From contig JAFROL010000039.1 in the NCBI GenBank assembly GCA_017429685.1, forward strand, positions 1-42,060: 42,060 nt of DNA, read 5' to 3'. Both the position numbers and the translations under genes were made by a program. The notes beneath the pieces were generated by a model. It had not been told where the DNA came from. It made no database searches and worked only from the letters and a program-made list of their open reading frames with translations. Position 1 is the first letter of the stretch. Every line of letters starts with the position of its first letter. Below are positions 1 through 42,060 of the stretch, piece after piece. Origin of the DNA: Bacteroidales bacterium. GTDB taxonomy: Bacteria; Bacteroidota; Bacteroidia; Bacteroidales; P3.

Positions 1-74
1 CTCCTTTCGTTTTTTTTGACTTGTTTTGAATTTCAATGCAAAAATAGTCCTAAAAGTTATAAAAAAATGTATCA

Positions 75-107
75 TTTGTTACAACAATGTTTTTTTTTGT
101 AATTTTG
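75..107 (+). promoter_or_regulatory. Bacteroidetes-type promoter of the Crp/Fnr gene
   Basis: TTTG at 75-78 and TAATTTTG at 100-107, separated by 21 nt, fit the TTTG / TAnnTTTG promoter of Bacteroidetes. The -7 box lies downstream of an ATG at 87, so that ATG cannot be the start and translation must begin at 132. Confidence 0.65.
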
Positions 108-131
108 CAGCACACTTTTATACAAAGTTTT

Positions 132-737
132 ATGACATCCAACAGCCTGAATCGCATCCCTTTGTTCGCCTCCTGTAGCGAGGCGGAATTGGAACAACTG
201 TTTGAAAAACCGCACAAGGTAAGCACCTACCAGCCTGGTGAGATGCTGATACGCTTCGGCACCCCTTGCCGTTCGCTGTTACTGCTCACCGAGGGGGAGG
301 TAGAGTCGCGGATGGGAAGTGTCGAAGGTCGAGAACTGGTGGTCGACCGGCTGAAAGCCCCTTGCGTGTTGGCCCCAGCCTTCCTCTTCGGCAGCAACAA
401 CATTATCCCCGTGGAGGTTACGGCGCTGACCGAGGCCACCCTCTGGCTGATCAACCGTGAGGGATTCCTCTCCTTTATGCAGCAGCATCCCAGCGTGCTG
501 CAAGCTTTTCTGGCAATGATTTCCGACCGTGCGCAGTTCCTCTCCGGCAAGGTGCGTGCTTTCGCCATCAAAGGACTACGCAACCGCGTGCTCGACTATC
601 TTGCAGTACACGGCAGCATCTCCAATGTGGCCAGGACAGCCGAGCAACTCGGCGTTGCCCGTCCGTCACTTAGCCGCATCCTCTCCGAAATGGTATCCGA
701 CGGCACTATAAAAAAAGAGGGGAAATACTACACATAA
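132..737 (+). CDS. Crp/Fnr-family transcriptional regulator
   Basis: A 201-residue regulator with the Crp/Fnr layout. The N-terminal cyclic-nucleotide-binding-like beta roll covers about residues 8-120 and includes the stretch PGEMLIRFGTPCRSLLLLTEGEV. A dimerisation helix and a C-terminal winged helix-turn-helix (about 150-200, with ARPSLSRILSEMVSDGTI as recognition region) follow. No cysteine cluster for an FeS centre is seen, so it is not a classical Fnr; the ligand is unknown. The start at 132 is chosen because the promoter -7 box is at 100-107. It is followed by the remnants of a possible target operon (ATC-hydrolase and EamA fragments), and genes of that type are plausible former targets. 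Family assignment is firm, target assignment is inference. Confidence 0.88.
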   Translation: MTSNSLNRIPLFASCSEAELEQLFEKPHKVSTYQPGEMLIRFGTPCRSLLLLTEGEVESRMGSVEGRELVVDRLKAPCVLAPAFLFGSNNIIPVEVTALTEATLWLINREGFLSFMQQHPSVLQAFLAMISDRAQFLSGKVRAFAIKGLRNRVLDYLAVHGSISNVARTAEQLGVARPSLSRILSEMVSDGTIKKEGKYYT

Positions 738-751
738 TCATCCGATTTTTT

Positions 752-1069
752 TCAGTCATTATCACCCATCTTAAAAAGGCTCCGGTTGCGCTGCCATTGC
801 TCGCCCTTGCGGTGGCGGACAAAGCGGAAGTCGCACCGGTCGCCGCCCTGACAGAGGGTCTGGGTGCGGATGAAGTCGGTGTAGGGCAACGAGCCGTAGT
901 TGATGATGTCGGCATGGCAGAACATCGGGCCGAAGCGCTCCAGCACGCCGCGCTTCTCAAAGATATGGCGGTAGAGGCATTCGGTGCACTCAAAGTGGAA
1001 CTCGTTGCGCGGGTCGGTGTCGAGGTGCCACACGTAGCACCAGCCCCAGCCACACGAAAGGCATTCAAT
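752..1069 (-). pseudogene. C-terminal remnant of an L-2-amino-thiazoline-4-carboxylate hydrolase-family gene
   Basis: The minus strand keeps only about the last 105 residues of a protein with the ATC-hydrolase family C-terminal pattern: a CTEC pair, then PMFCHADI, and FIRTQTLCQGGDRCDFRF near the end. The reading frame is open into 1034-1069 (FIECLSCGWGW) but has no ATG, and beyond about 1070 the DNA belongs to a different gene on the other strand. The 5' half is therefore missing. Members of this family hydrolyse a cyclic thiazoline to an S-carbamoyl cysteine or are uncharacterised relatives. The gene would have been divergent from the EamA remnant next to it. It could also be an assembly junction. 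Confidence 0.6.
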
Positions 1070-1072
1070 GAA

Positions 1073-1225
1073 ACTGCCCGCACCAGCACCTACTACGCCT
1101 TTGCCCCCTTCATCGGCGCCGCCCTGTCGTTCCTGCTGATCGGCGAACCGCTGACGCCCCTCTTCCTCGTCGCCACCGCCGTGATGGCCGCCGGCTGCTG
1201 GCTGGCGGCCAAAAGCGACACATAG
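1073..1225 (+). pseudogene. C-terminal remnant of an EamA/DMT-type transporter
   Basis: The last 50 codons read ARTSTYYAFAPFIGAALSFL, LIGEPLTP and then a final hydrophobic helix ending WLAAKSDT. This matches the last two membrane helices of drug/metabolite transporters (the conserved APxxGALLSFLxxxEPLT region). Upstream of about 1073 the same frame runs through the antisense of the ATC-hydrolase remnant and does not look like a transporter, so the first eight helices are missing. The stop is 4 nt from the end of the convergent AraC gene. Confidence 0.65.
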
Positions 1226-1228
1226 ACT

Positions 1229-2056
1229 TCACCCCTGTTTGCGGTACTGTAGCGGCGTCTGGCCCGTCTGCTGGCGGAAGAAGCGGATGAAGAATGAGGG
1301 CGTGGCGAGACCTAACTTTTCGGCCACCTCGGCAACGGGCATCTGCGTGTGGTGCAGTAAAACTTTGGCCTCGCGGACCAGTGCGCGGTCAATCCACTGG
1401 AGGACGGTCAAACCGCTTTCACGCTTGACAAGTGCGCTCATATAGTTGGGCGACACGCACAACCGATCGGCATAGAAACCGATGGGGTGTTTGGTGCGTC
1501 CCTCCTTTGTGAGCAGCTGCAGGAAGCGGTGCATAAACTCGCCGCCGTGCGACAGTTGTTCTTCCTGTCGTAGGCTGAACATATCAAGTATCAGCGCATC
1601 GTAGAAATGTACTATTATGTCGGTGAAGACGGGGTTGCGGTCGAACTGGTCGAAAATCATCGTCAGGTACTGGTTGGCGCGAGCGAAAGCCACGCTGTCG
1701 CCGCTCACCACAAAACTCTCAGCAGAGCCCTTCACCTGCGGCATTTGACGAAACACGACGGCACTTACAGCGCAGTCGCTACTGGCACTCTCGATGAGCA
1801 TTAGGGCCTCGGGCAACACAACCGCGATGTCGCCCTCGTGCAGCACATACCGCACCAGGTCAATCTCCACATCCATCGTACCGTGCTGCACCACGATGAT
1901 GCGTCCGTCGAGGGCTCGATAGGGTTGTCCGAGCTTGAAGAAATCAGTATTCACCGCACTGGTGTTCAATATGATGCCATAGTCGCCCACGTGGCGGAAT
2001 CCGTTGCGGACCAGCTCGTTCATTGCCACCTTGGAGTCAAGATCACGTATTTCCAT
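1229..2056 (-). CDS. AraC-family transcriptional regulator
   Basis: A 275-residue protein. The first 150 residues form a cupin-like sensing domain (LDGRIIVVQHGTMDVEID resembles the AraC beta barrel). The last 100 residues are the double helix-turn-helix AraC DNA-binding domain: HPIGFYADRLCVSPNYMSAL for the first HTH and PVAEVAEKLGLATPSFFIRF for the second, ending FRQQTGQTPLQYRK. It starts 175 bp from the divergent CrtC/AttH-like gene at 2232, so that gene is a likely target, and it converges with the EamA remnant, which suggests it once sat beside a complete transporter operon. Ligand unknown. Confidence 0.88.
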   Translation of the reverse strand: MEIRDLDSKVAMNELVRNGFRHVGDYGIILNTSAVNTDFFKLGQPYRALDGRIIVVQHGTMDVEIDLVRYVLHEGDIAVVLPEALMLIESASSDCAVSAVVFRQMPQVKGSAESFVVSGDSVAFARANQYLTMIFDQFDRNPVFTDIIVHFYDALILDMFSLRQEEQLSHGGEFMHRFLQLLTKEGRTKHPIGFYADRLCVSPNYMSALVKRESGLTVLQWIDRALVREAKVLLHHTQMPVAEVAEKLGLATPSFFIRFFRQQTGQTPLQYRKQG

Positions 2057-2168
2057 ACATATTATAATATATCACCATAACGCAATCCTCCTGTCTTTAG
2101 TATATGCACTTCGTAGAAAATGGACATTTTTGCATCGGTTTGTCGTATTTTAAGTAATCTTGTGGCAG

Positions 2169-2176
2169 TACTTTTG
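2169..2176 (+). promoter_or_regulatory. -7 box upstream of the CrtC/AttH-like gene
   Basis: TACTTTTG followed by C matches TAnnTTTG and lies 55 nt before the chosen ATG at 2232. The nearest TTTG (2139-2142) is 26 nt upstream, longer than usual, which would fit a promoter that needs the divergent AraC activator (inference). Confidence 0.5.
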
Positions 2177-2231
2177 CATTGTGAAAACAAAGGGAAATCA
2201 ATTTAAGTTCAACATTAAAATACAACAAGTT

Positions 2232-3350
2232 ATGGAAAACACAAACAATGCAAAAGTGCTTCGCGCACGACTGATGGACCAACCCGAGGATTTCAAACGT
2301 CTCGGCATCAACCCCGACAAAGTGGAGACCTGGGAAGACGGACGCCGCACGCACACCGAGGAGGTGGGCAGCGAGGTGTGGTACTTCGATGGCACGATGG
2401 ACGACGGCACCAAGTTTATGGTCGGCTACCGCACCAAGTCGATGGACGGTATGAACAAGACTGTCGACTCGCCCCACGTAAACATCTACGTCAAGAGTCC
2501 TGAAGGCAAGGAGTTCCGTGACGACATCGTCTACCCCGCCGCCGAGGGCACCTTCAGCCGCGAGCAATGCGACACCAAGGTAGGACCCCACTGGTGCCGC
2601 GGCGACTTCAAGCACTACGACCTGCACTTCGAGCCTGTCCACGGCGTGGGTCTCGACCTGCACTACGACGCCCTTACCGAGCCCTTCCGCCAGGGCACCT
2701 CGCTGCTGGCCTTCGGCGACAACGACGAGTTCTATCACACCGACCTCGCCGTGCCAAAGAATCAGGTCAGCGGCCGCCTCTTCTACGACGGCGAGTGGCA
2801 CGAGGTGAAGGGCCTCGGCTACCACGACCACCAGTGGATGAACACGATGCACTTCGCCCTCTACCACCACTGGCTTTGGGGACGTATGTACACCGACCTC
2901 TATACCATCTATATTTATGACTTCGTGGCTGCCCGCCAGTACGGCTACAAGCAGCTGCCTATGTTCGGCCTGATGGACAACAAGACCGGCAAGGTGGTCT
3001 TTATGACCGACGGCCACTTCGACCTCAAGACCCGTCTGGAGCCCGAGGTGCATCAGGGGCGCGAGTTCCCCAAGGAGAGCCACTACGTCTTCACCAACGC
3101 CGACGGTTCGCGCGCCGAGTTCGACGTCAAGTGGGAGGACCAGCTCGAGTTCTGGGATATGTACGAGATGGCCGGCGAAGAGCTCAAGCGCCGCTACGAT
3201 GCCATAGGTATGCGTATGCAGTACTGCCGCTACTACGCCAAGGGCGGAGTCCGCTTCACTCCTGCCGGCGGCCAGACCCGCGAAGCCCACGGCGATATGA
3301 TCTACGAATACGCCTATATGGGTATGCCCGACCCTGCCGCGCACGTCTGA
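2232..3350 (+). CDS. CrtC/AttH-like lipocalin-fold protein
   Basis: A 372-residue cytoplasmic protein without a signal peptide. The middle holds GLGYHDHQWMN followed by HWLWGRMYTDLYTIYIYDF, resembling the GxGYHDHNWGN...WYWGR signature of the hydroxyneurosporene synthase (CrtC) / AttH superfamily of paired lipocalin-like barrels. Known members act as hydratases or cyclases on hydrophobic substrates, or are uncharacterised. There is no carotenoid pathway in this window, so a carotenoid substrate is not supported. A frame open from 2160 is rejected as start because it overlaps the -7 box; the ATG at 2232 follows AAGTT and an A-rich leader. It is divergent from an AraC regulator and followed by a strong hairpin. 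Confidence 0.7.
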   Translation: MENTNNAKVLRARLMDQPEDFKRLGINPDKVETWEDGRRTHTEEVGSEVWYFDGTMDDGTKFMVGYRTKSMDGMNKTVDSPHVNIYVKSPEGKEFRDDIVYPAAEGTFSREQCDTKVGPHWCRGDFKHYDLHFEPVHGVGLDLHYDALTEPFRQGTSLLAFGDNDEFYHTDLAVPKNQVSGRLFYDGEWHEVKGLGYHDHQWMNTMHFALYHHWLWGRMYTDLYTIYIYDFVAARQYGYKQLPMFGLMDNKTGKVVFMTDGHFDLKTRLEPEVHQGREFPKESHYVFTNADGSRAEFDVKWEDQLEFWDMYEMAGEELKRRYDAIGMRMQYCRYYAKGGVRFTPAGGQTREAHGDMIYEYAYMGMPDPAAHV

Positions 3351-3378
3351 AATTGAGAATTGAAAATTGAAACGAAAT

Positions 3379-3405
3379 GGGGCCCCGCGCGCAGCGCGGG
3401 GCCCC
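3379..3405 (+). terminator. Very strong GC hairpin after the CrtC/AttH-like gene
   Basis: A perfect 12-bp stem (3379-3390 with 3394-3405) closed by the 3-nt loop GCA. Each arm is GGGGCCCCGCGC or its complement. It is not followed by a T tract, so it may protect mRNA ends or stop transcription without a U run. It is preceded by degenerate TTGAAAATTGAAA filler at 3351-3371. Confidence 0.6.
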
Positions 3406-3439
3406 TGTCGTTGTAGGCCACGGCCTTCAACGGCGACAT

Positions 3440-3538
3440 CTATACCAATGCCTTGCCGCTGCCGTCCTGGAGGTACACTCCGTAGGCGGTAAAGGCATCG
3501 GTATCGTTTAAGCTCTCAAACCGTGAGACCTTGAACAT
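3440..3538 (-). CDS. Possible 32-residue peptide or gene remnant
   Basis: On the minus strand an ATG at 3538 follows a good TATCTTTG box (3552-3559) by 13 nt and opens a 32-codon frame reading MFKVSRFESL, NDTDAFTAYGVYL, QDGSGKALV, then TAG. It looks protein-like (balanced composition, plausible beta strands), but nothing in it identifies a family, and codons after the stop continue in a protein-like way (MSPLKAVAYNDRG). It is either a small gene or the decayed 5' end of a longer one. Confidence 0.3.
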   Translation of the reverse strand: MFKVSRFESLNDTDAFTAYGVYLQDGSGKALV

Positions 3539-3551
3539 TTTTTTCAAATTG

Positions 3552-3559
3552 CAAAGATA
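3552..3559 (-). promoter_or_regulatory. -7 box TATCTTTG
   Basis: TATCTTTG on the minus strand, 13 nt before the ATG of the 32-codon frame. No matching TTTG at the right distance. Confidence 0.4.
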
Positions 3560-3665
3560 CACATTATTTCTGAAACGAGGGAAATTATTATTCACACGGT
3601 TACTGATTAGGGAACACCTTTACGGAGAAGGTTTATTTGGTCACAAAGTCATCTCTGATTAGAGC

Positions 3666-3712
3666 AAAAAGGCTCAACCGTTTTTTTGATTTTTCTAGCT
3701 TTCAGTTGAGCC
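3666..3712 (-). terminator. Terminator of the nuclease-WYL operon
   Basis: GTTGAGCC and GGCTCAAC (8-bp arms at 3671-3678 and 3705-3712) flank a 26-nt loop. Read leftward, the stem is followed by TTTTTGC. It lies 18 nt beyond the WYL stop codon. Confidence 0.5.
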
Positions 3713-3729
3713 ATACACATCAATATCTC

Positions 3730-4632
3730 TCAATATTTGTCAAGCATTGTCGAAAGGTCTTTCTTTATTTCTTCTCGGAATGCTGTTGGTGCGAGAACCT
3801 CAGCGTGGATGTTCATCGTAAGAATCTCTTGCTTGAGGTCGTATGTCGGTTTTACAAACAAGGAAAAAATGGTGTATTCTGGAGTGCGCTCTACTTCTTC
3901 CTGCGACTTGTGCAGAGGTAAGCTCCGTAGATACTTGGCTTGCCACTCGTCGGTCTTGATTAGAATGGTCTGCGGCTCGTCTTTGACCGTAACATACGCT
4001 CCGAAAGTACCAAAGAACACGGCCTCGGCATCAAAATTCTTTGGCAATAGGAAGGTTTGGCCTGTCGGCTCCACATCACTGATACGGTCAAGGGAGAAAA
4101 TACGCATACCCTTCTCTGGCACACTACCATAGACATACCAGCGGCGTTTGTACATTTTGAGCGTCCACGGTTGGAAGTCGTTATACGGGTTTATGACATC
4201 CTTGTCAAAGGGATGGTATTGAAAGTTCACCGTGACGTTTTCCCGCATAGCGTCCAGCAGAGGAATTAGTGCCGGTGCTGTTGATGGCACATCTTCAAGT
4301 AGTATACGGTCACGAAGGCGGTCGTTGGCTGCGATGGTGTTGTTGAGGGAGATGGTTTCAAGGAGCCACTTGCGGAAATAGCCTGGACTTTTGATGTCAT
4401 CCGTGTCGCGGATGTAGTATCGGTTATCAGAACGGTTGCAGGCAATCTCTATGCCGAATAGTTCCTCTACGGATTTACGATGGTCGTGGAACGTGCGAAG
4501 CGCATACTCGCCACCATTAGAAATGCTGTCGTTGTAACGGTACTTGTCGTTTATTTCCTCAAAGGTCAGGCCCTTCTGCCCTGCACGTACAAGGGTGTCG
4601 ACAAGCCAGATATAGCGGTTAAGAGTGGTCAT
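3730..4632 (-). CDS. WYL-domain transcriptional regulator
   Basis: A 300-residue regulator. The N-terminal 75 residues (LNRYIWLVDTLVRAGQKGLTF, then FHDHRKSVEELFGIEI) are the winged-helix DNA-binding part. The centre (about 130-200) is a WYL domain: NVTVNFQYHP, PYNDFQPWTLKMYKRRWYVYG and MRIFSLDRISDVEPTG. A WYL C-terminal extension follows. WYL domains bind nucleic-acid or nucleotide ligands and often control defence genes. The start codon overlaps the last 14 nt of the upstream nuclease-like gene, so the two are translationally coupled. It is probably the switch for the divergent promoter pair at 5256-5337 (inference). Confidence 0.85.
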   Translation of the reverse strand: MTTLNRYIWLVDTLVRAGQKGLTFEEINDKYRYNDSISNGGEYALRTFHDHRKSVEELFGIEIACNRSDNRYYIRDTDDIKSPGYFRKWLLETISLNNTIAANDRLRDRILLEDVPSTAPALIPLLDAMRENVTVNFQYHPFDKDVINPYNDFQPWTLKMYKRRWYVYGSVPEKGMRIFSLDRISDVEPTGQTFLLPKNFDAEAVFFGTFGAYVTVKDEPQTILIKTDEWQAKYLRSLPLHKSQEEVERTPEYTIFSLFVKPTYDLKQEILTMNIHAEVLAPTAFREEIKKDLSTMLDKY

Positions 4633-5221
4633 TTTTTGAAATCATTTCAATTAATACTCTTTTCTCTTTCAGATTGTCTATCGTATATGATTGGTAGTCG
4701 TCAGTATCCTCAGCATACGTCAGAAGATTATTTCCCTTTGTGTTATATCTAACAATAAAGTCAATTCCGAAGGAAAACTTACCATTAGTAAATGTCAACA
4801 TCTCTTCCAACGTCAGGCAAGGGCGATATTTAGCCTTTTCGGGACAAATAAATTGAAAATCATTATCTGTTTGTTCCACTCTAATTATTACAAAAAAATA
4901 ATCATATCCTTTTTTTACAGCATCCAATGCCGATAATATCTCTCCAAAACTTATTCTTCCCCAATATTTTTCTTTTGCTTTGGTTGATTTTATTTCAAAA
5001 AAGGTTTTTGTATACCCCTCTCCTGTTGCCATTATGTCAGCATTTGCTTCTTTATTTGGGTCACGACGAATATCTTTAAATGTAGCATTCTCATTGTGGC
5101 GTTCCATATATTTTATGAACAATGATACAGCACTATTCTCTGTTTCGGCATTTTTTGTCTGCTTGTTTTCCATATTATTATATAGAGTCTTTTCATCAAA
5201 CATATCCATAGTTAGACTCAT
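4619..5221 (-). CDS. Predicted PD-(D/E)XK-type nuclease, partner of the WYL regulator
   Basis: A protein of about 200 residues. The core reads NADIMATGEG then KTFFEIKSTKAKEKYWGRIS, giving D62, E76 and K78 in the D...ExK spacing of restriction-endonuclease-fold enzymes; DUF3883-like proteins look similar. FGEILSALDAVKKGYDYFFVIIRV then supplies a core helix and strand. There is no separate DNA-binding domain. The frame extends up to 5278, but a TATCTTTG box at 5256-5263 puts transcription start near 5250, so the ATG at 5221 is chosen (MSLTMDMFDEK); ATGs at 5209 or 5203 are possible. AT-richer than the flanks. It overlaps the WYL gene by 14 nt. Activity on DNA is inferred from the motif only. 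Confidence 0.6.
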   Translation of the reverse strand: MSLTMDMFDEKTLYNNMENKQTKNAETENSAVSLFIKYMERHNENATFKDIRRDPNKEANADIMATGEGYTKTFFEIKSTKAKEKYWGRISFGEILSALDAVKKGYDYFFVIIRVEQTDNDFQFICPEKAKYRPCLTLEEMLTFTNGKFSFGIDFIVRYNTKGNNLLTYAEDTDDYQSYTIDNLKEKRVLIEMISKNDHS

Positions 5222-5255
5222 TATTCTACAGCTATGTTTTGTCCCTACGACGATG

Positions 5256-5263
5256 CAAAGATA
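5256..5263 (-). promoter_or_regulatory. Leftward half of a divergent promoter: nuclease-WYL operon
   Basis: TATCTTTG on the minus strand, 34 nt before the chosen ATG. Only 66 nt separate it from the rightward -7 box at 5330, so one DNA-bound protein could control both. Confidence 0.6.
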
Positions 5264-5329
5264 CACCTTTTTCTTCAATAAATATGAAAAAAAAAATTAC
5301 TTCTGCAAAAATTTCGCACAGCCACCCTG

Positions 5330-5337
5330 TAATTTTG
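5330..5337 (+). promoter_or_regulatory. Rightward half of the divergent promoter: four-gene cluster
   Basis: TAATTTTG followed by CAG, 47 nt before the ATG at 5385. No clear TTTG at -33, which suggests a weak or activator-dependent promoter (inference). Confidence 0.55.
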
Positions 5338-5384
5338 CAGCTGAAAAGGTAAAGAAACAATAACACTAAAAACAACATAAAACA

Positions 5385-5657
5385 ATGTTTAAAAAGGATT
5401 TATCATTAGACGAGGTGAAATTCGGGGAGATTTGGTTCAGCGACGAGAACAAAGAATTTTTCCCGATGCACGGCGAGGAACTCTCATTTGTGGATGTGAC
5501 TGGCCAAAAATACACTGCCAGAGTCCATCCCGTCAAGAATTACATAGAAGGCGTGTGGCATATGCACAAGAACAACGAAGCATTGGAAGGAACGGCCATC
5601 ACCATACGAATCATAGATGAACGCTACAATCTATATCGAGTCTATTATTCATATTAG
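5385..5657 (+). CDS. Small unrecognised protein, first gene of the accessory cluster
   Basis: A 90-residue, strand-rich acidic protein without signal or membrane segment. It reads EVKFGEIWFSDENKEFFPMH, then ELSFVDVTGQKYTARVHPVK, then GTAITIRIIDERYNLYRVYY. The pattern of short strands with a D-x-x-G-x-x-Y turn and a late GTxITI strand is reminiscent of small barrel DNA-reading domains such as the B3 / EcoRII-N fold, but this is only a resemblance. It is preceded by its own -7 box and followed after 50 nt by the tryptophan-repeat gene on the same strand. Confidence 0.6.
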   Translation: MFKKDLSLDEVKFGEIWFSDENKEFFPMHGEELSFVDVTGQKYTARVHPVKNYIEGVWHMHKNNEALEGTAITIRIIDERYNLYRVYYSY

Positions 5658-5707
5658 TAATTCCCAGACCTAACGTCTGAATGTTTAATTATTAAAATCA
5701 AAGTTTT

Positions 5708-6259
5708 ATGAGTAACAACAAATTGTCAATGGAAGCATTGAACGAGTTGCGCACTATGGGCGCGTGGAAACAAATGTCCGAGGAGTTCCCCTGGAATGAG
5801 GAGCAACTTGAACGCTTCAAAAACAACGTGGACTGGAACTTAGTGTCCGCCAACGAAAATGTGGCCTGGAGCATCTCTCTGATTGAGCGCTTCAAGAACC
5901 GTTTGAACTGGAAAGAGTTGTCGCAGAACGACAGCAACCATCTCTTCCAGCCGGAGATTATCCGCACATTCGCAGATTACTGGGATTGGTCGGAACTCTC
6001 TGGCCAGTCGGGATGGACTCCTGGTCTGGTTGAGGAGTTCAAAGAGCGTATCGACTGGAGTGCGCTGGTGGATAACGGAGGACTGGATGACGAAAGTTTC
6101 TTCACCGAGGCGTTCTTTATCAAGTATTTCGATTACATCCAGTTCAAAGATTTCTCGTACCAGAAACCTTGCCGTTTCCGCACCAGTTTATGGAACAAAC
6201 TCTGCGAGGAGACCTACAAGAAACTGTCGGATGAGGTGTCTGGCATAACCAAGAAGTAA
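5708..6259 (+). CDS. Tryptophan-repeat (helical-repeat) protein, function unknown
   Basis: A 183-residue protein built from about five consecutive repeats of 23-26 residues with the pattern W-x-x-L/M-S-x-N...W-x-x-x-L-I/V-E-x-F-K-x-x-I/V-D. Starts are visible at WKQMSEEFPW, WNLVSANENVAW, WKELSQNDSN, WSELSGQSGW and WSALVDNGG. Each unit looks like a short turn plus an amphipathic helix (LERFKNNVD, LIERFKNRLN, LVEEFKERID), so the protein is probably a small solenoid for protein binding. A C-terminal tail (YQKPCRFRTSLWNKL) falls outside the repeat. No catalytic motif. It lies 50 nt after the 90-residue gene and is followed by a strong hairpin. Confidence 0.75.
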   Translation: MSNNKLSMEALNELRTMGAWKQMSEEFPWNEEQLERFKNNVDWNLVSANENVAWSISLIERFKNRLNWKELSQNDSNHLFQPEIIRTFADYWDWSELSGQSGWTPGLVEEFKERIDWSALVDNGGLDDESFFTEAFFIKYFDYIQFKDFSYQKPCRFRTSLWNKLCEETYKKLSDEVSGITKK

Positions 6260-6271
6260 TTTAGTTCCTTT

Positions 6272-6315
6272 GCAGTTCGGGGAGGGTGTTCTTCTAAACA
6301 CATACCCCGAACTGC
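6272..6315 (+). terminator. Intrinsic terminator or attenuator inside the four-gene cluster
   Basis: GCAGTTCGGGG (6272-6282) pairs perfectly with CCCCGAACTGC (6305-6315). The loop contains a second stem, GTGTT with AACAC. TTTATTT follows. Only 22 nt remain before the next ATG and no promoter fits there, so partial read-through must feed the downstream genes, or the hairpin is an attenuator or a processing site. Confidence 0.7.
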
Positions 6316-6337
6316 TTTATTTCAGATACACAATACT

Positions 6338-7024
6338 ATGAGTACAGAGAACACAAAATACGTTTTCCATTATGAGGTGGAGACCTCACTATGGAAGAAT
6401 CCCTTCAAAAAAAACATCACCGACGAACTGGAATATGCAAAGTTTAGGCAAAAGAATGCCTATCACGACCAGAAACAGTTTATCAATGCCGACCCTCTAA
6501 CGGCGAGGAAGCAAGCATTCAATTATCTGCGCAGTATGATTGAGGTGATGTGCGAGAGCATAGGGAAACCATATAACGGCTACTGGCAAACTGTGAGCGA
6601 CCTCCAGCCACTGCTCCGTGCCGACCATCCCTTGGCTCATCAGCGCCTATGCAATATCCAGTTCGATGACGACCTTCTTTGTGGCGTTTCGCTCACAATG
6701 TTGGTGGAGAAAGGCAAGAAACACGACCGTATGGCACTTTTCAATCTTGGGGTGTACGATGACAACCACAAGGAGGAGATTTTGTCCGATGTGGTCTATT
6801 CCATCGTAGAGCTTGAACGCGAGCGGAGATACTACAATCTGGCCAGAATACCCGTCAAAACCGAAAAGATAGACCTTCCCTGCATCGGAATGTCAAATGC
6901 CGAGGTGATGCCAAGCCTTATGGACTGGAAGGAGTTCACCGACACTTTTGCTGACACCGACATCGATGCCATCATTGATACCACCTCCATTTATGACCGA
7001 AAATGTGAATTGTTAATCCATTAA
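6338..7024 (+). CDS. Unrecognised 228-residue protein
   Basis: A soluble protein without signal peptide or membrane segment. The N-terminal half is charged and helical (TDELEYAKFRQKNAYHDQKQ, then ARKQAFNYLRSMIEVMCESI). The second half alternates strands and helices (DDLLCGVSLTMLVEKGKKHD, then YSIVELERERRYYNLARIPV). I recognise no family or catalytic motif. It sits between the terminator-like hairpin and the HsdR-N-like gene (11-nt gap), so it is probably co-translated with that nuclease. Low GC like the rest of the cluster. Confidence 0.65.
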   Translation: MSTENTKYVFHYEVETSLWKNPFKKNITDELEYAKFRQKNAYHDQKQFINADPLTARKQAFNYLRSMIEVMCESIGKPYNGYWQTVSDLQPLLRADHPLAHQRLCNIQFDDDLLCGVSLTMLVEKGKKHDRMALFNLGVYDDNHKEEILSDVVYSIVELERERRYYNLARIPVKTEKIDLPCIGMSNAEVMPSLMDWKEFTDTFADTDIDAIIDTTSIYDRKCELLIH

Positions 7025-7035
7025 ACAATAATAAT

Positions 7036-7914
7036 ATGAAAGAAAACACTAAAAAAATCAAACACACTCCCGTAGGACAGATTATTATGGAAGTTGCCAG
7101 TCATTTCCAGTTGTATGGCTATCATTTCAATGATAATGAAGCCAATATCCGCGCCGAGATAGTTGACCCTATCATCAAGGCATTGGGATGGAGAATGGAC
7201 AATAACACCCTATACAGAGAGGTAAAATGCAAATCAAGCGCACAAAGGGTTGATTACGCCCTGTTCAAGGATAATGTGTGCCGCTTTATCATCGAGGTGA
7301 AGTCTTTGAACACCTTCCTCAAAGAAGGGGAACGCAAGCAGTTGATGAAGTATTTGCAAGACCTTCGTTTTGCCACAGCCAAATACGGCATACTCACCAA
7401 CGGCCACTCCTGGGCTGCCTATAATCGTGATGGCAGGTTAATACACGCTGTCAATATTCCACTTGGGCGCAGCAACAAGTTCGACGAAGATGAGGAAATG
7501 GTGAACAGTTTCTTCCATTATCTGAGTTTATGGGATATTGACAAGGATGATATGCCCCAAACAAATGTGTCGATAGACAATCGTGAACCGGTAAACTTCT
7601 GTATTAAAATCGACAATAGTAGCGAGATACGTGGTATTTGTGCGGCACAGACATTCCATATCTTTATTGAGCGGCACATTGAGCTGGTGTACAGGATGCA
7701 ACAGAACAATCGGTTCGACTACACCATTCTCTTCGATGAAAAGCCCAAGCGTTCCTCACAATCATCCAAGTTCTTGATTGATGGGAAACAGATGTGGATT
7801 ACCCACGACCACAACACATACTGGAAAATGGGTATTGTCCAACAGATTTATTGGGAGAATCCAGATATGGCAGACAGGTTTCTTGTAGTTCCCTTGTACA
7901 GCCACTTTGTGTGA
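7036..7914 (+). CDS. HsdR N-terminal-like PD-(D/E)XK nuclease without helicase
   Basis: A 292-residue protein whose first 150 residues match the type I restriction HsdR N-terminal domain: E41 in NIRAEIVDPIIKALGW, D73 in QRVDYALF, E87 and K89 in CRFIIEVKS, the Q-rich helix KQLMKYLQDL, then KYGILTNGHSWAAYN. That gives a complete E...D...ExK active site. Instead of a helicase, a C-terminal domain of about 110 residues follows, with FCIKIDNSSEIRGICAAQTF and WKMGIVQQIYWENPDMADRF, which I cannot name. Free-standing HsdR_N proteins are common near defence genes. Last gene of the rightward cluster; 55 nt later a new promoter serves the HAD gene. Confidence 0.78.
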   Translation: MKENTKKIKHTPVGQIIMEVASHFQLYGYHFNDNEANIRAEIVDPIIKALGWRMDNNTLYREVKCKSSAQRVDYALFKDNVCRFIIEVKSLNTFLKEGERKQLMKYLQDLRFATAKYGILTNGHSWAAYNRDGRLIHAVNIPLGRSNKFDEDEEMVNSFFHYLSLWDIDKDDMPQTNVSIDNREPVNFCIKIDNSSEIRGICAAQTFHIFIERHIELVYRMQQNNRFDYTILFDEKPKRSSQSSKFLIDGKQMWITHDHNTYWKMGIVQQIYWENPDMADRFLVVPLYSHFV

Positions 7915-7941
7915 TGTGACGAGAGTATCATAAGTTTTTCG

Positions 7942-7949
7942 TATCTTTG
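7942..7949 (+). promoter_or_regulatory. -7 box of the HAD gene
   Basis: TATCTTTG followed by C, 20 nt before the ATG at 7970. It begins 27 nt after the nuclease stop codon, so the HAD gene has its own transcript. Confidence 0.6.
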
Positions 7950-7969
7950 CAATCTCAAAATCAAGGAAT

Positions 7970-8800
7970 ATGACAAAAGAGGATAGTATCAATGTGGCAT
8001 TGGTCTACGATTTCGACGGCACACTGGCACCTGGGAATATGCAGGAGTTCGGTTTTGTGCAAGCCATCGGCAAAGACCCCAATGAGTTCTGGAACAAAAC
8101 GTATGAGATGGCAGTCGGCAACGATGCCAGCACCATACTTTGCTATATGTACCTGATGCTCCAAGAGGCAAAGGCAAATGGAATATCGTTGAAACGCGAT
8201 AATTTCAGAAAGTTCGGTTCAATGATAAAACTATACCAAGGGGTCGAGGAATGGTTCTCGCTCATCAACCAGTATGGCAAATCAATAGGCTTGAATATCC
8301 AGCATTACATCAACTCCTCTGGTTTGAAGGAAATGGTAGAAGGCACCTCTATCGCCAAAGAATTTGAGAATATCTATGCCTGCTCCTTCCTATACGACAC
8401 GGAAGGGAATGCTTATTGGCCAGCCGTTGCCGTGGATTACACCACCAAGACACAGTTCCTTTTCAAAATCAACAAGGGAATCAAGGAGGTCAGTGATAAC
8501 AAGAGAATCAACGAATATGTCGCCAAAGAAGACCGGCCTATCCCTTTCGAGCGGATGATATACTTCGGTGATGGAGAGACAGACGTTCCTTCAATGAGCG
8601 TGGTGAAGTCACAAGGAGGTCACGCAATAGCCGTCTATGGTGACCCAAAGAAGAAAGCCACAGCTACGAAACTCATCAATGCTAACCGTGTGGATTTCAT
8701 ATGCTTGGCTGATTACTCGGAAGGTAGAGAGGTCTACGACACGGTATGCCGCATTCTCAATAAGATACGGGCAGATTACGACCGCCAACAATCCTTGTAA
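7970..8800 (+). CDS. HAD-superfamily phosphatase
   Basis: A 276-residue hydrolase of the haloacid dehalogenase fold. Motif I is YDFDGTLA (nucleophile D14, acid D16); motif III/IV is YFGDGETDVPSM near residue 200, followed by a lysine-rich KKKATATKL segment. The helical insert after motif I (GFVQAIGKDPNEFW to FRKFGSMIKLYQG) is a C1-type cap, as in phosphoserine phosphatase-like enzymes. Substrate unknown. It has its own promoter and lies just beyond the nuclease cluster, so functional linkage to it is uncertain. Confidence 0.85.
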   Translation: MTKEDSINVALVYDFDGTLAPGNMQEFGFVQAIGKDPNEFWNKTYEMAVGNDASTILCYMYLMLQEAKANGISLKRDNFRKFGSMIKLYQGVEEWFSLINQYGKSIGLNIQHYINSSGLKEMVEGTSIAKEFENIYACSFLYDTEGNAYWPAVAVDYTTKTQFLFKINKGIKEVSDNKRINEYVAKEDRPIPFERMIYFGDGETDVPSMSVVKSQGGHAIAVYGDPKKKATATKLINANRVDFICLADYSEGREVYDTVCRILNKIRADYDRQQSL

Positions 8801-9065
8801 TAATATAAAAAGAGGCAGCCAACTCGTGACCGCCTCGCTTCACATTAAAAAATAGGGTTTATGAAAAACCTTTATGTATAAAAACGTAACTATTCCGATA
8901 ATATTGTATCTCGAAAACCTGAGAAAAAATCTGTCAGCCCATTTTTTTTGCACTCACGAAAAGTTTTAGCGGACAGCAATAATTTAAAATTAGAAATGCA
9001 ATACAAAGGATCAAATAATAAAACAATAAAAGCGCATTCTTTTCGTTAAGGGAGAAAATGCTTCT

Positions 9066-9509
9066 ATGAATAAGATAATATTAATATTTGCGTTTGCCTT
9101 TGCGATTGCGTCGGGCGCTGTGGCTCAGAATGCTAACGACAGCATCACGATAAGAGGACAAATCCTTTTGGCCATTGAAGAGAACAATAGCCCTGAGCCT
9201 TATCCCGATGCAGCCATTCTTATAGAGGGTGGCGGCAAAATCCTATCGGAAACCACCACAAACAATGATGGCGAATTCTCATTCAAGATGCCAAAAGGAG
9301 TATACAAACTCTCTTTATGGCAGAACCAAAACTATAAGGGATTTCCCATTCTTTTGGAAGGGAATTTGCAGCGCAAGGTCGACGCGCAATCATCTGTCGA
9401 TTTGGGCAAGTGGACCGTCGGAGCTGGGGTGTTTATCCCTTTAACGTGGGGTCCCGACAGCAAAATGCAAATGAAAAACGATGGAGTCAATGTAACCGTA
9501 CAATACTAA
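9066..9509 (+). CDS. Small secreted protein with a carboxypeptidase-regulatory-like domain
   Basis: A 147-residue protein with a clear signal peptide (MNKIILIFAFAFAIASGAVA, cleaved before QN). The mature part has the beta-sandwich pattern of CarboxypepD_reg domains: PYPDAAILIEGGG, then TTTNNDGEFSFKMPKGVYKL, which usually packs onto or tethers another extracellular domain; here it stands alone. The 265-bp space upstream holds no recognisable promoter box. After its stop come three copies of the octamer CTAACACA (or CTAACAAA) and a peptide-like remnant in the same frame. Confidence 0.7.
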   Translation: MNKIILIFAFAFAIASGAVAQNANDSITIRGQILLAIEENNSPEPYPDAAILIEGGGKILSETTTNNDGEFSFKMPKGVYKLSLWQNQNYKGFPILLEGNLQRKVDAQSSVDLGKWTVGAGVFIPLTWGPDSKMQMKNDGVNVTVQY

Positions 9510-9620
9510 CACACTAACAAACTAACACACTATTTCGGTCTTCTGCTGGGCGGCGCAGTAGCATATAGCGCATACACAATAAACAAAGATAAACCTCGTT
9601 ATACACGAGGAAAAAAGTAA
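9510..9620 (+). pseudogene. Start-less 3' remnant of a small membrane protein gene
   Basis: Directly after the TAA of the secreted protein, the same frame continues with HTNKLTH (encoded by the CTAACACA repeat), then YFGLLLGGAVAYSAY, then TINKDKPRYTRGKK and a TAA. This resembles a membrane helix followed by a basic tail, but no ATG, GTG or TTG is in frame. It is either the tail of a deleted gene or a formerly longer C-terminus of the preceding gene. Confidence 0.35.
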
Positions 9621-9626
9621 ATAGAT

Positions 9627-10214
9627 ATGACCGTAACAGAAGAAGAACTGCAACGAATAGTGGCCGCTGCCGTAAAAGTTGCCCTCAAAGAAATTAAGGG
9701 CGAGGAGGCTGTTCAGGAATCTGCTTCGACAGCAAAGCAGGTAGAAGTGAGCCAGTTTGGCAAGGAGGAGCTGGACGATGCAATGCGCCTGATGCAAAGC
9801 AACCGAGGCAAGGGCGACGAGCCAATGGTAGGCATTTTTTGGTATAACCCGCAGCAAGACGAGTTGTTCGGTGTACGTTCACACCGCATTTCCGACTACA
9901 CCAAGGCCAACTCTCGCTCTGAATTTGGCAGCATATCCTGTTCGGAGATGCACGAAGACGTATGGAAAAAGGAATACCATCGCCAGAAATACAAGAACAA
10001 CGGTATCGGCCCCTACAAAGGCGCCTATGAAATGGTGCCGCGAGGACGCATTTTCTACAACCCAGACACCGAAGTTTTCACCATCGCCGTCGGTAGCTGG
10101 ATTACGCAATATCCTCAGGCTGTGGAACTGATAGTTGACGAATTCAACCTGCGCAACACCACCTATGCCATCAAAACAGCCCACCACTGGGATATTGGCC
10201 AAAAGTGGAACTAA
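9627..10214 (+). CDS. Conserved-looking protein of unknown function
   Basis: A 195-residue soluble protein. The N-terminal 50 residues are a charged helix (EEELQRIVAAAVKVALKEIK). The remaining 145 form a compact domain rich in aromatic residues (GIFWYNPQQDELFGVRSHRI, then HRQKYKNNGIGPYKGAYEMV, PRGRIFYNPDTEVFTIAVGS, ending TAHHWDIGQKWN). No family is recognised; H and Y content suggests a small enzymatic or nucleotide-binding fold, without proof. The ATG at 9627 follows 6 nt after the TAA of the remnant. Filler repeats begin right after its stop codon. Confidence 0.7.
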   Translation: MTVTEEELQRIVAAAVKVALKEIKGEEAVQESASTAKQVEVSQFGKEELDDAMRLMQSNRGKGDEPMVGIFWYNPQQDELFGVRSHRISDYTKANSRSEFGSISCSEMHEDVWKKEYHRQKYKNNGIGPYKGAYEMVPRGRIFYNPDTEVFTIAVGSWITQYPQAVELIVDEFNLRNTTYAIKTAHHWDIGQKWN

Positions 10215-10219
10215 TGGTT

Positions 10220-10279
10220 AATAGTGAATTTTGAATAGTGAAACGAACGCGCACAATTCACTATTCACAATTCACAATT
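10220..10279. repeat. Inverted ATTCAC filler repeat (stem-loop)
   Basis: Arms at 10220-10242 and 10257-10279 are reverse complements at 20 of 23 positions and consist of AATAGTGAA / TTCACTATT / AATTGTGAA units. The 14-nt loop includes AACGAACGCGC. The units also occur at 10826-10840 and 31961-32023. Confidence 0.8.
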
Positions 10280-10291
10280 AATTTCAAATTT

Positions 10292-10840
10292 ATGAACATC
10301 TCAGTCTTTTGCGGCTCGTCGCAGCCGCGCAACCAACAAATAGCCTTTGCCGCCCGCGAACTGGGTCGGCAGATAGCCCTTGGCGGCCACACGCTGCTCT
10401 ATGGCGGCAGCAACCTCGGCCTGATGGGACACGTCAGCAGCGGCGCCCTCGAAGCTGGCGGCACCGTCATCGCCGTCATACCCACCTTCTTCAGCGAAGA
10501 GATTATCAACTCGCAGAAGGTCAGCCAAATCGTCCGTGTCTGCAGTATGGCCGAGCGCAAGGAGTACCTCATTGCCCACAGCGACGCCTTCGTCGCACTG
10601 CCCGGCGGCATCGGCACACTCGACGAAGTCCTCGAGGTGATGGTCAGCAACCAGCTGGGACCCCTGCAGAACAGTAGTCACAAAGACAAACCCGTCATCC
10701 TCTACAACCCCGACGGCTTCTGGCAGCCCTTCCTGCAACAGATAGACCTTATGGGCCAGCACGGATTCTTCCGCAGCGGTCGCAGACCCAACATACAATC
10801 GTTCAACAATATAAAAGAAATAATAGTGAATTGTGAATAG
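10292..10840 (+). CDS. LOG-family protein (nucleotide 5'-monophosphate phosphoribohydrolase type)
   Basis: A 182-residue Rossmann-fold enzyme. MNISVFCGSS opens the fold, YGGSNLGLMG is the phosphate loop, and PGGIGTLDE at residues 104-112 is the PGGxGTxxE catalytic signature of LOG / lysine-decarboxylase-like proteins. These cleave the N-glycosidic bond of (cytokinin-type) nucleoside 5'-monophosphates; in gut bacteria the physiological substrate is unclear. The upstream in-frame ATG at 10238 is inside filler repeats, so 10292 is chosen. The stop codon falls in more ATTCAC filler (AATAGTGAATTGTGAATAG). Confidence 0.9.
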   Translation: MNISVFCGSSQPRNQQIAFAARELGRQIALGGHTLLYGGSNLGLMGHVSSGALEAGGTVIAVIPTFFSEEIINSQKVSQIVRVCSMAERKEYLIAHSDAFVALPGGIGTLDEVLEVMVSNQLGPLQNSSHKDKPVILYNPDGFWQPFLQQIDLMGQHGFFRSGRRPNIQSFNNIKEIIVNCE

Positions 10841-10844
10841 CGGC

Positions 10845-10891
10845 CTGTGACACGAACGCGTCAGCCCGTTCTCCGTTCTCCGTTTTCCGTT
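10845..10891. repeat. CTGTGACACGAA plus GGAAARC filler before the polymerase gene
   Basis: CCTGTGACACGAACGCGTCAG (split here as CCTGTGACACGAA then CGCGTCAG) is followed by three to four 7-bp units GTTCTCC / GTTTTCC at about 10868-10891. The first part matches 17541-17552; the second is the reverse complement of the GGAAARC minisatellite at 12415 and 24087. It ends 5 nt before the ATG. Confidence 0.75.
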
Positions 10892-10896
10892 ACAAA

Positions 10897-12417
10897 ATGT
10901 CACGCGCGCGCACATATATCGCCATCGATCTCAAATCGTTCTATGCCTCTGTCGAGTGCACCGAACGTGGGCTTAATCCGCTCACCACCAACCTCGTGGT
11001 GGCCGATGCCTCGCGCACCGAGAAGACCATCTGCCTGGCCGTCTCGCCCGCGCTCAAAGCCTACGGCATAGGCGGACGTGCGCGCCTGTTCGAAGTCGTA
11101 CAGCGACTGCGCGAAGTCAACCAAGACCGCCAGTTCCACGCCCCAAGCTACCGCTTCAGCGGCAAGTCGACCGACGACAACGAGCTCAAAGCCCATCCCG
11201 AACTGGCTGTCGACTACATCGCCGCGCCGCCACGGATGGCCCACTATATCCAGTACAGCACACGCATCTACCAGATCTACCTTCGCTACATCGCCCCCGA
11301 AGACATCCACGTCTATTCGATCGACGAAGTCTTCATCGACGCCACCAAATACCTGAAAAGCTACAAGATGACAGCCCACCAGCTGACCATCAAGATGATA
11401 CGCGACGTGCTGCGCGAAACAGGCATCACCGCCACCGCCGGCATCGGAACCAACCTCTACCTCGCTAAAGTCGCTATGGACATCGTTGCCAAGCACATAC
11501 CCCCCGACAGCGACGGCGTGCGCATCGCCGAACTCGACGAGATGAGCTACCGCCGCACGCTCTGGGACCATCGCCCCCTGACCGACTTCTGGCGCATCGG
11601 ACACGGCATAGCGCGCCGGCTGGAACGCAACGAGATATACACAATGGGAATGCTGGCTCGCCAGTCCGTCACCAACGAAGAAAAACTATACAAACTCTTC
11701 GGAGTCAATGCCGAACTCATCATCGACCACGCCTGGGGATGGGAGCCCGTCACCATCGAGCACATCAAAAAATATCGCCCGCAAGCCAACTCGCTCAGCA
11801 GCGGACAAGTGCTCCAAAACCCCTACAGCGCTTCCAAGGCTCGCATCGTGGCGCAAGAGATGGCCGACGCCGTAGCGCTCAACCTTGTCGAAAAACGACT
11901 GACAACCAACCAGGTAACGCTGACGGTGAACTACGACACCGAATGTCTCACCAATCCCGACATCAGGGCCAAATACCACGGCGAGGTGGTCATAGACCAC
12001 TACGGCCGTCCCGTGCCCAAATACGCACACGGAAGCGTCGCGCTGCCATTCCACACCTCGTCGGCGCGCTACATAGTAAACGCCATATTGCAAATCTTCG
12101 ACCAAACCGTCAACAGCGACCTGCTTGTGCGCCGGCTCACCATAGGCACACTCAACGTAACGCCCGAAGAACTGACAGAAAACCCCTTCGGCGACCAGTA
12201 CATCAACGACCAACTGAATCTTTTCACTGATTATGACCAACTTGAAGAACAACGCAACAAGGAAAGCGCCACCCTCGAGCGCGAACGCAAAATGCAGGAA
12301 GCCCTCATAGGCATCAAACGCAAATTCGGCAAAAACGCCATCCTCAAAGGCATCAACTTCGAAGAAGGCGCCACCGCCAAAAGCCGCAACAGCCAGATAG
12401 GAGGGCACAAAGCGTGA
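10897..12417 (+). CDS. Y-family DNA polymerase, UvrX/UmuC-like
   Basis: A 506-residue error-prone translesion polymerase. Motif I is [15 protein letters not shown] (metal-binding D), the second catalytic element is [10 protein letters not shown], and [14 protein letters not shown] belongs to the palm. A helix-hairpin-helix thumb ([20 protein letters not shown]) and little-finger domain follow. The C-terminal tail [20 protein letters not shown] with [10 protein letters not shown] is typical of the UvrX-like branch in Firmicutes and Bacteroidetes, where it may bind the clamp or a partner. A YolD-like gene, the usual companion of this branch, lies 1 kb downstream. The TGA stop forms part of the first 7-bp unit of a minisatellite. 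Confidence 0.9.
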
Positions 12418-12533
12418 AAGCGGAAAGCGGAAAACGGAAAGCGGAAAACGGAAAGCGGAAAACGGAAAGCGAAAAGCGGAAAGCGGAAAGCGGAAAACGG
12501 AAAACGGAAAGCGGAAAATGGAAAACGGAAAAC
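12415..12533 (+). repeat. GGAAARC 7-bp minisatellite, 17 units
   Basis: Seventeen contiguous 7-nt units, nearly all GGAAAGC or GGAAAAC (exceptions TGAAAGC, GAAAAGC and GGAAAAT). The first unit contains the polymerase stop codon. Related units lie at 10868-10891 and, in frame, inside the A2M gene at 24087-24153. Confidence 0.95.
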
Positions 12534-12633
12534 ACAAATCTGGTACGCAGGTGAAAGAACCGCCAGTGGCCGTTCCGATAGCGAAGCGGAGAATAACCAG
12601 CCTGCGAAAAAGACATTAACACATTAAAAAGAT

Positions 12634-12663
12634 TTTAATTATTAATTTTTAATTATTAATTTT
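12634..12663. repeat. AT-rich direct repeat before the nucleotidyltransferase gene
   Basis: Two copies of TTAATTATTAATTTT in tandem, ending 6 nt before the ATG at 12669. They form the immediate leader of the gene, with no other promoter box seen. Confidence 0.7.
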
Positions 12664-12668
12664 AAAAA

Positions 12669-13361
12669 ATGCAAGCACTCATCCTCGCCGCCGGACTCGG
12701 CACCAGACTTCGTCCACTTACCGACGACCGACCTAAAGCAATGGTCGAAATAAACGGTCGTACACTACTCGAAATCAACATTAACCGCATTGCACAATCC
12801 GGCGTTACACACTGCGTTGTCAACGCTCACTATTTCGGCGACAAGCTTATTGCATACATTCGCAGCCGACAGTGGCCCTGCAATGTCGTCGTCAGCGACG
12901 AGCGCCAGCTCCTCCTCGACACAGGCGGCGCACTCAAGCACGCAGCACCCCTCCTGCTGCCCGACCAGCCCGTACTTGTACACAATGTCGACATCCTGTC
13001 CGAAATCGACTTCTCCGCCCTCGAACAGCACCACATTGCAAGCGGAAACCTCGTGACACTGTGCACCTCGCATCGACAAACCACACGTATGCTGCTGTTC
13101 GACAAAACCGGCAACCTTGCCGGAATCCACGGCCAGAACGACGCCGAAGGACTTGTGCCTCTGCCATTTAGCGGCGTTTCGATGGTCAGTCCCGAACTCT
13201 TCGCCCTGATGCCTCCCGACGACCACCCCTACCCTGTCTTTGGCTGCTACCTGCAGATTGCAAAAAAACACCGCATCGGCTATTTTATGCATCCTGCCGA
13301 AAACTGGATCGATGTCGGCACACCCGAAGCCGTTGAAAAAGCCAAGACAATGTTCCTCTAA
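12669..13361 (+). CDS. NDP-sugar / MurU-like nucleotidyltransferase
   Basis: A 230-residue enzyme with the nucleotidyltransferase fold. LAAGLGTRLRPLTDDRPKAM is the G-x-G-T-R-x-x-P-x-T...PK nucleotide loop, VLVHNVDILSEI holds the metal-binding D, and the C-terminal WIDVGTPEAVEKAK closes the site. At this length, without a hexapeptide tail, it resembles MurU (MurNAc-1-phosphate uridylyltransferase) or a mannose-1-phosphate guanylyltransferase-like protein. No AmgK-like kinase lies beside it, so the sugar is uncertain. It is flanked by repeats upstream and by the YolD-like gene 11 nt downstream. Confidence 0.85.
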   Translation: MQALILAAGLGTRLRPLTDDRPKAMVEINGRTLLEININRIAQSGVTHCVVNAHYFGDKLIAYIRSRQWPCNVVVSDERQLLLDTGGALKHAAPLLLPDQPVLVHNVDILSEIDFSALEQHHIASGNLVTLCTSHRQTTRMLLFDKTGNLAGIHGQNDAEGLVPLPFSGVSMVSPELFALMPPDDHPYPVFGCYLQIAKKHRIGYFMHPAENWIDVGTPEAVEKAKTMFL

Positions 13362-13372
13362 ACCAACAACCT

Positions 13373-13579
13373 ATGAACTACGACGACATAATCGACCTTC
13401 CCCACCACGTCTCGATGCGGCACAAGCCAATGACGATGCTCAACCGCGCAGCACAGTTTGCTCCCTTCGCGGCTCTAACAGGCTACAGCGACGCCATCAG
13501 CGACGCCTCGAACATATCAGTCCAGGACTTTTTCGACGACCCCGACTTCCCCGTCGAACCTGCTCCAGACGATTTTTGA
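13373..13579 (+). CDS. YolD-like protein
   Basis: A 68-residue acidic protein reading MNYDDIIDLPHHVSMRHKPM, then MLNRAAQFAPFAALTGYSDA. The xYDDIIxLPHHVS...RAAQFAPFAALTGY block is the N-terminal signature of YolD-like proteins in Bacteroidetes and Firmicutes. These are usually encoded next to UvrX-type Y-family polymerases and are thought to modulate them. Here it is separated from the polymerase by the minisatellite and the nucleotidyltransferase, but stays on the same strand and could still be co-transcribed. Confidence 0.85.
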   Translation: MNYDDIIDLPHHVSMRHKPMTMLNRAAQFAPFAALTGYSDAISDASNISVQDFFDDPDFPVEPAPDDF

Positions 13580-13729
13580 TACGTTTCGTTTTATAAACAA
13601 ATGAACATCACTAATTTACATAGACAGTACAACGTATAATATCGACCCCCCCACTTCGCAAACACACTAAATCGCTGACACCTTAACCCTCGCGGCCACC
13701 TGCTCCAACTTTTTACACACCGTTTTCAC
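13580..13729. other. Non-coding start of a 600-bp gap
   Basis: Between the YolD-like stop and the palindrome I see no gene, promoter box or terminator. The rest of the gap, to 14184, holds the palindrome at 13730, the promoter at 13923 and a possible gene remnant at 13981. Confidence 0.6.
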
Positions 13730-13806
13730 TCAGTTCTTATATCGTTCTTATATTCGCAATATAAGAACGATATAAGAACTGAATTTTTTCGATATGCAAA
13801 AATGCG
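13730..13806. repeat. Interspersed palindrome, copy A, with attached 17-nt motif
   Basis: Perfect 24-bp arms (13730-13753 and 13759-13782) around the 5-nt loop TCGCA. Each arm contains TTCTTATAT twice. After 7 nt comes CGATATGCAAAAATGCG (13790-13806). Copy B at 29788 has the same arm core and a motif that agrees at 14 of 17 positions. Confidence 0.9.
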
Positions 13807-13922
13807 ACCGAGGTCGCCCCAAAACCCGACCGTAAGGTCCGGACAAGTCACTCTTTTTTTTGGCCGAAACAAAAACATACTCAAACTTACGAATTTTAAA
13901 GCATCCGTCGTTCCTGCCCGAT

Positions 13923-13954
13923 GTTGTCCATATCAAAATTTATATGTAATTTTG
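13923..13954 (+). promoter_or_regulatory. Promoter ahead of a possible gene remnant and the MATE gene
   Basis: GTTG at 13923-13926 and TAATTTTG at 13947-13954, 20 nt apart. It lies 230 nt before the MATE start and 27 nt before the ATG at 13981. Confidence 0.5.
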
Positions 13955-13980
13955 CAGCTCGAAAAAATGATGTGTCATTT

Positions 13981-14140
13981 ATGGATTTGACTAAAAGAGT
14001 GTACATTACGTTAGTTTTAAACTATCTGTAGGAAGTGCTTTTGCTGCGTCCGCCGCGGCAAAGACGCCAAGATGGGCCTTTGCCGAATCCGGAATCAGCA
14101 ACATTTTGAGGCATTTAGCCACAAAAAACAGACCAACGAC
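13981..14140 (+). pseudogene. Possible frameshifted start of a secreted-protein gene
   Basis: An ATG placed well behind the promoter opens MDLTKRVYITLVLNYL and stops at 14029. The overlapping +1 frame continues as SVGSAFAASAAAKTPRWAFA and stays open into the MATE start. Joined, they look like a signal peptide (basic start, hydrophobic core, AFA-AS cleavage site) interrupted by a frameshift. It could instead be an untranslated leader of the MATE gene. Confidence 0.25.
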
Positions 14141-14184
14141 ACTCTTGCTTGGCATTATTTTTCATCACTATTATCTTTTTCAAA

Positions 14185-15567
14185 ATGAAAGACAACAGAG
14201 ACAGCATTGATTTCCGCAACGAGGAAATCGGCAAACTTTTTGGACAGCTTTTCATCCCAACCCTGCTGGGAATGATTTTCAATATGGCCTTCATCATCAC
14301 CGACGGCATCTTCGTAGGGCACGGCATCGGTCCGCAGGGGCTGGCGGCCATCAACCTCGTCGGTCCTATTATGATGCTTATCAACGGATTGGGTATGATG
14401 TTCGGCGTGGGCGTCAGTGTCGTCGCGGCCATCCATCTGGCCAAGGGCAACATCAAGGCGGCGCGCATCAACACGACGCAGGCCTTCACGGCGGGCATCA
14501 CGGTGTCGATGCTGATTGGCACAGTGTGCTACTGCGCGCCCCACGCGGTACTGTCGCTGCTGGGCGCCTCCGGGGCGCTCTACGACGCTGCCTACGAGTA
14601 CTACGTCTGGTTCATCCCCACCTGCCTGCTGATGATGATCGAGACGATAGGCCTCTTCGTCATCCGCCTCGACGGCTCGCCGCGCTACGCTATGTTTTCC
14701 AATATGTTGCCGGCGCTTGTCAACATCGCCCTCGACTATATCTTCATCTTCCCCTGCCACTGGGGCCTGATGGGCGCATCGCTGGCCACCGACATCGGCG
14801 GCCTGGTGGGTGTGCTGATGGTGGCTTACTATATGATTTTCAAGTCGAAGACGCTGCGTCTGTACCGCCTGAAGCGCACGGCGAAGAGCCTGATGCTTTC
14901 GCTGCGCAATGTGGGATATATGGTCCGCACCGGTGCCTCGGGTCTTGTCGGCGAACTGGCTGTGGCGGTGATGATGCTGACGGGCAACCTGATGTTCAAG
15001 CGGTGGCTCGGCGACGACGGCATAAGTGCCTACAGCATAGCCTGCTACCTGTTCCCACTTATATATATGGTTTATAACGCTGTGGCGCAGTCGGCGCAGC
15101 CTATCATCAGCTTCAACCACGGTGCGCAACTGACGACACGCGTGCGCAAGACATTGTCGTTCAGCCTTGTGGTCAGCATACTGCTCGGTGTGGCTATCTC
15201 GGCGGTGTTTTTCTTTTTCGCACCTGGCGTGGTGAGCATTTTCCTCGACAACGACACGCCGACGGGCATCATCGCCACCGAGGGACTGCCCTACTATGCC
15301 ACCGGATTCGTCTTTATGGCCATAAACATCTGCGTTGTAGGCTACTATCAGAGCATCGAGCGCGCCGGGCTTGCCGTGCTGCTGACGCTGCTGAGGGGTG
15401 TCGTCTTCCTCGTTGCGGCCTTCGTGGTGCTGCCGTCGTTGATAGGCACAAAAGGCCTCTGGCTGGCCATCCCTCTCGCCGAACTGCTGACCACACTGGT
15501 AATCGTGTCAATCCTGCTGGCCAAATTTTTGCCTGCTCGCAGGCGAGCGAGATCTTGTGGATCTTGA
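14185..15567 (+). CDS. MATE-family multidrug/sodium antiporter
   Basis: A 460-residue membrane protein with about 12 helices in two MatE halves. LFIPTLLGMIFNMAFIITDG and the following HGIGPQGLAAINLVGPIMML are the typical first-helix region of the NorM/DinF-like superfamily, and the second half starts near VGYMVRTGASGLVGELAVAV. These pumps export cationic compounds in exchange for Na+ or H+. Start at 14185 rather than an upstream TTG. The last ten residues (ARRRARSCGS) are encoded by the first copy of a GCTCGC..GAGATCTTG repeat, so the original C-terminus has been replaced or extended by repeat sequence. Confidence 0.9.
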   Translation: MKDNRDSIDFRNEEIGKLFGQLFIPTLLGMIFNMAFIITDGIFVGHGIGPQGLAAINLVGPIMMLINGLGMMFGVGVSVVAAIHLAKGNIKAARINTTQAFTAGITVSMLIGTVCYCAPHAVLSLLGASGALYDAAYEYYVWFIPTCLLMMIETIGLFVIRLDGSPRYAMFSNMLPALVNIALDYIFIFPCHWGLMGASLATDIGGLVGVLMVAYYMIFKSKTLRLYRLKRTAKSLMLSLRNVGYMVRTGASGLVGELAVAVMMLTGNLMFKRWLGDDGISAYSIACYLFPLIYMVYNAVAQSAQPIISFNHGAQLTTRVRKTLSFSLVVSILLGVAISAVFFFFAPGVVSIFLDNDTPTGIIATEGLPYYATGFVFMAINICVVGYYQSIERAGLAVLLTLLRGVVFLVAAFVVLPSLIGTKGLWLAIPLAELLTTLVIVSILLAKFLPARRRARSCGS

Positions 15568-15702
15568 GGATTTTCTTTTTCTCCTGCTCGCAAGCGAGCG
15601 AGATCTTGTAGATCTTGTGGATTTTATTTTCTTTCTCCTGCTCGGCGTACCGCCTCGCGAAATCTATAGATCTTATAGATTATAACGCTCGCAACGCGAG
15701 CG
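15532..15702. repeat. GCTCGC..GAGATCTTG repeat, three copies plus a half
   Basis: Three direct copies of about 43-46 bp start at 15532, 15583 and 15637. Each begins CCTGCTCG, runs through an inverted GCTCGC/GCGAGC core, and continues with GATCTTGTGGATCTTG-like sequence; the third is diverged. A further CGCTCGCAACGCGAGCG stem is at about 15686-15702. The first copy overlaps the end of the MATE gene. A related copy lies at 31835. Confidence 0.85.
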
Positions 15703-15797
15703 AATTGCTGATAATTGCTGACCAATTGCTGGTAATTGCTGTTAAAAAAAATATTTCTGCTAATTCCTGGCCAATTTCTGGTAATTCCTGTTGAAAA
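15703..15797. repeat. AATTGCTG / TAATTCCTGG filler repeat
   Basis: Four AATTGCTG units (15703-15742) are followed by TAATTCCTGGCCAATTT and TGGTAATTCCTGTTGAAAA (15761-15797). The second block recurs at 38139-38174 with one mismatch over its first 32 nt. Confidence 0.85.
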
Positions 15798-15798
15798 A

Positions 15799-15846
15799 GT
15801 TGAAAGTTGAAATGGCTGCGTCAGCCAATAAATTTCAACTTTCAAC
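15799..15846 (-). terminator. Terminator of the ppdK-pckA unit, made of TTGAAAG filler
   Basis: Perfect 15-bp arms (15799-15813 and 15832-15846, GTTGAAAGTTGAAAT) around an inner GGCTG/CAGCC stem. Read leftward it is followed by TTTTTC. It lies 24 nt after the pckA stop codon. Confidence 0.7.
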
Positions 15847-15870
15847 TCTCAACTTAAAAATTTAGGTCTC

Positions 15871-17493
<1,623 letters not shown>

Positions 17494-17531
17494 AGCAATT
17501 TGTTTTGGTGATCGTTGAAATGTGAATAGTA

Positions 17532-17583
17532 ACCTGTGACCTGTGACACGAATTGTTCGTATCACTGGTCACAGGTCACAGGT
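17532..17583. repeat. Inverted GACCTGTGAC filler between ppdK and pckA
   Basis: Perfect 16-bp arms (17532-17547 ACCTGTGACCTGTGAC and 17568-17583) around a 20-nt loop. It begins 8 nt after the ppdK stop codon (reading leftward), so it may act as an intercistronic stem-loop. The same units occur at 10845 and 31965-32023. Confidence 0.85.
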
Positions 17584-17590
17584 CACTTAT

Positions 17591-20308
17591 TTATTTCTTG
17601 CGGCTCTCTTTGATGGCGGCCTGAGCAGCGGCGAGACGTGCCACTGGGACGCGGAACGGGCTGCAGCTGACGTAGTTGAGGCCGGCGTGATAGAAGAACT
17701 CGACCGAATCGGGGTCGCCACCGTGCTCACCGCAGACACCGCACTTGAGATTGGCGCGAGTGCTGCGACCGCGGTCGACACCGAGTTTGACCAGCTGGCC
17801 AACGCCTTCCTGGTCGAGGGTGTTGAACGGGTCGGCGGGGATAATCTTCTGGTCGACATAGTCCTTGACGATGGCGTTGACGTCGTCGCGGCTGAAGCCG
17901 AAGGTCATCTGCGTGAGGTCGTTGGTACCGAAGCTGAAGAACTCGGCGACCTCGGCGATCTTGTCGGCAACGAGGGTAGCACGCGGAATCTCGATCATAG
18001 TACCGAACATATAGCTGATAGTGACACCATATTTGGCTTCGACCTCAGCCTTGATCTCGGTAGCGATATTCTTCTGATGTTCAAGCTCTTTGACGTTGAT
18101 TGTCAGAGGAACCATAATTTCGAGCTTGGGGTTGTGGCCTTCCTTCATCAGCTCGGCAGTGGCGCTGAAGAGGGCGCGGAACTGGACGCGAGTGATTTCG
18201 GGATAGATAATACCCAGACGCACACCGCGCAGACCCATCATCGGGTTGACCTCGTGGAGGGCGTCGACGCGCTTCTTGACCTCCTCGTAGGAGATTTTAA
18301 GACGCTTGGCAACCTCTTTCATCTTCTCTTCGCCCTGCGGTGCAAACTCGTGCAGCGGGGGGTCCATCAGACGGAAGGTCAGCGGTTTGCCGTCCAGCAC
18401 CTTGAGGGTTGCCTTGGCATACTCGCGGATGTCGGGCTCGAGCTCGTCAAGGGCGGCGATGCGCTCGTCGGTGGAGTCGCTGAGGATCATATTGCGAAGT
18501 TTTTCGAGGGGCTTCTCGCTGTTCTTGCCATAGAACATATGCTCGATGCGGAAGAGGCCGATACCTTCGGCACCGAAGCTGACGGCACGCAGAGCGTCGT
18601 CTGGGTTGTCGGCGTTGGTGCGGACACCCATAGTGCGGAACTTGTCGACCATAGTCATAAAGCGCTGGAAGAGCGGGTTCTCGGTGGCGTTGATCATCTT
18701 TATTTCCTTGTCATAGACATAGCCTTTGGTGCCGTTGAGGGCCAGCAGGTCGCCTTCCTTGAAGACATTGCCGTTGATGTAGACAAAGCCTTTTTCGAAA
18801 TCGATCTTGACGGCGTCGCATCCGACGATGCAGCATTTGCCCCAACCGCGGGCAACAAGGGCGGCGTGGCTGGTCATACCGCCACGGGCGGTAAGGATAC
18901 CGTCGGCAGCGCGCATACCCTCGACATCTTCGGGGTTGGTCTCTTCGCGCACCAGAATGTTCTTGATGCCTTGTTCGGCATAGAACTTGGCTTTCTCGCT
19001 GGTGAGAGCGATAACGCCCACGGCACCGCCAGGACCTGCGGGCAAACCTTTGGCGATGACTTCATATTTCTTCTCGTCTTCAGCATCGAGGATGGGGTGC
19101 AGCAGCTCGTCGAGCTGTGCGGGGCTTATGCGCATAACGACTTCCTGCTCGTCGATGAGTTTTTCGTTGAGCATATCGAAAGCCATATTGAGAGCGGCGA
19201 CGCCGGTGCGTTTTCCGACGCGGCACTGCAGCATATAGAGCACGCCTTCCTGGATGGTGAACTCGATGTCGAGCATATCGTGGTAGTTCTGTTCAAGGGT
19301 GCGGCGGATGTCGCAGAGTTCCTTGTAGGTTTCGGGCATCAGTTCTTCCATCGAGTGGAAGTTCTTGTTCTGCTCGTTCTTGGTTTCGTCGTTGAGGGGG
19401 CTGGGGGTACGGATACCGGCAACGACGTCCTCGCCCTGGGCGTTGATGAGCCATTCGCCATAGAAATGGTTGTCGCCGGTGGCGGGGTTGCGGGTGAAAG
19501 CAACGCCGGTGGCGCTGGTGTCGCCCATATTGCCGAAGACCATAGCCTGCACGTTGACGGCGGTACCCCAGTCGTCGGGGATGCCTTCAATCTTACGGTA
19601 GCTGACAGCCTTCTTGCCGTTCCAGCTCTTGAACACGGCCTTGATGCCGCCTTCCATCTGGGCTTTGGCATCGTCGGGGAACTCGGTGCCGAGCACTTCT
19701 TTCACTTTCTTCTTGAAGTCTTCGGCCAGCTGCTTGAGTTCGTCGGCAGTGATTTCGGTGTCGCTCTTATAGCCGCGTTTGGCCTTGAATTCGTCGAGCA
19801 TATCGTCGAGCTGTTTGCGGATGCCTTTACCATCAGCGGGCTCGATGCCTTCAGATTTTTCCATAACGACATCGGCGTACATCATAACGAGACGGCGGTA
19901 CGAGTCGTACACAAAACGGGGGTTGCCGGTTTTCTTGATAAGGCCGGGGATGGTCTTGCTGCTGAGGCCGATGTTGAGGACGGTGTCCATCATACCGGGC
20001 ATAGAGCTGCGGGCACCGGAACGGCAGCTGACGAGCAGCGGGTTCTCGGGGTCGTCGTATTTCATACCCATTATGTTCTCAACGTTTTTCATTGCTTTCC
20101 ACACATCGTCCATCAGACCGGCGGGCAGCTGGCAGTTGTTGGCATAATATGCCGTGCAGCATTCTGTAGTGATAGTAAGGCCTGCGGGAACGGGCAGACC
20201 GAGCAGGCACATTTCGGCCAGATTGGCGCCTTTGCCACCGAGCAGGTTCTTCATATCGGCCTTGCCTTCGGCGGTTTTACCTCCAAAAGTGTAAACGTAC
20301 TTTGTCAT
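17591..20308 (-). CDS. ppdK: Pyruvate, phosphate dikinase
   Basis: A 905-residue enzyme converting pyruvate + ATP + Pi to PEP + AMP + PPi, reversible and used in PPi-dependent glycolysis in anaerobes. The N-terminal ATP-grasp domain opens with YTFGGKTAEG and LLGGKGANLAEM. The swivelling phosphohistidine domain carries GGMTSHAALVARGWGKCC (catalytic H near residue 475). The C-terminal PEP/pyruvate barrel has MGLRGVRLGIIYPEI and the late GVCGEHGGDP with the catalytic cysteine. Length and domain order are complete. A consensus promoter lies upstream and pckA downstream, forming a PEP/pyruvate/oxaloacetate node. Confidence 0.97.
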   Translation of the reverse strand: MTKYVYTFGGKTAEGKADMKNLLGGKGANLAEMCLLGLPVPAGLTITTECCTAYYANNCQLPAGLMDDVWKAMKNVENIMGMKYDDPENPLLVSCRSGARSSMPGMMDTVLNIGLSSKTIPGLIKKTGNPRFVYDSYRRLVMMYADVVMEKSEGIEPADGKGIRKQLDDMLDEFKAKRGYKSDTEITADELKQLAEDFKKKVKEVLGTEFPDDAKAQMEGGIKAVFKSWNGKKAVSYRKIEGIPDDWGTAVNVQAMVFGNMGDTSATGVAFTRNPATGDNHFYGEWLINAQGEDVVAGIRTPSPLNDETKNEQNKNFHSMEELMPETYKELCDIRRTLEQNYHDMLDIEFTIQEGVLYMLQCRVGKRTGVAALNMAFDMLNEKLIDEQEVVMRISPAQLDELLHPILDAEDEKKYEVIAKGLPAGPGGAVGVIALTSEKAKFYAEQGIKNILVREETNPEDVEGMRAADGILTARGGMTSHAALVARGWGKCCIVGCDAVKIDFEKGFVYINGNVFKEGDLLALNGTKGYVYDKEIKMINATENPLFQRFMTMVDKFRTMGVRTNADNPDDALRAVSFGAEGIGLFRIEHMFYGKNSEKPLEKLRNMILSDSTDERIAALDELEPDIREYAKATLKVLDGKPLTFRLMDPPLHEFAPQGEEKMKEVAKRLKISYEEVKKRVDALHEVNPMMGLRGVRLGIIYPEITRVQFRALFSATAELMKEGHNPKLEIMVPLTINVKELEHQKNIATEIKAEVEAKYGVTISYMFGTMIEIPRATLVADKIAEVAEFFSFGTNDLTQMTFGFSRDDVNAIVKDYVDQKIIPADPFNTLDQEGVGQLVKLGVDRGRSTRANLKCGVCGEHGGDPDSVEFFYHAGLNYVSCSPFRVPVARLAAAQAAIKESRKK

Positions 20309-20372
20309 AATTTAAAATAAAGATTTAATTTATAATAATTTAATTATTTTTCACTTTTCAGAAATGAAACTG

Positions 20373-20404
20373 CAAAGTTATCCTTATTTTCTTAATATAC
20401 CAAA
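20373..20404 (-). promoter_or_regulatory. Promoter of ppdK(-pckA)
   Basis: TAACTTTG (-7, 20373-20380) and TTTG (-33, 20401-20404) on the minus strand, 20 nt apart, 65 nt before the ppdK ATG. The -33 box is 9 nt from the terminator of the upstream glycosyltransferase gene. Confidence 0.75.
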
Positions 20405-20412
20405 TAAAAAAG

Positions 20413-20434
20413 CACACTTTTTAAAAAAAGTGTG
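20413..20434 (-). terminator. Bidirectional-looking terminator after the GT4 gene
   Basis: CACACTTTTT (20413-20422) and AAAAAGTGTG (20425-20434) with a 2-nt loop. T runs follow on both strands. It ends the leftward glycosyltransferase transcript 40 nt after its stop codon. Confidence 0.8.
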
Positions 20435-20473
20435 TTTTTGGGAGGATTTATACCGAATTGTACTAATGAAAAA

Positions 20474-21601
20474 TCATATCTCGGCCAGCAGTATCTTGGC
20501 ATTGGCCTCATTGCTGTAGAGGTCGCCGAGCAAGTCGCGGCGACGGTCAATGTCCTGCTGCGTAAAGGGGGTATCCATCAGCCGCTTAAGGGCTTCAAGC
20601 TGCTGCTGTGCGCTATCGACCACAGTGCAGACCCGACCCAGCTCGGTGCCAGCAACCATATTGGAGTTGACCAGACAGTGGCGTCCGGCGTAGAGCGAAT
20701 TCAGCAGCTTGAGTTTCAGTCCTGTGGGGAAACTTGTGAAGAGCATCAGTACCTGCGCATCCTGTATCAGCCTACGCATAGAGTCGTCGTTGGGATTGGC
20801 GACAAGTCTGACATTGCGGTGCGAAGCAAGAGAGTCTTCGACCCATTTGGACGGGTTGCGTCCTGCTACAACAAAATGGATATCGGGGCACTGGCCGAAG
20901 ATGTTGTTGCTGAGATAGTCGACAGTTTCGATGTTTTCTGGCACCGAGAGGTCGGCGTGGTAGAGTGCGTAGGCGCTGTCGGCGGAAGGGGCATCGCAGG
21001 GCTGCGAAACGACGGTGTTGTCCTGATGAGATGCGGGCATAAGGAGCACCTTGGAGCAACCCATATTGCGGAAATGGACGGCATCAGCCTCAGTGATGGC
21101 AAAAACGACATCGGCGCGCATCAGCACAGCTTCGTAACGTCGCAGACGCCGGGATTCTTCGGCATAATAGAGCCGTCGCAAGGGGTTGCTTTCGGCAGCG
21201 GCAAGACGGGCATAATATTCGTGTTCGACATTGTGGGCTCGCACCAGCAAAGGTCTGTCGTTGAGAGTTTCGAGCAGCGAGCAGCAGTGCAGGCCCTCCA
21301 TCAGGACCGGGGCATCGTCGCGCCGCAGGTTGGCAAGCAGATCGGCATTGTCGCGCGATTCAACAATATAGGGCCGCTTCGACAGTGCGCTGATGAGGCC
21401 TGTGCGTCGATGATAGTAGGTGACGCTGGCGCAGAGGCGGTTCAGCTCGTCGGCGGGCTGACGGCCATAGGAGAAACAATGGAGATGCACTTCGACGCCA
21501 AGGTCGTGCAGGGCCTTGAGCCGATAAAAGACATCGATCACACCGCCATAGTCGGCAGGATATGGCACGTTAAAGGATACTATGTGTAGTTTTTTGGACA
21601 A
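20474..21601 (-). CDS. GT4-family glycosyltransferase
   Basis: A 375-residue GT-B fold glycosyltransferase. The N-terminal half starts LHIVSFNVPYPADYGGVIDV with the usual glycine-rich acceptor loop, and LLVRAHNVEHEYYARLA is a common element of group 1 transferases. The C-terminal half includes FVVAGRNPSK, then LVANPNDDSMRRLIQDAQVL and FPTGLKLKLLNSLYAG (the nucleotide-sugar-binding E/K region). It probably transfers a sugar to cell-surface glycans; donor and acceptor unknown. No signal peptide or membrane segment. Possibly the third gene of a unit with the response regulator and MBL-fold genes (gaps 69 and 51 nt). Confidence 0.85.
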   Translation of the reverse strand: MSKKLHIVSFNVPYPADYGGVIDVFYRLKALHDLGVEVHLHCFSYGRQPADELNRLCASVTYYHRRTGLISALSKRPYIVESRDNADLLANLRRDDAPVLMEGLHCCSLLETLNDRPLLVRAHNVEHEYYARLAAAESNPLRRLYYAEESRRLRRYEAVLMRADVVFAITEADAVHFRNMGCSKVLLMPASHQDNTVVSQPCDAPSADSAYALYHADLSVPENIETVDYLSNNIFGQCPDIHFVVAGRNPSKWVEDSLASHRNVRLVANPNDDSMRRLIQDAQVLMLFTSFPTGLKLKLLNSLYAGRHCLVNSNMVAGTELGRVCTVVDSAQQQLEALKRLMDTPFTQQDIDRRRDLLGDLYSNEANAKILLAEI

Positions 21602-21652
21602 TGGTTGCGATGCGAGGTTATGAGTTGGTTGGTTATCTGCGTCAGCGTGATA

Positions 21653-22435
21653 TTAAATACTAATTTTCAGATTGTCGTATGCCAACCGAACGTTGTCGGG
21701 CAGCGTTTTGTCGACAACGGCGTGGAAGCCCATCTCGTGGCTCATATGCGTGAGGAAGGCACGTTTCGGATGGACGCGACCGATGATTTCGAGAGCTTCG
21801 TCAAGGCAGAAGTGCGAGAAATGCTTGGCTTTGCGCAAAGCATTTATTACCAGCAGGTCGACATCGATGAGTTTTTCCTGCTCACGGTCGTCGATATGGT
21901 TCATATCGGTAATGTAGGCAATCCGCTGCCCTTGGTCGTCAACAAGGCGATAACCCAGCACAGGAAGATCCTTGTGCATTCCGCTAACAGGCGTAATGGT
22001 GACGTTGCCCACGCGGAACGGGCTGCAGTCGCTCACATCGTGCAACGTGGCTTCGGGCAGTCCCGGATACTGATGATAGTCAAATATATAATGATAGTCG
22101 TGGCGGATGGTCGAAAGTGCTTCGCGATTTCCGTAGATTTCCATATTGCACTTCTGCGTCCAGTTGAAAGGCCTTATGTCGTCGATGCCGCCCACGTGGT
22201 CGCGATGGGCGTGAGTCACAAGGATTGCATCAAGATGCTGCACACCATTGTTCAGCATCTGCATCCTGAAATCAGGTCCTATGTCAATAAGGATATTGTT
22301 GCCGCCACTGTCGGTGACCAGCGCCGAGGTGCGGAGCCGCTTGTCGTGGCTGTCGGCAGAATGGCAGACAGGACAAGGACACGTAATCACCGGAACGCCT
22401 TGCGACGTCCCCGTACCGAGGAATGTGATATGCAT
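21653..22435 (-). CDS. MBL-fold metal-dependent hydrolase (PhnP / phosphodiesterase-like)
   Basis: A 260-residue metallo-beta-lactamase-fold protein. MHITFLGTGTSQGVPVITCPCPVC is the start of the PhnP-like branch, with a CPCPVC pair that may bind a structural zinc. VTHAHRDHVGGIDDIR is the HxHxDH metal motif, SGMHKDLPVLGYRL and AYITDMNHID supply the further metal ligands, and FLTHMSHEMG the last histidine. Relatives are phosphodiesterases on cyclic phosphate substrates. No phn genes are nearby, so the substrate is unknown. It is followed by the GT4 gene and preceded by the response regulator, all leftward. Confidence 0.88.
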   Translation of the reverse strand: MHITFLGTGTSQGVPVITCPCPVCHSADSHDKRLRTSALVTDSGGNNILIDIGPDFRMQMLNNGVQHLDAILVTHAHRDHVGGIDDIRPFNWTQKCNMEIYGNREALSTIRHDYHYIFDYHQYPGLPEATLHDVSDCSPFRVGNVTITPVSGMHKDLPVLGYRLVDDQGQRIAYITDMNHIDDREQEKLIDVDLLVINALRKAKHFSHFCLDEALEIIGRVHPKRAFLTHMSHEMGFHAVVDKTLPDNVRLAYDNLKISI

Positions 22436-22504
22436 CAGTTTTCAGAAATCTGTTCGTAAAGCCAATGCATTAACGAATCAATGCATTAGAGATTAAAACA
22501 TACC

Positions 22505-23203
22505 TCAATCCTGCTTCTGAGTCAGTTTGAATCCCACACCGTGCACATTGACGATCTGGACCGACGGGTCGGCCTTCAGATACTTGCGCAACTTGGTGAT
22601 ATAGACATCCATACTGCGAGCAGCGAAATACGAATCGTCCTTCCAAATCTTCTGCAGCGTGCTTGAACGGTCGATGAGCTGGTTGAAATTGATGCAGAAA
22701 AGCCTCAGCAGTTCGCTTTCCTTCGACGTCAGACGCACAGGCTCGTCATTCTCGAAAGTCAACGTCTGATAGTTGTAGTCGAATTTGAACTTGCCAATGC
22801 TGAACTGGTTGTTTTCAGGCTTGTTCTCGTCAAACGAACGACGGATAGTGGCGTTAATGCGTGCTAGCAGCTCCTCCATACTGAAGGGCTTGGTGATATA
22901 GTCGTCGGCACCGACCTCAAAACCCTTCAGTTTGTCGGCTTCGAGCGACTTGGCTGTAAGGAAAAGGATAGGTATATTTTTGTCGATGCGGCGCAGCTCT
23001 TTGGCCACAGTAAAGCCATCTTTCACTGGCATCATAACATCAAGGATGCAGGCATCAACATTGCCTTCCTTATATATGTCAAGGGCCTGTTGTCCGTCGG
23101 TTGCGATGAATACGGTATAACCTTTTTGTGTGAGATAAGCTTTTAGGATAACGCCCATATTGGGGTCATCTTCTGCCACTAACAATTTGATTCCTAAATT
23201 CAT
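22505..23203 (-). CDS. OmpR/PhoB-family response regulator (RprY-like)
   Basis: A 232-residue two-domain regulator. The receiver domain has the acidic pair E11-D12, the phospho-acceptor D55 in CILDVMMPVKDGF, and the conserved TAK of LFLTAKS. The C-terminal winged helix carries LTSKESELLRLFCINFNQLI, RSMDVYITKLRKYLKADPSV and NVHGVGFKL. This resembles Bacteroides RprY, but no histidine kinase is present within the window. The ATG at 23203 is chosen; an earlier in-frame ATG (23266) would add a tail unrelated to receivers. The leader holds an imperfect ATCCGC..GCGGAT stem (23221-23253). Confidence 0.9.
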   Translation of the reverse strand: MNLGIKLLVAEDDPNMGVILKAYLTQKGYTVFIATDGQQALDIYKEGNVDACILDVMMPVKDGFTVAKELRRIDKNIPILFLTAKSLEADKLKGFEVGADDYITKPFSMEELLARINATIRRSFDENKPENNQFSIGKFKFDYNYQTLTFENDEPVRLTSKESELLRLFCINFNQLIDRSSTLQKIWKDDSYFAARSMDVYITKLRKYLKADPSVQIVNVHGVGFKLTQKQD

Positions 23204-23374
23204 ATCAGTTGTTTTTTTGCATCCGCACAGATTTTTGAAACCTTTGCGCGGATTTTTTTCAATCATATTAACATAAAATTGCTTTATTTATTGTCCAATT
23301 ATGTTAAAAAACAAAAAAAAATTAAGTTAATTTTTTTCATAACATTGAAAACCAACCAATTCATATTACAAAAA

Positions 23375-23400
23375 AAGTGCAGAATTACAATTCTGCACTT
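23375..23400 (-). terminator. Terminator of the A2M gene
   Basis: Perfect 12-bp stem AAGTGCAGAATT / AATTCTGCACTT with a 2-nt gap; leftward it is followed by TTTTTTT. It lies 35 nt after the A2M stop codon. Confidence 0.85.
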
Positions 23401-23435
23401 GAAAAATCTGTTTGTTTCCGCATTAATGCAGTTTG

Positions 23436-26400
23436 TCACTTGACAATCTGCATCTTTCCACCCGCGCTCGAGGCCCTGAATTCCGGAGCATAGAGACACT
23501 GCATTGTGGCCGGAGCCAGCAAAAATGTTCCTGCATTGTTGACGTACAAGTCGTATTCGGCCACATAGGAGCCCTTCTCGATGCGGTCGATGTAGAGAGT
23601 ATGTGCTGTGTTGGTTATGGCAAGATAGTAGCTCAGTCCGCCGTTCCAGTGCCATCCGCTCTGAGTACTGACAGGCTCGAAGCCGGCGCAGCGCGGGTCT
23701 TTCAGCTCAAGGTATTCCATATTGCGGTCGGCGCTGATTTCGATGCGTACGCGAACCTTGTCGCCCACCTTGAGCTGCTGTGTGGCGGGTATGAGCTTGT
23801 CGCCGTCCACCTTGTAGAGGCTACGCTTGATGGTGATGCCCATTGCGCTGGCGGGTATTTTCTCGATATTCTCGAAATACTGCCAGTACATCGCGCCCCA
23901 GGCTATGCCATTGTCCGCCTTGCGCACAGTGAGGTGCCCGTCGTCGGGGGTAATGCTGTCGCCGGGCAGGCGACGGCTGATATGCAGCTGCGCACGCGAC
24001 GTGTCGGTGGCAAGCGTATGACTGCCGAAAGTGACGGAGATGCGAGATGTGAGATGTGAGATGTGGGAACTGGCTGCCGCGTTAGGGTTCTCCGTTCTCA
24101 CTTCTCCGTTTTCCGCTTTCCGCTCTCCGCTTTCCGCTTTCCGTTTTCCGTTCAAGAGGAGGGCCTGGATGGCGCTGACGGTGCTGACGTCGGTGTTCCA
24201 GTTGGTGGTCTGCTTCTGTTTGAGGAGCCACTGCTGCATTTTGGCAATGCTTTCGCTGTCGCCCAGCACCTCGTCGAAGGTGCGTATCAGCATAGCCTGC
24301 GTCTCGATGGGGCGCTCGCTCCAGCTCCAGCCGCCGACGTTGTCGCGCCAGTACATACCCATCTCGTCGCTGTAGAGGGCTTTTTCGCGGATGCGCACAG
24401 CCATTTCGCGAGCCAGCTTTGTGTCACCTGCGCGCTGGAAGACTACGCCAAGCATTGCCTGGGTGAAGAGCGAACGGTAGTTTTCGTTGTATTTCTTGGC
24501 GTTGCCGTAGAAGAAGTCGTAGGCTTCCTGCTGCCGCTTGCTAAGCTTGTTGTCGGGATAGAGGCTGCGCAGATAGAGGTAGTCGAGGTTGACGACGTCG
24601 TAGCCGCGACTTTTGACATACTTTATATAATATGTATATGTCTCTTTGTCGACATAGTCCATAGCGCGGTCGAGGGCGCGGCGCGTGCGGCTGTCGAGTT
24701 CCACGCCCTGCTGGCGCAGGTGTCCGAAGGATTTGAGGATGTACTGCGTGGTGTAGAGGCTCGACCAGCGGCCGCCGTCGATCCAACTCCATCCGCCGTC
24801 GGCGCGCTGTGCCGCCAGCAGCTGGTCAAGGTCTTTCTGTAGCTGTCGGCTCAGAGTTGTTCGGTTGAAGAAGCGGGCCACGTCGCGGTGGCGCTGCTCC
24901 TCGCCGATGGCGTCGCGCAGCCAGGGGGTCTCGTCCATCACCGTCTGCTTGAGGTCGGTGTTGCGATCCAGCTCTGATTGGAAAGCCTCGGGCTCGTTCT
25001 GCTCCCACTCGCGGAACAGCTGCTCGATTTGGGGATTGCTTTTGACTATGTTGAACGACAGGCTGTTGGTGTAGATAGCATTGGCCAGATAGATGTTCGA
25101 CGGGTTCTTCTGCTGCGCCACGTACGGCAACGACTGGATGGCAAGCCAGATGGGGTTGGGCGTGAGATCGACTGTCAGCGAATGATTCTTCAGAGTCCAG
25201 TCAATATCGTCGGTCGATTGCTTTGCAGTTTCCATCAAGTGCTTGAGTTCAAACTCCTTCTCCCCTGCCCCATTGATGTAGAAAGCCATTGATTCGGTGA
25301 CGAGCTGGCGGCTGGGCAGCAGCGGTATCGCCGCCTGTTCGCCGTCGCTGACGCCGTCGCCACGGGCAATGACCCTGTAGTTGGCCATAAACACCGGAAC
25401 CCTTGGAGCCGCCAGCACAAAGCTGACTTCGCTGCTGGCGCCGTCCTTGACGGCAACCCGACGCGTGTCGCCACCCACGACCATCGGCAGCGGCTCGTTG
25501 CTGACGGCATCAAGCATTTCGAGCGAGACGTCGACCGTCTGGTCTTTGCCGCTGAGGTTGCTGACCTTGACCGACAAAACACAGGTGTCGCCGTGTCGCA
25601 GGAAGCGCGGCACATTGGGCACCACCATCAGTCGCTTCTGCGTGATGGCACGGGCATTGATGTTCCCCACCTTAAGGTCCTTGGTCCACGCCAGTCCGCT
25701 GATGCTCCATTCGGTGAGCAGTTCGGGAGCGGTGAACGAAAGCTCGACAAGGCCGTCGTCGCCACTGCGCAGCGTCGGACGGAAAAAGGCCAGCGTGTTG
25801 AGGTTCTGGCGCAGCTGAGGCTCGTCGCCATTGTTTTCGGACGGGTCTTTGCTTTTGCTTTCGACAGGACCCTCGTCGTCAACGACTTGCAGTTCGTTCG
25901 TCAACTCTGCATCATCATCGATATAGCCGACGCCGGCCACCGAGGCGACAACGGAATTGACGGAATTGACAGAATGGATGTCGTCGGAGGTTAGCCTCTG
26001 GCCGCTTTCGGCTACGCCGACTTCGATAACCGGCACTTTTTCGGCCATAACCACAAAGCCACTTTCGCCACGGGCCGTTGCCGTCTTGTACATACGGTTT
26101 GAAGCATATTGCCGCTCGAAAAAGCCCTCCTTCAGCGTTGTGATGCGGTAGCGATAGGAGGCATTGGGTCGGAATGGCAGATTTGGAGCGAATCCGTAAC
26201 TTCCTGACGTTTCATAGTTTATATTGCCAAAAATAGTGGAATATGAATTCTGGCTCCAAGGGCTGAGATGCCAGTTCAGGCTGCCGTAGGTGTCCAAAGC
26301 GTGGTCGTACATCGTCATCAGCAGGTTGGCGGCTATCGGCTTGCCGCTTTTCCGGTCCTTGATGCGTAGCGTCCAGCGTTCGTTGCTGCCGGGCTCGAGC

Positions 26401-29400
26401 TTGTCGCGGAAGGTCTCGAAGCTGACGTCGAGCCGCTTGTCAGAGTAAGGCACCTCGATATCGAAACTGCTGCGTTCCATAACGTTGGCTTTAACGGCAG
26501 CGACTTCGACTTTGAATCCGCCCAGCATCTCCTCGCCGACGGGAACCACGACTTCGATAAAGCCATTGCTGACGGTGCGAACCAGGTGACGGTAGCAGAC
26601 ATTGTGTTTATGTATAAGGACATAAAAAGCGACGTCGTCGTAGCGGCTTCCGAGGCGGAGGGTCAGGCTGTCGCCCACCTCGCACTCCGCTTTGTCGACC
26701 GAAGCCGACAGCAGGGCGGAACCGACAGGCCGACGGGCACCCGACGGCTCGTAGACGATATCCTTCGTCGCCGTCATCGTGTCGCCACCCACGGTGCGCA
26801 CCGTGGCACGCAGCCGGTAGGCACCTGCAGCCAACCCCTTGAGGCTGTATCGATAAGGGCTGTCGGCAGCAAAGCGCACTTGGGTCGAAAAGACAGATTT
26901 CTCGGCGGGCCAACGCTCAATGTCGGATGCCGAGCCGTCATAGTCATAGTACGGAAACAGCCGTTCGAACTCGCTGCGGCCCAACGGCATAGCGATGGTG
27001 CTGTCGTTATAGTCCATAATATCGTAGCGCATCCGTGGCTTGTCGGGCTTCGCCAGTCGCACCACCTCGATGCTGGCAGTGCCGTCGAGGGCTTGTCCGT
27101 CAAGGTTGCGGCAGACAAGGGCAAGCGACACGTCGTCGCGGTTTTCGTCATTCTCGTCAATATAGGCAAAGCTGTTGACAAAGCCGACATTAATCGAAGC
27201 CCGTGCGCTGTGTGTTTCGCCGTTGATGTCGGTCACATCGACATTGACGGTATACGTGAAGCAGGGTTTGCGGCCAAAGTCGGCATTCGAGTCGGGCATC
27301 GGGACGAAGTCGATATTGAAGGTACCGTCGTCGGCCGTAACCACCTCGCCGCTGACCACCGTTTTCGTTTCAGCAGGATGCCACCAGCGGTCCCATCCGC
27401 GACGCCACCAGGGGTGCATCTCGTTGCGGTCGACGGTGTAGCTCACCTTGGCGCCACTAATGGGCACAGCGCTGTACGAAGCGGCAACGCCCTCAAAACG
27501 AGCCGTCTGGCCAAAAGCATTTTCCTTGGCTGGAGCCGAAAGGGTGACGGTGAACTTTGGCTGCTTATATGCTTCGACGATGAAATATTTCGACTCGCCG
27601 CCGTATTGGCCAGTCCGTATCGACCACTGGCCCGGAGTGGCGTCGGCAGGCAGGACGAAGCGGCCCTCGCACAGTCCGTATTCGTCCGAAACGAGCGTCA
27701 GGGTATCGACAGACTTGCCGTTTATATCCTTGAGAATGAAATCCAAATCGCGTGCTGGGACTGTGAAACCGTACGTGCGGTTGTCGCGATAGGTCAGGTG
27801 GGCAAACGACACGGTGTCGCCTGGCTTATAGACAGGCCTGTCGAAAAAGAAATGCGCACTCTGCGCCATCGGCGAAGGTGCAAGCGAATCCTTGTCCAGC
27901 CAGCCGGTTTCGTTGCTAACCTCGTAGCCTTTGTATGTCGCGGAAACGCGCGTGTCCACCATCCTCCCCATCGACTTCCAGTCGGCCTTGACGTAAGGCG
28001 AGAAATCATAGTATCCATCCTTGTCGGTGCTTGTTGTGGCCAATGTGCGGGATGGGCTGTTGTAGTCCCTGCGACCCTTGAGCTTCACGAAGAGGTTGGC
28101 GACTGGGCGTCCGGTGGCGCGCTCGATAACGAAACCGCGCTGGGTTGCGCCGTTGTTGCGGTCGGCGACAAAGACGATGTCCTCGACCTTGAAGTGCAGC
28201 GTGGCGATACCGCCGGTGTCGAAGCCGGGCACGTCCGAAACAAGCAGCAGGTAGTCGCCCTGCGGCAGCGGCGGAACGACGGTGTACGAATCCTGCCGCT
28301 TGTAGTCGCCACGCAGCGCTACAGGCTGGTCCCACTGTTCTATTACCTTCTGTTGTAGCAGTTTGCTGCGCATTTCCTTATCTCCGCGCCTGTTATAATA
28401 GTCAACATAATTGATGACTCGGAAATACAGATGGTCGACATTGGTCGAGTGGACCACAGCCAGCTGCGACTGCGACGAAACACCGATCCTGTTCATATCC
28501 AGCCTGATAACTTTTGCCGTTATGTGGCAGCGCAAGTTGTGGCAGCTGACGCCGCCGGGGCTGTCGGGGAAAAGGGCCAACGCCGTGTCGATGGCTGCCA
28601 CAGCCTCCACATAACGGTTTTGGCCATAAAGCAAATTTGCCAAATCACTGTAAAGTTGAGTGATACGGCTATCGGCACCGTGCCGGTAGCGTGCAATAAC
28701 CTTGGGCAGCAGTTTGAGTTTCAAATCATTGTATTGAGGGTCAGTAAAGTTGACAAACTGACGAACATATACATCCCTGAAAATGTAGAGCTCAATCATC
28801 AGTCCGTCGCTGTCGCCGTCGTTGCGGCGCAGGTGGAGGCGTTCCATCTGCTGCAGCGTTTCGAGCGCGAACTGTGCCGGTGTTTCCGTCTTCGTTTTCA
28901 TACGAAGTATCGTAAACATTTCGCTTTCAGCAAAAAGCATTTCCATAGAACCTATATCCGACGGCAGCAGGCGCTCATAGTTCATCATCGTCAGCAGTTC
29001 CAGCGCTTTGCGTGCAACGACATCGAAAGCCGTCGGCGTCAGGTCGCCGTCCGTGCCGTCGATGATTGTCGCCAGCTCGCCCAGCGCCTCGCTCGGCGTC
29101 TGCATCAGCAGCGACGTGTCGGCCAGCGCCAATCGCACCAGGGCATCGACGCTGTCGCGCAGACGCTCGGTCGACCAGAGGGCGATGTCCAGCCCCGCCT
29201 CGTCCGACTCGCTGTTCCGCTCGACGCGCCAGCGGTTGCGGCTGTAGTACGACGCATAGTAGTCGGCCATCAGGATGCGGCAAACGGACGCGTCCAAAGG
29301 CTGCAGCGACGGCAGCAGCGAGCGGAAGCGCATCAGGGCCGTGTCGGCACCGTTCTCGCGATAGGCCGACCCGATGCGCGACAGATACTGCGCCGCCACA

Positions 29401-29597
29401 AGGCTTTGGCGCGAGTTGCCCTCCTTCACGGCGGCGGCATAGAGCTGGTCGGCCCGCGTGTAGGCCTGGGTGTAGTACTGCTTCATTTCAAAACTGTCCA
29501 CTGCGCGCCATCCGGCGGCATAGTCCACAACCTGCGCAGCCGCGAAAAACGGCGACAGCGCGAAAGCGACAAGGACTAAAAAACGAAAAGTTCTCAT
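23436..29597 (-). CDS. Giant alpha-2-macroglobulin-like (MG2/A2M) protein without thioester
   Basis: A protein of about 2,053 residues with a signal peptide (MRTFRFLVLVAFALSPFFAA, cut before AQ), so periplasmic or surface-attached. The first ~400 residues are helical and TPR-like. A carboxypeptidase-regulatory-type domain (GFVIERATGRPVANLFVKLK) follows, then MG2 with PVYKPGDTVSFAHLTYRDN near residue 590, further MG domains, and the A2M domain (LSFTAPELLTEWSISGLAW, about 1290). The helical thioester-type domain has PYVAQQKNPSNIYLANA where thioester-bearing members have a CxEQ motif, so the covalent trap is absent. At about residues 1815-1852 a minisatellite-encoded stretch is inserted in frame. 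ATGs at 29624 and 29630 are alternative starts. Probably protects against or binds proteases; exact role unknown. Confidence 0.88.
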   Translation of the reverse strand: MRTFRFLVLVAFALSPFFAAAQVVDYAAGWRAVDSFEMKQYYTQAYTRADQLYAAAVKEGNSRQSLVAAQYLSRIGSAYRENGADTALMRFRSLLPSLQPLDASVCRILMADYYASYYSRNRWRVERNSESDEAGLDIALWSTERLRDSVDALVRLALADTSLLMQTPSEALGELATIIDGTDGDLTPTAFDVVARKALELLTMMNYERLLPSDIGSMEMLFAESEMFTILRMKTKTETPAQFALETLQQMERLHLRRNDGDSDGLMIELYIFRDVYVRQFVNFTDPQYNDLKLKLLPKVIARYRHGADSRITQLYSDLANLLYGQNRYVEAVAAIDTALALFPDSPGGVSCHNLRCHITAKVIRLDMNRIGVSSQSQLAVVHSTNVDHLYFRVINYVDYYNRRGDKEMRSKLLQQKVIEQWDQPVALRGDYKRQDSYTVVPPLPQGDYLLLVSDVPGFDTGGIATLHFKVEDIVFVADRNNGATQRGFVIERATGRPVANLFVKLKGRRDYNSPSRTLATTSTDKDGYYDFSPYVKADWKSMGRMVDTRVSATYKGYEVSNETGWLDKDSLAPSPMAQSAHFFFDRPVYKPGDTVSFAHLTYRDNRTYGFTVPARDLDFILKDINGKSVDTLTLVSDEYGLCEGRFVLPADATPGQWSIRTGQYGGESKYFIVEAYKQPKFTVTLSAPAKENAFGQTARFEGVAASYSAVPISGAKVSYTVDRNEMHPWWRRGWDRWWHPAETKTVVSGEVVTADDGTFNIDFVPMPDSNADFGRKPCFTYTVNVDVTDINGETHSARASINVGFVNSFAYIDENDENRDDVSLALVCRNLDGQALDGTASIEVVRLAKPDKPRMRYDIMDYNDSTIAMPLGRSEFERLFPYYDYDGSASDIERWPAEKSVFSTQVRFAADSPYRYSLKGLAAGAYRLRATVRTVGGDTMTATKDIVYEPSGARRPVGSALLSASVDKAECEVGDSLTLRLGSRYDDVAFYVLIHKHNVCYRHLVRTVSNGFIEVVVPVGEEMLGGFKVEVAAVKANVMERSSFDIEVPYSDKRLDVSFETFRDKLEPGSNERWTLRIKDRKSGKPIAANLLMTMYDHALDTYGSLNWHLSPWSQNSYSTIFGNINYETSGSYGFAPNLPFRPNASYRYRITTLKEGFFERQYASNRMYKTATARGESGFVVMAEKVPVIEVGVAESGQRLTSDDIHSVNSVNSVVASVAGVGYIDDDAELTNELQVVDDEGPVESKSKDPSENNGDEPQLRQNLNTLAFFRPTLRSGDDGLVELSFTAPELLTEWSISGLAWTKDLKVGNINARAITQKRLMVVPNVPRFLRHGDTCVLSVKVSNLSGKDQTVDVSLEMLDAVSNEPLPMVVGGDTRRVAVKDGASSEVSFVLAAPRVPVFMANYRVIARGDGVSDGEQAAIPLLPSRQLVTESMAFYINGAGEKEFELKHLMETAKQSTDDIDWTLKNHSLTVDLTPNPIWLAIQSLPYVAQQKNPSNIYLANAIYTNSLSFNIVKSNPQIEQLFREWEQNEPEAFQSELDRNTDLKQTVMDETPWLRDAIGEEQRHRDVARFFNRTTLSRQLQKDLDQLLAAQRADGGWSWIDGGRWSSLYTTQYILKSFGHLRQQGVELDSRTRRALDRAMDYVDKETYTYYIKYVKSRGYDVVNLDYLYLRSLYPDNKLSKRQQEAYDFFYGNAKKYNENYRSLFTQAMLGVVFQRAGDTKLAREMAVRIREKALYSDEMGMYWRDNVGGWSWSERPIETQAMLIRTFDEVLGDSESIAKMQQWLLKQKQTTNWNTDVSTVSAIQALLLNGKRKAESGERKAENGEVRTENPNAAASSHISHLTSRISVTFGSHTLATDTSRAQLHISRRLPGDSITPDDGHLTVRKADNGIAWGAMYWQYFENIEKIPASAMGITIKRSLYKVDGDKLIPATQQLKVGDKVRVRIEISADRNMEYLELKDPRCAGFEPVSTQSGWHWNGGLSYYLAITNTAHTLYIDRIEKGSYVAEYDLYVNNAGTFLLAPATMQCLYAPEFRASSAGGKMQIVK
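24043..24153 (-). repeat. GGAAARC minisatellite plus ATCTCAC repeat inside the A2M coding region
   Basis: On the coding strand about nine GGAAAAC / GGAAAGC / GGAGAGC units (24087-24153) are followed by a short spacer and almost three copies of CACATCTCA (24043-24066). The frame stays open. Three 7-bp units make seven codons, giving [14 protein letters not shown] and GEVRTEN, then NPNAAASSHISHLTSRIS. Confidence 0.95.
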
Positions 29598-29787
29598 AAG
29601 GCTGTTATTCTGGTGAATTTTCATTTCCACTTTACATTAGTAGCAAAAAGGAATATTTTTTTACAAAGAAACGAAAAAAAATGTCAAAAATTGCCATCGC
29701 CGGCAGCAAAATATTACTGACAGAAAAAACAGCCCGCCCTCACGGCAGCGCCGGGCGACATCGGCCCCCTTTTTGCCCATCGGAGGA

Positions 29788-29866
29788 ATTCAGTTCTTAT
29801 ATCGTTCTTATATCGCGGATATAAGAACGATATAAGAACTGAATAAAAACGGTATGCCAAAAGGCG
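29788..29866. repeat. Interspersed palindrome, copy B, with attached 17-nt motif
   Basis: Perfect 26-bp arms (29788-29813 and 29819-29844) around the loop CGCGG. The inner 24 bp of each arm are identical to copy A at 13730. CGGTATGCCAAAAGGCG follows after 5 nt (29850-29866). It lies in the gap between the A2M gene and tRNA-Arg; the rest of that gap (29598-29787 and 29867-30009) shows only GC-rich sequence with small stems such as GGCGGCCTTGCCGCC. Confidence 0.9.
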
Positions 29867-30009
29867 GAGCCGGTGCGGGCGCAAGGGACGGCAATCCGGC
29901 CACCGTAACGTGCCGGAATGTGCAGGCGCTCCGCACCGTAACGGCGGCCTTGCCGCCGGCCGACACGAAGAAAAAGGGTAAAAGACGGGCTATGCTATGG
30001 ATGGAAACA

Positions 30010-30036
30010 AAAAAAAAGAGGAATTTCCATTCCTCT
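30010..30036 (-). terminator. Terminator of tRNA-Arg
   Basis: AGAGGAAT / ATTCCTCT stem (30017-30024 with 30029-30036), 4-nt loop, followed leftward by a run of T. It starts 10 nt beyond the tRNA 3' end. Confidence 0.85.
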
Positions 30037-30045
30037 TTTGCTTTG

Positions 30046-30119
30046 TGACTCCTGCAGGATTCAAACCTGCAACCTTCTGATCCGTAGTCAGATGCTCTAT
30101 TCAGTTGAGCTAAGGAGCC
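30046..30119 (-). tRNA. tRNA-Arg (anticodon ACG)
   Basis: A 74-nt cloverleaf on the minus strand. The acceptor stem is GGCTCCT with AGGAGTC (one G-U pair) and discriminator A. The D arm contains TAGCTCAACTGAATAGAGCA, the anticodon stem is TCTGA/TCAGA with loop CTACGGA, so the anticodon is ACG, and the T arm is GCAGG-TTTGAAT-CCTGC. CCA is not encoded. It has its own promoter and terminator. Confidence 0.96.
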
Positions 30120-30146
30120 ATCGTTTGTTTCTCTCGAAATCGGGTG

Positions 30147-30177
30147 CAAAAGTACACACTTTTCCAATACTGGCAAA
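30147..30177 (-). promoter_or_regulatory. Promoter of tRNA-Arg
   Basis: TACTTTTG (30147-30154) and TTTG (30174-30177) on the minus strand, exactly 19 nt apart, 27 nt before the mature tRNA 5' end. Confidence 0.75.
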
Positions 30178-30243
30178 ATTTTTTTTCGTTTTTTTTTCGA
30201 GAGTCGACGTATATATTTGATTTATTGTTTCAAAAAAAAGAAA

Positions 30244-30777
30244 TTATTTTTCTTTCGGGCCGCTGTAATGGTAGACTTCACGGTATAAAATGTCGCGCAT
30301 TTCGTCAAATTCGCCGTCGTCAAGCTCATATTTTGACATAATGATCATCTGCAGGACGAGTTTGTTTTTGCCGCGATACGAGGGCTGCCAATATTCCTGG
30401 GGGTTGCGCGTGAAGCCAAGGTCGGTGTAGAACTCGAGACGGTGGTCGGCGACCTCGGTCGAGGGCAGCTCGGTTTCGAGCACCACCTGGTCGGGATATT
30501 GCGACAGGAAGGCGAGCATCGTGGCCTTGCCGAGGCCGCGGTTGCGGAACTCGCGGTCGATGGCGAAATGTTCTATATATGCAAATTCCTCGAAGACCCA
30601 ATACGTGAGGATGCCCAGCGGCTCGTCATCAAGCGAAGCGACAAGGCAGTGGAAACGCTCGTCGCGGTCTTCGAGGCTGCTAAACGGAGGGCGCTCTTCT
30701 TCGGGGAAGGCCGATTCGAAGAGCTCTTTGGCAAAATGATGATGTCTGCTTTCAGACAAAGGTTCAAATTCTATCAT
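30244..30777 (-). CDS. GNAT-family N-acetyltransferase
   Basis: A 177-residue acetyltransferase. EFAYIEHFAIDREFRNRGLG is strand 4 plus the acetyl-CoA pyrophosphate loop (R-x-x-G-x-G), and LEFYTDLGFTRNP is the conserved motif B ending. The N-terminus reads MIEFEPLSESRHHHFAKELF. The acceptor is unknown. It lies 33 nt after the outer-membrane barrel gene on the same strand and is likely co-transcribed with it. Confidence 0.85.
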   Translation of the reverse strand: MIEFEPLSESRHHHFAKELFESAFPEEERPPFSSLEDRDERFHCLVASLDDEPLGILTYWVFEEFAYIEHFAIDREFRNRGLGKATMLAFLSQYPDQVVLETELPSTEVADHRLEFYTDLGFTRNPQEYWQPSYRGKNKLVLQMIIMSKYELDDGEFDEMRDILYREVYHYSGPKEK

Positions 30778-30810
30778 TGTTATTGTGTTATTGTTTTATT
30801 GCGTTGTTGT

Positions 30811-31794
30811 TTAGTCGAAAAAATTGAAATTGTTGAGGGCCACGTTGATACCGAAGGCGTGGTGGAACGCGAAGGCGTCGTAGCCCAGCAGGTTGACTTT
30901 GTTGTAGTGCAGCGTGTAGCCGACGGACAGCGCGGTGCCGGCGGGCAAGGCGAAGCCTATGCTGACCGACGCGAAGGCACCGTAGCCGATGCCGCCCTGG
31001 TTGACATATTCGTACGAGCCGACATACGACGACGGCGACTGGCCGCCCCAGATGTCGAGGATGCTGTAGACGGCGCCGCCAATCTCGATGTCGCTGCTTT
31101 CGACCTTGGTGTTGTTCACGTTGCCGCCCAGCGCGAACTCGAGGTCGAGGCCATTGGGGAGCCTGAACTTGCGCAGCAGGCCAAGGTCGATATAGATGCG
31201 CTCCTCGGTGCCCGACACGGGGCAGTCGACGTATGCGTTCTGGTTGGTGAGGTATGAGGTGGCGTGCCCGCTGTTGAGCAGCACCATTCCTATGGCGTGG
31301 AGCTTGGCATAGTCGAAGCGCATCAGCCATCCGAAATCGCTGCCGTAGAAGTCGTAGCGGAAACCGATGCCGAGCTGGAACGCCAGCCGATAGTACATAT
31401 CGCCGTATTCGGCGACGGTGAGCTGGTGGTAGTTGGCCACCGAGCTGCCAATAAGGTTCTGGTTGGTGAGGTTGTTCCAGATGTTGTTGCCGAAAGTTTC
31501 GCTGTGGAGAATTCGCTCAAGGGTGTTGGCGTTGGCCGGATTGCCGTTGTAGAAATTGGCCTGCTTTGACGAGGCCTTGAAAACGCCCGCATCGACCGTC
31601 AGCGACAGGCCACGCAGTCCGCCCTCCCCATAGACTTTGCTGAAGCCCGCACAGGGAAAGGCCAGAAGAAAGGACAACAAAAAGCAAACACCGAACCTCG
31701 GTCTTCGAACTTCGATATTTGTGTCGCCTTCCTTGTCTGTATGTGCGACGGGTCCTGCCCCGTCGCCACTTCGGTCTCGATCTTTATCGTTCAC
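30811..31794 (-). CDS. Outer-membrane beta-barrel protein
   Basis: About 327 residues. A hydrophobic signal segment (FGVCFLLSFLLAFPCAGFS) precedes alternating amphipathic strands rich in Tyr and Gly (YRLAFQLGIGFRYDFYGSDF, GIGYGAFASVSIGFALPAGT, LSVGYTLHYNKVNLLG), ending in an F-terminal strand (NNFNFFD), the usual barrel signal. Function unknown. The only ATG (31794) lies 30 residues before the signal segment; the charged extension (DKDRDRSGDGAGPV) is encoded by spacer-like DNA with a GCGACGGG/CCCGTCGC hairpin (31745-31766). The true start may therefore be a non-ATG codon nearer the signal segment. Confidence 0.72.
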   Translation of the reverse strand: MNDKDRDRSGDGAGPVAHTDKEGDTNIEVRRPRFGVCFLLSFLLAFPCAGFSKVYGEGGLRGLSLTVDAGVFKASSKQANFYNGNPANANTLERILHSETFGNNIWNNLTNQNLIGSSVANYHQLTVAEYGDMYYRLAFQLGIGFRYDFYGSDFGWLMRFDYAKLHAIGMVLLNSGHATSYLTNQNAYVDCPVSGTEERIYIDLGLLRKFRLPNGLDLEFALGGNVNNTKVESSDIEIGGAVYSILDIWGGQSPSSYVGSYEYVNQGGIGYGAFASVSIGFALPAGTALSVGYTLHYNKVNLLGYDAFAFHHAFGINVALNNFNFFD

Positions 31795-31834
31795 GGTTTG
31801 AATGCGTTATTGCGTTGGTCACTGGTTTGGTCGT

Positions 31835-31956
31835 TCTCCCGCTCGCAAGCGAGCGAAATCTTGGAAATCCTGGAAATCTGTTTTTTATATCGGTTTTGAC
31901 AAATCTTGGAAATCTTTGTTAATCTTGGAAATGCTTTTCCGACAAAAGTCGGAAAA
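31835..31956. repeat. GCTCGC..GAAATCTTGGAAATC repeat and small hairpin
   Basis: One copy of the 15532-type repeat (CCCGCTCGCAAGCGAGCGAA, then ATCTTGGAAATCCTGG) followed by further AAATCTTGGAAATC units up to 31932. The end is a 9-bp hairpin TTTTCCGAC-AAAA-GTCGGAAAA (31935-31956). Confidence 0.8.
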
Positions 31957-31960
31957 CATT

Positions 31961-32023
31961 ATTCACAGGTCACAATTCACTCATCACTATTAACTTATCA
32001 CTATTCACTGGTCACAGGTCACT
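31961..32023. repeat. ATTCAC / CACAGGTCAC mixed filler after the sigma factor gene
   Basis: Consists of ATTCACAGGTCACAATTCAC, TCATCACTATTAACTTATCA and CTATTCACTGGTCACAGGTC, i.e. the two filler families seen at 10220 and 17532 interleaved. It ends 3 nt before the last codon of the leftward sigma gene. Confidence 0.85.
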
Positions 32024-32025
32024 AA

Positions 32026-32637
32026 CTAAAAGAACTCTTTCTTTGACGAAAGTATGTTGTACAGCAGGTCACGGGCACGGAAAAGCTGTACCTTGACCGT
32101 GCCTAAGGGCATTTTCATCTCTTCGGCGATTTCTTCGTACGACATTTCCTCGAAGTATCGCATCTCGACCAGCTTGCGGTAGCGCGGCTTGAGTTGGCGC
32201 ACCACTTCGCGCAGGATTTGTATGCGCTGCTGGTGTATGATGTCCTCTTCGGGGTTGTTGTCGTTCGAAGGGATGGGGTATTCGTATGCGTCGTCGCCCA
32301 CACAGGTGCGGATGTCGTCGAGATAGATGGTTTGAAGGCGTTTCTTCCTGATAAAATCGACACAGTTGTTGGTTGCTATCGAGAAGAGCCAGGTGCTGAA
32401 AGCGTGGGTTGGCGTGTAGAGGTGCAGCGAAGCAAAGGCCTTGCCGAAGGCCTCGATGGTGAGGTCGTCGGCTTCGGTGGGGTTCTTGGTCATCTTGAGC
32501 AACATCAAATAGATAGGCTCCTTATACATACGCATAAGGTCGGCATAGGCGCGCTGGTCGCCGTTTTCGCGTGCGCGGCATACGAGCTGGTAGTCGCGTT
32601 GCGCTTTATCCGTTGTCAGTTGCGAATTCACCTCCAT
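32026..32637 (-). CDS. ECF-type sigma-70 family RNA polymerase sigma factor
   Basis: A 203-residue sigma factor with region 2 (about 25-100: YADLMRMYKEPIYLMLLKMT, then ATNNCVDFIRKKR) and region 4 (about 140-195: LKPRYRKLVEMRYFEEMSYE, EIAEEMKMPLGTVKVQLFRA). Regions 1 and 3 are missing, as in extracytoplasmic-function factors. No anti-sigma gene is adjacent. Its start codon overlaps the last 10 nt of the upstream glycosyltransferase gene, so translation is coupled, which is an unusual partnership for an ECF factor. Confidence 0.92.
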   Translation of the reverse strand: MEVNSQLTTDKAQRDYQLVCRARENGDQRAYADLMRMYKEPIYLMLLKMTKNPTEADDLTIEAFGKAFASLHLYTPTHAFSTWLFSIATNNCVDFIRKKRLQTIYLDDIRTCVGDDAYEYPIPSNDNNPEEDIIHQQRIQILREVVRQLKPRYRKLVEMRYFEEMSYEEIAEEMKMPLGTVKVQLFRARDLLYNILSSKKEFF

Positions 32638-33785
32638 TGAACATTTTTCTTACGTAACGAAGAAAGTGCAATAATAGTATCCGAAATGAGAAAATAAATT
32701 TCAAAAAATGGTGATAAAAAATGCAAAGTTTTGATTTGAAAGCGTTTAGTCAAGAGCATACAGCATACAATCTGCCATATTATTTTCACTGCCATAACAC
32801 CGACAAGGAGCTGCCACGGGCATATGCCGCCGACAAAAAGCAGCACCAGGGCAAGGATGAAAAGCAGCTGCGACAGCGGATAGACGGAGAGCTGCAGCTT
32901 GTCTTTCAGGCTGTAATAGCGTCGCGTCGAACGGCGATGCAGCCTCTTCAGGCGCCATTCGCCCAGCGTATGGCTTCCGTCGCAGACCACGCCGGCACCT
33001 TCGCGCAGCGTCACTGCCGTGTTGGCGCGGTTGGCATTCTGGTTGACAAAGAGGTCGTCGGCACCGTCGGGAATGCTGTAGTGGCTTATGAAGCCGCCGC
33101 GGCCGAAGAAGAAATCGCGCCTGTACGACAGGTCGCGGCCCGTGGCGGTGTAGGGGTTGCCCATAAGGGCGGCACCCATATAAGAGGCGGTATAAGTCAG
33201 GTTTTCATAGCTTTCGAGGGCGTTCAGAAGTCCCTTGCCGCCATTGATGAGGCTGTAGCCTATCACCATCGACGCGCCACGCATATAGCCGCACACCATC
33301 TCGCTGATCCAGTCGAAGCCTTTGGGACTGCAGTCGGGCTCGGTGAGCAGCACGACGTCGCCAGTGGCCGACTTGATACCTATCGAGAGCGGGTATTTCT
33401 TGCCTTTGAACATATTGACGTCGTCCTTGAACTTGACAACTTTGAGGTTGGGATAGTTCTCCGAACAGACCCGCAGGACGAAGGGGGTGTCGTCGGCGGA
33501 CATATAGTCGACCACCACGACTTCATAGTTGGGATAGTCCTGTTCGAGCAGGTATGGGAGGCTTTTTTTGAGCGACTCGGCCTCGTTGTGCGACACTATG
33601 ACCACCGACACCGAGGGACGGTCTTTCGGACCCAGCTCGTCGGGTTGGGGCAGTTTGGAGTTCTTGTAGCGCGCCACACGCATCCACATCAGCCCATAGT
33701 AGAGGCACAACGCCACAAACGACAACAGTAGTATTGCCAACAAAACAAGTGTATATCTGCTATTTAGAGTCCCTTCAAAATTCAT
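32628..33785 (-). CDS. Membrane-bound GT2-family glycosyltransferase
   Basis: A 385-residue processive-type transferase. One N-terminal helix (TLVLLAILLLSFVALCLYYG) precedes the GT-A domain: SVVIVSHNEAESLKKSLPYL, the DxD-like VVVDYMSADD, and LLTEPDCSP. FFFGRGGFISH and GEWRLKRLHRRSTRRYY resemble the Q/RxxRW acceptor region. Two or three C-terminal helices (QLLFILALVLLFVGGICPWQ, onward) follow. Probably builds a surface polysaccharide at the inner membrane. It has a -7 box at 33807-33814 and is coupled to the sigma gene. Confidence 0.88.
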   Translation of the reverse strand: MNFEGTLNSRYTLVLLAILLLSFVALCLYYGLMWMRVARYKNSKLPQPDELGPKDRPSVSVVIVSHNEAESLKKSLPYLLEQDYPNYEVVVVDYMSADDTPFVLRVCSENYPNLKVVKFKDDVNMFKGKKYPLSIGIKSATGDVVLLTEPDCSPKGFDWISEMVCGYMRGASMVIGYSLINGGKGLLNALESYENLTYTASYMGAALMGNPYTATGRDLSYRRDFFFGRGGFISHYSIPDGADDLFVNQNANRANTAVTLREGAGVVCDGSHTLGEWRLKRLHRRSTRRYYSLKDKLQLSVYPLSQLLFILALVLLFVGGICPWQLLVGVMAVKIIWQIVCCMLLTKRFQIKTLHFLSPFFEIYFLISDTIIALSSLRKKNVQWR

Positions 33786-33806
33786 TTCATTCTATATTTG
33801 AATTTA

Positions 33807-33814
33807 CAAAAGTA
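33807..33814 (-). promoter_or_regulatory. -7 box of the GT2-sigma operon
   Basis: TACTTTTG on the minus strand, 22 nt before the GT2 start codon. It is paired with the divergent tgt -7 box 22 nt away. Confidence 0.5.
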
Positions 33815-33836
33815 GTCATTATTTGGAAAATATTCG

Positions 33837-33844
33837 TAACTTTG
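33837..33844 (+). promoter_or_regulatory. -7 box of tgt
   Basis: TAACTTTG followed by C, 85 nt before the GTG start of tgt. No TTTG at the usual -33 distance. Confidence 0.5.
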
Positions 33845-33928
33845 CATCTGATTTTAAAAACAATTTATCAACAAGTATTCACATCAAAAGGTGATATTAA
33901 ATAAGTTATCATATAATATATAGTTCAC

Positions 33929-35086
33929 GTGCCCCACGATTTCCCATATTCCACATTCCGTTTCGACCTGATTGGCACAGACAGCCACAGCAATGCCCGC
34001 GCCGGAGTGCTGCATACGGGCCACGGCGATATACCGACACCGATCTTTATGCCCGTTGGCACCGTGGGCAGCGTCAAGGCTGTGCACCAGCACGAACTGC
34101 GCAACGACATCGATGCCAAGATAATACTCGGCAACACATACCACCTGTACCTGCGTCCGGGTATGGACACGCTGCAGGCTGCCGGAGGGCTGCACCGTTT
34201 TATGGGCTGGGAACGCCCCATACTGACCGACAGCGGTGGTTTCCAGGTCTTTTCGCTGGCCGACAACCGCAAGATCAAGGAAGAAGGATGCACCTTCAAA
34301 TCGCACATCGACGGCTCGCGCCACACCTTCACGCCTGAGAATGTCATTGACATACAGCGCCGCATAGGCAGCGACATAATGATGGCCTTCGACGAGTGTC
34401 CTCCGGGCGAATCGCCCTACCCCTACGCCAAGAAGTCGATGGAGCTGACGCACCGCTGGATGGACCGCTGCGTGCAGCACTACAAGGAGACCGAACCCCT
34501 CTACGGGCACGAACAGGCACTGTTTCCCATAGTGCAGGGCTGCAAATACCCCGACCTGCGCCGCATCAGCGCCGAGCACGCCGCCAGCCACAACGCTGTG
34601 GGATACGCCATCGGCGGTCTGGCCGTGGGCGAACCCACCGAGGTGATGTACCAGATGATTGAGGTCGTCAACGCCATCCTGCCCGCCGACCGGCCGCGCT
34701 ACCTGATGGGCGTCGGCACCCCGGCCAACATACTGGAAGCCATAGAGCGCGGCGTGGATATGTTCGACTGCGTGATGCCTACGCGCAACGGACGCAACGG
34801 TATGCTTTTCACCTGGAACGGCACCATCAACATCAAGAACAAGAAATGGGAGACCTGTTTCGAGCCCATCGACCCGACGTCGCCCGCCGAGGCCGACCGC
34901 GTCTACACGCTGGCCTACCTGCACCACCTGATCAAGGCCGAGGAGCTGCTGGGTCTGCAGATAGCGTCGATCCACAACCTGACGTTCTACCTGACGCTGG
35001 TGCGCACCGCACGGCAGCACATCATCGACGGCGACTACTCTACGTGGAAAGCCGCCACGGTCGAAAAACTGATGAGAAGAATCTGA
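33929..35086 (+). CDS. tgt: Queuine/preQ1 tRNA-ribosyltransferase
   Basis: A 385-residue TGT that exchanges guanine-34 for preQ1 in GUN-anticodon tRNAs. FDLIGTDSHSNARAGVLHTG opens the barrel, LTDSGGFQVFSLADNRKIKE holds a catalytic/base-binding Asp, then MAFDECPP, IGGLAVGEP, and FDCVMPTRNGRNGMLF with the nucleophilic Asp. The Cys-x-Cys-x-x-Cys zinc site of E. coli TGT is missing: the place reads IDPTSPAEADRVYTLAYLHH. From memory this is normal for Bacteroidetes TGTs. The start is GTG at 33929, since an in-frame TAA at 33914 excludes an upstream ATG. Divergent from the GT2 gene; no que genes in the window. Confidence 0.95.
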   Translation: MPHDFPYSTFRFDLIGTDSHSNARAGVLHTGHGDIPTPIFMPVGTVGSVKAVHQHELRNDIDAKIILGNTYHLYLRPGMDTLQAAGGLHRFMGWERPILTDSGGFQVFSLADNRKIKEEGCTFKSHIDGSRHTFTPENVIDIQRRIGSDIMMAFDECPPGESPYPYAKKSMELTHRWMDRCVQHYKETEPLYGHEQALFPIVQGCKYPDLRRISAEHAASHNAVGYAIGGLAVGEPTEVMYQMIEVVNAILPADRPRYLMGVGTPANILEAIERGVDMFDCVMPTRNGRNGMLFTWNGTINIKNKKWETCFEPIDPTSPAEADRVYTLAYLHHLIKAEELLGLQIASIHNLTFYLTLVRTARQHIIDGDYSTWKAATVEKLMRRI

Positions 35087-35104
35087 AAGCCAACATCTAA
35101 TAAT

Positions 35105-35200
35105 CTTTCTCGTCGAATTAAACGAAATAAACGAATTAGCCTACTGTTAATCAATTTTTTGTTTTGCAAGCAAAACTCGAATTAAGACGAATTATAGAAG
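35105..35200. repeat. CGAATTA filler and GTTTTGC hairpin between tgt and the S9 peptidase gene
   Basis: Several CGAATTA / ACGAAATA units and a perfect 7-bp hairpin GTTTTGC-AA-GCAAAAC at 35161-35176. Similar ACGAATT units occur at 38038-38053. No convincing -7 box for the peptidase gene was found here. Confidence 0.55.
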
Positions 35201-35224
35201 TAAACAATTAATAAAATCGATTTT

Positions 35225-37330
35225 ATGAAAAAATTACTGATCACAATGGCTTCGCTGGCACTGGTATGTGCCTGTTCGAAGCAGAAAAGCAACGATGAAT
35301 TCATCGTTGAGAAACCGCAAGTCCAGGTCCAGGACGGCCGTTTCACCCCCGAGGTGATGTGGAGCCTTGGCGTTATGAGCGAATACGCCATCAGCCCCGA
35401 CGGCAGCAAGGTGCTCTACACGCTGCGCTACACCGATATGGAGCAGAACAAGAACAACGCCGAGCTTTACCTGATGCCCATAGAGGGCGGCGACGGCGAG
35501 CGCCTGACGACCACGGCGCAGAGCGAGTTCAACCCCGTATGGCTTGACGACAACACGATTATGTTCTGCCGCGGTGCCCAGATACTTTCGATGGACCTCG
35601 GCAGCAAGAACGAAACCGTTGTTGCCGAGCACGAGCGCGGTTTTGAAGGCTTCAAGATGGCTCCCGACCACAAGTCGCTGGTCTATATCAGCACCATCCC
35701 CGTCAAGCGTCCCGAGCACCTTGAGAAGCTCTATGCCGGTCTGGACAAGACCACGGGCCGCATCAACGAAGACCTGATGTATCGCCACTGGGACAACTGG
35801 GTAGACGAGATTCCACAGATTTTCTATGTGCCCTTCGAGAACGGCAAAGCACAGATGGACAAGGTCGTCAACATCATCGACAGCACCTTCGAATGCCCGA
35901 TGCGCCCCTGGGGCGGCACGGAGCAGTACAACTACAGCCCCGACAGCAAGACCATCGTCTACACCTGCCGCAAGAAAACGGGCTACGACTACGCCCACTC
36001 GACCAACAGCGACATCTTCATCTATAACATCGAAGACGGCAAGACCATCAACATCAGCGACGGCATTATGGGCTACGACCAGAATCCCGTCTTCAGCCAC
36101 AACGGCAAGATGGTGGCTTGGGAAAGTATGGAGCGCGACGGCTACGAGAGCGACAAGCTGCGCCTGATGGTGATGGACCTCGAAACAGGTGAAAAAACCG
36201 ACCTCACCGCCGACTTCGACTACAGCGTGGGCAGCCTCTGCTGGTCCGCCGACGACAAGGAGCTTTTCGCTGTTGTTTCGTATCGCGGTATGAGCGAGAT
36301 TTTCGGCTTCAACTGCGACACCAAGGAGGTTCGCCAGCTCAGCCACGGCTACCACGACGTCAACGGCATCCAGATGAATGGCGACAAAATCGTTGCCACC
36401 CAGGTTTCTATACAGTATCCCGCCACACTCTATGCCTACAGCACCAGCGACAAAATGGCTGAAGGCACCAAGCTGAGTACCTTCAACGACGACGTCCTTT
36501 CGCAGGTGCGTATGGGCAAAGTCGAAGAATGCTACGTCAAGACCGTCGACGGCAAGGATATGCTGACCTGGCTCATCTACCCCTACGACTACGACAGCAC
36601 CAAGACCTACCCTGCCCTGCTCTTCTGCGAAGGCGGCCCGCAAAGCCCCGTCAGCCAGTTCTGGAGCACCCGCTGGAACTTTGAGGTGATGAGTGGCGCC
36701 GGCTATTTTGTCATCGCCCCCAACCGCCGCGGCGTTCCTGGCTTCGGTATGGAATGGCTTGAGGAAATCAGCGGCGACTACGGCGGACTGTGTATGCAGG
36801 ACTATATGGCCGCTACCGACTGGGCTGCTTCGCTGCCGATGATCGACCGCGAGCGCATCGGTGCCTGCGGCGCCAGCTTCGGCGGCTACAGCATCTACTG
36901 GCTCGCCGGCCACAACCACGATGTCAAGGGCTACAACGAGGGACGCCGCTTCAAGGCTTTCCTGGCCCACAATGGTATGTTCAACTTCGAGCAGCAGTAC
37001 CTCGAAACCGAGGAGATGTGGTTCGACAACTGGGACCTCGGTGGTCCCTACTGGGACTGGAACAATCCGCAGATCAAGAAGAGCTACAGCAACTCGCCCC
37101 ACCTGTTTGTCGACAAGTGGAACACGCCCATCTGCGTCATCCACTCCGAGTTCGACTTCCGCATCGTAGCCAGCGAGGGTATGGCAGCCTACAATGCCGC
37201 GCAGATGCGCCACATCCCCAGCCGCTACCTCTACTTCCCCGACGAGACCCACTGGGTGCTGAAGCCGCAGAACAGCCTGCTCTGGCATCGCAACTTCATC
37301 GACTGGTTCGACCAGTACCTGAAGAAATAA
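35225..37330 (+). CDS. S9-family peptidase lipoprotein (DPP5-like)
   Basis: A 701-residue peptidase. The N-terminus is a lipoprotein signal (MKKLLITMASLALVCAC, lipidated C17), so it is anchored in the periplasm or outer membrane. Residues about 45-400 form a beta-propeller (repeats such as YAISPDGSKVLYTLRYTD and YNYSPDSKTIVYTC). The C-terminal alpha/beta-hydrolase has nucleophile S551 in GACGASFGGYS, D644 in EFDFRI and H676 in DETHWV: a complete triad. It resembles dipeptidyl-peptidase 5 / acylaminoacyl-peptidases of Porphyromonas and Bacteroides, which trim dipeptides from oligopeptides for amino-acid fermentation. Confidence 0.93.
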   Translation: MKKLLITMASLALVCACSKQKSNDEFIVEKPQVQVQDGRFTPEVMWSLGVMSEYAISPDGSKVLYTLRYTDMEQNKNNAELYLMPIEGGDGERLTTTAQSEFNPVWLDDNTIMFCRGAQILSMDLGSKNETVVAEHERGFEGFKMAPDHKSLVYISTIPVKRPEHLEKLYAGLDKTTGRINEDLMYRHWDNWVDEIPQIFYVPFENGKAQMDKVVNIIDSTFECPMRPWGGTEQYNYSPDSKTIVYTCRKKTGYDYAHSTNSDIFIYNIEDGKTINISDGIMGYDQNPVFSHNGKMVAWESMERDGYESDKLRLMVMDLETGEKTDLTADFDYSVGSLCWSADDKELFAVVSYRGMSEIFGFNCDTKEVRQLSHGYHDVNGIQMNGDKIVATQVSIQYPATLYAYSTSDKMAEGTKLSTFNDDVLSQVRMGKVEECYVKTVDGKDMLTWLIYPYDYDSTKTYPALLFCEGGPQSPVSQFWSTRWNFEVMSGAGYFVIAPNRRGVPGFGMEWLEEISGDYGGLCMQDYMAATDWAASLPMIDRERIGACGASFGGYSIYWLAGHNHDVKGYNEGRRFKAFLAHNGMFNFEQQYLETEEMWFDNWDLGGPYWDWNNPQIKKSYSNSPHLFVDKWNTPICVIHSEFDFRIVASEGMAAYNAAQMRHIPSRYLYFPDETHWVLKPQNSLLWHRNFIDWFDQYLKK

Positions 37331-37352
37331 TCCTGTCAATCACATACGTTCA

Positions 37353-37856
37353 ATGAAACTGATAATATGCGGCCACTGCGGCCGGCCATATTACGACGAC
37401 AGCGAGACGTGCCCCTACTGCGGGCACGTCCCTGGCTCGTCGCCGCTAACGGCTGACGCAGAACAAGAGGCCACCAGCAACAGCACCGACGGCACAGCAC
37501 AAGCCGCCCCGGTGCCAGACACGACACCGAACGACAGCCAGCCGGAAAAAGCCAATCCGCAGCCTGCAGAAACCATCACGCCTGTTGCTGACACAGACAA
37601 CGTGGCCGATGCGGCACCATCAAGCCGGCGCGCCGAATCGATAGCCGCGGCTGTAGCTTCGGGACCTTTGACCAACAGCGACGACGACGAAAGCAGCCCT
37701 CTGTCCGACCCGAATCAGGTAGAGACAATCCTGCCGCCGCGCCGCCGCCATCCGTGGCTCTGGCTGCTGCTGATTCTGCTTCTGGCCGCCATCGCCGCGG
37801 CGGCATACATCTACCGCGACGCGCTGAAACAGATTATCACTTCATTGATTTCGTAA
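37353..37856 (+). CDS. Zinc-ribbon membrane protein with disordered linker
   Basis: A 167-residue protein in three parts. Residues 1-30 are a zinc ribbon (CGHCGRPYYDDSETCPYCGH, two CxxC knuckles). Residues 30-135 are a low-complexity Pro/Ala/Ser/Asp linker. Residues about 137-155 are a single membrane helix (WLWLLLILLLAAIAAAAYIY) preceded by RRRH, so the ribbon faces the cytoplasm. Function unknown; such ribbons often bind partner proteins at the membrane. It starts 22 nt after the S9 peptidase stop codon and is probably co-transcribed with it. Confidence 0.75.
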   Translation: MKLIICGHCGRPYYDDSETCPYCGHVPGSSPLTADAEQEATSNSTDGTAQAAPVPDTTPNDSQPEKANPQPAETITPVADTDNVADAAPSSRRAESIAAAVASGPLTNSDDDESSPLSDPNQVETILPPRRRHPWLWLLLILLLAAIAAAAYIYRDALKQIITSLIS

Positions 37857-37877
37857 AAAAAATGTTATCATAACACA

Positions 37878-37909
37878 AAATGGGTTGCTGCCAACACAGC
37901 AACCCATTT
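37878..37909 (+). terminator. Hairpin ending the S9 peptidase / zinc-ribbon transcript
   Basis: Perfect 12-bp stem AAATGGGTTGCT / AGCAACCCATTT with the 8-nt loop GCCAACAC, 21 nt after the stop codon. Only a weak pyrimidine tract follows. Confidence 0.75.
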
Positions 37910-37978
37910 CCGTTTCAAGTAATTGGTCAAATTTATTTGACATTTATAGCAATTCACAGACATTCACGTTCTAAAAAG

Positions 37979-38174
37979 GAATTGCCGATAATTGCTGTTA
38001 AGTTACTAATCAGAATTAATGTACATATTTTATAACACGAATTGCCACGAATTATCCATAAATTAATGGTTAATTAGATGATAATTATATGTAAAATAAA
38101 TTTGACCTATTACTTAAAAGAAAAAAATAATTTCTGGTTAATTCCTGGCCAATTTATGGTAATTCCTGTTAAAA
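37979..38174. repeat. AATTGCTG, ACGAATT and TAATTCCTGG filler
   Basis: Contains GGAATTGCCGATAATTGCTG (from 37979), ACACGAATTGCCACGAATTA (from 38036), and the block TAATTCCTGGCCAATTT-A-TGGTAATTCCTGTTAAAA at 38139-38174, which repeats 15761-15797. This fills most of the gap between two convergent transcripts; no gene is seen in it. Confidence 0.8.
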
Positions 38175-38185
38175 GAAAGCGAACT

Positions 38186-38476
38186 TCATTTGCCTGCGAC
38201 GATGTATTTGCGCAGGGCTTTGACGTAGGCGCGGAAGGCCTCGGAGCCTTGCGGCGTTAGGCGGCAGACGGTACGGGGCACCTTGCCGCGGAAGCCCTTC
38301 TCGACCTCGATGTAGCCAGCCTCGGCGAGCTTGTCTATTTGCACGCTCAGGTTGCCCGATGTGGCGCCGGTCTGCTCCTTGAGGTAGGTGAAGTCGGCTT
38401 CCTCCACCCCCGCCAGGATCGACACTATGGCCAGCCGCAGTTCAGAATGCAGCAAAGGATCCAGTTTCGGTAACAT
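38186..38476 (-). CDS. Winged-helix transcriptional regulator (HTH_34 type)
   Basis: A 96-residue regulator consisting of one winged helix: DPLLHSELRLAIVSILAGVE, FTYLKEQTGATSGNLSVQID (recognition helix), KLAEAGYIEVEKGFRGKVPR (wing) and a C-terminal dimer helix (FRAYVKALRKYI). This is the short MarR/ArsR-like type common in Bacteroidetes next to small membrane proteins. It starts 3 nt after the stop codon of the membrane protein gene and probably represses its own operon. No metal or redox cysteines are present. Confidence 0.88.
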   Translation of the reverse strand: MLPKLDPLLHSELRLAIVSILAGVEEADFTYLKEQTGATSGNLSVQIDKLAEAGYIEVEKGFRGKVPRTVCRLTPQGSEAFRAYVKALRKYIVAGK

Positions 38477-38479
38477 AGC

Positions 38480-39127
38480 TTACTTGTATTGATATTTGAC
38501 AATCAGCCCCGTGGCCACCAGCACAAGGCCTGCGAAGGTGAAGATGAACAGCTGCTCTTCTGCCGCGCCGGTTATGTAGTAAATGGCCAGTCCTCCGATG
38601 CCTGTCACAAAACCGGCAATCTTCATAGCCCAGTTTTTCAGCGCCACTCCGCAGATGCTTTCCGCCAAACCGAAGAGCAGCACTATTTCGGCCGTGAGAC
38701 TTGCAACCGACACCATAGCGCGTATGGTTCTGCCAAGATCGAGTGCACCATCGCTCACATAGGAATAGGCAATCGTGAAGACCGCTACCGTGCAGGCAAA
38801 AATGCCGAAGGCGGACCAGATGCCCTGTGTGATGCGGCTCACGTCGTTCTGCACGTGTGTTTCGGTGTCTTTGCGACTCATCAGACGTGCCAGCAAAAAG
38901 CCAATGACGGGCATAGCAAACCACAGGTTGTTCCAAGCCTCCTGGTCGGTCAGTTTCCATAATACATAGATCACGAGCGAGAAGAACGTCAGCAGCGCTC
39001 CCCACAGGATGTAGTATTTTCCGCTGCGGCGCGTGATTTCCTTGCGACTGTTGTTAAGCGTCTCGGTGATGAGCGACAGGCTTTCCTCGGCCGTCATCTC
39101 TCTGTTTTGTTCAATTGTGTTTTCCAT
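38480..39127 (-). CDS. Membrane protein co-transcribed with the winged-helix regulator
   Basis: A 215-residue protein. The first 45 residues are a charged cytoplasmic helix (EMTAEESLSLITETLNNSRK). About six membrane helices follow (YYILWGALLTFFSLVIYVLW; LWFAMPVIGFLLARLM; GIWSAFGIFACTVAVFTIAY; VSVASLTAEIVLLFGLAESI; IAGFVTGIGGLAIYYITG; QLFIFTFAGLVLVATGLIV). No transporter family is recognised. ATG at 39127 is chosen as start; an upstream in-frame ATG at 39187 would add a poorly plausible lysine-rich leader. It has a consensus promoter upstream and the regulator directly downstream. Confidence 0.8.
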   Translation of the reverse strand: MENTIEQNREMTAEESLSLITETLNNSRKEITRRSGKYYILWGALLTFFSLVIYVLWKLTDQEAWNNLWFAMPVIGFLLARLMSRKDTETHVQNDVSRITQGIWSAFGIFACTVAVFTIAYSYVSDGALDLGRTIRAMVSVASLTAEIVLLFGLAESICGVALKNWAMKIAGFVTGIGGLAIYYITGAAEEQLFIFTFAGLVLVATGLIVKYQYK

Positions 39128-39228
39128 TTCTTTGATGTTTTTAATGTTCAACTTTTTTTCGACTTCGTTTTCGTACGAAGTTAGCATCGTCAGAAACTAA
39201 GCTAGCATTTTGTCCCCAAACGACGACG

Positions 39229-39259
39229 CAAAAATAAACAAGTTTACAATATAAACAAA
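39229..39259 (-). promoter_or_regulatory. Promoter of the membrane protein-regulator operon
   Basis: TATTTTTG (39229-39236) and TTTG (39256-39259) on the minus strand, 19 nt apart. GCTAGC palindromes at about 39211 and 39317 on either side could be operator sites for the winged-helix regulator (speculative). Confidence 0.7.
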
Positions 39260-39408
39260 ATTATTTTACAAATTTTATTATATCAAACTGACTAACAATA
39301 TTATATTTTTTTAATTAGCTAGCAAAACTAGTCAAAAAATCGAACAAAACACACAAAAAAAAGGAAAAATCAGGCCAAAATTAGGCCATAAATTATGTGA
39401 ATTATTAT

Positions 39409-39639
39409 TTACGGCAGCATTTCGCAAATCTTGTCTTCCCTGATGACTTTCGGTGCGGATTTGCCAGCCAGGATCAACACTTTCTTCCCATTGCGATAAA
39501 TGTGAAGCTGGCGCGAACGCACCACAGCCGTCAATTCGGGGTCGTCCTGCATAGAAATCCACAGCCGGTGATAAATCCCATCGACATCAAAGAGTTTGTT
39601 TTGCAAATGTGAGCACATATTTGTCGTGTCTATTTTCAT
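39409..39639 (-). CDS. Short unknown protein, possibly truncated
   Basis: A 76-residue protein reading MKIDTTNMCSHLQNKLFDVD, GIYHRLWISMQDDPELTAVV, RSRQLHIYRNGKKVLILAGK, SAPKVIREDKICEMLP. The strand pattern after QLHIYRNGKKVLIL is protein-like, and the sequence ends abruptly, as if it were the N-terminal domain of a longer protein. Family not recognised. It lies 30 nt beyond the PfkB kinase stop codon on the same strand. An overlapping frame at 39332-39562 is less protein-like. Confidence 0.5.
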   Translation of the reverse strand: MKIDTTNMCSHLQNKLFDVDGIYHRLWISMQDDPELTAVVRSRQLHIYRNGKKVLILAGKSAPKVIREDKICEMLP

Positions 39640-39669
39640 AACAAGCTAAAGTTCAAAACGGAATACTCA

Positions 39670-40638
39670 TTATTGATTGCTGTTTTTCAACCAAGCCACC
39701 AGTTTGTCGCTGATGTTGTTTCCAATCTGGCGGCAAACATCCTGACTCCATCGTTGCGCCATAGCGATGCGGGCGTCCTGGTCGCCAATGCCACGCATCA
39801 CAGCATAGATGTAACCGGCGTTGAAATTGTCGCCAGCACCAACAGTGCTTACCGTTGCAACAGGCTGAACATCATACGTTCTACAGCACTCGGGACTGTA
39901 GACACGTATCGGTTGCGAGCCGTCGGTCAGTATCAGCATCGGGCAATAGCGGCACACGCGGGCATAGATGTCGTCGCCATCCTGCAGGCCAAACAGGTAG
40001 CCAAAGTCCTCGACCGAACCACGCACAACGTCAGCCAGACGCATATTTTCCTCGACAAACGGCATCACTTTAGGAAGATCGGATATGTGGTTCTTGCGGA
40101 AATTCACATCATAATAAAGAAAAGCGTCAGCCTTGCGAGCTTGTTGCAGAAGGCTGCCGACCACAGGCCGCAAGACCGGGTTGATTGCAAAGAAGGAGCC
40201 GAAAAGCACTATGTCATTTCCTGTTATCTCCGGCAGCCTGCCATCCATCGACACCGAGGCGTGGTCTTTGTAGAAGATGTACTGCGCATCGTTGTTCTCG
40301 TCCAGAAACGCCAGCGAAATATGCGACTTGACGTCCTTGTGGCGACAGACGTATTCCGACGACACACCGTTTTCCTGCAGATAGCGGCAGACGATGTCGC
40401 CGATATGGTCTCCACCAGCTTCTGTCACCATTGCACAAGGCACGCCGGCACGTCCAAGCGACACTATGCTGTTGAATGTCGAGCCGCCGGGAACGGCCTT
40501 TTGCGGCTGGTCGTCTTTGAAGATGATGTCAAGCACCGTCTCCCCTATCCCAATCACACGTCCCAGAGTCGGAACCTGCCGCTTGGAGTCTGCAACTTGG
40601 GGCCTGGGGCTCGATTGTCTGTTTTCCGATTTATTCAC
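39670..40638 (-). CDS. PfkB-family carbohydrate kinase (ribokinase/fructokinase type)
   Basis: A 322-residue sugar kinase. RVIGIGETVLDIIFKDDQ and AVPGGSTFNSIVSLGRAGVP are the N-terminal substrate-binding signature. TVSTVGAGDNFNAGYIYAVM is the PfkB signature 2 with the anion hole and catalytic Asp of GAGD. It phosphorylates a sugar, probably fructose, as relatives beside glycan genes do; substrate unproven. The first 27 residues (MNKSENRQSSPRPQVADSKR QVPTLG) precede the point where PfkB proteins normally begin and look like translated spacer; a GTG at the RVIG valine is an alternative start. The promoter at 40712 includes both. Confidence 0.9.
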   Translation of the reverse strand: MNKSENRQSSPRPQVADSKRQVPTLGRVIGIGETVLDIIFKDDQPQKAVPGGSTFNSIVSLGRAGVPCAMVTEAGGDHIGDIVCRYLQENGVSSEYVCRHKDVKSHISLAFLDENNDAQYIFYKDHASVSMDGRLPEITGNDIVLFGSFFAINPVLRPVVGSLLQQARKADAFLYYDVNFRKNHISDLPKVMPFVEENMRLADVVRGSVEDFGYLFGLQDGDDIYARVCRYCPMLILTDGSQPIRVYSPECCRTYDVQPVATVSTVGAGDNFNAGYIYAVMRGIGDQDARIAMAQRWSQDVCRQIGNNISDKLVAWLKNSNQ

Positions 40639-40711
40639 TATTGCATTTATTTAGGGTAACATCTGCATAAAAAGCGGATTTGCCATACATTAACCAATTC
40701 AAAATTCGATG

Positions 40712-40742
40712 CAAAATTACACTTTTCCCCGAATACGGCAAA
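40712..40742 (-). promoter_or_regulatory. Promoter of the PfkB kinase gene
   Basis: TAATTTTG (40712-40719) and TTTG (40739-40742) on the minus strand, 19 nt apart, giving a leader of about 65 nt. Confidence 0.75.
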
Positions 40743-41145
40743 ATATAATTCATAAACTCACCATAATTCGTTGCATTTCGATAAGCCGAATGACCAAAAC
40801 CAAGCCCGTTTGAGTTTTGGCGTGACAAGTAAACGCTCCCTTGAAATGGAACCAAGTGACGGCTCTCACATTCTTTGGGGAAATAAGACGTTTCTAGTCT
40901 TCTTGATCAGTTAATCAATCCTTCTGTGTGCTTTTATGTGGGTTCTATGGACAAATTATATCAGCCACTGAACCTTCGATGATCCTTCGACGACCCGTCA
41001 CACATCGGCTCGCTCATAAAGCATATGAAGCCCCACGCAGACCACGACGAAGATTCGGTAGTTTCCATAAATGATGTTGCCCTTCTTCTTAATAGGATCA
41101 TTAATCCTTCTTTGCGCATCATATGATTCTATTGCATTATGCATA
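40743..41145. other. Gap with no recognisable gene
   Basis: About 400 bp. Two 11-bp units CCTTCGATGAT and CCTTCGACGAC stand in tandem at 40973-40994. A minus-strand frame of 36 codons (METTESSSWSAWGF...) is open near 41070-40961, but has no promoter or recognisable content. I see no terminator for the gene at 41146. Confidence 0.5.
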
Positions 41146-41958
41146 CTAGTATTCCAGATCCTTTATTTGTGCATCCACATCCATTTCCCCAGCATCTCTT
41201 TTATAATCTTTTATCAAACAATCAAATATTCTTGTTATTCTTGGATACAATAGCTTGGTCTTTTCTTTATACGCCTCAAATATCGACACTATCGACCGCT
41301 CTTGGTCCCCACCTTCAAAACAACCCCTAACAGAAACTCCTCTACTATTATAAATCTTTGTTCTTATCGAGTCGTCAACTTTATCGTTGTTTAAATCCTC
41401 CAATAATTCACATAAAGCTGTTGGAGGATAATTCTCATCTCGAGGAATATCTCCCAATATGTCACCAACAATATGATCAATCACATTGGTTCTTTTTCTT
41501 TCTTTTGCAAGTTTGTATAATTGTTCTATATAGCGTTTCATATGGTCGCCATCAAACACGCCATCGTCGTTTTTGAAGGAAACAACATTATGCCCAAAAT
41601 GCAAAATATGAAATGCACATTCAGCAAGTAATTTTTTATTTTCTAATACTGCACCTTCTAATCTCTCGGCATCTTTATCATCCGGCAAATACACCATCTC
41701 AACAAGTTGAATCAACAATTCGGGACTTTTGGATAATTCTTTAGATAATCTCAACTCATTAACTTTTACTTCGCGTTCGATTTTTCTAAATAACACAAAT
41801 TCTATAAACACCAACGGCTTTATTACATTTGGCTCTTCAGATTTGTCAAGTTTTTCTATAATTGAAGAGATATAGTACATATCAGCACGTCTATTCCGAA
41901 CAGTGCCATTGGTAATATAATTATGGGGAGTTCTATAAATTAAATAGCTAAATTTCAT
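41146..41958 (-). CDS. Unrecognised 270-residue protein, low GC
   Basis: A soluble, helical, charged protein with no signal peptide. The N-terminal half is an all-helical segment (YYISSIIEKLDKSEEPNVIK to LIQLVEMVYLPDDKDAERLE). The C-terminal half has PRDENYPPTALCELLEDLNN and then NSRGVSVRGCFEGGDQERSI and YKRDAGEMDVDAQIKDLEY. I have an impression that NxRGVxxR-x-EGGDQER endings occur in other bacterial proteins, but I cannot name the family. The gene is much more AT-rich than the genes to its left and lies next to a possible insertion sequence, so recent acquisition is likely. The start could be 41958 or the later ATG at 41880. Confidence 0.65.
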   Translation of the reverse strand: MKFSYLIYRTPHNYITNGTVRNRRADMYYISSIIEKLDKSEEPNVIKPLVFIEFVLFRKIEREVKVNELRLSKELSKSPELLIQLVEMVYLPDDKDAERLEGAVLENKKLLAECAFHILHFGHNVVSFKNDDGVFDGDHMKRYIEQLYKLAKERKRTNVIDHIVGDILGDIPRDENYPPTALCELLEDLNNDKVDDSIRTKIYNSRGVSVRGCFEGGDQERSIVSIFEAYKEKTKLLYPRITRIFDCLIKDYKRDAGEMDVDAQIKDLEY

Positions 41959-41989
41959 TTTGTTATATCAATATTTTTTCGTATTTTTG
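41959..41989 (+). promoter_or_regulatory. Promoter of the gene running off the right edge
   Basis: TTTG (41959-41962) and TATTTTTG (41982-41989), 19 nt apart, on the plus strand, 27 nt before the ATG at 42017. It is divergent from the 270-residue gene and overlaps its start region. Confidence 0.75.
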
Positions 41990-42016
41990 CAGTATTAACA
42001 GAAAAATACAGCATCT

Positions 42017-42060
42017 ATGAAATACCGTAATAATCAAGGCATTGGATTATTTGACAAAGA
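42017..42060 (+). CDS. First codons of a gene cut by the window edge, possibly a transposase
   Basis: Fourteen codons are visible: MKYRNNQGIGLFDK, then the window ends. An opening with a short basic part followed by GLFD resembles the start of some insertion-sequence transposases of the IS5/IS1182 type, but 14 residues are too few to decide. A consensus promoter precedes it. Confidence 0.4.
   Translation, partial: MKYRNNQGIGLFDK

What the first reader, a model, noticed from the sequence alone, without database searches (positions are those of the whole stretch)
24043..24153. Minisatellite inside a coding region: 7-bp GGAAARC repeat makes a heptapeptide repeat in the A2M protein
The intergenic repeat seen at 12415 is present within the 6-kb A2M gene without breaking the frame. 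Because 7 is prime to 3, three DNA units give seven codons, producing GKRKAES / GERKAEN / GEVRTEN. A second repeat (CACATCTCA) follows and encodes SHISHLTSRIS. The stretch lies in a loop between domains near residue 1830. Slippage of fewer than three units would break the gene, so it may act as a length-dependent or on/off switch of a surface protein.
Basis: partly seen in the sequence, partly recalled or inferred. Interest (0 to 1): 0.75.

Follow-up and report, generated by a model that had tools for sequence, protein, structure and literature searches.

The report
Palindromic repeat element inside A2M gene
The 7-letter repeat in this gene is one copy of a palindromic repeat element scattered through a Bacteroidales bacterium's genome, which sits just behind genes and also, with the reading frame kept, inside unrelated household genes.

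Summary
In detail: a 7-bp GGAARRC array and a second 7-bp array (ACATCTC, not 9 bp) lie in frame in a 2064-aa A2M-family gene, far above shuffled controls. Together they are one copy of a dispersed element: arm, GGCTGMCGCGNCAGCC-like core, arm. The genome has 434 overlapping three-unit GGARARC matches and 22 exact cores; 14 of 14 cores examined carry repeat arms. In selected stretches, 17 of 29 intergenic arrays behind a same-strand gene start 1-6 nt after its stop. Other copies lie in frame in MiaB, RadA, Mfd, BirA, DsbD, LacZ and others; A2M, MiaB and GT2 copies have the same order of parts and similar peptides. At 75 matching sites in relatives, 74 inserts keep frame; so do 30 of 30 A2M orthologues examined. 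The A2M insert is predicted with very low confidence, as a disordered linker would be. An on/off switch of a surface protein is not supported. Best reading: a repeat element that works like Rickettsia palindromic elements, with slippage-prone heptamer arms like those of Xanthomonas and Nostoc, kept where harmless. How it spreads is unknown.

The parts
23436..29630 (-). Host gene: A2M-family protein, 2064 aa, signal-peptide-like N-terminus; no C.EQ thioester motif found
   Evidence: motif search; the signal peptide is read by eye
24037..24153 (-). Whole composite element (117 bp, length of 39 codons), in frame, about residues 1826-1865, low-confidence (probably disordered) linker in the model
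24087..24153 (-). First arm on the coding strand: (GGAARRC)n, about 9.6 units; the regular part is 24105-24152
24072..24087 (-). Core palindrome relic, coding strand CCCTAACGCGGCAGCC, compared with the common core GGCTGMCGCGNCAGCC
   Evidence: one search compared by eye
24037..24065 (-). Second arm: (ACATCTC)n on the coding strand, 4.1 units; its reverse complement resembles the purine-rich TGAGATG/GGAGATG units seen elsewhere
12416..12533 (+). Intergenic copy: (GGAAARC)n array of about 17 units; its first unit overlaps the TGA stop codon of ORF 10897-12417
10849..10891 (-). Second intergenic copy: array 10866-10891 next to a half-core (GGGCTGACGCGTTCGTGTC on the minus strand)

Best explanation
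The stretch is one copy of a dispersed palindromic repeat element of this Bacteroidales genome. A copy consists of a short palindromic core (GGCTGMCGCGNCAGCC-like) between two tandem-repeat arms, often (GGAAARC)n on one side and (ACATCTC)n, (CATTAACA)n or the inverted purine array on the other (shown). A usual place is behind genes: arrays often start 1-6 nt after a stop codon in the sense of the gene, and the two copies folded from between converging genes form a strong hairpin in silico (shown). It probably acts there as a 3'-end hairpin or is just tolerated there (inferred). Copies also lie inside genes, with lengths that keep the frame and at loops that are short and plain in some relatives (frame and site shown; that selection against harmful copies is the cause is inferred). 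Because 7 is prime to 3, any frame of the array gives the same seven-residue peptide. Once in place the arms change length, probably by slippage, and shared irregularities between close species point to vertical inheritance. For the A2M protein the insert is most likely a neutral, flexible extension of a linker, not a switch. The agent that spreads the element is unknown.
For:: 69 DNA matches to window 24000-24200 in the own genome (40 of 201 candidates scored), some spanning both arms; 434 overlapping three-unit matches in G000, 0 for the reversed control; 22 exact cores in G000, control 0; 14 of the 14 fetched are flanked by repeat arms (12 of 14 by GGAAARC, 2 of 14 by TTAAC-type arms on both sides). 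In G007 the one core site (C35:8109) lies 4 nt behind an array; in-frame arrays in genes of 16 recognisable families, A2M counted. A2M, MiaB and GT2 copies have the order array, core, ACATCTC arm, with peptides AAASSHISHLTSRIS, DAASSNISHLTSHIT and AAASKFSHLTSHIS; 75 matching sites, 74 in frame, 18 with at least two exact units (12 of 13 in the nearest relative G061, 6 of 62 in the six others); 13 of 75 have 15 nt or less there (MiaB of G007 3 nt, GT2 of G063 3 nt, rhamnosidase of G063 and G007 15 nt). G000 and G061 differ by exactly 21 bp (three heptamers) in RadA and BirA; in the three in-gene TTAAC arms looked at, units that would read TAA read TCA; 29 of 35 intergenic arrays follow a gene on the same strand, 17 of 29 within 6 nt of its stop; the two convergent copies folded give -54.1 and -56.3 kcal/mol (z -5.5 and -8.2). 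A2M insert has pLDDT under 50.
Against: No target-site duplication, excision or donor enzyme was shown. The elements could be grown in place by slippage and gene conversion rather than inserted; G064 MiaB has a short GGAGAAAGTGAA stretch (NGESE) that could be a seed. The core pattern is not clearly above its reversed control in most other genomes of the genus (for example G001 1 against 7, G004 6 against 10), so the core may be particular to this genome and a few others. The A2M core is a diverged relic, and in the alignment the GT2 core does not line up with those of A2M and MiaB. The rhamnosidase copy replaces a QGATT loop kept in two relatives, so not every copy is clearly harmless. TTCAC units also occur in an intergenic arm (L095), so stop avoidance in genes is not proof of selection. 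The Y1 transposase region looked at has other repeats around it, not this core. The A2M copy does not fold clearly better than shuffles (z -1.74, 12 of 200 as good), nor do the two non-convergent intergenic copies (z 0.68 and 0.26). L045, the closest A2M orthologue, has the array but no core. Low pLDDT also occurs in four other short segments of the model and is weak evidence of disorder.
Confidence: 0.8

Rival explanations
1. Phase-variation switch: slippage of the 7-bp units turns the A2M protein on and off.
For: 7-bp units break frame unless changed by threes; unit number differs between species; one frame-broken relative at another gene (RlmB-like gene of G035, 94 nt); the A2M protein has a signal-peptide-like start (by eye).
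Against: Similar arrays in household genes. 30 of 30 A2M orthologues examined are in frame, 74 of 75 inserts elsewhere are in frame. Units are degenerate (GGAAAGC, GGAAAAC, GGAGAGC, GGAGAAC mixed), which should lower slippage (general knowledge). Only 3 of 30 orthologues carry two or more GGARARC units.
Confidence: 0.07
2. Plain slippage-born minisatellite: repeats arise and grow independently in loops and spacers of a genome prone to 7-bp slippage, with no mobile unit.
For: Heptamers are the most abundant long repeats in many genomes (PMC4679880 citing Mrazek 2007, passages read). Period 7 dominates the fetched stretches (61 arrays; 26 for period 14, 12 or fewer for each other period from 4 to 15; a sample chosen for these arrays). 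21-bp length steps in RadA and BirA.
Against: Three unrelated genes share not only the unit but the order array, core, ACATCTC arm. 14 of 14 core sites examined adjoin repeat arms. Independent slippage does not predict a shared core.
Confidence: 0.2
3. Functional 3'-end element (bidirectional terminator or mRNA stabiliser) selected behind genes; in-gene copies are misplaced by-products.
For: 17 of 29 arrays start within 6 nt of the stop in sense; same-strand downstream ORF starts lie at least 42 nt away (21 cases). Two convergent copies form very strong hairpins. A relative has TGAGAGCGGAGAAC at the same gene end as the window's 12.4-kb array (L115).
Against: No U-tract was seen behind the core in the copies printed (by eye); the two non-convergent intergenic copies fold no better than shuffles. 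At the same gene end two of four relatives have no array and one has another repeat. No random-position null was run for the stop distance. No expression data.
Confidence: 0.3

Closest known systems
Rickettsia palindromic elements (RPE; Ogata 2000 and 2002, not read, as told in passages of the review PMC10969869)
   Same: Small palindromic dispersed repeats, in frame inside unrelated genes as well as between genes, adding a recurring peptide to the host protein.
   Different: Other phylum; here the arms are tandem heptamers of variable number and the fixed part is only a 16-bp core. No sequence comparison with RPEs was made.
GGGAATC and GGGGATT heptamer repeats of Xanthomonas and Nostoc (Rehm 2015, PMC4692102, passages and sections 10 and 13 read)
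   Same: Genome-wide G-rich heptamer arrays, many within 50 bp behind stop codons on the coding strand or overlapping them, convergent inverted pairs in Xanthomonas, length differences between close species.
   Different: Unit GGAAARC has only GG runs, so a standard quadruplex is not expected; a palindromic core between arms is not mentioned in what was read; there 11% and 7% overlapped ORFs in the two Xanthomonas genomes, and no tie to loops of household genes is told in what was read.
TAACTGA heptamer repeats of Beggiatoaceae, Cyanobacteria and five Bacteroidetes (MacGregor 2015, PMC4679880, abstract, passages and section 15 read)
   Same: Dispersed, mostly intergenic heptamers, some in ORFs, discussed by the author as possibly mobile.
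   Different: Other unit, in the main genome mostly just upstream of start codons, stop codons in all three forward frames, in-ORF copies mostly at protein ends.
REP/BIME elements with RAYT transposases (general knowledge; PMC3733652 seen only in a search listing)
   Same: Short palindromes between genes, dispersed in one genome.
   Different: The Y1 transposase region of this genome at C50 holds other palindromes, not this core.

Membership tests
Rickettsia palindromic elements (works like; not filed as) | In-frame presence in many unrelated genes | tested here: met
Rickettsia palindromic elements (works like; not filed as) | Element is a palindrome over most of its length | tested here: inconclusive
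   Core palindromic; the two convergent copies fold strongly, the A2M copy only weakly (z -1.74), two others not
Rickettsia palindromic elements (works like; not filed as) | Sequence homology to a known RPE family, in Rickettsiales | not tested
   No RPE sequence was compared; the host is taken as Bacteroidales from the record titles of close relatives
Genome-wide heptameric simple sequence repeat | Tandem heptamer, dispersed over the genome far above chance | tested here: met
   434 overlapping three-unit matches, control 0; shuffles of gene and window
Genome-wide heptameric simple sequence repeat | Coding-strand position close behind stop codons | tested here: met
   17 of 29 within 6 nt, in stretches chosen for arrays and without a random-position null
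Genome-wide heptameric simple sequence repeat | GGG tracts able to form a standard G-quadruplex (Xanthomonas/Nostoc type) | tested here: not met
   The GGARARC units contain only GG; by inspection, no folding assay
REP element mobilised by RAYT | Core present around the RAYT gene | tested here: not met
   no core or array pattern in 3.7 kb around G000:C50:130464-130805 nor in 2.5 kb around the weak C34 hit; Y1_Tnp occurs in 31 of 41 genomes, while arrays occur in 13 of 61
Phase-variable contingency locus | Repeat-number variation with on and off states within one species | not testable with these tools
   One genome per species and no reads at hand
Phase-variable contingency locus | Frame-broken forms among relatives | tested here: not met
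   0 of 30 A2M orthologues examined; 1 of 75 at other genes
Alpha-2-macroglobulin family (host protein) | MG2, bait-region, A2M and bMG10 domains above curated cut-offs | tested here: met

The most novel reading that the evidence does not exclude
The 16-bp core is the active part: a hairpin-forming site that repeatedly seeds new tandem arms of different units around itself (by hairpin-directed slippage or an unknown templating enzyme), so that one element type both marks gene ends and writes new peptide linkers into household proteins. In support, at the same site different species keep a core or part of one but bear different arms: rhamnosidase of G000 and G035, Mfd of G000, G063 and G061.
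Probability: 0.15. Interest if true: 0.8.

Novelty: new variant of a known kind. Interest (0 to 1): 0.52.

Why it matters
In-frame colonisation of household genes by small palindromic DNA is best known from Rickettsia (other cases, such as enterobacterial RU elements, were seen only in a search listing). A second, unrelated lineage with an estimated 100 arrays in a genome, arms of variable length and relatives with empty, short and long forms at the same sites would let one test how selfish DNA becomes protein sequence. It also warns that 7-bp repeats in a gene of such a genome are not by themselves evidence of phase variation. Searches of the paper library for heptamer repeats with Bacteroidetes, Bacteroidales, rumen or Prevotella listed only the TAACTGA paper and a Porphyromonas assembly paper (listing only).

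Tried and rejected
RAYT/REP origin: rejected for this core because the region of the Y1 transposase gene lacks it. Known RNA family: Rfam at gathering score finds only one tRNA in the window. The 9-bp unit for the second repeat: rejected in favour of 7 bp. Hairpin function for all copies: of five copies folded only the two convergent ones fold clearly better than their shuffles. Special stop-free nature of the unit: true in all six frames for the four GGARARC units tested, but about half of all heptamers (8264 of 16384) share it, so this alone explains little. Exact long pattern for the ACATCTC arm: only one site in 61 genomes, too strict to be useful. Library searches were broad and gave mostly unrelated papers; one search listed the two heptamer papers used here. 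One search listed the MITE review.

Limits: the G000 stretches L069-L099 were chosen because they hold arrays, so shares of intergenic and in-gene copies are not genome-wide rates. ORFs are mechanical and some of the 9 'inside antisense' counts are probably spurious ORFs. The 14 genes were chosen because G000 holds arrays in them, so their lower frequency in relatives is partly ascertainment. Of 98 gene-genome pairs, 77 places were fetched; 2 of the 77 (L235, L236) were dropped for lacking one flank. That the matches are orthologues rests on flank similarity. The 30 A2M orthologues are those of L010-L029 and L039-L049 with both anchors (L027 had not both); L030-L038 and L050-L068 were not put into that comparison. 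The structure used 33 of 45 sequences at hand. The estimate of about 104 arrays scales 434 matches by a ratio from selected stretches. 'Household' is my wording for the families named. The label DUF2723 for the L096 gene inside script 40 is recalled; its scan gave no family.

Full report
What is there. The finding lies in a minus-strand gene of 2064 codons (23436-29630) with the MG2, bait-region, A2M and bMG10 domains of the alpha-2-macroglobulin family. The coding strand reads a (GGAARRC)n array (24087-24153, 9.6 units), then a relic of a 16-bp palindrome (CCCTAACGCGGCAGCC, 24072-24087), then an (ACATCTC)n array (24037-24065, 4.1 units). Codon shuffles of the gene never came near the observed 7-bp periodicity (25 against a maximum of 10 in 500). 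A model of the C-terminal 505 residues built on 33 sequences gives pLDDT below 50 for residues 1828-1860, between the helix at segment 256-265 and the strand at 305-309 (mean pLDDT 75.4, pTM 0.57; four other short segments are also below 50).

It is one of many. The window is part of a 2.65-Mb genome (G000). Its closest relatives in named records are uncultured Bacteroidales, several from sheep rectum and yak rumen by their titles. The DNA of 24000-24200 has 69 matches in G000. The three-unit pattern GGARARC occurs 434 times (overlapping count; 0 for the reversed control), which scales to roughly 100 arrays. Among 61 genomes searched, own included, the pattern occurs in 13, all of the same genus. 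A four-unit pattern occurs in 4 of 393 genomes drawn from the order: the own genome, one more of the genus, and two of other families.

The element. In 31 stretches taken around such hits plus the window (267,827 bases) I printed 68 islands. Arrays often end in GGCTGMCGCGNCAGCC or a part of it and go on into another repeat: (CATTAACA)n, (ACATCTC)n, or the inverted purine array. To test this without choosing by arrays, the exact core pattern was searched: 22 sites in G000, control 0. I fetched 14 of the 22 (13 of them outside the earlier stretches). All 14 have a repeat arm on at least one side, 12 of 14 the GGAAARC array, 2 of 14 TTAAC-type arms on both sides. In most other genomes of the genus the core pattern is not clearly above its reversed control; in G007 its one site lies 4 nt behind an array. 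So in G000 the unit of repetition is arm, core, arm, and the A2M copy is a whole though diverged one.

Where it sits. Of 63 arrays with three or more units, 36 are intergenic, 18 lie inside ORFs in sense and 9 in antisense (mechanical ORFs, some antisense ones probably not real). Of 35 intergenic arrays with an upstream neighbour, 29 follow a gene on the same strand, and 17 of the 29 start 1-6 nt after its stop; 21 have a same-strand ORF downstream, none nearer than 42 nt. No random null was run for these distances. The array at 12416 overlaps the stop of the 506-aa ORF before it; of four relatives at the same gene end one has a short array overlapping the stop, one another repeat, two no array. 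Two copies between converging genes fold very strongly (-54.1 and -56.3 kcal/mol, z -5.5 and -8.2); the other three copies folded do not (z 0.68, 0.26; A2M copy -1.74).

Copies inside genes. Recognisable hosts besides A2M are MiaB, a GT2/exopolysaccharide enzyme, a LacZ-type beta-galactosidase, an RlmB-like methyltransferase, RadA, an iron-sulfur repair protein, a GH2 enzyme, a rhamnosidase, a RecD-like helicase, DsbD, BirA, Mfd, an IGHMBP2-type helicase, RicT and a GH94 enzyme. A2M, MiaB and GT2 copies have the same order of parts and similar peptides; in the alignment the A2M and MiaB copies line up behind the core and over the arms, the GT2 copy only over the arms. In BirA the array is antisense (RFPLSAF) and still open. 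In the three in-gene TTAAC-type arms looked at, units that would read TAA read TCA, though TTCAC units also occur in an intergenic arm (L095).

Relatives. For A2M, 30 of 30 orthologues examined keep the frame; 3 of 30 (L045, L011, L048) have two or more GGARARC units. L045, the closest, has a shorter array, no core and a CACAATTCAC stretch in place of ACATCTC; L047 has a basic loop without a heptamer array. For 14 other genes I compared 75 sites in 7 relatives: 74 of 75 inserts are multiples of three; 18 of 75 carry at least two exact units, 12 of 13 in the nearest relative G061 and 6 of 62 in the other six; 13 of 75 have 15 nt or less at the site. Some have other repeats or dispersed elements there (Mfd of G061, GT2 of G035, RlmB-like of G061), and in rhamnosidase and Mfd different species keep a core or part of it but have different arms. 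G000 and G061 differ by exactly three units in length in RadA and in BirA. The GT2 copies of G000 and G061, and the LacZ copies of G000, G061 and G063, share irregular units, which points to inheritance from a common ancestor. The one exception to the frame rule, RlmB-like in G035 (94 nt), splits the reading frame, in an assembly of 75% completeness.

How it most likely works. Shown: a dispersed composite repeat, often at gene ends, in frame inside genes at variable loops, with arms that differ in length between species. Inferred: arms change by slippage; frame and loop position reflect selection against harmful copies; the A2M copy is a neutral linker extension. Not shown: what spreads the element. 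The Y1 transposase region of the genome has different palindromes around it. The switch hypothesis is unlikely because the hosts are mostly household genes and only one broken frame was seen.

Known relatives in kind. Heptamer arrays behind stop codons with convergent pairs are described in Xanthomonas, and similar arrays in Nostoc (PMC4692102; passages and two sections read); TAACTGA heptamers in Beggiatoaceae, Cyanobacteria and five Bacteroidetes (PMC4679880; abstract, passages and one section read); in-frame palindromic elements in Rickettsia (told in passages of the review PMC10969869). The present element combines these features, with a core that nothing I read describes. I rate it a new variant of a known kind.

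Noticed in passing
window 13733-13779 and 29793-29855: Two copies of an inverted pair of 11-bp tandem repeats (GTTCTTATATC ... GATATAAGAAC), another hairpin-like repeat of this window.
   Followed up: no
window 15532-15798: A 51-bp tandem repeat (CCTGCTCGCAAGCGAGCGAGATCTTGTAGATCTTGAGG...) and a 49-bp one, with many matches in the relatives' genomes; a similar piece sits in frame in the RlmB-like gene of G061 (L162).
   Followed up: partly
window 15796-15855 and 17532-17586: Further inverted pairs of short heptamer arrays (AAAGTTG/TTTCAAC and ACCTGTG/TCACAGG) near ORF ends.
   Followed up: no
L224 (G035:C18:40-780): RlmB-like gene split by a 94-nt heptamer array that is not a multiple of three; either a real off form, a decaying gene or an assembly error.
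   Followed up: partly
L085 (G000:C23) against L173, L226, L220: In the rhamnosidase the element replaces a QGATT loop kept in two relatives; a third relative has another element with a similar core but a different first arm there.
   Followed up: partly
L073 and L087 (ends of contigs C1 and C17): Contigs of the assembly end at or close to repeat arrays, so repeats may limit the assembly.
   Followed up: no
G000:C2:118286-124471: A second, distant A2M-family gene in the same genome (about 29-43% identity in pieces).
   Followed up: no
L243 (G000:C50:128800-132500): A Y1-type transposase gene surrounded by other palindromic repeats (GCCTCGGAGAGGCTG..., CACCGCACTGCGCC...), unlike the core described here.
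   Followed up: partly
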